Shown: piece by piece, positions 1 to 46,402 of the stretch
Position numbering within the stretch: the first letter of the stretch is position 1
How the letters are laid out: the number at the start of each line of letters is the position of its first letter
Assembly (NCBI GenBank): GCA_020832455.1
Contig: JAFIEQ010000014.1
Location: 1 to 46,402, forward strand
DNA length: 46,402 nucleotides
Direction: 5' to 3'
DNA from: Nitriliruptoraceae bacterium
Lineage (GTDB): Bacteria > Actinomycetota > Nitriliruptoria > Nitriliruptorales > Nitriliruptoraceae
Notes under the pieces: model-generated
Databases searched by the model: none
What the model saw: only the letters and a program-made list of their open reading frames with translations
Told to the model about the DNA's origin: nothing
Program-made: the position numbers and the translations under genes

Positions 1-2
1 GG

Positions 3-20
3 CCCCCCCCCCCCCGGGGG
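3..20. repeat. C13-G5 homopolymer tract near window start
   Basis: Thirteen consecutive C are followed by five G, inside a GC-only stretch that runs to about 45. It lies just downstream of fabI (minus strand), the last gene of the fab operon in this window, so the G-run/C-run could fold as part of a terminator. The tract sits at the window edge and long homopolymers are often misread, so its true length is uncertain. Confidence 0.4.
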
Positions 21-78
21 CGGCGCCGGGCCCGCCCCGCGCGACCCCATGCTGGCCGGGCCCGTCGCTCCCGGGTGA

Positions 79-882
79 TCAGTCCTCGGCCGGGGTGACC
101 ACGTCGTCGGGGACGCCGGCGCCGACGGCGTGCACCCCGCCGTCCACGTGCACGATCTCACCGGTGACCGCCGGCATCCAGTCCGACAGCAGCGCGCAGA
201 CGGTCCGAGCGACCGGCTCCGGGTCCCGCAGGTCCCATCCGAGCGGCGCCCGCTCCTGCCAGACCGACTCGAAATCCCCGAACCCGTCGATCGAGCGGGC
301 GGCCATCGTGTGCAGCGGGCCGGCCGCCACGAGGTTGACCCGGATGCCCCGGGGGCCGAGGTCGCGGGCGAGGTAGCGGTTGGCGGACTCGAGCCCGGCC
401 TTGGCGACGCCCATCCAGTCGTAGCCCGGCCACGCGATCTGCGCGTCGAAGTCCAGCCCCACGATCGAGCCCCCGTCGACCGCGAGCAGGTCGGCGAGCG
501 AGCGCCCCAGTGCGGCGTAGGAGTAGGTGGACACGTGCAGTGCGGTGGCCACGTCCTCCCAGGGCGCGTCGAGGAACCCCCCGCCGAGGCACGACGCCGG
601 CGCGAACCCGATCGCGTGCAGGACCCCGTCGAGGCGCCCCCACCGCTCGTCGAGCTGCGCCGCCACGGCGGTGAGGTGCTCGGGCTGGGTGACGTCGAGC
701 TCCAGGATGTCCGGCGTCTCGGGCAGTCGGTCGGCCGCGCGTTGGGTGAGCCGCATCCCGCGGCCGAAACCGGTCAGGACGATCTCCGCACCCTGCTCCT
801 GGGCGACCTTGGCCACGAAGAAGGCGATGGATCGGGGGTCGAGCACCCCGGTGATCAGTAGGCGCTTGCCGTCGAGCAGCAT
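79..882 (-). CDS. fabI: Enoyl-[acyl-carrier-protein] reductase (NADH), InhA/FabI type
   Basis: This 267-residue short-chain reductase should perform the last reduction of each fatty-acid elongation cycle (trans-2-enoyl-ACP to acyl-ACP). The N-terminus LLDGKRLLITGVLDPRSIAF is the FabI/InhA nucleotide-binding form, in which the classical TGxxxGIG is replaced. The active-site triad is visible as F145 (GLDFDA), Y154 and K161 (GYDWMGVAK). AAGPLHTMAARSI is the mobile substrate loop and TGEIVHVDGG closes the fold. Overall it resembles mycobacterial InhA more than enterobacterial FabI. The ATG at 882 aligns with family N-termini; the open frame upstream is only read-through. It starts 2 bp after the acpS stop and is the last fab gene transcribed. 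Confidence 0.95.
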   Translation of the reverse strand: MLLDGKRLLITGVLDPRSIAFFVAKVAQEQGAEIVLTGFGRGMRLTQRAADRLPETPDILELDVTQPEHLTAVAAQLDERWGRLDGVLHAIGFAPASCLGGGFLDAPWEDVATALHVSTYSYAALGRSLADLLAVDGGSIVGLDFDAQIAWPGYDWMGVAKAGLESANRYLARDLGPRGIRVNLVAAGPLHTMAARSIDGFGDFESVWQERAPLGWDLRDPEPVARTVCALLSDWMPAVTGEIVHVDGGVHAVGAGVPDDVVTPAED

Positions 883-884
883 GG

Positions 885-1364
885 TCACTCCGTCTGGGTC
901 GGGGTCGAGGACGAGGGCGGGGCGGGGGTCGAGGTGGCCGCGGGGGTCGAGGTGGCCGCGGGGGTCGAGGTGGCCGCGGGGGTCACCGGTGTCGCGCCGC
1001 CGGGGGCGTGCTCCACCATCCCGGCGACCACGGCCATGGCGATGCCCGCGTCGTGGGACAGCGAGCAGCTCAGCCCGGCGGGCGACCCGCGCAACCACAG
1101 CTCGGGGGCGCCGTCGGGGGCGTTGCGGACCTCCAGCGCGTGGAACGGCAGGCGAAGATCGCGCAGCGCCTTGCGACCGGCCTCCTTGGCCGCGAAGCGG
1201 GCGGCGAGCCGGGCCGCCTCGACGTCCGAGCCCGGCGCGACACCACCCCGGGTCGCATCCGCCAGTTCCGTCGCCGTGAAGACCCGCTCGCGCAGCGCCG
1301 GACGACGCTGCAGCGCTGCGCGGAGGCGTTCGATGTCGACGACGTCGCACCCGGTGACGATCAT
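885..1364 (-). CDS. acpS: Holo-[acyl-carrier-protein] synthase with repetitive tail
   Basis: Transfers 4'-phosphopantetheine from CoA to the serine of ACP. The 159-residue protein begins with TGCDVVDIERL (metal-binding D7) and has the family core FAAKEAGRKAL at 57-67, whose glutamate also binds metal, followed by the SLSHD strand near 101-105. The enzyme core ends near residue 122; typical AcpS proteins are about 120-130 residues. The remainder is a Thr/Ser/Pro/Ala-rich tail encoded by an 18-bp tandem repeat. The ATG overlaps the plsC stop (TGATG), so translation is probably coupled. Its place beside acpP and fabI fits its role in activating ACP. Confidence 0.93.
   Translation of the reverse strand: MIVTGCDVVDIERLRAALQRRPALRERVFTATELADATRGGVAPGSDVEAARLAARFAAKEAGRKALRDLRLPFHALEVRNAPDGAPELWLRGSPAGLSCSLSHDAGIAMAVVAGMVEHAPGGATPVTPAATSTPAATSTPAATSTPAPPSSSTPTQTE
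924..984. repeat. In-frame 18-bp tandem repeat in acpS tail
   Basis: Three perfect copies of an 18-base unit (GGGGGTCGAGGTGGCCGC on the plus strand, at 924-941, 942-959 and 960-977) are followed by a 7-base partial copy. On the minus strand they encode repeated Ala-Thr-Ser-Thr-Pro-Ala at the C-terminus of AcpS. Because the unit is a multiple of three, copy number can change without breaking the frame. Confidence 0.9.
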
Positions 1365-2098
1365 CAGTAGAAGCCCGGCTGGGGGGCGGCATCGCCGCCG
1401 TGCGGCGGCGCGAAGGTGTCGGCCATCCCGACGTCGGCCAGCTCCGCGAGCTGCTCCTGCAGGACGAGGTTGAACCGGCGACGGTCCTTGGGCGTGTCCT
1501 GCGGCGGGGCCAACGCCGGCCTGAACCGCACCACGACCTTGCCGCCGAACGGCCGCGGGCGGCCGTCGATGGGCCACACGTCCTCGATGCCGAGCGCGGT
1601 CGCGGGCACGACGGGGACCTGCTGCTCGGCTGCGAGCCGGGCCACCCCGGACCGCAGCCGATGGACCCGTCCGTCGCGGCTGCGGGAGCCCTCCGGGTAG
1701 ACCGCGATGCACGCACCCTCCGCGAGCAGCACCCGGATGACGTCCAGCGCCGAGGCATCCGCCTCCCCGCGGCGCAGCGGGATCATGCCCAGCTGCGGCA
1801 GTCGGGGCCCGAGGACCGGCCAGCTCGTCAGCTTGACGTCACCGAGGAAGTGCACCGGTCGGGCGATCGCCGCCGCGATCGCCATCGAGTCGCCGTGGGA
1901 GCGGTGGGTGGAGGCGATCAGCGCCGGGCCGTCGGCCGGGACGTGCTCGACGCCGTCGGCCTCCAGACGCATCCAGGCCCGCAGGGTCGGACCGAGCGTG
2001 CGACGCAGCACGGAGCGCTCGCCGGGCACGACGGCCACGTCCGCGGGGAGGTCGGGTCCCGTCCCGGTCGGCCCGTCCGACGCGGCGTCACCGGTCAC
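1364..2098 (-). CDS. plsC: 1-acyl-sn-glycerol-3-phosphate acyltransferase (PlsC family)
   Basis: A 244-residue lysophospholipid acyltransferase expected to add the second acyl chain to lysophosphatidate at the membrane. The catalytic HX4D motif is HRSHGD (H65, D70). The acyl-acceptor motif YPEGSRSRDG has E136, and the later RLRSGVARLA and VPVVPA stretches are typical of the family. A roughly 25-residue N-terminal extension rich in Gly, Asp and Pro precedes the domain. The gene sits between fabF and acpS with a 4-bp overlap with fabF, so acyl-chain synthesis and phosphatidic acid formation are co-expressed. It is distinct from the two acyltransferases at 22.7-24.3 kb. Confidence 0.88.
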   Translation of the reverse strand: MTGDAASDGPTGTGPDLPADVAVVPGERSVLRRTLGPTLRAWMRLEADGVEHVPADGPALIASTHRSHGDSMAIAAAIARPVHFLGDVKLTSWPVLGPRLPQLGMIPLRRGEADASALDVIRVLLAEGACIAVYPEGSRSRDGRVHRLRSGVARLAAEQQVPVVPATALGIEDVWPIDGRPRPFGGKVVVRFRPALAPPQDTPKDRRRFNLVLQEQLAELADVGMADTFAPPHGGDAAPQPGFY

Positions 2099-3342
2099 GC
2101 GGGGAGGAACACCAACGCGGCGTTCTGGCCGCCGAAGCCCATCGAGGTCGACAGCACGGCCTGCAAGTGGACCTCACGCGCCTCACCGGACACGACATCG
2201 AGGTCGATCTCCGGGTCCTGGTTGACCAGGTTCGCGGTGGGCGGGATCAGCCCGTGGCGCAGCGCCTGGATCGCGAAGATGGACTCGATCGCCCCCGCGG
2301 CACCCAGGGTGTGGCCGGTGACCCCCTTGGTGGAGGTGACCACGATGCCGTCGGTGTAGGCACCGAAGACGGTCCGCAGCGCCTTGGACTCCGCGGCGTC
2401 GTTGAGCGGCGTCGAGGTGCCGTGGGCGTTGAGGTGACCGATGTCACCGAGCGCGAGCCCGGAGTCCTCGACCGCCCGGCGGATCGCGAGCACGGCGCCA
2501 CCACCGTCGTCGGGCGGTGCGGTGGCGTGGAACGCGTCCGCCGACGCGCCGGCGCCGGCGACGGTCGCGTACCTCGTCGCGCCCCGTGCCGCCGCGTGCT
2601 CGGCGGACTCGAGCACGACGATCCCCGCTGCCTCGCCGATGACGAACCCGTCCCGGTCCACGTCGAACGGTCGCGACGCGGTGGCCGGATCGGGGTTCTT
2701 GGTCAGCGCGCCCATCTGCGCGAAGGCGCTGACCGACAGGCCGGTGATCCCGGCCTCGACCCCGCCGGCGATGAAGACGTCCGCGGCCCCGGACCGGATC
2801 ATGTCCCGGCCGAGGTGGATCGCGGACGCCCCGGCGGCGCACGCGGTGTTCACGGTCATGTTCGGACCGCGTGCGTGGGAGCGGATCGCGATCGTGCCGG
2901 CTGCGGTGTTCGACAGCATCTTCGGCACGAACATGGGGCTGGTGCGCTTGGGCCCCTTCTCGAGGTAGTTCGGGTACTCCGAGGCCCAGGTCTCCGCACC
3001 ACCGATCCCCGAGCCGATCATGACCCCGACGCGATCGGGGTCGGCGTGGACGATGGTCTCCTCGTCGCCGTCGGTCAGGCCCGCGTGGTGCAGGGCCTCA
3101 CGCGCGGCGATGCAGGCCAGGTGGGTGAACCGGTCGAGGCGCCGCGAGGAGCCCCGACCGAGTTCGGCGTCCGGGTCGAAGTCCGGGACGCGGCACGCGA
3201 GCGTGACCGGGGTCCCCATCTCCGTGAGCTTGGGGTCCACGGCTGCGCCGGTGCGCCCCGACAGGACCCCGTTCCAGGCGTCGTCGAGCCCGCGCCCGGC
3301 CGGGCTGATGATGCCGAGTCCGGTGACGACGACCTGGGTCAT
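2095..3342 (-). CDS. fabF: 3-oxoacyl-[acyl-carrier-protein] synthase II
   Basis: A 415-residue elongating ketosynthase that condenses malonyl-ACP with acyl-ACP. The Cys-His-His triad is present: C168 in VNTACAAGASA, H307 in NAHGTSTPLND and H344 in STKGVTGHTLGAAG. The length is normal for FabF/KasA. The Cys-His-His layout separates it from FabH, which uses Cys-His-Asn. Its ATG overlaps the acpP stop by 4 bp and its stop overlaps the plsC start by 4 bp, so it is embedded in one polycistron. Actinobacterial relatives of this type (KasA/KasB) can extend long chains; chain-length preference cannot be read from the sequence. Confidence 0.95.
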   Translation of the reverse strand: MTQVVVTGLGIISPAGRGLDDAWNGVLSGRTGAAVDPKLTEMGTPVTLACRVPDFDPDAELGRGSSRRLDRFTHLACIAAREALHHAGLTDGDEETIVHADPDRVGVMIGSGIGGAETWASEYPNYLEKGPKRTSPMFVPKMLSNTAAGTIAIRSHARGPNMTVNTACAAGASAIHLGRDMIRSGAADVFIAGGVEAGITGLSVSAFAQMGALTKNPDPATASRPFDVDRDGFVIGEAAGIVVLESAEHAAARGATRYATVAGAGASADAFHATAPPDDGGGAVLAIRRAVEDSGLALGDIGHLNAHGTSTPLNDAAESKALRTVFGAYTDGIVVTSTKGVTGHTLGAAGAIESIFAIQALRHGLIPPTANLVNQDPEIDLDVVSGEAREVHLQAVLSTSMGFGGQNAALVFLPA

Positions 3343-3575
3343 CCCTGCTTCTCCTCCACCTTGGCGATCGCGTCGCCGACGCTGCGCACGTCCTCGAGCT
3401 CCTCGTCCTCGAGCTTGACGCCGGTCTTCTCCTCGAGGACGAGGGTCAGCTCGACGACGTCGAGGGAGTCCAGGCCGAGCGCCTCGAAGGTGGCGTCCTT
3501 GGTGATGTCGTCCTCGGGGACGCCGAACTCCTCGCTGAGGATCGCCTTGAACGTGCCGAGCAGATCGTCACTCAC
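3339..3575 (-). CDS. acpP: Acyl carrier protein
   Basis: A 78-residue, strongly acidic four-helix carrier protein. The phosphopantetheine attachment serine is S37 in LGLDSLDVVEL, followed by the acidic recognition helix II. The start is GTG at 3575, preceded by AAGGA about 7 bases upstream. It overlaps fabF by 4 bp but is separated from the upstream fabG by 110 bases containing two stem-loops, an unusual break in an otherwise tightly packed operon. This may allow separate expression or mRNA processing, since ACP is normally needed at far higher level than the enzymes. Confidence 0.96.
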   Translation of the reverse strand: MSDDLLGTFKAILSEEFGVPEDDITKDATFEALGLDSLDVVELTLVLEEKTGVKLEDEELEDVRSVGDAIAKVEEKQG

Positions 3576-3597
3576 GGATCATCCTTTTCGCTGGTGA

Positions 3598-3654
3598 CCC
3601 ACCGTGGATGCGGTGGGGTCTTGGGGGGAGACGCCGGCCGGAGGGCTCGGCGTC
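3598..3654 (-). promoter_or_regulatory. Paired stem-loops in the fabG-acpP gap
   Basis: Two short perfect inverted repeats lie upstream of acpP. One is CCCACCG (3598-3604) with CGGTGGG (3611-3617) and a 6-base loop; the other is GACGCCG (3630-3636) with CGGCGTC (3648-3654). The first hairpin ends about 22 bases before the acpP GTG. There is no T-run on the minus strand, so neither looks like a strong intrinsic terminator. They may be mRNA-stabilising or processing structures. Confidence 0.4.
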
Positions 3655-3685
3655 CGGGTCGTGGTCGGTGGTCCTGCTGCAGAAC

Positions 3686-4411
3686 CTAGATGCCCGCGCC
3701 GCCGTCGACCGGCAGGACGGTCCCGGTCGTGGAACCGGCGGCCTCCGACGCGAGGTAGGCGATCGCGCCGGCGACCTCCTCGGCCTCCACGGCACGGCCC
3801 GTCGGCGCCATGTCGAGCAACGCCGCGCGAGCATCCTCGCCCAACGCGTCGGTCATGGCGGTGGCGACGAAGCCGGGCGCGACGACGTTGGCGGTGATGC
3901 CCTTGCGCGCGACCTCGCGCGCCAGGGACTTCGTGAAGCCGATCAACCCGGCCTTGGAGGCCGCGTAGGCCGTCTGGCCGGCGTTGCCGCGCAACGCCAC
4001 GATGGAGGCGACGCTGACGATACGACCGAACCGGGCACGCAGCATCGGGCGCAGCGCGGCCCGCGACAGCAGGTAGGCGCCTCGCAGGTTGACCTCGATC
4101 GTGCGATCGAACCGCGCCGGGTCGAGCCGCATGAGCAGGTCGTCGTCGGCGACGCCGGCGTTGTTGACGATCGCGCCCAGCGTGCCGAGCTCCCCCGCCC
4201 GCGCCACCGCGGCGGTGACCGAGGCCTCGTCGGTGACGTCGAGGTGGATCGGCTCCGCATCGCCCGGTGCGTCCTCGGCCACGCGCGCCGCGGCCTCGGC
4301 GTTGCCGCCGTAGCCGACCAGCACGTGGTAGCCACCGGCGGACAGGGCGTGGCAGGTCGCCGCGCCGATGCCGCCGCTGCCGCCGCTGACGATCGCGATC
4401 CGGGTGGTCAT
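3686..4411 (-). CDS. fabG: 3-oxoacyl-[acyl-carrier-protein] reductase
   Basis: A 241-residue NADPH-dependent short-chain dehydrogenase reducing 3-ketoacyl-ACP. It has the Rossmann motif GGSGGIG (10-16), the NNAG motif near 83-86, catalytic S136 in VSVASI, and Y149 and K153 in AYAASKAG. The C-terminal AYLASEAAG...VLPVDGG is the usual tetramer-interface end. The ATG at 4411 overlaps the fabH stop by 4 bp; the longer open frame upstream is an artefact of reading through fabH. It lies between fabH and acpP, the standard order for a fab cluster. Confidence 0.95.
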   Translation of the reverse strand: MTTRIAIVSGGSGGIGAATCHALSAGGYHVLVGYGGNAEAAARVAEDAPGDAEPIHLDVTDEASVTAAVARAGELGTLGAIVNNAGVADDDLLMRLDPARFDRTIEVNLRGAYLLSRAALRPMLRARFGRIVSVASIVALRGNAGQTAYAASKAGLIGFTKSLAREVARKGITANVVAPGFVATAMTDALGEDARAALLDMAPTGRAVEAEEVAGAIAYLASEAAGSTTGTVLPVDGGAGI

Positions 4412-5463
4412 GCCGTCTCCGTGGTCGGGTCCTGCTGGTCGGCCGCCGCCGTCCCGGACGGGTGCCAGCGCACCAGCGTGGAACCCCAGGTGAGCCCTGC
4501 ACCGAACGCGGTCAACAGCACGGTGTCGCCCGGCGTCAGCCGCCCGGCATCGCGCGCGTCGGCGAGCGCGAGCGGCACGGACGCGGCCGAGGTGTTGCCG
4601 TGCTGATCGACGGTGACGTGGGTGCGCTCCTCGGCCATGCCGAGCCGGCCGCGGACGGCCTCGAGGATGCGCAGGTTCGCCTGGTGGCCGACGAACAGAT
4701 CGACGTCGTCGACGTCGAGTCCGGCCCGTTCGAGCACCAGCTTCGAGGAGGCGGTCATCCGGGCGACGGCGTTGCGGTAGACGTCGCCGCCGCGCATCGT
4801 CAGGAAGTGCGAGCGGTCCTCGAGCACCTCCGGGCTGACCGGCGTGCGGGTACCGCCGGTGCAGGTCCACAGCATCGAGGGATCCTGCCCGTCGGCGCCG
4901 AGGTCGAACGGACCGATCGCGCCCTGTTCGTCGGGCACGAGCACCGCGGCACCGGCGCCGTCGCCGAACAGGACCGCGACGCTGCGGTCGGTCGGATCGA
5001 CGATCCGCGTCAGCGCCTCCGCCCCGATCACGAGCACGACGTCGTCCCCGGTCGCGACCATGGCGGTCCCCACCCGCAGGCCGTAGAGGAACCCGCTGCA
5101 GGCCGCGTTGACGTCGAACGCGCCGGCCTCCGTGCCCAGCGCCGCGGCCACGATCGGCGCGGTCCCGGGCACGGTGTGGTCCGGGGTCGTGGTGGCCACG
5201 ATGATGGTGGAGACGTCCGCGGCGGTGAGGCCCGCGTCGGCGAGCGCCGCCTCGCCGGCGGCGATGGCCAGGTCGGAGGTCGCCTGCTCGGGCGCGACGA
5301 CGTGACGCTGCCGGATACCGGTCCGTGTCCGGATCCACTCGTCGTTGGTGTCGAGGACCTGTGCGAGGTCGTCGTTGGTGACGACGCGGTCCGGCAGGTA
5401 GGACCCGATCCCCGCGATGCGGGCGGGGACGGTGGCACGCCACGGGGTGGCGGCTGCGGTCAT
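4408..5463 (-). CDS. fabH: 3-oxoacyl-[acyl-carrier-protein] synthase III
   Basis: A 351-residue initiating ketosynthase that condenses an acyl-CoA primer with malonyl-ACP. The Cys-His-Asn triad typical of KAS III is present: C122 in NAACSGFLYG, H260 in FVGHQANLRIL and N290 in QHGNTSAAS. The N-terminal AGIGSYLPDRVVTN and TNDEWIRTRTGI are family signatures. Both ends carry short extensions, including a roughly 15-residue tail. Primer choice (branched or straight acyl-CoA) cannot be settled by reading. The gap to fabD is 105 bases without an obvious gene. Confidence 0.95.
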   Translation of the reverse strand: MTAAATPWRATVPARIAGIGSYLPDRVVTNDDLAQVLDTNDEWIRTRTGIRQRHVVAPEQATSDLAIAAGEAALADAGLTAADVSTIIVATTTPDHTVPGTAPIVAAALGTEAGAFDVNAACSGFLYGLRVGTAMVATGDDVVLVIGAEALTRIVDPTDRSVAVLFGDGAGAAVLVPDEQGAIGPFDLGADGQDPSMLWTCTGGTRTPVSPEVLEDRSHFLTMRGGDVYRNAVARMTASSKLVLERAGLDVDDVDLFVGHQANLRILEAVRGRLGMAEERTHVTVDQHGNTSAASVPLALADARDAGRLTPGDTVLLTAFGAGLTWGSTLVRWHPSGTAAADQQDPTTETA

Positions 5464-5568
5464 GACGGCTCCTGGGTCACCGGGGGTCGCCGGACGGTCG
5501 GGAACGGCGAGTCGAACGGGGTCGGATACGGGTGGGGCGGGCGCGGACGGACCGCGCCAGCGGGGCGT

Positions 5569-6474
5569 TCAGGCCAACGCGGCGAGCGCGGCGTCGAGGT
5601 CGTCCGGCGACTCGACGGTGATGCGGGTCACGTCGGGGATCGTGCGCTTCGCGAGCCCGGTCAACACCTTGCCAGGTCCGACCTCCACGAGGTGGGTGAC
5701 GCCCGCGGCCGCGAGCGCCTCCTGGACCTCACGCCACCGTACGGGCGCGAGCATGCCGTCGACCAGACCGTCGGCGACCTCCGACGCGGTGTGCGCGGCA
5801 CGGGCGGATGCACCGGCGATGAGCGGGATCCCCGGGTCGTCGAGCTCCATCGCGTCCAGCGCCTCGCGCACGGCGTCGACCGCCGGCGCCATGGCCGGCG
5901 AGTGGAACGCTCCCTCGACCGTCAGGGGCACGGCCCGTCCCCCGGCGTCGCGCGCCGCGTCGGTCACGGCCGTGACGGCCTCGGGCGTGCCGGCGACGAC
6001 CACCTGGCCGGGCGCGTTGTCGTTGGCGACGACGAGGTCTTCGATGCCCTCGACCAGCACCTGCACCGCGTCCGGGGAGAGCTTGACCACCGCCGCCATG
6101 GTCCCGGGGTTCGCCGCACACGCGCCGGCCATGGCCAGCCCCCGGGTCGCGACCAAGCGGGAGCCGGAGCGCACGTCGGTGACGCCGGCCGCGATCGCCG
6201 CGGTGTACTCCCCGAGCGAGTGCCCGGCGACGAGGTCCGGGGTCACGCCCGCATCGAGCAGGGCCCGCCAGGCCACCAACGAGGCCGCCATGATGGCGGG
6301 CTGGGCGTCGGCCGTCCGGCTGCCGGTGTCCTGCGCCGCGTCGAGATCGCGCACGGACCGGGCGATGCCCTCGTCGATCGTGGACAGGATGTCGGCCGCG
6401 GGGTGGCCGTCCCAGGCGTCCAACGCCCCCGGGCGGTGGGACCCCTGGCCAGGGAAGACGAACGCGACGGTCAC
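5569..6474 (-). CDS. fabD: Malonyl-CoA-[acyl-carrier-protein] transacylase
   Basis: A 301-residue transferase that loads malonate from malonyl-CoA onto ACP. The nucleophile is S86 in VAGHSLGEYTA, the partner histidine is H191 in VEGAFHSPAM, and VEVGPGKVLTGL near the C-terminus completes the fold. I chose GTG at 6474, giving VTVAFVFPGQGS, because the family starts right before the FVFPGQG strand and GGAAAG lies 7 bases upstream; the frame stays open further upstream to an ATG at 6642. It is the first gene of the fab operon and faces kynU across a 221-base region holding a palindrome. Confidence 0.94.
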   Translation of the reverse strand: MTVAFVFPGQGSHRPGALDAWDGHPAADILSTIDEGIARSVRDLDAAQDTGSRTADAQPAIMAASLVAWRALLDAGVTPDLVAGHSLGEYTAAIAAGVTDVRSGSRLVATRGLAMAGACAANPGTMAAVVKLSPDAVQVLVEGIEDLVVANDNAPGQVVVAGTPEAVTAVTDAARDAGGRAVPLTVEGAFHSPAMAPAVDAVREALDAMELDDPGIPLIAGASARAAHTASEVADGLVDGMLAPVRWREVQEALAAAGVTHLVEVGPGKVLTGLAKRTIPDVTRITVESPDDLDAALAALA

Positions 6475-6580
6475 GGGACGCTTTCCGGTCGGGAACGACG
6501 TGGGGCGACGGGCGGTGCGCGGCGGGACAGGGCCGCGCGGACCCGGCGCCGGGTGGGGCGACTGACCCCCGCGGGCCGAA

Positions 6581-6610
6581 GTTGACACCGACGTCAGTAT
6601 CGATGTCAAC
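6581..6610. promoter_or_regulatory. Candidate operator/promoter between fabD and kynU
   Basis: An imperfect 30-base palindrome with 11-base half-sites GTTGACACCGA and TCGATGTCAAC (one mismatch) around an 8-base centre. Each half contains TTGACA (the right half in reverse complement), the -35 consensus, pointing in both directions, so it could be a promoter element for either gene as well as a repressor site. It lies 107 bases before fabD and 86 before kynU. The size and symmetry resemble TetR- or GntR-type operators; which protein binds is unknown and none is encoded next to it. Confidence 0.5.
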
Positions 6611-6695
6611 CCGACGCGGTGCGAACCCTCGACCCCGTCCATCCGGCCGCCGCTAGCGTCGGCACCCCCGCAGCGACCGAACAGCAGGAGACGCC

Positions 6696-7997
6696 GTGGC
6701 CGCGGACGTGCCCCTGGACGTGCCCCCCTCGGCGGTCACGGCGGCCGGTCTCGGCGACGCCTGGTCCCAGGCAGCCGAGGCGGACGCCCGCGATCCGCTC
6801 GCCGGCCGACGCGAGCGGTTCCGGCTGGCGGACGGGCTGATCTACCTCGACGGCAACTCCCTGGGGGCGCTGCAGCACGCGGTCGTGGACCGGCTGCGCC
6901 TGGTGGTCGAGGACGAGTGGGGCACCGGGCTGATCCGCTCGTGGAACGACGCGGACTGGGTCGGGATGCCGCAGCGGGTGGCCGCGCGGATCGCCCCGCT
7001 GGTCGGTGCCGACCCGCACGAGATCGCCGTGACGGATTCCACCTCGACCAACCTGTTCAAGGCGCTCGGGGCGGCGTGGATGCTGCAACGCGACCACCTC
7101 GACGGTGGCGAGCGCCGGATCGTGCTGACCGACGACGCCAACTTCCCGACCGACCGCTACGTCGCCGAGGGACTCGCCGGCTTGACCGGGCAGCTGCAGG
7201 TCGAGGTGGTCGCACCCGACGCCCTCGTGGAGCACCTCGACGAGCGGGTCGCGGTGCTGCTGGTGACGGAGATCGACTACCGCTCCGGGCGACGCCACGA
7301 CGCGGCGGCACTGACCGCGCGCGCGCACGAGGTGGGCGCGCTGACGGTGTGGGACCTGTCGCACTCCGTGGGCGTGCTCGACGTGGACCTCGGCGCCTGG
7401 GAAGCGGACCTCGCCGTGGGCTGCAGCTACAAGTACCTCTCCGGCGGGCCCGGCGCACCGGCGTTCCTGTACGCCGCACAGCGCCTGCACGCGTCGTTGG
7501 CGAACCCGCTGGCGGGGTGGTTCGGACACGCCGCCCCCTTCGCGTTCGACCCGACCTACACCCCCGCCGCCGATGCGACGCGGTTCACGAACGGGACCCC
7601 GCCGGTCCTGTCCCTGGCGGCGCTGGAGACCGCGCTCGAGGCCTTCTCCGGCCACGACATCGGTCAGGTCCACACCAAGGCCATGGCCCTGACCGAGCGG
7701 TTCATCACCCTGGCGGATGCCGCCCTCGACGGCGTCGAGGTCCTCACCCCGCGTGAGGCGCACCGGCGCGGCGCCCAGGTCTCGCTGCGCCACCCGCAGG
7801 CGTACGCCGTCACCCAGGCGCTGATCGAGCACGAGGTGATCGGCGACCACCGCCCGCCGGACGTGGTCCGGTTCGGGTTCGCGCCGCTGTACGTCCGCCA
7901 CGTCGACGTCGTCCACGCGGTCGCCCGCTTCGCCGAGGTGCTGCGGACCGCGGCCTGGGACCACCCACGGTTCCACGCCCGCCGGACGGTCACCTGA
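6696..7997 (+). CDS. kynU: Kynureninase
   Basis: A 433-residue PLP-dependent hydrolase that cleaves kynurenine (or 3-hydroxykynurenine) to anthranilate (or 3-hydroxyanthranilate) and alanine. YLDGNSLG (50-57) is the family N-terminal signature. VWDLSHSVG contains the PLP-pyridine aspartate, and GCSYKYLSGGPG carries the Schiff-base lysine K246. RFTNGTPPVLSL is the late substrate-binding region. The start is GTG with AGGAG 5 bases upstream. No tryptophan dioxygenase, formamidase or kynurenine monooxygenase is nearby, so it acts alone here, either in tryptophan breakdown or in NAD synthesis with unlinked genes. Confidence 0.93.
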   Translation: MAADVPLDVPPSAVTAAGLGDAWSQAAEADARDPLAGRRERFRLADGLIYLDGNSLGALQHAVVDRLRLVVEDEWGTGLIRSWNDADWVGMPQRVAARIAPLVGADPHEIAVTDSTSTNLFKALGAAWMLQRDHLDGGERRIVLTDDANFPTDRYVAEGLAGLTGQLQVEVVAPDALVEHLDERVAVLLVTEIDYRSGRRHDAAALTARAHEVGALTVWDLSHSVGVLDVDLGAWEADLAVGCSYKYLSGGPGAPAFLYAAQRLHASLANPLAGWFGHAAPFAFDPTYTPAADATRFTNGTPPVLSLAALETALEAFSGHDIGQVHTKAMALTERFITLADAALDGVEVLTPREAHRRGAQVSLRHPQAYAVTQALIEHEVIGDHRPPDVVRFGFAPLYVRHVDVVHAVARFAEVLRTAAWDHPRFHARRTVT

Positions 7998-8155
7998 GGC
8001 GCGGCGACCCCGGTGCCCGCGGTGCACCCGACGTCTGGCCACCGCGTCACCGCCCGCGGCAGCCGCCGACCCCACCGATCGTCCCCCGCAGCCAGCCAGC
8101 CGCACCGCTGGCCCCGAAGCCCGGTGGTACCCGCACCCGGATCGGAGGCGAGTCG

Positions 8156-8596
8156 GTGGCCGTCGTCGTGTTGGCTCATGCTGCCTCGACGCTGTTCCTG
8201 GCCGGGATGATCTGGACGATCCAGGTCGTGCACTACCCCCTGTTCGCGTCCGTCGGCGTGGCCGAGTTCCCCGCCTACGAGGCCGCACATTCCGCCCGGA
8301 TCACCTGGGTGATCCTGGTGCCGTGGGCGGTACAGGGGCTGACCACGGCCGCGTTGCTGCTGGCGCCACCATCGGGGGTCCCCCGGACGCTCGTCTGGGC
8401 GGCCGCGGTCCTGGCCGTGATCCCGGTCGTGGTGACCATCGTGGCGTCGGTCCCCGCCCACGAGGTGCTCGGCTCGGGCTTCGACGCGCAGGCGCACGCG
8501 CGGCTGGTCAGCACGAACTGGTGGCGCACGCTGGCCTGGAGCGCGCACGGCGTCGTGGCGTGCGTGCTGGTCGCGCTGCACCTGCGGGGCCGCTGA
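8156..8596 (+). CDS. Conserved four-helix membrane protein of unknown function
   Basis: A 146-residue protein with about four hydrophobic segments (roughly 3-25, 48-68, 79-100 and 123-143). The first loop has a distinctive MIWTIQVVHYPLF stretch with an aromatic/His motif, followed by AYEAAHSARITW. GTG at 8156 is preceded by GGAGG at 7 bases spacing. It follows kynU by 158 bases on the same strand, so co-transcription is possible but not shown. The His-rich loops could bind a cofactor or metal, but I do not recognise a characterised family. Confidence 0.7.
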   Translation: MAVVVLAHAASTLFLAGMIWTIQVVHYPLFASVGVAEFPAYEAAHSARITWVILVPWAVQGLTTAALLLAPPSGVPRTLVWAAAVLAVIPVVVTIVASVPAHEVLGSGFDAQAHARLVSTNWWRTLAWSAHGVVACVLVALHLRGR

Positions 8597-8648
8597 CACC
8601 GATCACCGCGCGGCGCGCTGCCGCCGGGACCGCGACGACGCGGCGCGC

Positions 8649-9824
8649 TCAGACGTCGTCGACCGGCCCGAACGTCGCACGCGACGGCGGATCGAAGGCC
8701 AGCCACCGCCCGTGGGACTGCAGGCGTCCGAGGACCGCGTCGTCGCGACGGTCGCCGTCGAACCGGCTCGCCGCGATGAGGAACCCGGGCTCGTCGTTCG
8801 GCGGCGGACCGAGCCGCTCCCGGGCCAGTCGGTCGAAGGGGGTGAGGAAGTGGCCCTCGAGGCCGAGCCGCCACACGGGCCGGTCCCGGCCGAGCTGTTC
8901 GAGCGTGGACTCGAAGGCCGCACGCTGCGGCGGTGACAGGTACGCGAGGGTGGCGCTGTGCAGCACGACCACCTGCATCTCGGGGGCGATGGCCGCGACC
9001 GTCGGCGCGAGCCGGTGCTGCAGATCGCCGGTGACGAGCTCCACGTCGTCGTGCTCGGTGGCCAGGGCCAGCGCGGCGTCGAGCCGGGCGAGCCGGTCGG
9101 TGTGCTCCGGCCAGACGCACGCCCGCAGCCACGCGCGGTCGTCGGCGTCGGCCACGTCGAGCGGGGCGGCGTCGATCCCGATGCGGCGGGCGACCGGCGG
9201 CAGCACCATCGGCGGCGCCTGCCCCACGACGCCGGTCCGCCACCGCTGCACGGCTGACCCCTCCGCGGCGTCGGCCACCGCGGGCAGATCGTCGTCACTG
9301 CGCAGCTCGCACCGCGCCTCGGGGTCGACCGGCACCAGCTCGTGTCGGTAGCGGTCGAGGTGCAGCAGCAACCCCGCGGAGGTCCCGACCTCCACCAACG
9401 CCAGCGGCCGGTCGCCCCCGGCGGCCAACCACGCCAGCCCCGCGCGCATCGCCACGGTGCGCCCGGGCTCGTTGGTCTGGGTCGCGCGGTGCTCGAGGCG
9501 AGCCACGATGGCGTCCCGGTGGTCGGCGAGCACGTCCAGGAAGGCCGCCACCAGGCCGTCGTCGGGCTCGACGGCACCGCCCGCGGTCGGGTACCAGGCC
9601 GCCAGGCGCGGGGCCCGCCCGCGCAGCACCAGGTCGTGGACCGCAGCGAACAGCAGGGTCGCCCGCCGTTGCGGCAGCGGTGCGTGCGCGAGGATGGCGG
9701 CCGCGTCGGGCTCGCGGGCCATGGCTTCCGCGATCGCCTCGTACCGGGGCGAGGTCGGTGCGGCCTCCGTCGCGAAGGTCGCGAACCGGCCGGTGACGGG
9801 TGTGTCGTCCTGGGTCGGGTGCAT
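8649..9824 (-). CDS. DUF2332 family protein
   Basis: A 391-residue soluble protein matching the DUF2332 pattern: an N-terminal RFATFATEAAPTSPRYEAIA, then LPQRRATLLFAAVHDLVLRG, then LALVEVGTSAGLLLHLDRY. The last has the glycine-rich look of a methyltransferase-like motif I, and VELVTGDLQHRL resembles a later strand of that fold, so a Rossmann-like domain is likely. The C-terminal half VVLHSATLAYLSPPQRAAF is also typical. It is convergent with the plus-strand membrane protein gene and stands just after serA. Biochemical function is not known for the family. Confidence 0.8.
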   Translation of the reverse strand: MHPTQDDTPVTGRFATFATEAAPTSPRYEAIAEAMAREPDAAAILAHAPLPQRRATLLFAAVHDLVLRGRAPRLAAWYPTAGGAVEPDDGLVAAFLDVLADHRDAIVARLEHRATQTNEPGRTVAMRAGLAWLAAGGDRPLALVEVGTSAGLLLHLDRYRHELVPVDPEARCELRSDDDLPAVADAAEGSAVQRWRTGVVGQAPPMVLPPVARRIGIDAAPLDVADADDRAWLRACVWPEHTDRLARLDAALALATEHDDVELVTGDLQHRLAPTVAAIAPEMQVVVLHSATLAYLSPPQRAAFESTLEQLGRDRPVWRLGLEGHFLTPFDRLARERLGPPPNDEPGFLIAASRFDGDRRDDAVLGRLQSHGRWLAFDPPSRATFGPVDDV

Positions 9825-9893
9825 GGTCGGCCTGTCCGGGCCGGCGACCGACCGTGGTGGACGGTCGCCCGCCGGTCGAGGTCAGGGGCGAGC

Positions 9894-11477
9894 TCAGATC
9901 AGGGTGAGCGCCCGACCCTCGGTCGCCCCGATGGTGGCGACGAGGCGCTCGACGACCTCCGGGGGCACGGCCTCGTCGAGGCTGAGCGCCATGATGGCCT
10001 CGCCCTCCGCCTCGCTGCGACCGACCTGGGCGGCGGCGATGTTGACCCCGGCCTCGCCGAGCACCGTGCCCACGGTCCCGACCACGCCGGGCCGGTCGGT
10101 GTAGCGGAAGAACGCCATGTAGGGCGTCGGCTCGACATCGACGGGGGTGTTCCACACCTCGACGAGCCGCTCGCGCTCCCCCGGGTGCAGGACGGTGCCC
10201 GCCACCCGGATCGTGCGTCCGTCGCGTCCGACCCCGGTGACCCGCAGCAGCGACACGTAGTCGTCGGAGTGGCTGTCGGACACCTCACGCAGGTTCAGCC
10301 CCCGGTCCTGGGCCAGCAGCGGGGCGTTGACGAACGTGACGGGCTCGCCGGCGGTCGGGGCGAGCAGGCCCTTGAGCACCGACAGGCCGAGCGTGCGACA
10401 GTCGGCGGAGGCGATGTCGCCGAGGTACTCGACGGTGACCTCCGCGCCGAGCCCCTGATCGCCGAGCGCGGTGACGAGCCGGCCGAGTTCCTCCGCCAGC
10501 GGCAGGTAGGGCTTGATGACGTCGTCGATGGGCCCCCCCTGCACGTTGACCGCCGACGGCACGAACTCCCCCGCGAGCGCGAGGTTGACGTAGTCGGCCA
10601 CCTGGGTGCCGGCCTTGTCCTGGGCCTCCTCCGTCGAGGCGCCGAGGTGCGGGGTCACGATCGCGTTGGGGAGCCCGAACAGCGGCGAGGAGGTCGTGGG
10701 CTCCGTGGCGAAGACGTCCACCGCCGCGCCCGCGATGACCCCGTCGGCGAGCGCGCCGGCCAGGTCCGCCTCGACCACGATGCCGCCGCGGGCGACGTTC
10801 AGCACCCGCGCCGTCGGCTTCATCCGCTCGAGCATCGCCCGGTCGATCAGCCCGATCGTCTCCGGGGTCTTGGGCAGGTGGATGGTCACGAAGTCCGCCC
10901 GCTCGAGCACCTCCTCGACGGTGTCCAGCAGTTCCACCCCCAGCCGGGCGGCCCGCTCCGGGGCGATGAAGGGGTCGTAGGCCACCAGGCGCATCCCGAA
11001 CGCGTGGCAGCGCTGCGCCACGAGCGTGCCGATGCGTCCGAGGCCGAGCACGCCGAGCACCTTGTCGTGCAGTTCGGTGCCGGTCCAGGTCGAACGTTCC
11101 CAGCGCCCGTCGATCAGCGCGGTGTGCGCCTGCGGGATGTTGCGGGCCAGCGACAGCAACAGCGCGACCGTGTGCTCCGCCGCGGAGATGATGTTGGACT
11201 GCGGCGCGTTGCAGACGATGACGCCGGCCTTGGTCGCCGCCGCCACGTCGACGTTGTCCAGGCCCACCCCGGCCCGGGCGATCACCTTCAGCGTCGAGGC
11301 AGCGGCGATGACGTCGGCGTCGATCGTGGTCTGGGACCGCACGACGATCGCGTCGTAACTGCCCGCGATCGCGACCAGTTCGTCCTTGGTCAGACCGGTC
11401 TTGACGTCGACCTCGTGGTGCACGCTCAGCGCGGCGACACCGGATTCGGCGAGCTTGTCGGCGACGAGGATCCTCAC
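9894..11477 (-). CDS. serA: D-3-phosphoglycerate dehydrogenase
   Basis: A 527-residue enzyme for the first step of serine synthesis, oxidising 3-phosphoglycerate with NAD. It is the long actinobacterial form: catalytic/NAD domain (about 1-315), an intervening domain (about 315-450) and a C-terminal ACT domain (about 455-527, YMAFFRYTDRPGVVGTVG) for serine feedback. The NAD motif is GLGRIG (145-150), and the catalytic residues R230 (NVARGG), E259 and H277 (PHLGA) are all present. I chose GTG at 11477 (VRILVADKLAESG) with GGAG 7 bases upstream over an upstream in-frame ATG. The 5' region contains an extensive inverted-repeat structure. Confidence 0.95.
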   Translation of the reverse strand: MRILVADKLAESGVAALSVHHEVDVKTGLTKDELVAIAGSYDAIVVRSQTTIDADVIAAASTLKVIARAGVGLDNVDVAAATKAGVIVCNAPQSNIISAAEHTVALLLSLARNIPQAHTALIDGRWERSTWTGTELHDKVLGVLGLGRIGTLVAQRCHAFGMRLVAYDPFIAPERAARLGVELLDTVEEVLERADFVTIHLPKTPETIGLIDRAMLERMKPTARVLNVARGGIVVEADLAGALADGVIAGAAVDVFATEPTTSSPLFGLPNAIVTPHLGASTEEAQDKAGTQVADYVNLALAGEFVPSAVNVQGGPIDDVIKPYLPLAEELGRLVTALGDQGLGAEVTVEYLGDIASADCRTLGLSVLKGLLAPTAGEPVTFVNAPLLAQDRGLNLREVSDSHSDDYVSLLRVTGVGRDGRTIRVAGTVLHPGERERLVEVWNTPVDVEPTPYMAFFRYTDRPGVVGTVGTVLGEAGVNIAAAQVGRSEAEGEAIMALSLDEAVPPEVVERLVATIGATEGRALTLI

Positions 11478-11555
11478 GGCGGGCTCCAGCGGGTTCTCGG
11501 GGGGAACGGGGGAACGGGGGCGAACAGGTGACCAGGGGCCGTCGGGAAGCGTACG

Positions 11556-11616
11556 GCGTCCACGCACCCGACCCGCGCGCGGGTCGGTGCGACCCGGTGC
11601 GACCCGGCGTGGACGC
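11556..11616 (-). promoter_or_regulatory. Nested inverted repeat upstream of serA
   Basis: An outer perfect 10-bp inverted repeat (GCGTCCACGC at 11556-11565, GCGTGGACGC at 11607-11616) encloses a perfect 20-base palindrome at 11568-11587 built on CCGACCC/GGGTCGG and two direct copies of GGTGCGACCC. It lies between the glbO stop and the serA start, both on the minus strand. It could terminate glbO transcripts or form a structured serA leader; no T-run follows on the minus strand. Confidence 0.45.
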
Positions 11617-11621
11617 GCCCG

Positions 11622-11636
11622 CCTGCCGCCGGCAGG
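11622..11636 (-). terminator. Short hairpin directly after glbO stop
   Basis: CCTGCC and GGCAGG are separated by three bases, forming a 6-bp hairpin that begins at the base after the glbO stop codon. It could act with the nested repeat that follows. No U-tract is visible, so terminator function is only possible. Confidence 0.35.
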
Positions 11637-12095
11637 TCAGGCCTCCGGCGGTCGACGGGGCAGCGAGCGGACCTCGTCGGGGAGCTCGTTGATCAGGGTC
11701 GGGGTCGCCTTCGCGACGTACTCGAGCAGCAGGGCATCGACGGCGTCGTCGAAGTCCTGCGCACCGATCGCGGCGGCCATGTGCTGCGCCCAGCGGCCGG
11801 CGGCCTCCGGGGTGATGGGGAACGGCGCGTGACGCATCCGCAGCCGCGGGTGCCCACGTTCGCGCCCGTACAGCGGTCCGCCACCCCAGTACTGGGCGAG
11901 GAACAGCGCGAGGTGACGCTTGCCCGGCTCCAGATCGTCCGGGTACATCGGCCGCAGCAGCTCGTCGGCCTCGACGTGCTCGTAGAACGACTCGACCAGC
12001 GCTTCGAAGGCGGGGAGCCCACCGACCCGCGCGAACACCTCGTGGGGCTCCAGCGCGGGCGCGGAGCCGTCGTCAGGTCCGGTCGTGGCAGTCAC
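11637..12095 (-). CDS. glbO: Group II truncated haemoglobin (GlbO type)
   Basis: A 152-residue haem protein of the 2-on-2 globin fold. The run QYWGGGPLYGRERGHPRLRM and the following RHAPFPI are the hallmark of group II truncated haemoglobins; the proximal haem ligand is H89 in RMRHAPF, and FYEH near 37-40 carries the B10 region tyrosine (Y38). The first 15 or so residues are an extra leader. GTG at 12095 overlaps the acetyltransferase stop by 4 bp, so the two are co-translated. Family members handle oxygen, NO or peroxide; the specific role here is not shown. It is transcribed after the GNAT gene and perhaps after dgt. Confidence 0.93.
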   Translation of the reverse strand: MTATTGPDDGSAPALEPHEVFARVGGLPAFEALVESFYEHVEADELLRPMYPDDLEPGKRHLALFLAQYWGGGPLYGRERGHPRLRMRHAPFPITPEAAGRWAQHMAAAIGAQDFDDAVDALLLEYVAKATPTLINELPDEVRSLPRRPPEA

Positions 12096-12619
12096 AGGGC
12101 TCGTTCGTAGTAGGCGACATCCAGGTAACGCCCGAACTTGTGTCCCGCTTCCGTGAGCGTCCCCCGGTGCACGAAGCCGAACCGTTCGTGGAACGCCACG
12201 GAGGCGTCGTTGGGCAGGGCGATGATGGAGTAGGCCCGGTGGAACCGCTCGTCGCCCTCGAGCTGATCGAGCAGCGCGGCGTACAGCGCGCGCCCGATGC
12301 CGGCACCCACCGCATCGGGGGCGACGTAGACCGACAGCTCGATCGAGCGGTCGTAGGCGGGCTTGGGCCGGAACCGCTGGGTCTCCACGTAGCCGGCGAC
12401 CACGCGGTCTCGCTCCGCGACCAGCAGGTGGTAGGGACCGTCGACCACCTGGTGCTCGAACCGGTCCGTCCACTCGCGGGGGGTGCGCACCTCCGTGTTG
12501 AAGGTGGTCGTGGTGTTGAGCACGTAGTGGGTGTAGATCGCGGCGGCCGCCGGCAGGTCCGCACGCGTCGCCGCGCGCACGTCGGTGCGCGTCGGGAACG
12601 TGGCGGCGGTCGGATCCAT
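12092..12619 (-). CDS. GNAT family N-acetyltransferase (phosphinothricin acetyltransferase-like)
   Basis: A 175-residue acetyl-CoA-dependent transferase. VRAATRADLPAAAAIYTHYV and the NTTTTFNTEVRTPREW region match the Pat/YncA branch of GNATs. LSVYVAPDAVGAGIGRALYA holds the CoA pyrophosphate-binding loop (GAGIGRAL, the Q/RxxGxG/A form). FHERFGFVHRGTL is the C-terminal substrate strand. Relatives acetylate phosphinothricin, methionine sulfone or other amino-group substrates; which applies is unknown. The ATG at 12619 gives a full-length domain; the open frame upstream reads into the dgt region and is not coding. Its overlap with glbO suggests a linked, perhaps stress-related, role. Confidence 0.88.
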   Translation of the reverse strand: MDPTAATFPTRTDVRAATRADLPAAAAIYTHYVLNTTTTFNTEVRTPREWTDRFEHQVVDGPYHLLVAERDRVVAGYVETQRFRPKPAYDRSIELSVYVAPDAVGAGIGRALYAALLDQLEGDERFHRAYSIIALPNDASVAFHERFGFVHRGTLTEAGHKFGRYLDVAYYERAL

Positions 12620-12666
12620 GCCCACGACGCTACTGGCCGGCACCGCCCGCACGCGAGCCTGCGCCG

Positions 12667-13680
12667 TCAGTACAGCCCCGCGGGGCGGAAGCGCTCGTCG
12701 TGCATGCGCATCGCGAACTTGTCGCTGAACCCGGCCACGTAGTCGACCGCGGCCTGCAGGTCGTTCGAGTCCGGCAGGCGGTAGTCGGGCGGGATGTGCT
12801 CCGGGTGCGCGGCGTACCACTCCACCAGGTCCTGGATCACCCGCACGGCACGGGCCGCCTGCAGTCGGGCCACCGGGCGCAGGTAGACGTTGTCGAACAT
12901 CCAGGTACGCAGCTCGGTCTTCATCCGCAGGTGCTCGGGGTCCATCGTCACGGTGCCCGCTGCGACGCTGGCCTCGACCACCATGCGCACCATGGAGTCG
13001 ATCCAGGCGCGACCCGGGGGCCCGAACAGCTCCCGGAACTCCGCCGGGATGTCTTCGGGCTCCATCACCCCGGCACGCACCGCATCCTGCGCGTCGTGGG
13101 CGAGGTAGGCGATCCGGTCGGCGAACCGGCAGATCCAGCCCTCCGGGGTGAACGGCGGGGGGTCGTTCTTCCAGGACGACTGGCTGATGCCGTCCCGGAC
13201 CTCCAGGGTGAGGTTCAACGGCTCGAGCTTCTCCACCACCCGTACCCCGTGGATCGCGTGCTGCCACTCCCCCTCGACGTAGGGGGTCAGGGCATCCTCA
13301 CCCGTGTGCCCGAACGGCGCGTGACCGATGTCGTGGCCGAGACAGATCGCCTCGGTCAGCGGCTCGTTCAGTCCGAGCGCGACCGCGATCGAGCGCCCGA
13401 CCTGCGCGACCTGCAGGGTGTGGGTCAGCCGGGTGACGAAGTGGTCGCCGTCGGGGTTGAGGAACACCTGGGTCTTGTGCTTGAGCCGTCGGAACGCCTT
13501 GGCGTGCAGGATCCGGTCCCGGTCCCGTTCGAAGGCCGTCCGGTAGTCGTCCTCGGCCTCCTCGTGGTCCCGACCGCGCGACTCTGCCGCCTTGGTCGCG
13601 ATGGCGGCGAGGTTGGTGTACTCCTCGGCCTCGCGCACCGCACGGGTGCGGTGCGGCAGGCCGGCGGACGCGTCGGACAT
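12667..13680 (-). CDS. dgt: Deoxyguanosinetriphosphate triphosphohydrolase-like protein
   Basis: A 337-residue HD-superfamily phosphohydrolase of the short dGTPase type that removes triphosphate from dNTPs. Metal ligands are visible: H87 in TRLTHTLQV, and H116 D117 with H120 in GHDIGHAPFGHTGE. The preceding FRRLKHKTQVFLNPDGDHF is the conserved N-terminal region. ATG at 13680 is preceded by GAGGA; the longer frame upstream has no family similarity. It lies 47 bases upstream of the GNAT gene on the same strand. Some relatives are active as dNTP regulators, others also act in phage defence, which nothing here shows. Confidence 0.92.
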   Translation of the reverse strand: MSDASAGLPHRTRAVREAEEYTNLAAIATKAAESRGRDHEEAEDDYRTAFERDRDRILHAKAFRRLKHKTQVFLNPDGDHFVTRLTHTLQVAQVGRSIAVALGLNEPLTEAICLGHDIGHAPFGHTGEDALTPYVEGEWQHAIHGVRVVEKLEPLNLTLEVRDGISQSSWKNDPPPFTPEGWICRFADRIAYLAHDAQDAVRAGVMEPEDIPAEFRELFGPPGRAWIDSMVRMVVEASVAAGTVTMDPEHLRMKTELRTWMFDNVYLRPVARLQAARAVRVIQDLVEWYAAHPEHIPPDYRLPDSNDLQAAVDYVAGFSDKFAMRMHDERFRPAGLY

Positions 13681-13786
13681 GCGGGTTCCTCGGGGATCGG
13701 GGACGGGACACGTCGCGTGCGCGGTGGGCAGGACGTGGGACCGACCCACCCGTCGGGGAGCCGTCACACACGGGCCCGCGACGCGA

Positions 13787-14734
13787 TCAGATGGGCGCGA
13801 AGGTCCTGGGGCCGGCCTCGCCCGGATCGTTGGGCAGGTCGGGGCCCGCATCCCGGTCGGCATCCGGCGGCAGGGTGTCCGCGCCGATGTCCACCGGGCG
13901 CTGCGGACCGCGGATGATACGTCGACGGACCCGACCGCTGATCGTGTCCACGATCAGAGTCACGATGACCATGACGGCCAGCGCGGTCCCGGCGGTCGCC
14001 CAGTTGCGCAGCAGCTGGATCTCACGCACGAGCAGGGTGCCGATGCCCCCGGCACCGACGGCACCGGCGACGGCCGAGTTCCGGATGTTGATCTCGAAGC
14101 GGTAGAGCCACAGCGCCACGATCTCCGGGATGACCTGGGGGACCACGGCCCAGCGGATCCGCTGGAGCCGCCCACCACCGGTGGCCGCCGCCGCTTCCAC
14201 CGGGCCGGGATCGATCGACTCGATGACCTCTGCGGAGAGCTTGCCGAGCGTGCCGATGGACGAGATGCCGAGCGCCAGCGCGACCGTCACCGGGGTCAGC
14301 CCCGTGATCGGCAGCAGCAGGATCAGGAACACGATCTCCGGCACGGCACGGAAGAAGTTCAGGATCTGGCGGGCGGCGAACACGACCGGCTTGGAGGCGA
14401 GGTTGGTCGCGGCCAGGAACGCCAGCGGGAAGGACAGCACGGCCCCGATGATCGTGCCGATCCAGGCCATCCCGAGCGACTGGACCATCGCGTTGAAGGA
14501 CCGTCCGACCTCGCTGAGGTCGGGCGGGAGGAACATCAGCCCGAGGTAGAACAGGGTCCGCTCCGGCAACGCGAGCAGTGCCGAGGGGGAGATGTCCACC
14601 GTCAACGAGGTCCCGAAGAACAGCACCAGCAGGGCGACCGTGATCGTCCAGCGGAAGCGGTTGAAGGGCTTCTCCGGACGGGTGATCTCGTCCATGCGCT
14701 CGCGCGCTTCGGCATCCGTCATGCGCGCGCTCAT
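13787..14734 (-). CDS. phnE: Phosphonate-type ABC transporter permease (second PhnE)
   Basis: A 315-residue inner-membrane permease of a phosphonate/phosphite importer. About six hydrophobic segments lie between residues 30 and 275. The ABC-contact EAA loop is EAAAATGGGRLQRIRWAVVPQ, with the coupling G and Pro in place, followed by the FEINIRNSAVAGAVGAGGIG segment characteristic of PhnE/PtxC. Both ends are charged, with a Pro/Asp-rich C-terminal tail of about 35 residues. It overlaps the first permease gene by 4 bp. Two distinct permease subunits instead of a homodimer occur in a subset of Phn importers. Confidence 0.9.
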   Translation of the reverse strand: MSARMTDAEARERMDEITRPEKPFNRFRWTITVALLVLFFGTSLTVDISPSALLALPERTLFYLGLMFLPPDLSEVGRSFNAMVQSLGMAWIGTIIGAVLSFPLAFLAATNLASKPVVFAARQILNFFRAVPEIVFLILLLPITGLTPVTVALALGISSIGTLGKLSAEVIESIDPGPVEAAAATGGGRLQRIRWAVVPQVIPEIVALWLYRFEINIRNSAVAGAVGAGGIGTLLVREIQLLRNWATAGTALAVMVIVTLIVDTISGRVRRRIIRGPQRPVDIGADTLPPDADRDAGPDLPNDPGEAGPRTFAPI

Positions 14735-15573
14735 AGCAGCCTCTTGCGGACCGCGATGGAGATCCGGTCGACGATGAACACGACGATGAAGAACCCGATG
14801 ACCACGACCACCAGGCGGTCGTACCAGCCGCGCTGGTAGTAGTTGCTGAAGATCGTTCCGATACCCCCGGCGCCCACGAACCCGAGCACCGCTGATCCGC
14901 GCAGGTTGATCTCGAACGTGTAGAGCGCGAAGGAGGTGTAGCCGGGCAGGATCTGTGGGATCACGGCGGTCTTGACCATCTGCACGTGCGAGGCACCGGA
15001 GGCGCGGGCCGACTCGATCGGGCCCTGGTCGATGCCGTCGACGATGTCCGCGGTGAGCTTCGCGATGACCGCCACCGACAGGAAGAACAGCGCGAGCACG
15101 CCGGGCAGGGCACCGCGACCGATCGCGGCGACGAAGAAGACCGCGTAGATCAGGTCGGGGATCGCGCGGATGAAGCTGTTGAAGTTCTTGACCAGGATGT
15201 AGACGGTCTTGTTCGGCGCCCCGGTCAGCGAGTTCAACAGCGCCAGCGGGAGCCCGACGATGCCGCCCAGGATCGTGGCGATGGCCGCGAGCTGGAAGGT
15301 CTCGATGAACCCCTCGATCACGGCCGGGCGCGTCATCGTCTCCCAGACGGGGTCGATCACCCCGGCGACGATCGGGTTGCGCGCGGGATCGAGGGTGAAG
15401 TTGCTGATCAGGTCCGGGATGGAGAAGCCGATCCCGTAGGTCCAGTCCCAGGAGAACCCGATCGTGAGCAGCACGAACCCGATCCCGCCCCACAGCGCGA
15501 ACGGCGGCGGTGGTGGCTTCGACGGCCTGACCCCGCGGGGGGCGTCGGTGCCGAGCGATGGCGTGGCGCTCAC
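14731..15573 (-). CDS. phnE: Phosphonate-type ABC transporter permease (first PhnE)
   Basis: A 280-residue permease paralogous to its downstream neighbour. The EAA-like loop ESARASGASHVQMVKTAVIP and FEINLRGSAVLGFVGAGGIG are aligned with those of the second copy, and about six membrane helices are visible. The N-terminal 25 residues are Pro-rich and cytoplasmic. GTG at 15573 overlaps the phnC stop by 4 bp, supporting translational coupling. The two permeases probably form a heterodimer; alternatively each could homodimerise. Confidence 0.9.
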   Translation of the reverse strand: MSATPSLGTDAPRGVRPSKPPPPPFALWGGIGFVLLTIGFSWDWTYGIGFSIPDLISNFTLDPARNPIVAGVIDPVWETMTRPAVIEGFIETFQLAAIATILGGIVGLPLALLNSLTGAPNKTVYILVKNFNSFIRAIPDLIYAVFFVAAIGRGALPGVLALFFLSVAVIAKLTADIVDGIDQGPIESARASGASHVQMVKTAVIPQILPGYTSFALYTFEINLRGSAVLGFVGAGGIGTIFSNYYQRGWYDRLVVVVIGFFIVVFIVDRISIAVRKRLL

Positions 15574-16346
15574 GCGGCGTCCGAGGCTTCGAGCATGTCC
15601 TGCGCGGTGAGGCTGCGCCCGTAGATGTCCTCGAACACCTTCTCGTCGGCGTCGGCAGCCGGGCCGTCGTAGACCAGCTCGCCGCCCCGCAGGCCGACGA
15701 TCCGGTCCCCGTACATGCGAGCGAGATCGAGGAAGTGCAGGTTGACGAGCATCGTGATGTTCAGCTCGCGGCAGATGTTCTTCAGGTCGCGCATGACGAT
15801 GTGGCTGGTCGGTGGGTCGAGCGAGGCCGTCGGCTCGTCCGCGAGCACGACCTTCGGCTCCTGCGCGAGCGCGCGGGCGATGCCGACACGCTGCTGCTGG
15901 CCGCCGGAGAGGTTGGAGGCCCGCACGTAGGCCTTCTCGACGATCTCCACCCGCTCGAGTGCCTGCATGGCGAGCTCGACGTCGTCCTTGGTGTAGGTGC
16001 CCAGCAGCGTCCGCCACGTGGCGGTGCGGTGCAGGCGGCCCATCAACACGTTGTTCAGCACGGTGGTGCGCTTCACGAGGTTGTGGGTCTGGAAGATCAT
16101 CCCGACCTCGGCGCGCAGGTCCCGGATGGCCTTCTTGTCCTTGGGGCGCACCTCGTTGGTGTCGACGTAGCACGTCCCCGACGTCAGGGGCACGAGCCCG
16201 TTCACCGCCCGGATGAGCGTCGACTTCCCGGCCCCCGACAGGCCCACGATGACGACGAACTCGCCGTCGTTGAGTTGGACGGACACGTCCTTGAGCGCCT
16301 GGACCCCACCGGGGTAGGTGACCGACGCGTTCTCGAAGGTGATCAC
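15570..16346 (-). CDS. phnC: Phosphonate-type ABC transporter ATP-binding protein
   Basis: A 258-residue ATPase energising import of phosphonate or a related oxyanion. Walker A is GLSGAGKST (K41), the ABC signature is LSGGQQQR (146-153), Walker B is VVLADE (166-171), and the switch histidine lies in VNLHFLDLA. PhnC family members share the short MIxFxNVSxxYPxGxxAL start seen here as VITFENASVTYPGG. GTG at 16346 with GGGAG 7 bases upstream was preferred over longer upstream options. It is separated from phnD by 181 bases with a GC-rich hairpin, so expression is likely stepped down after phnD. Confidence 0.92.
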   Translation of the reverse strand: MITFENASVTYPGGVQALKDVSVQLNDGEFVVIVGLSGAGKSTLIRAVNGLVPLTSGTCYVDTNEVRPKDKKAIRDLRAEVGMIFQTHNLVKRTTVLNNVLMGRLHRTATWRTLLGTYTKDDVELAMQALERVEIVEKAYVRASNLSGGQQQRVGIARALAQEPKVVLADEPTASLDPPTSHIVMRDLKNICRELNITMLVNLHFLDLARMYGDRIVGLRGGELVYDGPAADADEKVFEDIYGRSLTAQDMLEASDAA

Positions 16347-16478
16347 TGCGCGCTCCCTTGCGCCGATCGCCGCCGGACGGGCGGCTGGCCGGTCACGTCC
16401 GGCCGTTCCAGGTGGCCACCCTGCCAGGCCACGTGGCATCCGTCACGGGCGCCCGTCGGTGGACGCCCGACCCCCGGC

Positions 16479-16508
16479 GTGGGGGGCACCTCGTACGGCA
16501 CCCCCCAC
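16479..16508 (-). terminator. GC-rich hairpin between phnD and phnC
   Basis: GTGGGGGG (16479-16486) pairs perfectly with CCCCCCAC (16501-16508); an inner CC/GG pair extends it past a small internal loop. It lies in the transcribed gap after phnD. Without a T-run it is more likely a partial terminator or 3'-end stabiliser, letting the binding protein be made in excess over the ATPase and permeases, which is common for ABC importers. Confidence 0.45.
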
Positions 16509-16527
16509 CCGGGTCGGTACGACTCGC

Positions 16528-17625
16528 TCAGCCGAGCAGTTCGCCGAGCTCGTTGTCGACCTGACGCGCGTTCTCGAAGTCGGCCGGGTCGGCCGGACGG
16601 AACCCGTCGATGTTGTACAGGTCGAGCAGGATCTCGCCGTCCGCCTCGTCGTTGGCGATGTCGAGCAGCGCCTCGGTGACGGCGTCCTTCAGGCTCTGCG
16701 GCAGGTCACCGCGGATGACGAACCCGTCGTTGGGGATCGGGTCCGACCAGGCGAACACGACGACCTCCTCACCGATGGTGTCGCGCTCCTCGACGAGGTC
16801 CTCGCGGGCGTCGTTGTAGGAGACACCGACCACGGCGTCACCGTTGGCGACCGCCAGCACGGACTCGACGTGGCCACCGGCGATGATGGTGTCCAGCTCG
16901 TCGAGGTCGAAGCCGGCCTGGATCAGACCGAACGCGGGGAAGACCTGACCGGAGGCGGAACCCTCGGCCACGAAGGAGATGGTGACGTCGCCGACGTTCT
17001 CGAGGAACTCGAGGCCGATCGGGCCGTCCTCGGAGGTCTCGAGCTCGTTGACGCCGTTGCAGAAGAGCATCGTGTACTCGACGCCGTCGTCCTCGTAGGT
17101 CTCCTCGACCGGCTCGTCACCGCAGAAGGTGTCGGGGTCGTTGGTGAACCACTGGGAGACGTAGAGGAACTCGCCGAAGCGCTCGGACTGCAGGATCGGC
17201 TCGGCACCGGCCTGGTCCATGGCGCGGGCGATGTTCACCGGGCCGAAGCCACCACCGATGTCGGCGGCGCCGGACTGCAGCGCGACGATCACGGCCTGGT
17301 AGTCGTCCGGCACGGTCGCCGAGACGGCGATACCGAGACGGTCGGCGAGCAGCGCGGCCAGCGCGTCGGCGTCGTCGAACAGCGCCTCCGGGTTCTCGGC
17401 CGGCTGCAGGGTCAGGACCAGCTCGTCCGGCCAGTCCTCGGGGACGTCACCGGCTGCCTCGCCGTCGTCGTCACCCTCGTCCTCGGGCTCGTCGGCTGCG
17501 TCGTCGTCGGTCGTGTCCTCGGCGGTGTCGTCGGTCTCGGGCTCATCCGCGTCGTCGTCGGTGCCACAGGCGGCGAGTAGCAGCGTGCTGGCCGCGAGGA
17601 ACGCGGCCCACTTCCGGATCTTCAT
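16528..17625 (-). CDS. phnD: Phosphonate-type ABC transporter substrate-binding lipoprotein
   Basis: A 365-residue exported lipoprotein. The signal peptide has K3, R4 and K5, a hydrophobic core and lipobox LAAC with the lipidated cysteine C20. Residues 23-58 form an extremely acidic linker with roughly two thirds Asp/Glu and no hydrophobic residues. The mature domain has the PhnD/PtxB pattern: ALAALLADRLGI, GAADIGGGFGPVNIARA and ANGDAVVGVSYNDAR near the ligand cleft. Substrate may be phosphonate, phosphite or an analogue; no C-P lyase, phosphonatase or phosphite dehydrogenase is in the window. It is first in the operon. Confidence 0.9.
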   Translation of the reverse strand: MKIRKWAAFLAASTLLLAACGTDDDADEPETDDTAEDTTDDDAADEPEDEGDDDGEAAGDVPEDWPDELVLTLQPAENPEALFDDADALAALLADRLGIAVSATVPDDYQAVIVALQSGAADIGGGFGPVNIARAMDQAGAEPILQSERFGEFLYVSQWFTNDPDTFCGDEPVEETYEDDGVEYTMLFCNGVNELETSEDGPIGLEFLENVGDVTISFVAEGSASGQVFPAFGLIQAGFDLDELDTIIAGGHVESVLAVANGDAVVGVSYNDAREDLVEERDTIGEEVVVFAWSDPIPNDGFVIRGDLPQSLKDAVTEALLDIANDEADGEILLDLYNIDGFRPADPADFENARQVDNELGELLG

Positions 17626-17686
17626 GAGTTGCGTGCTCCTGATCGGATGGAGGGTGCTGGTCGGTGCGGTCGTGCGGTTGGGAGGC

Positions 17687-17705
17687 CCTCGTCTGGATGA
17701 CGAGG
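17687..17705 (-). terminator. Hairpin after the nucleotidase-like gene
   Basis: CCTCGTC (17687-17693) and GACGAGG (17699-17705) form a perfect 7-bp stem with a 5-base loop, downstream of the gene ending at 17743 and upstream of phnD. It is a plausible but weak terminator because no T-run follows. It would separate the two transcription units. Confidence 0.4.
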
Positions 17706-17742
17706 TGACCGGGGCGCACCCCCCGGCCGAAGTCGGGTCGCG

Positions 17743-18315
17743 TCAGGCGGCCGCGGACGCGGCGAGACGTTCGACGACGCTCGCGAACTGCCGCCAGTCG
17801 TGGACGTCGTGCGCGCCCTCGACGGGGTCGTTCCACGGGCGGACGAACCGGCAGACCGTCGCCTCGTGGGCCCGCGCGGCCGCGATGCGCTGCACCTGGC
17901 CGGGCGCATCGTCGAGGTAGACGTCGCAGGCCACCTCGTGCTTGGCCTCGGTGACGTGGATCTCACGGGTGGGCATCCGGTGCTCCGCGAGCCACTCGAG
18001 GGTGTCGGGGACCGCCCAGTCGGGCTTCGCGGTGATGACGACCACGTCGTGGCCGGCGTCCGCGAGCGCGTGCAGGGTCGGCAGCGCATCGGGGAACGGC
18101 TCGAGGTGGCGGAAGACGCTGCGCCCGTCGAGCTGCTGGGCCCAGGCCCAGAACGCGTCCATGTCCCCGAAGTGGGTCAACGCGAGCGGACTGTTCCACG
18201 AGGTCACCATGGCGACCTCGAGCTGCGTCCCGAAGGCAGCGTTGTACGCCGCGGTCCAGCCGCGGTTGAAGTCCGCGACCACGCCGTCGAGGTCGATGCC
18301 GAGTCTGAGTCCCAT
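17743..18315 (-). CDS. 5'(3')-deoxyribonucleotidase-like HAD hydrolase
   Basis: A 190-residue haloacid-dehalogenase-type protein resembling the cytosolic 5'(3')-deoxyribonucleotidase (NT5C) family. HAD motif I is IDLDGVVADF with the nucleophile D8 and acid D10; motif II is VVVITAKPDW; motif III/IV is VYLDDAPGQV after the lysine in EAKHE. A cap region (residues 20-85) rich in Trp and Phe lies between motifs I and II. ATG at 18315 gives motif I at the usual distance from the N-terminus. A role in nucleotide turnover is inferred; substrate is unknown. Confidence 0.75.
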   Translation of the reverse strand: MGLRLGIDLDGVVADFNRGWTAAYNAAFGTQLEVAMVTSWNSPLALTHFGDMDAFWAWAQQLDGRSVFRHLEPFPDALPTLHALADAGHDVVVITAKPDWAVPDTLEWLAEHRMPTREIHVTEAKHEVACDVYLDDAPGQVQRIAAARAHEATVCRFVRPWNDPVEGAHDVHDWRQFASVVERLAASAAA

Positions 18316-18497
18316 GTCGGCGCAGGCTACGAGCCCCGGTCGTAGGTCGCCGCCCCATCTGCGCGTTCGGCGACCGGTTTCACCCGATGACCCAGCAGTC
18401 GTAACCCGCCGGAAACCTTCGTCGTCCGGACGTCGCCGGATGGGGCGATGTCCGCGCACCCGGGCGGGAACCGCCGTGAACGTGGGAACCGCGCCGC

Positions 18498-19034
18498 TCA
18501 GGACGACCCGGCACCACCGGCCCGCAGCCCGCGGACGCCGCTCGGCGGGGTGGTGTCGACCAATGCGACGATCCACGCCACGACGAGCAGCGAGCGCTCA
18601 TCCTCCGTCCCCGGCCGCACGTCCAGCGGGGCAGCGAGCCGCACCTCGTGCCATCGGCGGCGCACGACGCCCTGGTCGAGGCGGGCCCAGCGACCGCCGT
18701 CGGCACGGACCGTCCAGTGGCGCCGCCACGGGACGCCGTGGGGCTCGATGCGCTGGTCCGGCGCGTCATCGGGGACGATCGCGAAGCGCTCGCGCACCGC
18801 GGAGGGCTTCTCCACGTGCCCCCACCGGGCCTGGAGCTGCCTGACCTCCCAGCGCCGCGCGACGGCGCTCGGTCGGACGAAGTCGAGCGGGGTGCCGTGG
18901 GCCGGCACGGCGCGACCGGCCCCGCGATCCGCGGCGACCTCCAGGCGGGCGATCGGGTGACCGTCCGCGGTGAGCAGGTCGTGGGTGCGATCCACCCCGG
19001 GTCGCGGACGCACGACGAAGCGGGGGCCGTTCAC
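18498..19034 (-). CDS. Hypothetical protein, possible Tubby/LURP-like fold (second of pair)
   Basis: A 178-residue protein that resembles its upstream neighbour in layout: alternating short beta-rich segments with Trp/Arg/Val repeats (RRWEVRQLQARW, RRHWTVRADGGRW), an AVRERFAIVPDD strand, and a C-terminal hydrophobic helix (SLLVVAWIVALVDTT). A beta-barrel wrapped around a C-terminal hydrophobic helix is the pattern of Tubby/LURP-one/scramblase-like domains; the assignment is inference. GTG at 19034 overlaps the stop of the upstream gene by 4 bp. No catalytic residues or signal peptide are evident. The short tail ends in GGAGSS. Confidence 0.65.
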   Translation of the reverse strand: MNGPRFVVRPRPGVDRTHDLLTADGHPIARLEVAADRGAGRAVPAHGTPLDFVRPSAVARRWEVRQLQARWGHVEKPSAVRERFAIVPDDAPDQRIEPHGVPWRRHWTVRADGGRWARLDQGVVRRRWHEVRLAAPLDVRPGTEDERSLLVVAWIVALVDTTPPSGVRGLRAGGAGSS

Positions 19035-19534
19035 GTCGCAGCCGACGCGCCGCGGCGCACCATCAACCCCACCAGGAAGGCGAGCATCAACACCGCCCCA
19101 TCCGCGGCGTCCGCCGGCACGGCAAGGTCGTGGACGGGCCGCATCAGCCCCCGGCCCGCGACGGTGCCGACGACGGCCTGTGAGTCGCCGTCGAGCACCT
19201 CCCACCGGCGGTGCGCGAACGACGCCCGGCGCTCGATGCGCCAGCGGGTGTCCGGCGGCGCCTGGAGGGTGAACCGCTCACGCACGGCGTCGTCCTTGCT
19301 CGCCGAGGCCAGCTCCGTGCCCTCCGCGTGCACGAGCCGCCAGGCGCCGAACGCCGGATCGCGCCGGATCTCCCAGCGCTCCTCGCCGACGAGCACGTCC
19401 GTCGCCTCGCGCATCATCTGGTACCGCAGCCGGGCGAGTTCGATGCCCTCGTCGACGAGCTGGAGGTCCGAGGTGAACGGGCCGGCCGGTCGCAGCTCCA
19501 CACGGACCCCCGTCGTGTCGTCGGGTGCGCTCAT
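19031..19534 (-). CDS. Hypothetical protein, possible Tubby/LURP-like fold (first of pair)
   Basis: A 167-residue protein (ATG at 19534; a GTG at 19549 in frame would add five residues). It has repeating strands of the form ERWEIRRDPAFGAWRLV and RRWEVLDGDSQAVVGTVAG, the latter resembling the WxVxDxxGxxVG repeat of Tubby/LURP/scramblase-like proteins, and ends in a hydrophobic helix (GAVLMLAFLVGLMVRRG). The shared layout and RERF strand indicate that it and the next gene arose by tandem duplication and then diverged strongly. Function is unknown; the family fold often binds lipids or membranes, which would need proof. Confidence 0.65.
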   Translation of the reverse strand: MSAPDDTTGVRVELRPAGPFTSDLQLVDEGIELARLRYQMMREATDVLVGEERWEIRRDPAFGAWRLVHAEGTELASASKDDAVRERFTLQAPPDTRWRIERRASFAHRRWEVLDGDSQAVVGTVAGRGLMRPVHDLAVPADAADGAVLMLAFLVGLMVRRGASAAT

Positions 19535-19570
19535 CGGGGAGCATGCCACCTCGCCCCCGGTGACGCCGCG

Positions 19571-20077
19571 TCAGTCGCGCTGCGGTTCCGGGCGGCCCGG
19601 GTGGCCGTCGAACCCGTGCCCACGCTTGGGCACCAGCACGCTACGGGTGAACTCGCAGACGATCACCCCGTCCTGGTTGGTCCCGATGGTGTGGACCTTC
19701 ACGATGCCCCGGTCGGGCTTGGACCGCGACTCGCGGACCTCGAGCACCTCGGTCTCCGAGTAGATCGTGTCGCCGTGGAACACCGGGTTCGCGTGCGTGA
19801 GCGACTCGATCTGCAGGTTCGCGATGGCCCGCCCGGACACATCCGGGACGGACTGGCCCAGCACGATCGAGTACACGAGGTTGCCGACCACCATGGCCTT
19901 GCCGTGCGGGGTGGCGTGCGCGGCGTAGTGGTCGTCGGAGTGCAACGGGTGCTGGTTCATCGTGATCGAGCAGAACAGGATGTCCTCGGCCTGCGTGATG
20001 GTCTTTCCCGGCCAGTGCTTGTAGACGTCACCGACGGTGAAATCGTCGAGGAACCGGCCGAAGTCCGCCGTTGGCAT
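19571..20077 (-). CDS. MaoC family acyl-CoA hydratase/dehydratase
   Basis: A 168-residue single hot-dog-domain hydratase. NQHPLHSDDHYA is the hydratase-2 motif (the NPLHxD type, carrying the catalytic histidine), and HANPVFHGDTIYSETEV is the conserved later strand found in MaoC-like enzymes such as mesaconyl- and itaconyl-CoA hydratases. ATG at 20077 is preceded by AGGAGG at 7 bases. It diverges from the malyl-CoA lyase gene across 95 bases, so the pair probably shares control. A role hydrating mesaconyl-CoA or itaconyl-CoA to the C4/C5 hydroxyacyl-CoA cleaved by the lyases is the most likely interpretation, but substrate is unproven. Confidence 0.83.
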   Translation of the reverse strand: MPTADFGRFLDDFTVGDVYKHWPGKTITQAEDILFCSITMNQHPLHSDDHYAAHATPHGKAMVVGNLVYSIVLGQSVPDVSGRAIANLQIESLTHANPVFHGDTIYSETEVLEVRESRSKPDRGIVKVHTIGTNQDGVIVCEFTRSVLVPKRGHGFDGHPGRPEPQRD

Positions 20078-20172
20078 GGGAGCGCCTCCTGGATCGTCGG
20101 TTCGTGTCGCGCCGGGCCGGGCGCCTACCGTCCGGCGGACCGTAGCGTGACCGCCCGACGAGGACGCCACCG

Positions 20173-21228
20173 ATGCGCAGCCCGAAGGACTTCTTCCGCC
20201 CGCTCGCGATCGGCGCACCCGAGCCGCTGCGCGAGGTGCCGCTCACGCCGTCGCGGATGATCCACTTCTTCGACCCGTCGAACCCGAAGATGGTCGCCAA
20301 GGTGCCCGACCTGGCCCCGAAGGTCGACGTGCTGCTGGGCAACCTCGAGGACGCCATTGCGGTCGACGCCAAGGACGCGGCCCGGGCCGGCCTCGTCGAG
20401 GTCGGCCGCACGGTGGATCTCGGGGCGACGCAGCTGTGGACGCGCGTCAACGCGCTCGAGTCCCCGTGGTTCCTCGACGATGTCACGACCCTGGTCGCGG
20501 AGATCGGTGATGCGCTGGACGTCATCATGGTCCCGAAGGTCGAGGGGGCGGAGGACATCCAGTACGTGGACCGGCTGCTGGCGCAGCTCGAGGCGAAGGC
20601 TGGGCTCGACCGGCCGATCCTGGTCCACGCGATCCTGGAGACCGCCCGCGGGATGGCCAACGTCGAGGAGATCTGCCTCGCCTCCCCGCGGATGCAGGGG
20701 TTGTCGCTCGGCCCGGCCGACCTGGCCGCCGACCGGCGGATGAAGACGACCCGCGTCGGTGGCGGGCACCCCGGCTACCTGGTGCGCACCGATCCGGGCG
20801 AGGACGGCGCGATCGACGCCGAGCACCGCACGACCGCGCAGCAGGACCTGTGGCACTACACGGTGGCCCGGATGGTCGACGCGTGCGTCACCGCCGGCAT
20901 CGCGCCCTACTACGGCCCCTTCGGCGACATCCGGGACACGGTCGCGTGCGAGGACCAGTTCCGCAACGCCTACCTGCTCGGCTGCGTGGGGACCTGGACG
21001 CTGCACCCGGTGCAGATCGACATCGCGCGGCGCGTCTTCTCCCCCGAACCCGCCGAGGTCGCCTGGGCGGCGCGGGTCGTGGCGGAGATGGGGGACGGCT
21101 CCGGCGCGGTCATGATCGACGGCAAGATGCAGGACGACGCCACCTTCAAGCAGTGCCAGGTGGTGCTGGAACTCGCGCGTGCCCTCGCGGCCCGCGACCC
21201 GGAGCTCGCGGAGGCCTACGACCTGTGA
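20173..21228 (+). CDS. mcl: L-malyl-CoA/beta-methylmalyl-CoA lyase
   Basis: A 351-residue CitE-superfamily lyase that closely follows, from memory of the family, the Chloroflexus Mcl sequence: [73 protein letters not shown] and [18 protein letters not shown]. Such enzymes cleave malyl-CoA to acetyl-CoA and glyoxylate, and often also methylmalyl- or citramalyl-CoA. Length equals that of Mcl (about 350), longer than plain CitE. It overlaps the following lyase gene by 4 bp. In the 3-hydroxypropionate bicycle it works with a mesaconyl-CoA hydratase, here perhaps the MaoC protein. Confidence 0.87.
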
Positions 21229-22112
21229 GCGACACCGAGACCCTCCGTCCGCGACGCAGCGTGCTCTACCTGCCCGGCGCGAACGAGCGCGCGCTCGTCA
21301 AGGCCCGTGACCTGCCGTGTGACGGGCTCATCCTCGACCTCGAGGATGCGGTCGCACCCGACGCGAAACCGGACGCGCGCGCCCGCGTCGCCGAGGCGGT
21401 CGCCGAGCGGGGGTTCGGACACCGCGAGGTGGCCATCCGGGTCAACGGTCTGGACACGCCGTGGTTCGACGACGACGTGCGTGCGGCCGCAGCGGCCGGG
21501 CCCGACGTGGTGCTGGTGCCGAAGGTCTCCTCGGTCGGGGACGTGGCGCGCATCGAAGCAGCCCTCGAAGCTGCCGATGCACCGAGCACCACCGTGGCCT
21601 GGGCCATGCTCGAGACCCCGCACGCCGTCCTGCGTGCCGAGGCCATCGCTGCGGCGTCCCCGCGGCTGACCGGGTTCGTGCTGGGCACCAACGACCTGGT
21701 CAAGGAACTCGACGCCGCGCACGTGCCGGGGCGAGCGCCGGTGCTGCCGAGCCTGGCCTGGTGTCTGCTGGCGGTGCGGGCTGCCGGCAAGGTCGCGCTC
21801 GACGGGGTCTTCAACGACCTCGACGACGCGGAGGGCTTCGCCGCCGAGTGCCGGCAGGGCCGCGAGATGGGCTTCGACGGCAAGACGCTCATCCACCCCA
21901 AGCAGCTCGAGGCCTGCAACCGGATCTTCGCGCCGTCCGAGGAGGCGCTCGTCGAGGCGCGGACGGTGATCGAGGCGTTCGACGCCGCTGGGGCGGCGGG
22001 GCAGGGCGTGGTCACCGTCGGCGGGCGGATGATCGAGCAGCTCCACGTGGACCAGGCGCAGCGCGTCCTGGCGGTCCAGGCGGCGATCGACGCCCGCACC
22101 GAACAGGACTGA
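21225..22112 (+). CDS. CitE-like HpcH/HpaI aldolase family CoA-ester lyase
   Basis: A 295-residue lyase of the shorter CitE form. It has [17 protein letters not shown], the metal-binding [25 protein letters not shown], the catalytic glutamate in [20 protein letters not shown] and [14 protein letters not shown] at the trimer interface. Relatives cleave citryl-, malyl-, citramalyl- or hydroxymethylglutaryl-CoA. GTG at 21225 overlaps the Mcl stop by 4 bp, so both lyases are made together and likely act on related acyl-CoA thioesters. The specific substrate is unresolved; citramalyl-CoA is an inference from the MaoC/Mcl context. Confidence 0.86.
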
Positions 22113-22168
22113 GCGTGCGGCTGACGAGCCGCGACGTCAGCCACCCCGGCGATCACGCTGGGACCGGC

Positions 22169-22687
22169 TCAGCGGGACGGTTGAACGGCCACGTCCTCGA
22201 CGGTCTCCAGCACCCGACCCCGGCGGTCGATGGCGACGAGTTCGTCGAGCACCTCAACGGGCGCGTCGACCACCCGGACGTGGATCTGCCGCCACGCGAC
22301 GCGTCGGAGACCGGATTCGACCGCGCCCGTCGCGGCCGTCGTGATCCGGACCGAGCCCGTCCCGCGCGGCGGTTCACCGACGACGACCGTGACGGGCGGA
22401 TCGGTCGAGACCACCAGGGGCTGCGTGGCCGCCAGGTGCGGGGTCGCAGGCAGCCCGGAGCGCCGGATCACCTCACCGTCGGGCGTCGTCACCCGGATCG
22501 CGGGCGACACGATGCCCGGGGCGACCGCGACCTGCCACTCGCCCACCTCACTCCCCCCGCTGGCCACCGTGCGCGGCACGTAGGCGACGGCGAGCAGGAC
22601 ACCGACCAGGGTGACCACGATCGACATGACCAGCACCGCCGTCCGGATCCCCGCGGGGTCGGACGGGCTCGGTCCCTCGGCCGCCAT
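22169..22687 (-). CDS. Membrane-anchored protein with extracytoplasmic beta domain
   Basis: A 172-residue protein with one N-terminal hydrophobic helix (about residues 17-39, IRTAVLVMSIVVTLVGVLLA) and an external domain rich in Val and Thr. The external part has alternating beta-strand-like stretches with PSAP-type turns and no cysteines or enzymatic motif. ATG at 22687 is preceded by GGGGGA. It is convergent with the lyase gene 56 bases away and is transcribed after the acyltransferase pair, so it may act in the same membrane process. No family recognised. Confidence 0.6.
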   Translation of the reverse strand: MAAEGPSPSDPAGIRTAVLVMSIVVTLVGVLLAVAYVPRTVASGGSEVGEWQVAVAPGIVSPAIRVTTPDGEVIRRSGLPATPHLAATQPLVVSTDPPVTVVVGEPPRGTGSVRITTAATGAVESGLRRVAWRQIHVRVVDAPVEVLDELVAIDRRGRVLETVEDVAVQPSR

Positions 22688-22739
22688 CGTGGTCCCCCCG
22701 TCACCTGGACCGACGACCGTAGCCAGGACGCAGGGCCGT

Positions 22740-23540
22740 TCACCCGACGGCTCCCCGTCCCGGTGGCCGCGGCCGCCAGCTGCGACGCAGCGCATCGAGC
22801 CGGGTCTCGGCCTCCGCCGGCGTCGGGGCCCCGCCCCCGAGCCGGGCCGGGACCCACCACGCCCCGGCCGGCGCCCCGCCCGGGTACCCGAGCTGGACCT
22901 CGTGCAACAGGGCCTCCATCCGGGCCCGCAGCGTCGCCAGGACCTGTGCCGGATCGTCGTCGGGGCCGGGGTACAGCGGCTCGCCGTACCGCACCGACAC
23001 CGGCAGACGCCACCGCCAGCGCGGCCGGCGACCCGTGGTGGCGAACCGGTGGGTGCCCCAGGAGACCGCGGGGATGAGCGGCACACCAGCCGCGATCGCC
23101 ATCCGTGCCGCCCCGCGCTTGAACGGCAGGAGCTCGTAGGAGGGCGAGATGGTCTGCTCAGGCAGGATCAACACGAGCTCCCCGCGCCGCAACGCCTCGA
23201 TGGCGCTCGCCAGCGCGGTCGCGCCCGCGCCGCGGTGGACCGGGATGTGCTCCGCACGACCCATCAACCACCCGAACACCGGCACCCGGAACAGCGACTC
23301 CTTGGCCAGGATCCGCACCGGGCGACCCTGCACGAGGTAGGCGTGCCGGCCCGTGGTGAAGAAGTCCACGAACGAGGTGTGGTTCGCGGCGATGACCGCG
23401 CCGCCGACCGCCGGCAGGTGCTCGCTGCCACGGACGTCGAAGCGCCACCGTTGGATGCGCATGACGGCGAAGGCCACCCAGGCGGCGGCGCGGTACCACC
23501 AGGAGGCAGCCGGGTTGCGGGGATCGCGGGGTCGTGGCAC
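22740..23540 (-). CDS. Tandem PlsC-like acyltransferase, downstream copy
   Basis: A 266-residue membrane-associated acyltransferase with HX4D as NHTSFVD (H54, D59) and a Glu-containing LILPEQTISPSYELLPF in place of the usual PEGTRS motif. A hydrophobic helix lies near residues 15-27. The C-terminal YPGGAPAGAWWVPARLGGG is nearly identical in form to the neighbouring gene, marking tandem duplication. GTG at 23540 sits 13 bases after the stop of the first copy, with AGGA upstream. Acyl donor and acceptor are unknown; lysophosphatidate or a special lipid are both possible. Confidence 0.85.
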   Translation of the reverse strand: MPRPRDPRNPAASWWYRAAAWVAFAVMRIQRWRFDVRGSEHLPAVGGAVIAANHTSFVDFFTTGRHAYLVQGRPVRILAKESLFRVPVFGWLMGRAEHIPVHRGAGATALASAIEALRRGELVLILPEQTISPSYELLPFKRGAARMAIAAGVPLIPAVSWGTHRFATTGRRPRWRWRLPVSVRYGEPLYPGPDDDPAQVLATLRARMEALLHEVQLGYPGGAPAGAWWVPARLGGGAPTPAEAETRLDALRRSWRPRPPGRGAVG

Positions 23541-23553
23541 GGGGTCGTCCTGG

Positions 23554-24312
23554 TCAGGCCGGGGAGTCCGGCGGGTCCTCCACTGGGGGCGCACCGCCAC
23601 CGAGACGGGCCGGCACCCACCACGCGCCCGCGGGGGTGCCGTCCGGGTAATCGCGCTGGACCTCGTCGAGCAGGTGCCGCATCGCCTCACGCAGCTGCGC
23701 GGTGACCTCGTCCACGTCCGCCGCGGCGGGCACGTCGATCGGCGGGCCGAAGGCCACCTCGACCGGCAGGCCGAACGCCCGACGCAACGAGAACCGGTGC
23801 CCGTAGGTGACCATGCGGTGGCTGCCCCAGCTCACGCTCGGGACGAGCGGGACGCCGGCCTGCTGGGCCATGCGCACCGCCCCGGACCGGAACGGCAGCA
23901 GCTCGAACGAGGGGCTGATCGTCCCCTCGGGCGCGACCAGAACCAGGTCATCGGATCGCAGCGCGGCGACCGCGGCACCGAACGGCGCGGTCCGATCCGC
24001 ACCGGGGCGCCGGTCGACCGGGACCGCGTCGACGAACCGGACCACCCACCGCGTCGTCCACGAGCGCCAGAGCTCACCCTTGGCCAGGATCCGCGCCGTC
24101 CGCCCGACCTGCCGGTAGATCGGCCACATCGTGGTCACGAAGTCCACGTGGCCGGTGTGGTTCCAGGTGATCACGGCGCCGCCCGAACGGGGCACGTGCT
24201 CGACGCCACGCGTGCGGATGCGCCACCTCGCCAGCCAGACGAGCGCGATCGCGATCCGAGCGATCACCCGGAACCGCCGCGCGGGCCCCACCGCGCTCGA
24301 TCCTGCCGACAC
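23554..24312 (-). CDS. Tandem PlsC-like acyltransferase, upstream copy
   Basis: A 252-residue acyltransferase. NHTGHVD holds the HX4D pair (H52, D57) and LVAPEGTISPSFELLPFRSG the PEGT motif; the following GAVRMAQQAGVPLVPSVSWGSHR is standard for the family. I chose GTG at 24312 because GAGAGG lies 6 bases upstream; GTGs at 24318 and 24345 are alternatives. It shares the YPDGTPAGAWWVPARLGGG C-terminal signature with its partner, a motif absent from the fab-operon PlsC. It lies 72 bases after the aminotransferase gene on the same strand. Confidence 0.85.
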   Translation of the reverse strand: MSAGSSAVGPARRFRVIARIAIALVWLARWRIRTRGVEHVPRSGGAVITWNHTGHVDFVTTMWPIYRQVGRTARILAKGELWRSWTTRWVVRFVDAVPVDRRPGADRTAPFGAAVAALRSDDLVLVAPEGTISPSFELLPFRSGAVRMAQQAGVPLVPSVSWGSHRMVTYGHRFSLRRAFGLPVEVAFGPPIDVPAAADVDEVTAQLREAMRHLLDEVQRDYPDGTPAGAWWVPARLGGGAPPVEDPPDSPA

Positions 24313-24384
24313 CGCCACCCTCTCCCGACCGGATCGAACGTCCACGATCAGCGACCGCGGGAGACTACCGCCACACCCCAGGCC

Positions 24385-25500
24385 TCAGCCCTCGAGCAAC
24401 TCGTCGATCGCGTGCAGCAGGCGATCCACGTTCGCGTGGGTCGCGCCCTCACCCATGAGACCGACCCGCCAGGCCCGGCCCTTGAAGTCCCCGAGCCCCC
24501 CGCCGACCTCGATCCCGTGGTCGTGCAGCATGCGGGAGCGCAGCGCGCCCTCGTCCACGCCATCGGGCCAGGCGAAGGAGGTCAGCTGGGGCAGGCGGTG
24601 CCCCTCCTGAGCGAGCAGCGTCGCATCACGATCCTGGATGTGCTCCTGGAAGAGCCCACCGACCTCCGCGTGCCGTGCCCAGCGGGTCTCGAGCCCCTCC
24701 TCGAGGACGCGCCGAAGGCCCTCGTGCAGCCCCAGGACCGCGCTGATCGGCGCGGTGTGGTGGTAGGCCCGCTCCGCGCCCCAGTACCGACGCACGGCCT
24801 CGACGTCGAGGTACCAGGAACGCACGGTCGAGGAGCGCCGTTCGATGACCGCCTCCGCCTTCTCGCTGAAGGAGATCGGGGCCAGCCCCGGCGGGACCGA
24901 CAGGCACTTCTGGGTCCCGGAGTACACGACGTCGACGTGCCAGGCGTCGACCTCGAGGGGCACGCCCGCGAGCCCGGTCACCGTGTCGACGAGGAAGAGG
25001 GTCTCCGTCTCCGCGAGCAGCGCACCGACCTCCTCGAGCGGCTGGTGGACGCCGGTCGAGGTCTCCGCATGCACCAGCGCGACCAGCTTCGCCTGCGGGT
25101 GTGCCTTGAGCGCGGAGGCCACCCGGTCCGCCGGCACGATGCGGCCCCAGGGCTCCTCGAGCGCGACGACGTCCGCGCCGGCACGGCGGGCCGTGTCGGC
25201 GATGCGGCCACCGAACACCCCGTTGACGCCGACGATGACGGTGTCACCGGGCTCGACGGTGTTGGTCACCGCGGTCTCCATCCCGGCGCTGCCGGTCCCC
25301 GACACGGCGTAGGTCAGCCGGTTCGAGGTGCGGAACACGTGACGGAGCATGTCCGCCATCTGATCCGCCACCTCGAGGAACCACGGGTCGAGGTGGCCGA
25401 CCATCGATCGCGCCTGCGCCGCGAGCACCTCCGGATGCACCGGGGACGGTCCGGGTCCCAGCAGCAGACGTTCCGGGGGGCTGGCGACGGCGACGCTCAC
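24385..25500 (-). CDS. Alanine-glyoxylate/serine-glyoxylate-type aminotransferase
   Basis: A 371-residue class-V PLP enzyme of the AGT/SGAT group, moving an amino group from alanine or serine onto glyoxylate to give glycine. PERLLLGPGPSPVHPEVL opens the fold, VDTVTGLAG has the PLP-aspartate, and VVYSGTQKCLSVPPGLAPI carries the Schiff-base lysine K198. GTG at 25500 with CAGGAG 7 bases upstream is preferred to the ATG at 25533. The malyl-CoA lyase some 4 kb away would generate glyoxylate, giving it a substrate source in the region. Related phosphoserine aminotransferases are less similar in the N-terminal segment. Confidence 0.85.
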   Translation of the reverse strand: MSVAVASPPERLLLGPGPSPVHPEVLAAQARSMVGHLDPWFLEVADQMADMLRHVFRTSNRLTYAVSGTGSAGMETAVTNTVEPGDTVIVGVNGVFGGRIADTARRAGADVVALEEPWGRIVPADRVASALKAHPQAKLVALVHAETSTGVHQPLEEVGALLAETETLFLVDTVTGLAGVPLEVDAWHVDVVYSGTQKCLSVPPGLAPISFSEKAEAVIERRSSTVRSWYLDVEAVRRYWGAERAYHHTAPISAVLGLHEGLRRVLEEGLETRWARHAEVGGLFQEHIQDRDATLLAQEGHRLPQLTSFAWPDGVDEGALRSRMLHDHGIEVGGGLGDFKGRAWRVGLMGEGATHANVDRLLHAIDELLEG

Positions 25501-25591
25501 GGGGTGACTCCTGACGGGGGCGATGGTGCCCACGTCACGCTAGCCCGCCGTCTGCGCCACCCGAGCGTCGGCCCTCGTCCGACCCGACGGG

Positions 25592-26119
25592 TCAGACCAC
25601 GCGCTGCATCCGCAACTTCGAGCCGTCGGTGATCGAGCGGGTCCCGCGCGACAGGGCGATGGTCCCGCTGCGCACCATCTCCCGGATGCCGTAGGGCTCG
25701 AGCAGGTCCACCATGGCCTCGAGCTTGGCGGGCGCACCCGCGGCCTCGATGGTCAACGCGTCGTGGTCGACGTCGACGATCTTGGCGCGGAACACCTCGG
25801 CGATCTCGATGATCTGCGACCGGGTCGCCGGATCCGCGGTGACCTTGACGAGCTGCATCTCGCGCTCGACGGACTCGTCCTGGTCGAGCTCGACGATCTT
25901 GAGCACGTGGACGAGCTTGTTGAGCTGCTTGATGATCTGCTCGAGCTGGACCGCCTCCGCCCCGACCACCACGGTCAGACGCGAGACCCGGGCGTCCTCG
26001 GTCGGCCCGACCGCGAGCGAGTGGATGTTGTAGCCGCGCCGGGCGAACATGCCGGCGATCCGGGTGAGCACACCCGGCCGGTTCTCGACCAGGACGGAGA
26101 GCGTGTGTCGGTCGCGCAT
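25592..26119 (-). CDS. ilvN: Acetolactate synthase regulatory subunit
   Basis: A 175-residue small subunit that binds valine and confers feedback inhibition on IlvB. The ACT domain starts TLSVLVENRPGVLTRIAGMFARRGYNI, followed by the IKQLNKLVHVLKIVELD helix/strand and the second conserved domain with REMQLVKVTAD and ITDGSKLRMQ. ATG at 26119 overlaps the ilvB stop as TGATG, making translation coupled. ilvC, often next in actinobacteria, is not here. Confidence 0.95.
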   Translation of the reverse strand: MRDRHTLSVLVENRPGVLTRIAGMFARRGYNIHSLAVGPTEDARVSRLTVVVGAEAVQLEQIIKQLNKLVHVLKIVELDQDESVEREMQLVKVTADPATRSQIIEIAEVFRAKIVDVDHDALTIEAAGAPAKLEAMVDLLEPYGIREMVRSGTIALSRGTRSITDGSKLRMQRVV

Positions 26120-27894
26120 CAGGCGTCCTCCCCAGCCGCGGCAGCGGCCTTGACGGCGGCCGCCCGGGCGTACCACTCCTCGGCGGTCTCCAGGATCTCG
26201 TCGTTGCTGGCGCCGGAGGGCACCATCGGGAAGACCATCTCGTCGGGGTCGACCCGGAACTCCACCAGCACGGGTTGGTCGGTGATGGCCCGCGCCTTGG
26301 TCAGCGTGGTGTCGAGCTCGTCGACCGTGGTGACCCGGAAGCCGGGGATGCCGTAGGCGTCCGCCAGCTTCATCAGGTCGGGCAGGTCCTGGGGCAGGGT
26401 GACCTGGGACAACCGGTCGTCGTAGAACAGCGACTGCCACTGGCGGACCATGCCGAGGTAGCCGTTGTTGATCACGCAGAAGGTGACCGGGATGTCGTGC
26501 TGGACCGCGGACGCGATCTCCTGGAACGTCATCTGGAAGCAGCCGTCGCCGTCGATCGCCACGACCGGCACGTCCGGCCCGACCCCGGCCTTGGCGCCGA
26601 TCGCCGCCGGCACCGCGAAGCCCATCGTCCCGAGGCCGCCGGAGTTGATCCACTGCCCGCCACGGGTGTAGGGGATGTGTTGCGCGGCCCACATCTGGTG
26701 CTGGCCGACGCCCGCGACGTAGACGGCCTCGTCGCCCCAGTGCTCGTGGATGGCGCGGATCGCGGTCTGCGGCTTGACCACCCCGGAGCTCGGCTGGTCG
26801 ACGAGCAGCGGGTGGTCGGTCTGCATCGCGGCGAGGTGGGCCCGCCACGCGGTCGTGTCGGGGATCAACGCCTCGACGGTGCCCTTCTCGCGCTTGTCGT
26901 CGAGCACGCGGAGCAGCTGCCCGAGCACGACCTTCACGTCGCCGACGATCGGAACGTCGACCGCGCGGTTCTTGCCGATCTCCGCGGGGTCCACGTCCAC
27001 GTGGATGACCTTGGCCAGCGGGGCGAACGCATCGAGCTTGCCGGTGACCCGGTCGTCGAAACGGGCTCCGAGCGTGACCAGCAGGTCCGCCTCCTGCAGC
27101 GCCTTCACCGCGGCGTAGTGGCCGTGCATGCCCGGCATGCCGATGGCCAGCTCGTGGGTGTCGGGGAAGACCCCGCGGCCCATGAGCGTGGTGACCACCG
27201 GGAGCTCGAGCTGGGTGGCGAACTCGTACAACTCGTCGCCGGCGTCGGCGCGCACGAGGCCACCACCGGCGTAGATGACCGGGCGCTCGGCCGCGGCGAT
27301 CAGGTCGAGCGCCTCGCGGACCATCTTGCCGTGACCCCGGACCGTGGGCTTGTAGCCGGGCAGGTCGACCCGATCGTCCCACGACCACTCGACGGTCGCG
27401 TTGAGCACGTCCTTGGGCAGGTCCACCAGCACCGGGCCCGGACGACCCGATCGGGCGATGTGGTACGCCTCCTTGATGGCGTCGGCCACCCGCTCGACGT
27501 GGTGGACGAGCTCGTTGTGCTTCGTGATCGGCATCGTGATGCCGGTGACATCGGCCTCCTGGAACGCGTCCGAGCCGATGGAGGTGGTCGCGACCTGCCC
27601 GGTGATGGCGAGCACGGGCACGGAGTCCATGTTGGCGTCCGCCAGACCGGTGACGAGGTTCGTGGCTGCCGGACCGGAGGTGACGATGCACACCCCGACG
27701 CGTCCGGTCGCGTGCGCGTAGCCCTCCGCCATGTGGATGGCGCCCTGCTCGTGACGGACGAGCACGTGGGTGAAGCCGGCATCGATCATCGGGTCGTACG
27801 CCGGGAGGATCGCGCCTCCGGGGTACCCGAACACGGTGTCGACGCCCAGCATCTCCAGGCTCTTCATGACGGCTTGTGCGCCGGTGATCCTCAT
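26119..27894 (-). CDS. ilvB: Acetolactate synthase catalytic subunit
   Basis: A 591-residue thiamine-diphosphate enzyme condensing pyruvate (or pyruvate with 2-oxobutyrate) for Val, Leu and Ile synthesis. VFGYPGGAILPAYD and the catalytic E49 in VRHEQGAIHMAEGYA open the N-terminal domain; the central FAD-binding domain includes LGARFDDRVTGKLDAF; the TPP motif is IDGDGCFQMTFQE ending at NNGYLGMVRQW. ATG at 27894 (MRITGAQAV) agrees with family starts and is the likely site, with AGGAG 10 bases upstream; upstream in-frame codons overlap the leader attenuator. It forms an operon with ilvN and lies behind a leader-peptide attenuator. Confidence 0.95.
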   Translation of the reverse strand: MRITGAQAVMKSLEMLGVDTVFGYPGGAILPAYDPMIDAGFTHVLVRHEQGAIHMAEGYAHATGRVGVCIVTSGPAATNLVTGLADANMDSVPVLAITGQVATTSIGSDAFQEADVTGITMPITKHNELVHHVERVADAIKEAYHIARSGRPGPVLVDLPKDVLNATVEWSWDDRVDLPGYKPTVRGHGKMVREALDLIAAAERPVIYAGGGLVRADAGDELYEFATQLELPVVTTLMGRGVFPDTHELAIGMPGMHGHYAAVKALQEADLLVTLGARFDDRVTGKLDAFAPLAKVIHVDVDPAEIGKNRAVDVPIVGDVKVVLGQLLRVLDDKREKGTVEALIPDTTAWRAHLAAMQTDHPLLVDQPSSGVVKPQTAIRAIHEHWGDEAVYVAGVGQHQMWAAQHIPYTRGGQWINSGGLGTMGFAVPAAIGAKAGVGPDVPVVAIDGDGCFQMTFQEIASAVQHDIPVTFCVINNGYLGMVRQWQSLFYDDRLSQVTLPQDLPDLMKLADAYGIPGFRVTTVDELDTTLTKARAITDQPVLVEFRVDPDEMVFPMVPSGASNDEILETAEEWYARAAAVKAAAAAGEDA

Positions 27895-27963
27895 CTCGCC
27901 CACTCTCCTGGTCCGGCCCGACCGCGGGATCCTCCGCGTGACGTCCGCGCCCCGGGAAACGAA

Positions 27964-27986
27964 GAACCTCCCGCTGGGGGAGGTTC
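27964..27986 (-). terminator. ilvBN leader attenuator (intrinsic terminator)
   Basis: On the minus strand GAACCTCCC and GGGAGGTTC form a perfect 9-bp stem with a 5-base loop (CCAGC), immediately followed by TTCGTTT, a U-rich tract. It lies 70 bases before the ilvB start and after a leader-peptide gene, the classical layout of a transcription attenuator. Confidence 0.85.
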
Positions 27987-28012
27987 GCGCGTACCCGGGG
28001 GCGGGCACGCGC
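27987..28012 (-). promoter_or_regulatory. Leader stem-loop abutting the ilv attenuator
   Basis: On the minus strand GCGCGTGCCC and GGGTACGCGC can form a 10-bp stem with one G-U pair and a 6-base loop. Its 5' arm begins at the last base of the leader-peptide stop codon and its 3' arm directly abuts the terminator. Just outside, GTTC within the last leader codons could pair with GAAC at the start of the terminator arm. A ribosome at the stop codon would cover the first arm, so it may be a pausing or antitermination element. Confidence 0.55.
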
Positions 28013-28086
28013 TACGGAACGACGACGAGGCTCGTCCACGGCACGCGCTGGTGGCGCCGTGGGGCGTTCCTCAGGTCCCGAAGCAC
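28012..28086 (-). CDS. ilvL: ilvBN leader peptide
   Basis: A 24-codon reading frame that starts at GTG 28086, with AGGAG at 28092-28096 five bases upstream, and reads MLRDLRNAPRRHQRVPWTSL then VVVP and stop. The run Leu-Val-Val-Val just before the stop is the kind of branched-chain codon cluster used to sense Leu/Val-tRNA charging. Two hairpins follow directly, the second being an intrinsic terminator, then ilvB. The features together are those of actinobacterial ilv attenuation control. Translation is not proven; the ribosome-binding site and position make it likely. Confidence 0.85.
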   Translation of the reverse strand: MLRDLRNAPRRHQRVPWTSLVVVP

Positions 28087-28180
28087 GTGCGCTCCTGGTT
28101 CGGTCGATGTTGCGCGGCGATGGTGTCCGGTCCTGGTCGCCTGGTCAAGTCGGAACCCCGCGACCCGTGAGCCTGCGCGG

Positions 28181-30079
28181 TCAGGCGTCGTCGGTGAGCG
28201 CCTTCCGGGTCGCGGCCGCGATCCCGGCCGCGTCGAGCCCGAGCTCAGCGAGGATGTGATCGGGCTTGCCGTGCGGGAGGTAGGTCGCGGGGACCCCGAG
28301 TCGCAGGATCGGCGGCGCGTGCCGCACCCCGGTGCGCTCGATGATCCGGTCGGCGAGTTCCGCACCGGCACCACCGCCGACGACCCCGTTCTCCACGGTG
28401 ACGACCAGCGGCGACCGTGCGGCGGCCGCGAGCATCTCCGGGTCGGCCGGCCGGACGCTGCGCACGTCGTACACGCTGGCCTCGATGCCGGCCTCCGCGA
28501 GCTGCTCTCCCGCCGCGACGGCGGCCAACGCCCGGTCCCCGACCGCCAGCACGCAGACGTCGTCGCCACGGCGCAACTGCCGTGCCGCGAGCCCGGTGAC
28601 CTGCTCGTCGCCGACCGCGACCCCCAGATCCTCGGCGGTGATGACGTGGCCCTTCGGGAAACGCAGGCTGACCGGGCCCTCCAGCGTGGCGGCGGTGTCC
28701 AGCATCGCGCGCAGGTCCTCCGCACAGGACGGCGCGAGCACGGTCATGCCCGGGATCCGCAGGGCCAGGGAGAGATCCAGGATGCCGTGGTGGCTCGGCC
28801 CGTCGTCCCCGGTGATGCCGGCGCGGTCCAGGACGAAGACCACGTGTTCGCCGTGCAGCCCGACGTCGAGGTTGGCCTGGTCGAAGGCGCGCGAGAAGAA
28901 CGTCGAGTACACGGCGACGACCGGGAGCTTGCCGGCGTGGGCCAACCCCGCGGCGCTGGTGACCGCGTGCTGCTCCGCGATCCCGACGTCGAGGACCTGG
29001 TCGGGGTGGCGGGTCGCCAGCGGGAGCAGCCCGGTGGAGCCCGGCATGGCGGCGGTGATCGCCACCAGGTCGCGACGCCGCTCCCCGAGGTCCACCAGCG
29101 CCTCACCGAAGGCCGAGGTCCAGCGCGGCCGGTCCCCGGACGCACCGTTCGCACGGCCCGTCGCGATGTCGAACGCCGAGGTGTCGTGGAGCTTCTTCTC
29201 CGGGTCCGTCTCCGCCGGCGCGTAGCCCTTGCCCTTCTGCGTGAGCACGTGGACCAGCACGGGGGTCTGCAACCGCGCGGCGTGCGTGAGCGCGTGCTCG
29301 AGCTTGGAGATGTCGTGCCCGTCGTAGGGGCCGAGGTAGCGCACCCCGAGTGCCTCGACGAACGACTGCAGCGCCGGCGCCTCGGACACGGCGGCCTTGA
29401 TCGCCTCCAGACCGGCCTCGGTCATGCGTTCGACGAACGGGAGCTTCTTGAGCGCGTGATCGATGCGGTCACGCAGCGTGCGGTACCGCGGGTCGGTCCG
29501 CAGGTCCGCGACACGTTCCGACAGCCGGCTGACCGTCTCCGCGTAGGACCGTCCGTTGTCGTTGAGCACGATGATGGCCGGCAGCTGGTGGTGGCCGAGG
29601 TTGTTGAGCGCCTCGTAGGCCATCCCCCCGGTGAGGGCACCGTCGCCGACGATCGCGACGTAGCGCCGTCGCTCCTCGACGGGCACGTCGATCTGGCCCC
29701 TCGTCAACCCGCCGACCCACGACAGCGCGGTCGAGGCGTGGCTGTTCTCCACCACGTCGTGCGGCGACTCCTCGCGTGACGGGTAGCCGGCCAGCCCCCC
29801 CGCCTGCCGCAGCTGGCCGAAACGGTCGCGCCGACCGGTCAACATCTTGTGCACGTAGGCCTGGTGCCCGGTGTCCCACACCAGCAGGTCGCGGGGGGAG
29901 TCGAACGTGCGGTGCAACGCCAGCGTCAGCTCGACGACACCCAGGTTGGATCCCAGATGGCCGCCGACCTTGGAGACCGCCGCGACGATCGCCTCGCGCA
30001 GTTCCTCGGCGAGGACCGCGAGCTCATCGGCGTCCAACGCCCGGACATCGGCCGGCCCGTCGATCCGCTCCAGCACCAC
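28181..30079 (-). CDS. dxs: 1-deoxy-D-xylulose-5-phosphate synthase
   Basis: A 632-residue thiamine-diphosphate enzyme for the first step of the MEP isoprenoid pathway, joining pyruvate and glyceraldehyde 3-phosphate. GGHLGSNLGVVELTLALH contains the conserved H42 region, the TPP motif is GDGALTGGMAYEALNN (145-160), and the transketolase-like segment DVGIAEQHAVTSAAGLA carries the catalytic glutamate. TVENGVVGGGAG begins the C-terminal domain. GTG at 30079 is supported by GAGGAG 7 bases upstream; a second GTG at 30076 is adjacent. It stands alone, between the leader region of ilvBN and a beta-propeller gene. Confidence 0.95.
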   Translation of the reverse strand: MVLERIDGPADVRALDADELAVLAEELREAIVAAVSKVGGHLGSNLGVVELTLALHRTFDSPRDLLVWDTGHQAYVHKMLTGRRDRFGQLRQAGGLAGYPSREESPHDVVENSHASTALSWVGGLTRGQIDVPVEERRRYVAIVGDGALTGGMAYEALNNLGHHQLPAIIVLNDNGRSYAETVSRLSERVADLRTDPRYRTLRDRIDHALKKLPFVERMTEAGLEAIKAAVSEAPALQSFVEALGVRYLGPYDGHDISKLEHALTHAARLQTPVLVHVLTQKGKGYAPAETDPEKKLHDTSAFDIATGRANGASGDRPRWTSAFGEALVDLGERRRDLVAITAAMPGSTGLLPLATRHPDQVLDVGIAEQHAVTSAAGLAHAGKLPVVAVYSTFFSRAFDQANLDVGLHGEHVVFVLDRAGITGDDGPSHHGILDLSLALRIPGMTVLAPSCAEDLRAMLDTAATLEGPVSLRFPKGHVITAEDLGVAVGDEQVTGLAARQLRRGDDVCVLAVGDRALAAVAAGEQLAEAGIEASVYDVRSVRPADPEMLAAAARSPLVVTVENGVVGGGAGAELADRIIERTGVRHAPPILRLGVPATYLPHGKPDHILAELGLDAAGIAAATRKALTDDA

Positions 30080-30219
30080 CGCAACGCTCCTCGTCCTCGG
30101 ACCCGGGCCGCCACCCGCCGCGGCCGGCAAGGGTAGGTGACGCAGCCGACGCACCGTACGGCCGTCCGACAGCGTCGACCGACGCCGTACCCGGGGTTCG
30201 GCGCCGGGTGCCGCGCGGC

Positions 30220-30318
30220 TCAGGTCTCCGCCGGTTCCTCCATCGCAGCCAGGTCGGTGCTCGCGAGCGGACGTCCGGACCGCTTGGCACGGTACATCGC
30301 GGCATCGGCGGCCCGCAG
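30220..30318 (-). pseudogene. GGDEF-domain C-terminal remnant
   Basis: The minus strand encodes a 32-residue tail, beginning LRAADAAMYRAKRSGRPL and running to TGA at 30220, that matches the last helix of diguanylate cyclase GGDEF domains. The intact GGDEF-EAL protein in this window has LRRADLAMYEAKGSGE at the same place. Nothing upstream in this frame is GGDEF-like, because the beta-propeller gene takes over 2 bases away, so the rest of the gene has been lost or replaced. It is too short to be a functional enzyme. Confidence 0.7.
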
Positions 30319-30320
30319 GT

Positions 30321-31862
30321 TCACGGTCCGGTGGGCGCCGTGCGGTCGGGATCGACGAAGCGAACGGCCCAGCCGCTCCCCCCGATGACGACCCCGTCGT
30401 CGAGGGTCGCGAGCGGATCGCCTGGGGGGGTCGTGGCGAGCACGGCGGCGTCACCGGTGCGCCGAACCTCCAGCGGCGCGAACTCCGCCCCACGCGCGTC
30501 CGCGCGGGCGCCGATCTCCAGCGGCCCCGCGAGACGTACAGCGCCCGGGTCGACGGACCCCTCGGAGCGCACCCGGCCGTCGTCGAGTCCGAGACGGGCC
30601 CAGCGTCCGTGCTCGTCACGGACGTGGAGGTCCTCGCCGTCGGCACCGACCGTCACCCGGGTCCCGAGGTCCGGCAGCCGGGTGCTCCAACGTGCTCCCT
30701 CGCCGTCGAGCAGGTGCACCTGTTCGGCACCGACGGCCACCAGCAGCTCGGGTAGCTCGAGCACGACGCGGACCGGGCCGGGCAGGTCCTGGACCAGCTC
30801 CCCGATCGACGCATCGAGGATCCTCGTCCCGGCCCAGCCGGTGACCACGATCGCGCCACCCACCGTGCGCAGCGACGCGAGCCCACCACCGACATCGGTC
30901 CGCCAGCGCTCGACGCCGTCCTCGGGGTCGACCAGGCGGACCCGTCCACCCTCGTCGGCCAGCACGGGCCCGCTCGCGCCGAGCGAGACGTGGCCTCCCG
31001 CGTGGTGCCAGCGCAGGGCGCCGGTGGCGGCCTCGAAGCCCGCGACGACGCGAGCGGGCCGACGCGCGCCGACCACCGAGTCCGCGGTGACGACCACCGT
31101 GTCGGCGGTGACGACGATCGTGTCGCCGTAGGTCCGCGCCTGGCGCACCTGCGTCGCCCCCGGGAACGGCACACGCCAGCGTCGCGCCCCGTCCTCGAGG
31201 TCGTGGGCCATCACCACGGCATCGCGTTCGATGCGCAGCAGCACCCCGTCGCTGGTCGCGTGGCTCCGCGTCCCGACGGGCGCGGTCGGGTCCGCCTCGA
31301 TCCGCCAGCGCTGCCGACCGTCGTCGAGGTCGAGCGCGAGGGTGCCGAGCCGGTCGGTGAGCAGCAGCAGACCCTCCGTGCTCGACGCGTCACGCCACAC
31401 CGGACCACGACCGGGGACCTCCACGCTCCAGGAGATGCAGTCGGGCGTGGCGAGACACACCGGCCGTTCGAGGTCGATCGCCCGCGCGTCAGCGCGCTCG
31501 GCGGGGGCGATCCGATCGAGGGCCACCGTCGCCTCGTCGATCGCCGGTCCGCCGGCCGCCGGACCGTCGACGCTGCCGGTCGGCGCGGACCCGCGGACCA
31601 GGATGCCGCCATCGGGACCCAGCGGGGTCAGCCCGAGGACGGCGACCAGCACGAGTCCGGCACCGCCGAGCGCGAGCGCGACCCGGGAGCCGGGGCGCGC
31701 GCGTCGGCCCGGGTCCGCCGCGTCGGTCGCCCCGGTCCCCCGGCCCGTCGAGCGCGGGGCTCCGCACCTGGCACACCAGCGCGCGCCCGGCACGGCGGGC
31801 GCGGCACACCCCGGCCACGCCGGGTCGGGGGGCGCGGGATGGGGCCGTGCGGGGGTGACCAC
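30321..31862 (-). CDS. Zinc-ribbon, single-TM, PQQ/BamB-like beta-propeller protein
   Basis: A 513-residue membrane protein with a cytoplasmic N-terminal Pro-rich segment, a degenerate zinc ribbon (CAAPAVPGARWCARCGAP; only three of the usual four cysteines), one transmembrane helix near 60-78 and an external beta-propeller. The repeats are PQQ-type, for example LALDLDDGRQRWRIE, MAHDLEDGARRWRVP, GFEAATGALRWHHAG and LVDPEDGVERWRTD. GTG at 31862 with GGAAG upstream is chosen; an ATG at 31907 would add 15 residues. It lies after gatB with an 79-base gap. The propeller may sense or scaffold envelope components; the function is unknown. Confidence 0.75.
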   Translation of the reverse strand: MVTPARPHPAPPDPAWPGCAAPAVPGARWCARCGAPRSTGRGTGATDAADPGRRARPGSRVALALGGAGLVLVAVLGLTPLGPDGGILVRGSAPTGSVDGPAAGGPAIDEATVALDRIAPAERADARAIDLERPVCLATPDCISWSVEVPGRGPVWRDASSTEGLLLLTDRLGTLALDLDDGRQRWRIEADPTAPVGTRSHATSDGVLLRIERDAVVMAHDLEDGARRWRVPFPGATQVRQARTYGDTIVVTADTVVVTADSVVGARRPARVVAGFEAATGALRWHHAGGHVSLGASGPVLADEGGRVRLVDPEDGVERWRTDVGGGLASLRTVGGAIVVTGWAGTRILDASIGELVQDLPGPVRVVLELPELLVAVGAEQVHLLDGEGARWSTRLPDLGTRVTVGADGEDLHVRDEHGRWARLGLDDGRVRSEGSVDPGAVRLAGPLEIGARADARGAEFAPLEVRRTGDAAVLATTPPGDPLATLDDGVVIGGSGWAVRFVDPDRTAPTGP

Positions 31863-31941
31863 GGGGTTCCGCTTCCGGCCGGGCACGTGGGACGTGCGGC
31901 CCGGCATCCCCCGTTCGGGGACGGGACGTCCCTGGCGTGGG

Positions 31942-33435
31942 TCAGCCGATGAGTTCGCGGAGCAGTTCGTTGGTCTTGCGCGGATCGGCCTGCCCGCGGG
32001 TCTCCTTCATGACCTGCCCGACGAGCGCACCGATCGCCTTCGCGTTGCCGCCGCGGATGTCCTCGACGGTGTCGGCGTTGGCCGCGATGACCCGCTCGAC
32101 GATCGTGCGCAGCTCGCCCTCGTCGGAGACCTGCTCGAGCCCGCGGTCCTTGGCGACCTCGGCGGGCGTCTTGGCGCCGCGCTCCTCGATCAGTCCGTCG
32201 AGCACCTGGCGCGCCAGCTTGGTCGACAGCGTGCCGTCGGCGACCAACCCGACCAGCTCGGCCAGGTGGGCGCCGGTCACCCCGGACTCCTCGAGCGTCA
32301 CCTCGGCGGCGGCCAACTGCCCGACGAGGTCACCCGCCAGCCAGTTGGCGACCAACTGGGGGTCCCCACCGGCCCGGACCGCGTCGTCGTACCACCCGAG
32401 CGTGCCGGCCCCGACGATCGCCGCCGCCTGCTCACGCACGACCCCGGCCTGCGCCAGGCGGGACCGCGCCGCCGCGGGGAGCTCCGGCAGCCGGGCACGT
32501 GCTGCCTCGACCCTGTCCGCCGGCGAGGTGATCTCCACCAGGTCGGGATCGGGGAAGTAGCGGTAGTCGGTGACCGATTCCTTGACCCGCAGTGTCTCCG
32601 TGCGGCCGGCCGACTCGTCCCAGTGGCGGGTCTCCATGCGGATCGTGCCGCCGTCCTCGATCACGGCGACCTGCCGCTGCGCCTCGTAGCGGATCGCGCG
32701 GCCGAGCGAGCGCACCGAGTTGAGGTTCTTGATCTCCGTCCGCGTGCCGAGCTCGTCGCCGACCTCGCGCACCGACACGTTCGCGTCGCAGCGGATCGAG
32801 CCCTCCTCCATCCGCGCATCGGAGACCCCGAGCGCCTGCACGATGGCCTGCAGCTCGCGCAGGTAGGCCTGCGCGGTCTCCGGATCGTGGATGTCGGGTC
32901 GGGAGACGATCTCCAGTAGCGGGATGCCGCACCGGTTGTAGTCGATCAACGAGCGGTCGGCGCCGTGCAGCCGGCCCGTGTCGCCCACGTGCAGGGACTT
33001 GCCGGTGTCCTCCTCCATGTGGAGGCGTTCGATCCGGACCCGGCGGCGATCGATCGACTCCTCACCCGCGTCGTCGCTCACCACGACGTCGACGTCCAGG
33101 TGACCGTCGTGGATCAGCGGGACGTCGTACTGGCTGATCTGGTAGTTCTTGGCCAGGTCCGGGTAGAAGTAGTTCTTGCGGTGGAAGCGGCAGACCTCGG
33201 CGACGCCACCGTTGAGCGCGAGCCCGAGCAGGATGGCGTCCTCGATCGCCTGCGCGTTGACCACCGGCAGGGACCCCGGCTGTCCGGTGCAGACCTCGCA
33301 GACGTTGGTGTTGGGCTCGTCCCCGAACTCGGTCGAGCAGCCGCACCACATCTTGGTGTTGGTCTGCAGCTCCACGTGGACCTCGAGCCCGACGACGAGC
33401 TCCCAACCCTGCGGCAGCAACGTGTCGGCGCTCAT
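31942..33435 (-). CDS. gatB: Asp-tRNA(Asn)/Glu-tRNA(Gln) amidotransferase subunit B
   Basis: A 497-residue subunit that binds and activates misacylated tRNA for transamidation. [16 protein letters not shown] and the cysteine site [20 protein letters not shown] (zinc binding) are conserved, as are [27 protein letters not shown] and the YQQY-like C-terminal tail domain. The length is normal. The ATG at 33435 overlaps the gatA stop by 4 bp. It is the last gene of a gatC-gatA-gatB operon, which implies indirect formation of Gln- and/or Asn-tRNA. Confidence 0.95.
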
Positions 33436-35018
33436 CGGGCCACCTCCCCGGTCGTGTCCGCACCGTGCCCGACGGCGCGCGGACCCCGCGGTCGCCAGTC
33501 GAAGCCGGTCGCCTGCTCGAAGGCGTGGGCGACGCGGTACATCACGTCGTCGCGCTTCAGCGGCGCCATGATCTGCAGGCCCACCGGGAGCTGCGAACCG
33601 GGGGCGTCGGGTGCCTCGGCCAGCCCGGCGGGCACGCTCAACGCGGGGTTGCCCGCCAGCGAGGCCGGGACGGTGGCGACGTCGTTGAGGTACATCGCCA
33701 ACGGATCGTCGGCCTTGGACCCGAGCCCGAACGCCACCGTCGGCGAGGTCGGACTGACGAGCGCATCGACCTCACCGAACGCGGTGCGGAAGTCCTGCGC
33801 GATCAGCGTGCGGACCTTGGAGGCCTGCAGGTAGTAGGCGTCGTAGTAGCCGCTGGACAGCGCGTGGGTGCCGATCATGATGCGGCGCTTGACCTCCGGA
33901 CCGAACCCCGCGGCGCGGGTGGCCGCGTTCATCTCCTCCGCGGTCGGTGCGTCGACGCGCAGGCCGTAGCGGACCCCGTCGAAGCGCGCGAGGTTGGACG
34001 ACGCCTCGGACGGCGCGATCAGGTAGTACGCCGGCAACCCGGACGGCGCGTGGGGCAGGGAGACCTCGACGATCTCCGCGCCGAGCGACGCCAGGCGCTC
34101 CAGCGAGGCGGCGAACACGGCCTCGACCCCCGGCTCGTAGCCCTCCCCCTGCAGCTCGCGGACCACGCCGATGCGCATGCCGGCCACGTCGCCGACCAGC
34201 CCACCCATCAGGTCCGGGACCGTGTCGCGGATGGAGGTCGAGTCCCGCTCGTCGTGGTGCTGGATGAGCGACTGCAGCGCCGCCGCGTCCTCGACCGTCC
34301 GGGCGAAGGGGCCGGCCTGGTCTAACGAGGACGCGAACGCGACCAGCCCGCGTCGCGAGACGGTGCCGTAGGTGGGCTTGGCGCCCACGAGGCCGGTCAA
34401 CGCCGCGGGCTGGCGGATCGAGCCACCGGTGTCCGTCCCGATCGCCCACGGGGCGAGCAGACCAGCGACCGCGGCCGCGGAACCGCCGCTCGAGCCACCC
34501 GGGACCCGGTCGAGGTCCCACGGGTTGCGGGTGTCGCCGTAGGCCGAGTTCTCGGTGGACGAGCCCATCGCGAACTCGTCCATGTTGGTCTTGCCCAGCA
34601 CGACGACGTCCGCCACGCGCAGCGAGGTGGTGACGGTCGCGTCGTAGGGCGGGACCCACCCCTCGAGCATCCGCGAGCCGCAGGTGGTCGGGGCCCCCCG
34701 CATGGTGAGCACGTCCTTGAGGGCGAGCGGCACGCCGGCGTACGGCCCGAGCTCCTCCCCGGCGGCGCGGCGCCGGTCGATGTCGTCCGCGTGCTCGCGC
34801 GCCGCGTCCGCCGTGACGGCGAGGTAGGCGTGGACGTCGTCCGGGCCGAGCTCGGCGGCGTCCCGACCGTGCCAGACGGGCCCGTCGGCGACGACGCCGT
34901 CGGTGGCGGCGATCCGGTCGAGGTGGGCGTCGACGACCTCGCGGGCGGACACCTCGCCGGCGCGCATCCGCCGGGCGAGCTCGAGCGCCGTCGTGCTCGT
35001 GAGGGAGGGGTCGCTCAT
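33432..35018 (-). CDS. gatA: Asp-tRNA(Asn)/Glu-tRNA(Gln) amidotransferase subunit A
   Basis: A 528-residue amidase-signature glutaminase that releases ammonia from glutamine or asparagine. The Lys-cis-Ser-Ser triad is present: K101 in [12 protein letters not shown], the cis-serine in [10 protein letters not shown] (174-183) and S200 in TDTGGSIRQ. The downstream [20 protein letters not shown] is characteristic of GatA rather than other amidases. ATG at 35018 sits 2 bp from the gatC stop. The extra open frame upstream is read-through of gatC. Confidence 0.95.
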
Positions 35019-35020
35019 GT

Positions 35021-35317
35021 TCAGCCCTCCTCCGCGACGATGCGCGGCACGGCGAAGCGATCCTGCTCGACGTGCGGCGCGCCGGCCAGGATCTCGTCGC
35101 GAGCCAGCGACGGGCGGCGCTCGTCGGCGCGGGCGACATCGGTCGGTGCGAACGGGTGGGTGGTCGGTGCCACCTCGGCGGCCGCGACCTGGCCGACCTG
35201 CTCGGCGTAGCCCAGGATCTCGGACAGCTGCGGCGCGAGCGCGGCCACCTCGTCGTCGGTCAGCGACAGCCGCGCCAACCGGGCGACGTGGCGGACCTCG
35301 TCTTCGGACAGGGCCAC
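35021..35317 (-). CDS. gatC: Asp-tRNA(Asn)/Glu-tRNA(Gln) amidotransferase subunit C
   Basis: A 98-residue helical/extended subunit that joins GatA and GatB. The signature [17 protein letters not shown] and [14 protein letters not shown] form the N-terminal helices, and the extended middle ends with R-A-D-E-R and the [20 protein letters not shown] tail. GTG at 35317 has AGGAGG five bases upstream. It begins the gatCAB operon; a hairpin 74 bases upstream separates it from the GGDEF-EAL gene. Confidence 0.94.
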
Positions 35318-35390
35318 GGGGGCCTCCTGCGGGCGTCGGGCACGGGACGCTCGCGAGGCTAGCGCTCCGGACCCGACGCTCCCCCGGCAC

Positions 35391-35409
35391 GGGCGCTACC
35401 CCAGCGCCC
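35391..35409 (-). terminator. Hairpin between GGDEF-EAL gene and gatC
   Basis: GGGCGCT (35391-35397) and AGCGCCC (35403-35409) form a perfect 7-bp stem around ACCCC. It lies downstream of the minus-strand GGDEF-EAL gene and upstream of gatC. No T-run follows, so it is a probable but weak terminator. Confidence 0.4.
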
Positions 35410-35465
35410 GGTGGAGCGCCCCGCGGGCCCGGCGCGGCAGGAGCACGGCCGGAGCACCCCGGGGA

Positions 35466-37574
35466 CTACTCGCCGGTGGGCCCAGGCACGGCCGGCAACG
35501 GCGGTCCGAGGGTCCGTTCGCCCTCGAGCCAGGACGCGAACTCCTCGGCGGTGAGCGCGGGGGCGATCAGCCAGCCCTGGATCACGTCGCACCCGAGCCC
35601 GGCGAGCGTGGCCCGCTGCGCCTCGGTCTCCACCCCCTCGGCGATGGTGCGCAACCCACAGGCGTGTGCCAGTTCGATCACGGCGCGCACGACCGCCCGA
35701 TCGGCCGCGTCGCCCGCGTCGAGGTCGATGACGAACTGACGATCGATCTTGACCTCGTCCACGGGCAGTTGCTTGAGCCTTGTGAGCGAGGCGTGCCCGG
35801 TGCCGAAGTCGTCCAGGCTGAGCTGGACACCCATGCCGTGCAGCCGCTCCAGGGTGAGCAGGACCCGGGTCGGGTCGCTCACCAGCGCCTGCTCGGTGAT
35901 CTCCAGGCACAGCCGGTCGGGCGGGACCTGCGCCTGCGCGAGGGAGTCGGCGACCAGATCGGCGAACCGTTGATCGGCCAGGTCGTGCAGGGACGCGTTC
36001 ATCGACACGGGGATACCGAGCCCGGCATCGCGCCAGACCCCGAGGTGGGCGATGACGGCCCGCAGCACGTACGCCGTCACCTCGCGCATCACCGCCGTGT
36101 GCTCCGCCTGGGGCAGGAACGCCCCGGGGAGCAGCAGCCCACGGGTGGGGTGTTGCCAGCGCAGCAGGGCCTCCGCACCGACAAGTCGCCCGTCGCTCGC
36201 ACGCACCTGGGGCTGGTAGGCCAGGAAGAGCTCGCCGCGGGGCAGCCCCTGCCGCAGCTCGGCGAGCAGCGCGAGCCGGCCGGGGGTCCGCTGATCGAGC
36301 TCCGGGTCGAACGACACCAGGGTCTCGCCCGAGCCCTTGGCCTCGTACATCGCGAGGTCGGCCCGCCGTAGCAGCGTCTCCAGGTCCTGCCCATGGTCGG
36401 GGAACAGGGCGATGCCCGCGCTGACCTCGACCTCGAGCAGGATGCCGCCGACCTCGAAGGGTGCCCGGATCGCATCGGTGATGCGTCCCACGATGCGCTC
36501 GGCCTCCCACACCTCGTCGATGTCGAGCAGGAGCGCGAACTCGTCGCCGCCGAGGCGGGCGACCACGTCGTCGTCGCGGCAGGCCGTGCGCAGTCGGGAG
36601 GCGACGGCCTGCAGCAGCTGGTCGCCGGTCGAGTGCCCGAGCGTGTCGTTGACCTCCTTGAACCGGTCGAGGTCGAGCAGGCACAGCGCCGCGCGCGGCG
36701 GCTCCGCCTGCTGACTGCGCTGCGCCACGAGATCGGCGATGCTGGCGCGGTTGGCGAGGCTCGTCAGCTCGTCACGCAGACCGCGGTGCTCGCGGTCGAG
36801 CGCGAGCTGGGCCGTGGCCCAGACGAGCGCCAGCGGGAGCAGCAGCAACGGCAGGAACCCCCAGCTGGTGGCGATGACGACCACGACCAGCGGGGACAAC
36901 GCCATGACGCCGAGGGTCGTCGAGGTGTGCCACCAGAAGTCCCCGAAGACCGACTGTCGCAGGGACTGGCCACTCACGAGCCCGACCGCGGTGCCGACCA
37001 ACCCGAGGTTCACCAGGTGGTAGGCGACCGCCGCGATCACGATCAGACCGAGGTCGCGCGGCTGCAGCGTCGCAGGCGTCTGCGGGCTGGCGCTCCACCC
37101 CAGCGCGGCGAGCACGACCCAGGCGCTCAGGTAGCCGAGGGTGTACTGCGAGAGGTTGAACAGCGTCCGGTACCACTCCTTGCGCCGCACCAGGTCCCCG
37201 ATGGCGCTGCCCACGAGGACGCCGATCAGCGCCGCAGGCAGCCCCCAGGTGATCAGCACGGCGAAGTGGAACGCCGTCGCGAGGTTGACCCCCGACGGGG
37301 ACAGCTCCTTGGAGGCGACCACCGGTCGGATCTCACCGAGGATCACGAAGCCGAGGACGACCCAGAACGCGATGTCCAGGGCCTCGATGTCCGCGGACTC
37401 GAGCTGCAGCAGCGCGGAACCCGCGGCGAGCGTGGCCAGCCCCGTCACGACCCACCAGTACCCGCTGAAGCGGCCATGACGCAGCACGGGATCGAACGGT
37501 CCCGGTTCATCGCGACGAGCCACAGCGCTCCCGACCTCGCTGGCTCCTGCGACGCGTGCGACCGCACACCTCAT
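35466..37574 (-). CDS. Membrane-bound GGDEF-EAL c-di-GMP enzyme
   Basis: A 702-residue bifunctional protein. Residues about 40-255 hold some seven or eight membrane helices, likely an integral sensor. The GGDEF domain has an intact active site (GGDEF 342-346) and an allosteric inhibitory RxxD (RDDD, 333-336). The EAL domain has EAL (468-470), DDFGTGHASLTRL and EGVETEAQ, with the metal and catalytic residues in place. Both synthesis and hydrolysis of c-di-GMP are therefore possible; which dominates cannot be told. ATG at 37574 is taken. It diverges from pncB across a region with a palindromic operator. Confidence 0.92.
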   Translation of the reverse strand: MRCAVARVAGASEVGSAVARRDEPGPFDPVLRHGRFSGYWWVVTGLATLAAGSALLQLESADIEALDIAFWVVLGFVILGEIRPVVASKELSPSGVNLATAFHFAVLITWGLPAALIGVLVGSAIGDLVRRKEWYRTLFNLSQYTLGYLSAWVVLAALGWSASPQTPATLQPRDLGLIVIAAVAYHLVNLGLVGTAVGLVSGQSLRQSVFGDFWWHTSTTLGVMALSPLVVVVIATSWGFLPLLLLPLALVWATAQLALDREHRGLRDELTSLANRASIADLVAQRSQQAEPPRAALCLLDLDRFKEVNDTLGHSTGDQLLQAVASRLRTACRDDDVVARLGGDEFALLLDIDEVWEAERIVGRITDAIRAPFEVGGILLEVEVSAGIALFPDHGQDLETLLRRADLAMYEAKGSGETLVSFDPELDQRTPGRLALLAELRQGLPRGELFLAYQPQVRASDGRLVGAEALLRWQHPTRGLLLPGAFLPQAEHTAVMREVTAYVLRAVIAHLGVWRDAGLGIPVSMNASLHDLADQRFADLVADSLAQAQVPPDRLCLEITEQALVSDPTRVLLTLERLHGMGVQLSLDDFGTGHASLTRLKQLPVDEVKIDRQFVIDLDAGDAADRAVVRAVIELAHACGLRTIAEGVETEAQRATLAGLGCDVIQGWLIAPALTAEEFASWLEGERTLGPPLPAVPGPTGE

Positions 37575-37641
37575 GAGCCCTCGTCCTGCGCATCGGCCAC
37601 CTGACCGAGGTCTTGAGCGGTGGTGTGCGGCCCGCGGATGA

Positions 37642-37664
37642 GTTACTGTCAGTGTGACCAGAAC
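37642..37664 (+). promoter_or_regulatory. Candidate NrtR operator before pncB
   Basis: A perfect-symmetry site: GTT-N3-GTCA-N3-TGAC-N3-AAC over 23 bases, ending 24 bases before the chosen pncB start. The TACTGT at 37644-37649 could be a -10 element overlapped by it. Because a NrtR repressor is encoded two genes downstream, it is the expected binding protein; the symmetry is seen, the assignment is inference. Confidence 0.7.
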
Positions 37665-37688
37665 CTCTTCCCCGCGTCAGGCTCCCCG

Positions 37689-39020
37689 GTGTCCCCCTCC
37701 GTGCCGCCCTCGAACTCCCCGGCGCTGTTCACCGACCGCTACGAACTCACGATGCTCGACGCCGCACTGGCCGACGGCACCGCGGAGCGGCCGTGCGTGT
37801 TCGAGACCTTCACCCGACGGCTGCCCGCCGGACGGCGCTACGGCGTCGTGGCCGGGCTCGGGCGACTGCTGCCGGCGATCGCATCGTTCCGGTTCGACGA
37901 CGCGGTCCTGGCCGCGCTCGACGACCACGGCGTCGTCTCCCCCGCCACCCTCGCGTGGCTCGCGGGGTACCGCTTCCGCGGACGGCTGCACGGCTACCGC
38001 GAGGGCGAGGTCTTCGTCCCCAACTCCCCCGTGCTGACCGTGGAGGGCACCTTCGCCGACGCGGTGGTGCTCGAGACCCTGATCCTGAGCGTGCTCAACC
38101 ACGACTCGGCGGTCGCCGGCGCTGGCGCGCGGATGGTCACGGCCGCGCAGGGACGGGGGCTGTTCGAGTTCGGTAGCCGCCGCGCCCACGAGGAGGCCGC
38201 CGTCGCTGCGGCCCGCGCCGCCTACCTCGTCGGCTTCGACGGCACCTCGAACCTGGCGGCGGGAGCGCGGTTCGGGGTCCCGACGCTCGGGACCTCCGCG
38301 CACGCGTTCACGCTCCTGCACGACGACGAGCGGACCGCCTTCGAGTCCCAGGTGAGCGCGATGGGCCCCGGCACGACGCTGCTGGTCGACACCTACGACG
38401 TCCCGACGGCGATCACGACCGCCCTGCAGGTCGCGGGCAAGGGGCTCGGCGCGGTCCGCATCGACTCCGGGGACCTCGGCGCGCAGGCGCACGCCGCTCG
38501 ACGGCAACTCGACGCCGCCGGCGCGACCGGTACGCGCATCGTGGTCAGCGGCGACCTGGACGAGGACCGGATCGCGGCGCTGGCACCCGCCCCGATCGAC
38601 GCCTACGGCGTCGGGACCCGCCTGGTGACCGGGAGCGGGCATCCGACGGCCGGCTTCGTCTACAAGCTGGTCGCCCGCGCACGTCGCCCGGACGGTCCGC
38701 TCGAGGCGGTGGCGAAGGGTGGTGGTGACAAGGCCACGGTCGGGACCCACAAGCGCGCCGGTCGGCGGCTGGCCGGCGGGCGCGCCGACGCCGAGGTGCT
38801 CCAGGCCTGGGACGCCACCGTCCCCGCCGACCACCGTGCCCTGCAGGTGACCGCCATGGCCGACGGGGAGGTCCTGCACGAGCCGTCGCTCGAGGAGATC
38901 CGGTCCCACCACCGCAGCGCGCTGGCCGAGCTGCACCCCGGTGCACTCGCGCTGGCCGACGGCGAACCCTGCCTGCCCACGGTCCACGACCACCCGATCC
39001 TGGAGGAGAGCCACCGATGA
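37689..39020 (+). CDS. pncB: Nicotinate phosphoribosyltransferase
   Basis: A 443-residue NAD-salvage enzyme converting nicotinate, PRPP and ATP to nicotinate mononucleotide. FTDRYELTML (about 14-23) is the family opening; FEFGSRRAHEEAAVAA and FDGTSNLAAGARFGVPTLGT are core strands; the phosphorylated histidine is in GTSAHAFTLLH; and AVRIDSGDLGAQ is the conserved phosphate-binding segment. I chose GTG 37689 because it removes a 23-residue unrelated leader; an ATG lies at 37620. It overlaps pncA by 4 bp and follows the operator, so it is first in the NAD operon. Confidence 0.93.
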   Translation: MSPSVPPSNSPALFTDRYELTMLDAALADGTAERPCVFETFTRRLPAGRRYGVVAGLGRLLPAIASFRFDDAVLAALDDHGVVSPATLAWLAGYRFRGRLHGYREGEVFVPNSPVLTVEGTFADAVVLETLILSVLNHDSAVAGAGARMVTAAQGRGLFEFGSRRAHEEAAVAAARAAYLVGFDGTSNLAAGARFGVPTLGTSAHAFTLLHDDERTAFESQVSAMGPGTTLLVDTYDVPTAITTALQVAGKGLGAVRIDSGDLGAQAHAARRQLDAAGATGTRIVVSGDLDEDRIAALAPAPIDAYGVGTRLVTGSGHPTAGFVYKLVARARRPDGPLEAVAKGGGDKATVGTHKRAGRRLAGGRADAEVLQAWDATVPADHRALQVTAMADGEVLHEPSLEEIRSHHRSALAELHPGALALADGEPCLPTVHDHPILEESHR

Positions 39021-39622
39021 GCGACCGCCCACGTTTCGATCCGACGACGGCCCTGGTGGTCGTCGACGTCCAGAACGATTTCGCCGATCCGGACGGGGGG
39101 CTGTACGTCGAGGGGGGCGACGCGGTCGTGCCTCTGGTCAACGAGCAGGTCGGCGCGGCCCGAGCGGCCGGTGCCACCGTGGTCTACACCCAGGACTGGC
39201 ATCCCGAGCACACCCCGCACTTCGCCAAGGACGGTGGGGTCTGGCCCGTCCACTGCGTGGCGGAGACGTGGGGCGCCGAGCTGCACCCCGATCTCGACGT
39301 ACCCGAGGACGCCCTGATCGTCCGCAAGGGCGTGGACGGCGAGGACGGCTACTCCGGGTTCTCGGTGCGTGACCCCGAGACGGGCGAGCAGGCCGCGACC
39401 CAGCTCGGACGGATGCTCGAGGAGCGCTCGGTGCGCACCGTCGTGGTCACGGGCCTCGCCGGTGACGTGTGCGTGAAGGAGACGGCGCTGGACGCGGTCC
39501 GCCTCGGGTACGACACGGTGCTCCCGCTGGCGACGACGCGGATGGTGGAGTTGGAGGCCGGCGACGGTCAACGCGCGGTCGATGCGATGCGCGATGCCGG
39601 CGTCCAGGTGGTGATGGCGTAG
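39017..39622 (+). CDS. pncA: Nicotinamidase
   Basis: A 201-residue amidase of the isochorismatase fold converting nicotinamide to nicotinate. The catalytic triad is D17 (VDVQNDF), K104 (VRKGVDGED) and C152 (GLAGDVCVKETALDA); metal ligands lie in DWHPEHTPHF (60-69). The reaction feeds PncB, and the overlap with pncB shows co-expression. In mycobacteria this enzyme also activates pyrazinamide, a general property of the family. Confidence 0.94.
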   Translation: MSDRPRFDPTTALVVVDVQNDFADPDGGLYVEGGDAVVPLVNEQVGAARAAGATVVYTQDWHPEHTPHFAKDGGVWPVHCVAETWGAELHPDLDVPEDALIVRKGVDGEDGYSGFSVRDPETGEQAATQLGRMLEERSVRTVVVTGLAGDVCVKETALDAVRLGYDTVLPLATTRMVELEAGDGQRAVDAMRDAGVQVVMA

Positions 39623-40333
39623 GTGGCCGCCCGTGTCCGCGCACCGGACAGGGCCCCCACCTCGGCCTGCGCGGTCGCCGTCGACGTCGCCCTGCTGACC
39701 GTCACCGAAGGACGGCTGCAGCTGCTGCTGGTCGAGCCGGACGACCCGGCCCTGCACGGATCGCTCGCGCTGCCGGGTCGCCGGGTCCGCGATGACGAGG
39801 ACCTGGACGCGACCGCCCACCGGGCCCTGGCGGAGCTCGCGGGCCTGCGCGCCCCCGACGCCCACCTCGAGCAGCTGCGGACCTACGGCGCGATCGCCCG
39901 TGACCCGCGCGCCCGCGTCGTCTCCGTCGTCTACCTCGCGTTGACGCCCACGACCGACGCCCGCCTCGGCACCCGCGCGCGGCTGATCGACGTGGCGGAG
40001 CTCGACGGGCCGCGCCCACCACGCCTCGCCTACGACCACGACGCCGTCATCCCGGACGCGATCGAGCGCGCCCGCGCGAAGCTCGAGTACACGCCGCTGG
40101 CGACCGCCTTCGTCAGCGAACCCTTCACCCTCGCGGAACTGCGGGGCATCTACGAGGCCGTCTGGGGCGTCGCCCTCGACGACGCGAACTTCCGGCGCAA
40201 GGTGCGGTCCGTGGAGGACTTCGTGGTCCCGACGGGAGAACGCAGCCGACCGGGACCGGGCGGTGGTCGTCCCGCCCAGAGCTACCGGCGTGGGACCGCG
40301 GCGCGGCTGCACCCCGCGATGCTGCGGCCCTGA
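39623..40333 (+). CDS. nrtR: NrtR-type Nudix transcriptional regulator of NAD metabolism
   Basis: A 236-residue regulator. The N-terminal Nudix-fold domain (about 1-140) has a degenerate box (GRRVRDDEDLDATAHRALAE), lacking most of the REUXEEXGU acidic residues, as expected for a sensor of ADP-ribose instead of a hydrolase. Residues from about 150 carry the C-terminal winged-helix domain, with the family-typical FTLAELRGIYEAVWG and NFRRKVRSV. The GTG follows the pncA stop with no gap. It should repress the pncB-pncA-nrtR operon at the palindrome at 37642 when NAD is plentiful. Confidence 0.85.
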   Translation: MAARVRAPDRAPTSACAVAVDVALLTVTEGRLQLLLVEPDDPALHGSLALPGRRVRDDEDLDATAHRALAELAGLRAPDAHLEQLRTYGAIARDPRARVVSVVYLALTPTTDARLGTRARLIDVAELDGPRPPRLAYDHDAVIPDAIERARAKLEYTPLATAFVSEPFTLAELRGIYEAVWGVALDDANFRRKVRSVEDFVVPTGERSRPGPGGGRPAQSYRRGTAARLHPAMLRP

Positions 40334-40336
40334 GTC

Positions 40337-40951
40337 TCACCGCGACCTGTCGTCGGATCCGCTGGCATCCGGGTCGTGGGCCGGGTCGTGGGCCGGGTCG
40401 TGGGCCTCGCCAGGCTCGGCGGGCACCGCATCGGGGACCAGGACCGTGGTGAGCACCCGCCGGCGCCGGCCCGGAGCCGGCGGGTTGCTCGCCGCAGCAC
40501 GCAGCGGCGCCCGCATCGCCTCGAGCAGGTGGTCGAGCTCGTCGTCGTCCGCCCACACCGCGATCTGGCGGTAGCCGAACCCGTCCTCGGCGGGCGCGGC
40601 CCCCTCGGTGTCGAGGTAATCGGTGGCGGCCTGCAACACACCGGCGAGGAAGGCCGTGACCGCGTCTCGGTGCTGCTCACTCGACATCGTCGCGGCCCGT
40701 TCGGGGCCGATCGACGCCGCATCGAGCACCACCCGCAACGTGCGCTCGACCGCCCCGCGGACCTGCCGCTCGGCGACGACCTCCAGCACCCCGCCGTCCA
40801 CCAGCGCGGCCACGTGGCGGTAGAGCGACGCGGTCGGCACGTCCGGCACCGCGTCGGCCAGCGCAGCCGTGGTGAGCTCTCGGCCGAGCGCGGCCTGCAG
40901 CAGCCGCAACCGCACCGGATGCAGGACCAACCTCGTGCGCTCGTCGCTCAT
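40337..40951 (-). CDS. Helix-turn-helix transcriptional regulator
   Basis: A 204-residue regulator with an ArsR/PadR-like winged helix at about 10-65: HPVRLRLLQAALGRELTTAA, then VPTASLYRHVAALVDGGVLEV, the recognition helix being SLYRHVAAL. The C-terminal part (about 85-150) is helical with an acidic DDDELDHLLEAMR stretch and may sense ligand. The extreme C-terminus has an in-frame AHDP repeat. Its ATG at 40951 lies 37 bases from a perfect palindrome and diverges from a hydrolase gene, suggesting autoregulation and control of the hydrolase. Ligand unknown. Confidence 0.82.
   Translation of the reverse strand: MSDERTRLVLHPVRLRLLQAALGRELTTAALADAVPDVPTASLYRHVAALVDGGVLEVVAERQVRGAVERTLRVVLDAASIGPERAATMSSEQHRDAVTAFLAGVLQAATDYLDTEGAAPAEDGFGYRQIAVWADDDELDHLLEAMRAPLRAAASNPPAPGRRRRVLTTVLVPDAVPAEPGEAHDPAHDPAHDPDASGSDDRSR
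40369..40404. repeat. 12-bp tandem repeat in regulator tail
   Basis: Three perfect copies of CCGGGTCGTGGG at 40369-40380, 40381-40392 and 40393-40404. On the minus strand they encode the AHDP repeat at the C-terminus of the regulator. Copy-number change would keep the frame. Confidence 0.85.
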
Positions 40952-40988
40952 CGGGTCCGTCGACCTCCCCGACCGCTCGCCGCGGCCG

Positions 40989-41014
40989 TATCGTTCTCGT
41001 ATATGAGAACGATA
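40989..41014. promoter_or_regulatory. Perfect palindromic operator in the divergent region
   Basis: TATCGTTCTC (40989-40998) and GAGAACGATA (41005-41014) are exact inverted repeats, 10 bases each, separated by GTATAT. It is centred between the regulator (minus, start 40951) and the hydrolase (plus, start 41055). Its AT-rich core stands out in this GC-rich genome. It is the likely binding site for the neighbouring regulator. Confidence 0.8.
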
Positions 41015-41054
41015 GCGGATGCCCGCGACATCCCGCGGAACCCAGGAGCGCCAG

Positions 41055-41996
41055 ATGCCCGCCGATCACCCCGTCTCCTTCCTCGCCGCCGACGGCACCA
41101 GCCGTCTCGCCGGCACCTGCACGCTGCCCGACGGCGATGGTCCGCACGCGGCCGCGCTGCTGATCGTCGGCTCCGGTCCGGTGGACCGCGACAGCGACCA
41201 CGACAGGCTGGCGCTCGGCGTGACCCGCGAGATCGCTGCGGCGCTGGCCCGCGCCGGGATCGCGACCTGGCGATACGACAAGCGGGGGGTCGGGGACTCC
41301 GAGGGCTCGTACGTCGAGACGACCTTCACCGACGCCCGTGACGACGCCGCCGCGGCGCTGGCCGCATTGCGCTCTCGACCGGATATCGACCCCCGGCGCG
41401 TCGTGGTGATCGGCCACAGCGAGGGCGCCCTGCACGCCGCGGCGTTGGGCACCGCCCACCCGGACCTGGCCGGCGTTGTGCTGCTCTCGGGGCCAGCGGT
41501 CACCGGTGCGCAGGTGCTGGCCTGGCAGGCGGAGCGCATCCTGCCGACCCTGCCCCGAGCGGTCCGAGCACTGATGCGGCTGCTGCGCCAGACCCCGGCG
41601 CGTGCCCAGACGAAGTTGTTCGCCCGGGTGCGCGGCACCGATCGGGACGTGATCCGTGTGCAGGGGGTGCGGCTGAACGCCGGGTGGATGCGGGGCTTCA
41701 TCGACCACGACCCGGCGATCGATCTCGCCGCGATCCGCATGCCCGTGCTCGCGATCACGGGCGACCTCGACCTGCAGGTGGACCCCGACGACCTCGCGCG
41801 GATCGAGGCTCTGGTGACCCACGCCCCGGTCGAGGTCCACCGCCTACCCGGCGTCAACCACATCCTGCGGACCTGCGAGGATGGTGGCCGTCCCGGCGCC
41901 TACAAGCGCCAGGTGCGCTCGGGACAGCCCGTCGCACCGCAGGTCCACGAGCTGATGAGCCGCTGGATCGGCGAACGAACCGCGGTGCGCAGCTGA
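41055..41996 (+). CDS. Alpha/beta hydrolase
   Basis: A 313-residue serine hydrolase. The nucleophile is S122 in VVVIGHSEGALHAAA; the oxyanion and N-terminal strand is LLIVGSGPVDRDSDHD; RYDKRGVGDSEG is the typical loop; the acid is in VLAITGDLDLQVDP and the base in LPGVNHILRT. ATG at 41055 has AGGAG 6 bases upstream, although the frame is open from 41019. It has no signal peptide. Divergence from a HTH regulator suggests inducible detoxification or catabolism, but substrate is unknown. Confidence 0.87.
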   Translation: MPADHPVSFLAADGTSRLAGTCTLPDGDGPHAAALLIVGSGPVDRDSDHDRLALGVTREIAAALARAGIATWRYDKRGVGDSEGSYVETTFTDARDDAAAALAALRSRPDIDPRRVVVIGHSEGALHAAALGTAHPDLAGVVLLSGPAVTGAQVLAWQAERILPTLPRAVRALMRLLRQTPARAQTKLFARVRGTDRDVIRVQGVRLNAGWMRGFIDHDPAIDLAAIRMPVLAITGDLDLQVDPDDLARIEALVTHAPVEVHRLPGVNHILRTCEDGGRPGAYKRQVRSGQPVAPQVHELMSRWIGERTAVRS

Positions 41997-42047
41997 GCGC
42001 CCACGGACCCTGCGCAACGGCGTCCGGTCGGACGCCGGGACGCCCCG

Positions 42048-45434
<3,387 letters not shown>

Positions 45435-45483
45435 CCGGACCGCGAGCCGGTCGGGACAGGTCGACCGGGTCGGGGAGCTGGAC

Positions 45484-46402
45484 TCAGGGGGTGGTGAACA
45501 GGACCCGGACCTCACGGGGGCCATCGGCGGCCGCGTAGTGGATCACCACCCAGACCTGTCCCGAGGGTCGGCGGTCGAACGAGATCCGCAGGTTCTGACC
45601 CGCGGTGTTGAGCGTGCCGGGCGAGCTGTCCACGAGGACGGCCGAGCTGACGTCGGGTGCCTCGCCCCCGAGTTGGACCACGTTGCCTTCCAGGCTCGTG
45701 AGCACCAGGGTCAGGAAGCTGGCGCGGCGCGCCGTCGGGAGCTCGTCCGGCGGCTCGTCGGTGGCGGCCACCTCGACGTAGTGGATCTTGGTGTTGCGTC
45801 CCCCGACCGCGTCGACGGTCAGCGCACCGTCCTCGACCTCCACGATGGCGGTCGCCGTCGCGTGACGTGAGGACGAGCCGTTGCCGCCGCTCGGGACGTG
45901 CCCGGCGATCACCTGACGGCCCTCGACGTTGATCGCGTGCCGCTCCGGGTCCGGGAAGGACTGCGCATCCCCGACGGCCACGGTGACCTCGTAGGTGCCG
46001 TTGGGCACCTCGAGCTCCCAGTAGGCGTAGGCGGGCGTGCCGTTGAAGGCGGCACCGGTGCGCTGCAGATCGATCGACTGCATGTGCATCAACGTGTCGA
46101 GCCGTGGGTCCGACTGGATGCCTCGCTGACGGCCGTTGCCCGGGGTGGACCCCCCCACGGACAGGTCGATGGGCTCCCCCGTGACCTGGTCGCGCCAGCC
46201 GTACACGAGCGGTCCCACGTCCTCGCTGGTGGTGCGGGGCCCGAAGGGCGCGCCGACATCGACGAGGTAGCCGGTCGGGGCGCTCACCGCCGCCGACTGG
46301 AAGTTGACCTGGACGGGCCCGAAAGGAGCGGGATCAGGGTCGGGATCAGGCGTGGGATCCGGCGGCGGGGCCGGCGCGGGCGGCGGCGCAGGGGCCGGCG
46401 GG
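45484..46402 (-). CDS. Secreted malectin-like protein, 3' end only
   Basis: The reading frame runs past the window edge, so the N-terminus is missing. A Pro-rich linker (repeated PDP and PAPP) leads into VQVNFQSAAV and a carbohydrate-binding-type domain: YLVDVGAPFG, PLVYGWRDQ, RLDTLMHMQ, AYWELEVPNGTYEVTVAVGD and INVEGRQVIAG, which resemble malectin-like domains in bacterial extracellular proteins. A second, beta-rich domain follows to the end (SSPGTLNTAGQNLRISF). About 306 codons are visible. It is probably secreted and may bind glycans; a catalytic domain, if any, lies outside the window. Confidence 0.78.
   Translation of the reverse strand, partial: PPAPAPPPAPAPPPDPTPDPDPDPAPFGPVQVNFQSAAVSAPTGYLVDVGAPFGPRTTSEDVGPLVYGWRDQVTGEPIDLSVGGSTPGNGRQRGIQSDPRLDTLMHMQSIDLQRTGAAFNGTPAYAYWELEVPNGTYEVTVAVGDAQSFPDPERHAINVEGRQVIAGHVPSGGNGSSSRHATATAIVEVEDGALTVDAVGGRNTKIHYVEVAATDEPPDELPTARRASFLTLVLTSLEGNVVQLGGEAPDVSSAVLVDSSPGTLNTAGQNLRISFDRRPSGQVWVVIHYAAADGPREVRVLFTTP

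Follow-up and report, generated by a model that had tools for sequence, protein, structure and literature searches.

The region upstream of ilvB in this Nitriliruptoraceae bacterium raises the question of whether a frame of only 24 codons, followed by two adjoining hairpins, controls the acetolactate synthase genes ilvBN in response to branched-chain amino acids (BCAAs), and how hairpins arranged in this way could do so. Leader peptides and terminators upstream of ilvB were predicted in 2005 for Corynebacterium, Mycobacterium and Streptomyces (PMC1262725), and this actinobacterial type of attenuator has been experimentally shown in Corynebacterium glutamicum; for Corynebacterium, detailed dissections of the ilvBNC/ilvB-II motif and of its hairpins are available (PMC10272879, PMC11857589). 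For M. tuberculosis ilvB1, a 2026 study reported that induction depends on the LVVI codons of the leader and detected a short, terminated leader RNA (PMC13236596). Our literature search on Nitriliruptor and leader peptides returned only an unrelated soil study. We analysed a stretch of 46,402 nucleotides (hereafter, the window), one contig of a 215-contig draft genome, and compared it with the DNA upstream of ilvB from Nitriliruptoraceae (G001-G034) and one sister family; the closest relatives compared are mostly Nitriliruptoraceae metagenome-assembled genomes, the majority of them drafts.

Layout of the dxs-ilvB intergenic region

On the minus strand, the intergenic region between dxs and ilvB carries a promoter-like pair, an AGGAG motif, the leader frame, a first hairpin (P1), a second hairpin (T), the tail UUCGUUU and ilvB, in this order:

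28143-28148, minus strand: putative -35 element TTGACC (from the sequence)
28120-28125, minus strand: putative -10 element CACCAT, 17-nt spacer after TTGACC (from the sequence)
28092-28096, minus strand: leader Shine-Dalgarno (SD) motif AGGAG (sequence, relatives)
28012-28086, minus strand: leader ORF, GTG start, 24 codons, UAG stop, MLRDLRNAPRRHQRVPWTSLVVVP (sequence, relatives)
28018-28029, minus strand: control codons Leu CUC, Val GUC, Val GUC and Val GUU, the rare GUU at 28020-28018
27987-28012, minus strand: P1 hairpin, 11 bp, proposed antiterminator (consensus fold, covariation)
27964-27986, minus strand: T hairpin, 9 bp, putative intrinsic terminator (fold, terminator scan, alignment)
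27957-27963, minus strand: U-rich tail UUCGUUU (terminator scan, family comparison)
27915-27944, minus strand: block with a GTCACGCGGAGGATCCCGCGG core, downstream of T and ahead of ilvB, common to L006, L012, L017 and L018
27905-27909, minus strand: ilvB SD motif AGGAG (from the sequence)
26119-27894, minus strand: ilvB, acetolactate synthase large subunit (TIGR00118, 753.6 bits, cut-off 538)
25592-26113, minus strand: ilvN, acetolactate synthase small subunit, start approximate (TIGR00119, 192.5 bits, cut-off 57)

The first-pass annotation had described an AGGAG motif and a GTG-started frame of 24 codons ending in Leu-Val-Val-Val-Pro-stop, and both are found at 28096-28012 on the minus strand, with the GTG at 28086, the TAG at 28014-28012 and the last residues L20-V21-V22-V23-P24. 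Since the frame is open upstream into dxs, the start codon was picked by its SD motif; the GGAGCGCACGTG context around it recurs in many relatives. P1 (arms 28012-28002 and 27997-27987, loop CCCC) does begin at the G of the stop codon, as had been claimed, but its stem comprises 11 bp, one of them G-U, instead of 10. T (arms 27986-27978 and 27972-27964, loop CCAGC) starts on the base after P1, 25 nt from the leader stop codon in the window, and the 9-bp terminator hairpin with a TTCGTTT tail was recovered as described, at 27986-27964 and 27963-27957. ilvB follows downstream as stated, its ATG (27894) lying 69 nt after T. The other ilvB-like genes of the organism are at most 37% identical, and the leader is absent upstream of the two that were inspected (L002 and L003).

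Judging from the position of the putative -10 element, the leader RNA is predicted to start at ~28113. In 19 of 29 sequences, TTGAC(C/G) and, after a spacer of 17-18 nt, an xA...T hexamer stand ahead of the leader; a strict sigma-70 scan did not call the TTGACC/CACCAT pair. The block at 27915-27944 could form a small hairpin with an AGGA-containing loop. No regulon was seen for this block: elsewhere in the genome it has a single near-copy, with one mismatch, and that copy falls within a reading frame.

Conservation of the control codons and hairpins

Counting that of the window, 30 sequences extend into this region; all of them have UAG, P1 and T, and 29 contain the whole leader. UAG entered the stop search, which bears on its count of 29/29, yet it is present in every family member. 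Codons -5, -4, -3 and -2 each specify Leu, Val or Ile in 29/29 leaders (BCAA fraction 1.00), the three residues interchanging freely, while the peptide outside the control codons drifts and the final sense codon varies (Pro, Thr or others). The last seven leader codons hold 5.0 BCAAs, compared with 1.8 per seven elsewhere in the leaders, and the leader SD is present in nearly all 29. The comparison of related ilvB upstream regions that the first-pass annotation had called for thereby returned the codons and both hairpins in every close relative with an intact region.

Unguided consensus folding of the family alignment (A1) yielded exactly P1 and T, with 97% of cells paired. In the same alignment, two-sided changes affect 6 of 11 pairs in P1 and 2 of 10 pairs in T, and two-sided cells number 26, whereas shuffles gave 7.3 and slid controls no more than 8; kinship among the genomes inflates these counts relative to shuffles, and the slid controls retain that kinship. 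P1 is maintained by compensatory changes. In the window, the leader region folds at z = -2.73, and the terminator scan returned one site vs 0.1 in shuffles. The U tail averages 3.1 U per 8 nt in the family vs 1.1 expected, and several relatives have a poor tail of 2-3 U in 8. Directly after T, at 27945-27963 (minus strand) and at the equivalent place in most relatives, there is a conserved CGU and then a G-rich stretch (often CGUAGGAGGGG), which is complementary to the loop and 3' arm of P1.

A rare valine codon near the leader stop

At leader position -2, 22 of 27 Val codons are GUU, compared with 19 of the 1781 Val codons in ilvB; against the other leader Val codons, the enrichment gives a Fisher value of 1e-15, not corrected for relatedness. 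A rare Val codon (GUU in the window, GUA elsewhere) occurs within the last 8 codons in 26/29 leaders, and most lineages without GUU at -2 have GUA nearby. GUA is found in 18/18 distant leaders examined, many of which were recognised partly by their BCAA run and not by GUA. Selective charging of isoacceptors has been given as the explanation for biased codon use in attenuation leaders (PMC1183508), and GUA is also a marked regulatory codon in M. tuberculosis (PMC13236596). We also considered that GUU is kept for its pairing, GUU(C) with (G)AAC, which would extend P1 into the base of T; this was set aside, as GUU would be hidden beneath a ribosome reading the control codons. Given that most lineages lacking GUU have GUA nearby, a rare control codon fits better than such an extension.

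Leaders in more distant relatives

In an automatic search of 21 class-level genomes, 15 had a short ORF rich in BCAA codons ahead of ilvB, 13 of these being convincing and the remaining two (L052, L054) doubtful. Inspection by eye of L039, L040, L053 and L055, which the filter had missed, revealed a CUC-GUA pair, then a hairpin and a terminator. Some phylum-level genomes also possess leaders, namely MPPQITLVLID-UAG, MRTRILVLGKRVG and MRASTRALSILVVLID-UAG. In the cases that are readable, partly by eye, the P1- and T-like hairpins of class and phylum relatives mostly adjoin or overlap by 1-2 nt. Class relatives belonging to family f4 (L042, L050 and L056) have another ilvB leader layout, e.g., ...LVALVLIAPSVGGR-UAG, with a different terminator after the UAG of this example (AGCCCUCCGC...GCGAAGGGCU).

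Leaders upstream of cimA

The scan for a P1/T junction also matched sequences from four Janibacter species (L084, L103, L111 and L112), Luteipulveratus (L099) and Cellulomonas (L092), where a similar anatomy, with P1 abutting T, lies upstream of cimA, the gene for citramalate synthase of the isoleucine pathway. The codons before UAG there are Leu-Ile-Ile (as in Janibacter), Ile-Ile-Ile or Leu-Ile-Leu; as far as can be read from these leaders, the codons follow the pathway. We count the Janibacter cimA anatomy with its Leu-Ile-Ile codons in favour of the attenuator reading of ilvBN.

The genome studied here has a cimA leader of its own (L147:3210-3274, minus strand, upstream of cimA at G000:C125), whose frame ends in AIAIFIPPLP-UAG; in relatives, the Nitriliruptoraceae cimA leaders mostly end in ...IIIxxLP-UAG (alignment A2, 22 aligned relatives). 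Their stop codon lies inside a near-invariant hairpin of 16-17 bp (CCGCUCCCGUAGCCGG...CCGGGCUGCGGGAGCGG), which is overlapped by an alternative CCGGGC/GCCCGG hairpin. The stretches read contained no U-tract terminator, the two loci scanned matched no Rfam family, and our literature search found no paper on this leader. It is apparently an undescribed, Ile-rich leader peptide, and its layout looks like that of an isoleucine attenuator.

Folding around the ribosome and the proposed mechanism

Each leader was folded at equilibrium with an assumed ribosome mask from -17 to +12 around the A-site codon. P1 forms when the ribosome stalls on codons -5/-4 (P ~0.9), partly at -3 and little at -2, and its probability drops to 0 once the ribosome occupies the stop codon; P1 thus follows ribosome position in the way expected of an antiterminator. 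T forms (P ~0.9) at every ribosome position, and the two hairpins coexist in equilibrium folding; they overlap by 0 nt, have no bases in common and hence do not compete for any. A conserved upstream segment complementary to an arm of T was not found among the leaders compared. In the minimum free energy structure of the window, the SD/start region pairs with the 5' arm of P1. The first-pass annotation called the attenuator 'complete', which overstates the case: an antiterminator having bases in common with the terminator was not found. Its general reading fared better, as the leader codons and both hairpins are kept and the anatomy resembles that of studied actinobacterial ilvB attenuators (PMC13236596, PMC11857589), which argues for an attenuator.

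We postulate that the leader controls ilvBN by ribosome-mediated transcription attenuation, with charged Val- and Leu-tRNA as the signal sensed, and we put the probability of this reading at roughly 0.8. When BCAAs are plentiful, the ribosome would reach UAG and its leading edge would cover the 5' arm of P1; with P1 blocked, T would close and RNA polymerase would stop ~155 nt into the transcript. When BCAAs are scarce, the ribosome would pause on the Leu/Val codons between -5 and -3, or on the rare GUU in position -2, leaving most of P1 free, so that P1 could form before T is made and transcription would read through into ilvB. A ribosome waiting on GUU at -2 would, however, cover the outer 4-5 pairs of P1, which counts against this scheme, as the coexistence of P1 and T in folding counts against their mutual exclusion. 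The U-poor tails of several relatives and the reported lack of effect of leader-codon replacement in S. coelicolor ilvB (cited in PMC1262725) also weigh against it.

How P1 would keep T from forming is the most speculative step. The base of T lies in the RNA exit channel of the polymerase as T closes. P1 and T have no base in common and can exist side by side in free RNA, so that abutment is the probable mode of action of P1: a preformed 11-bp helix ending on the adjoining base would not give T enough space to close its last pairs. From the geometry and what is known of the exit channel, we infer that P1 excludes T by abutting it inside the polymerase, and we prefer this to pairing through a lower stem. 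As a rule for actinobacterial ilvB attenuators at large, an abutting antiterminator with zero bases in common with the terminator, exclusion confined to the exit channel and a decision made by ribosome position at or close to a rare Val codon is a tentative proposal, and one that we regard as rather doubtful.

Alternative explanations

The lower stem would make the device a switch with shared bases: the loop and 3' arm of P1 would pair with the stretch after T (ACG with CGU, CUCC with GGGG), giving a longer terminator that competes with P1. With P1 blocked, 14-20 of the 29 sequences show a lower stem (>3 expected pairs), vs 4-5 with a stall at -5/-4, long complementarity can be seen by eye in L031, L026, L025, L030 and the window (CCCCGGG/CCCGGGG), and matched arms pair slightly better than arms swapped between genera, a level that a fraction of 0.03 of permutations reach. 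These statistics are nevertheless weak beside those of P1 (0/2000 permutations). Moreover, the post-T GGGG sits 12-16 nt past T and would be transcribed after the termination decision, and in class relatives the post-T stretch is apparently missing while the U tracts are better. We therefore consider the shared-base switch unlikely. Both it and abutment predict termination with the ribosome at the stop codon and read-through on a stall.

It is still less probable that T is a constitutive partial terminator whose leader peptide no longer regulates, control being exerted through the promoter or feedback inhibition of the enzyme. The stability of T in all ribosome states would suit such an arrangement, and replacement of leader codons in S. 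coelicolor ilvB was reportedly without effect, according to the report as cited in PMC1262725. However, the BCAA codons are kept in 29/29 leaders while the remaining peptide drifts, the rare Val codon is retained against strong codon bias, compensatory changes keep P1, and in M. tuberculosis codon replacement abolishes control (PMC13236596).

Ribosome proximity could instead provide the signal: a ribosome at the stop codon would hinder T, which would then report the rate of release at UAG or the distance between translation and transcription. In E. coli, a terminator less than ~27 nt from a stop codon can be repressed (PMC4824070), and the spacer here measures 25 nt; yet under proximity control an ample amino-acid supply should give read-through, the opposite of what suits a biosynthetic operon, and the conserved BCAA run and the pairing of P1 would stay unexplained, so that we judge this reading very improbable. 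Finally, a metabolite riboswitch (e.g., for ppGpp) or a protein-binding RNA is hardly credible here, as, despite the ppGpp riboswitches ahead of ilv genes in Firmicutes that are cited in PMC10272879, a search of Rfam 15 (ppGpp riboswitch included) gave no match at the gathering threshold and only a chance-level miRNA model (E = 3.5), the structure consists of two plain hairpins without a conserved junction, and the ORF is conserved at the level of codons.

Relation to known attenuators

The attenuator reading of the ilvBN leader can be set against systems already described. Like M. tuberculosis ilvB1NC, it has a short uORF with control codons (LVVI there) and an intrinsic terminator before the ilvB gene, and there, too, a ribosome positioned at the stop codon was proposed to mask the antiterminator (PMC13236596); the two, compared by description, differ in that the M. 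tuberculosis leader has a UGA stop and a marked GUA, whereas here the stop is UAG, directly adjoining P1, and GUU is the rare codon. Corynebacterium ilvB-II likewise combines a BCAA leader peptide, a terminator and an antiterminator adjoining the terminator base (with a 3-nt GCC overlap), but most of its first hairpin falls within the uORF, with I/L/V codons in that hairpin region, and its peptide usually has 15-17 residues (PMC10272879, PMC11857589). In the leader studied here, P1 comes after the sense codons, its first base being the third of the stop codon, and its overlap with T is 0 nt; by architecture, this is not the ilvB-II motif. The leaders predicted in 2005 share the Ile/Val/Leu leader ORF and the terminator before ilvB, while Nitriliruptoria are absent from that coverage and the text has no hairpin adjoining the terminator (PMC1262725).

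As in the trp- and ilvBN-type attenuators of E. coli, leader translation would decide whether the terminator forms. In a classical attenuator, the antiterminator and the terminator have a strand in common. No bases in common were found between P1 and T; since this feature was looked for and not found, the leader is not a strict trp-type attenuator, but its mode of action is very likely that of one. T lies 25 nt after the stop codon, in agreement with the classical rule that the terminators of amino-acid attenuators lie >20 nt after the stop codon (PMC4824070). The hallmarks of the actinobacterial ilvB type are found as well, i.e., a short ORF with BCAA codons and a GC-rich hairpin with a U-rich tail, which is U-poor in some relatives.

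The ilvBN leader very probably represents a new lineage of the known actinobacterial ilvB attenuator type, with a consensus of its own. It extends a recently proven amino-acid switch to an actinobacterial class known mostly from metagenomes, supplies ~30 natural variants of the ilvB attenuator, and marks small genes that gene callers miss. Moreover, a proposed antiterminator that adjoins the terminator without common bases makes possible a simple spacer experiment on the mechanics of attenuation.
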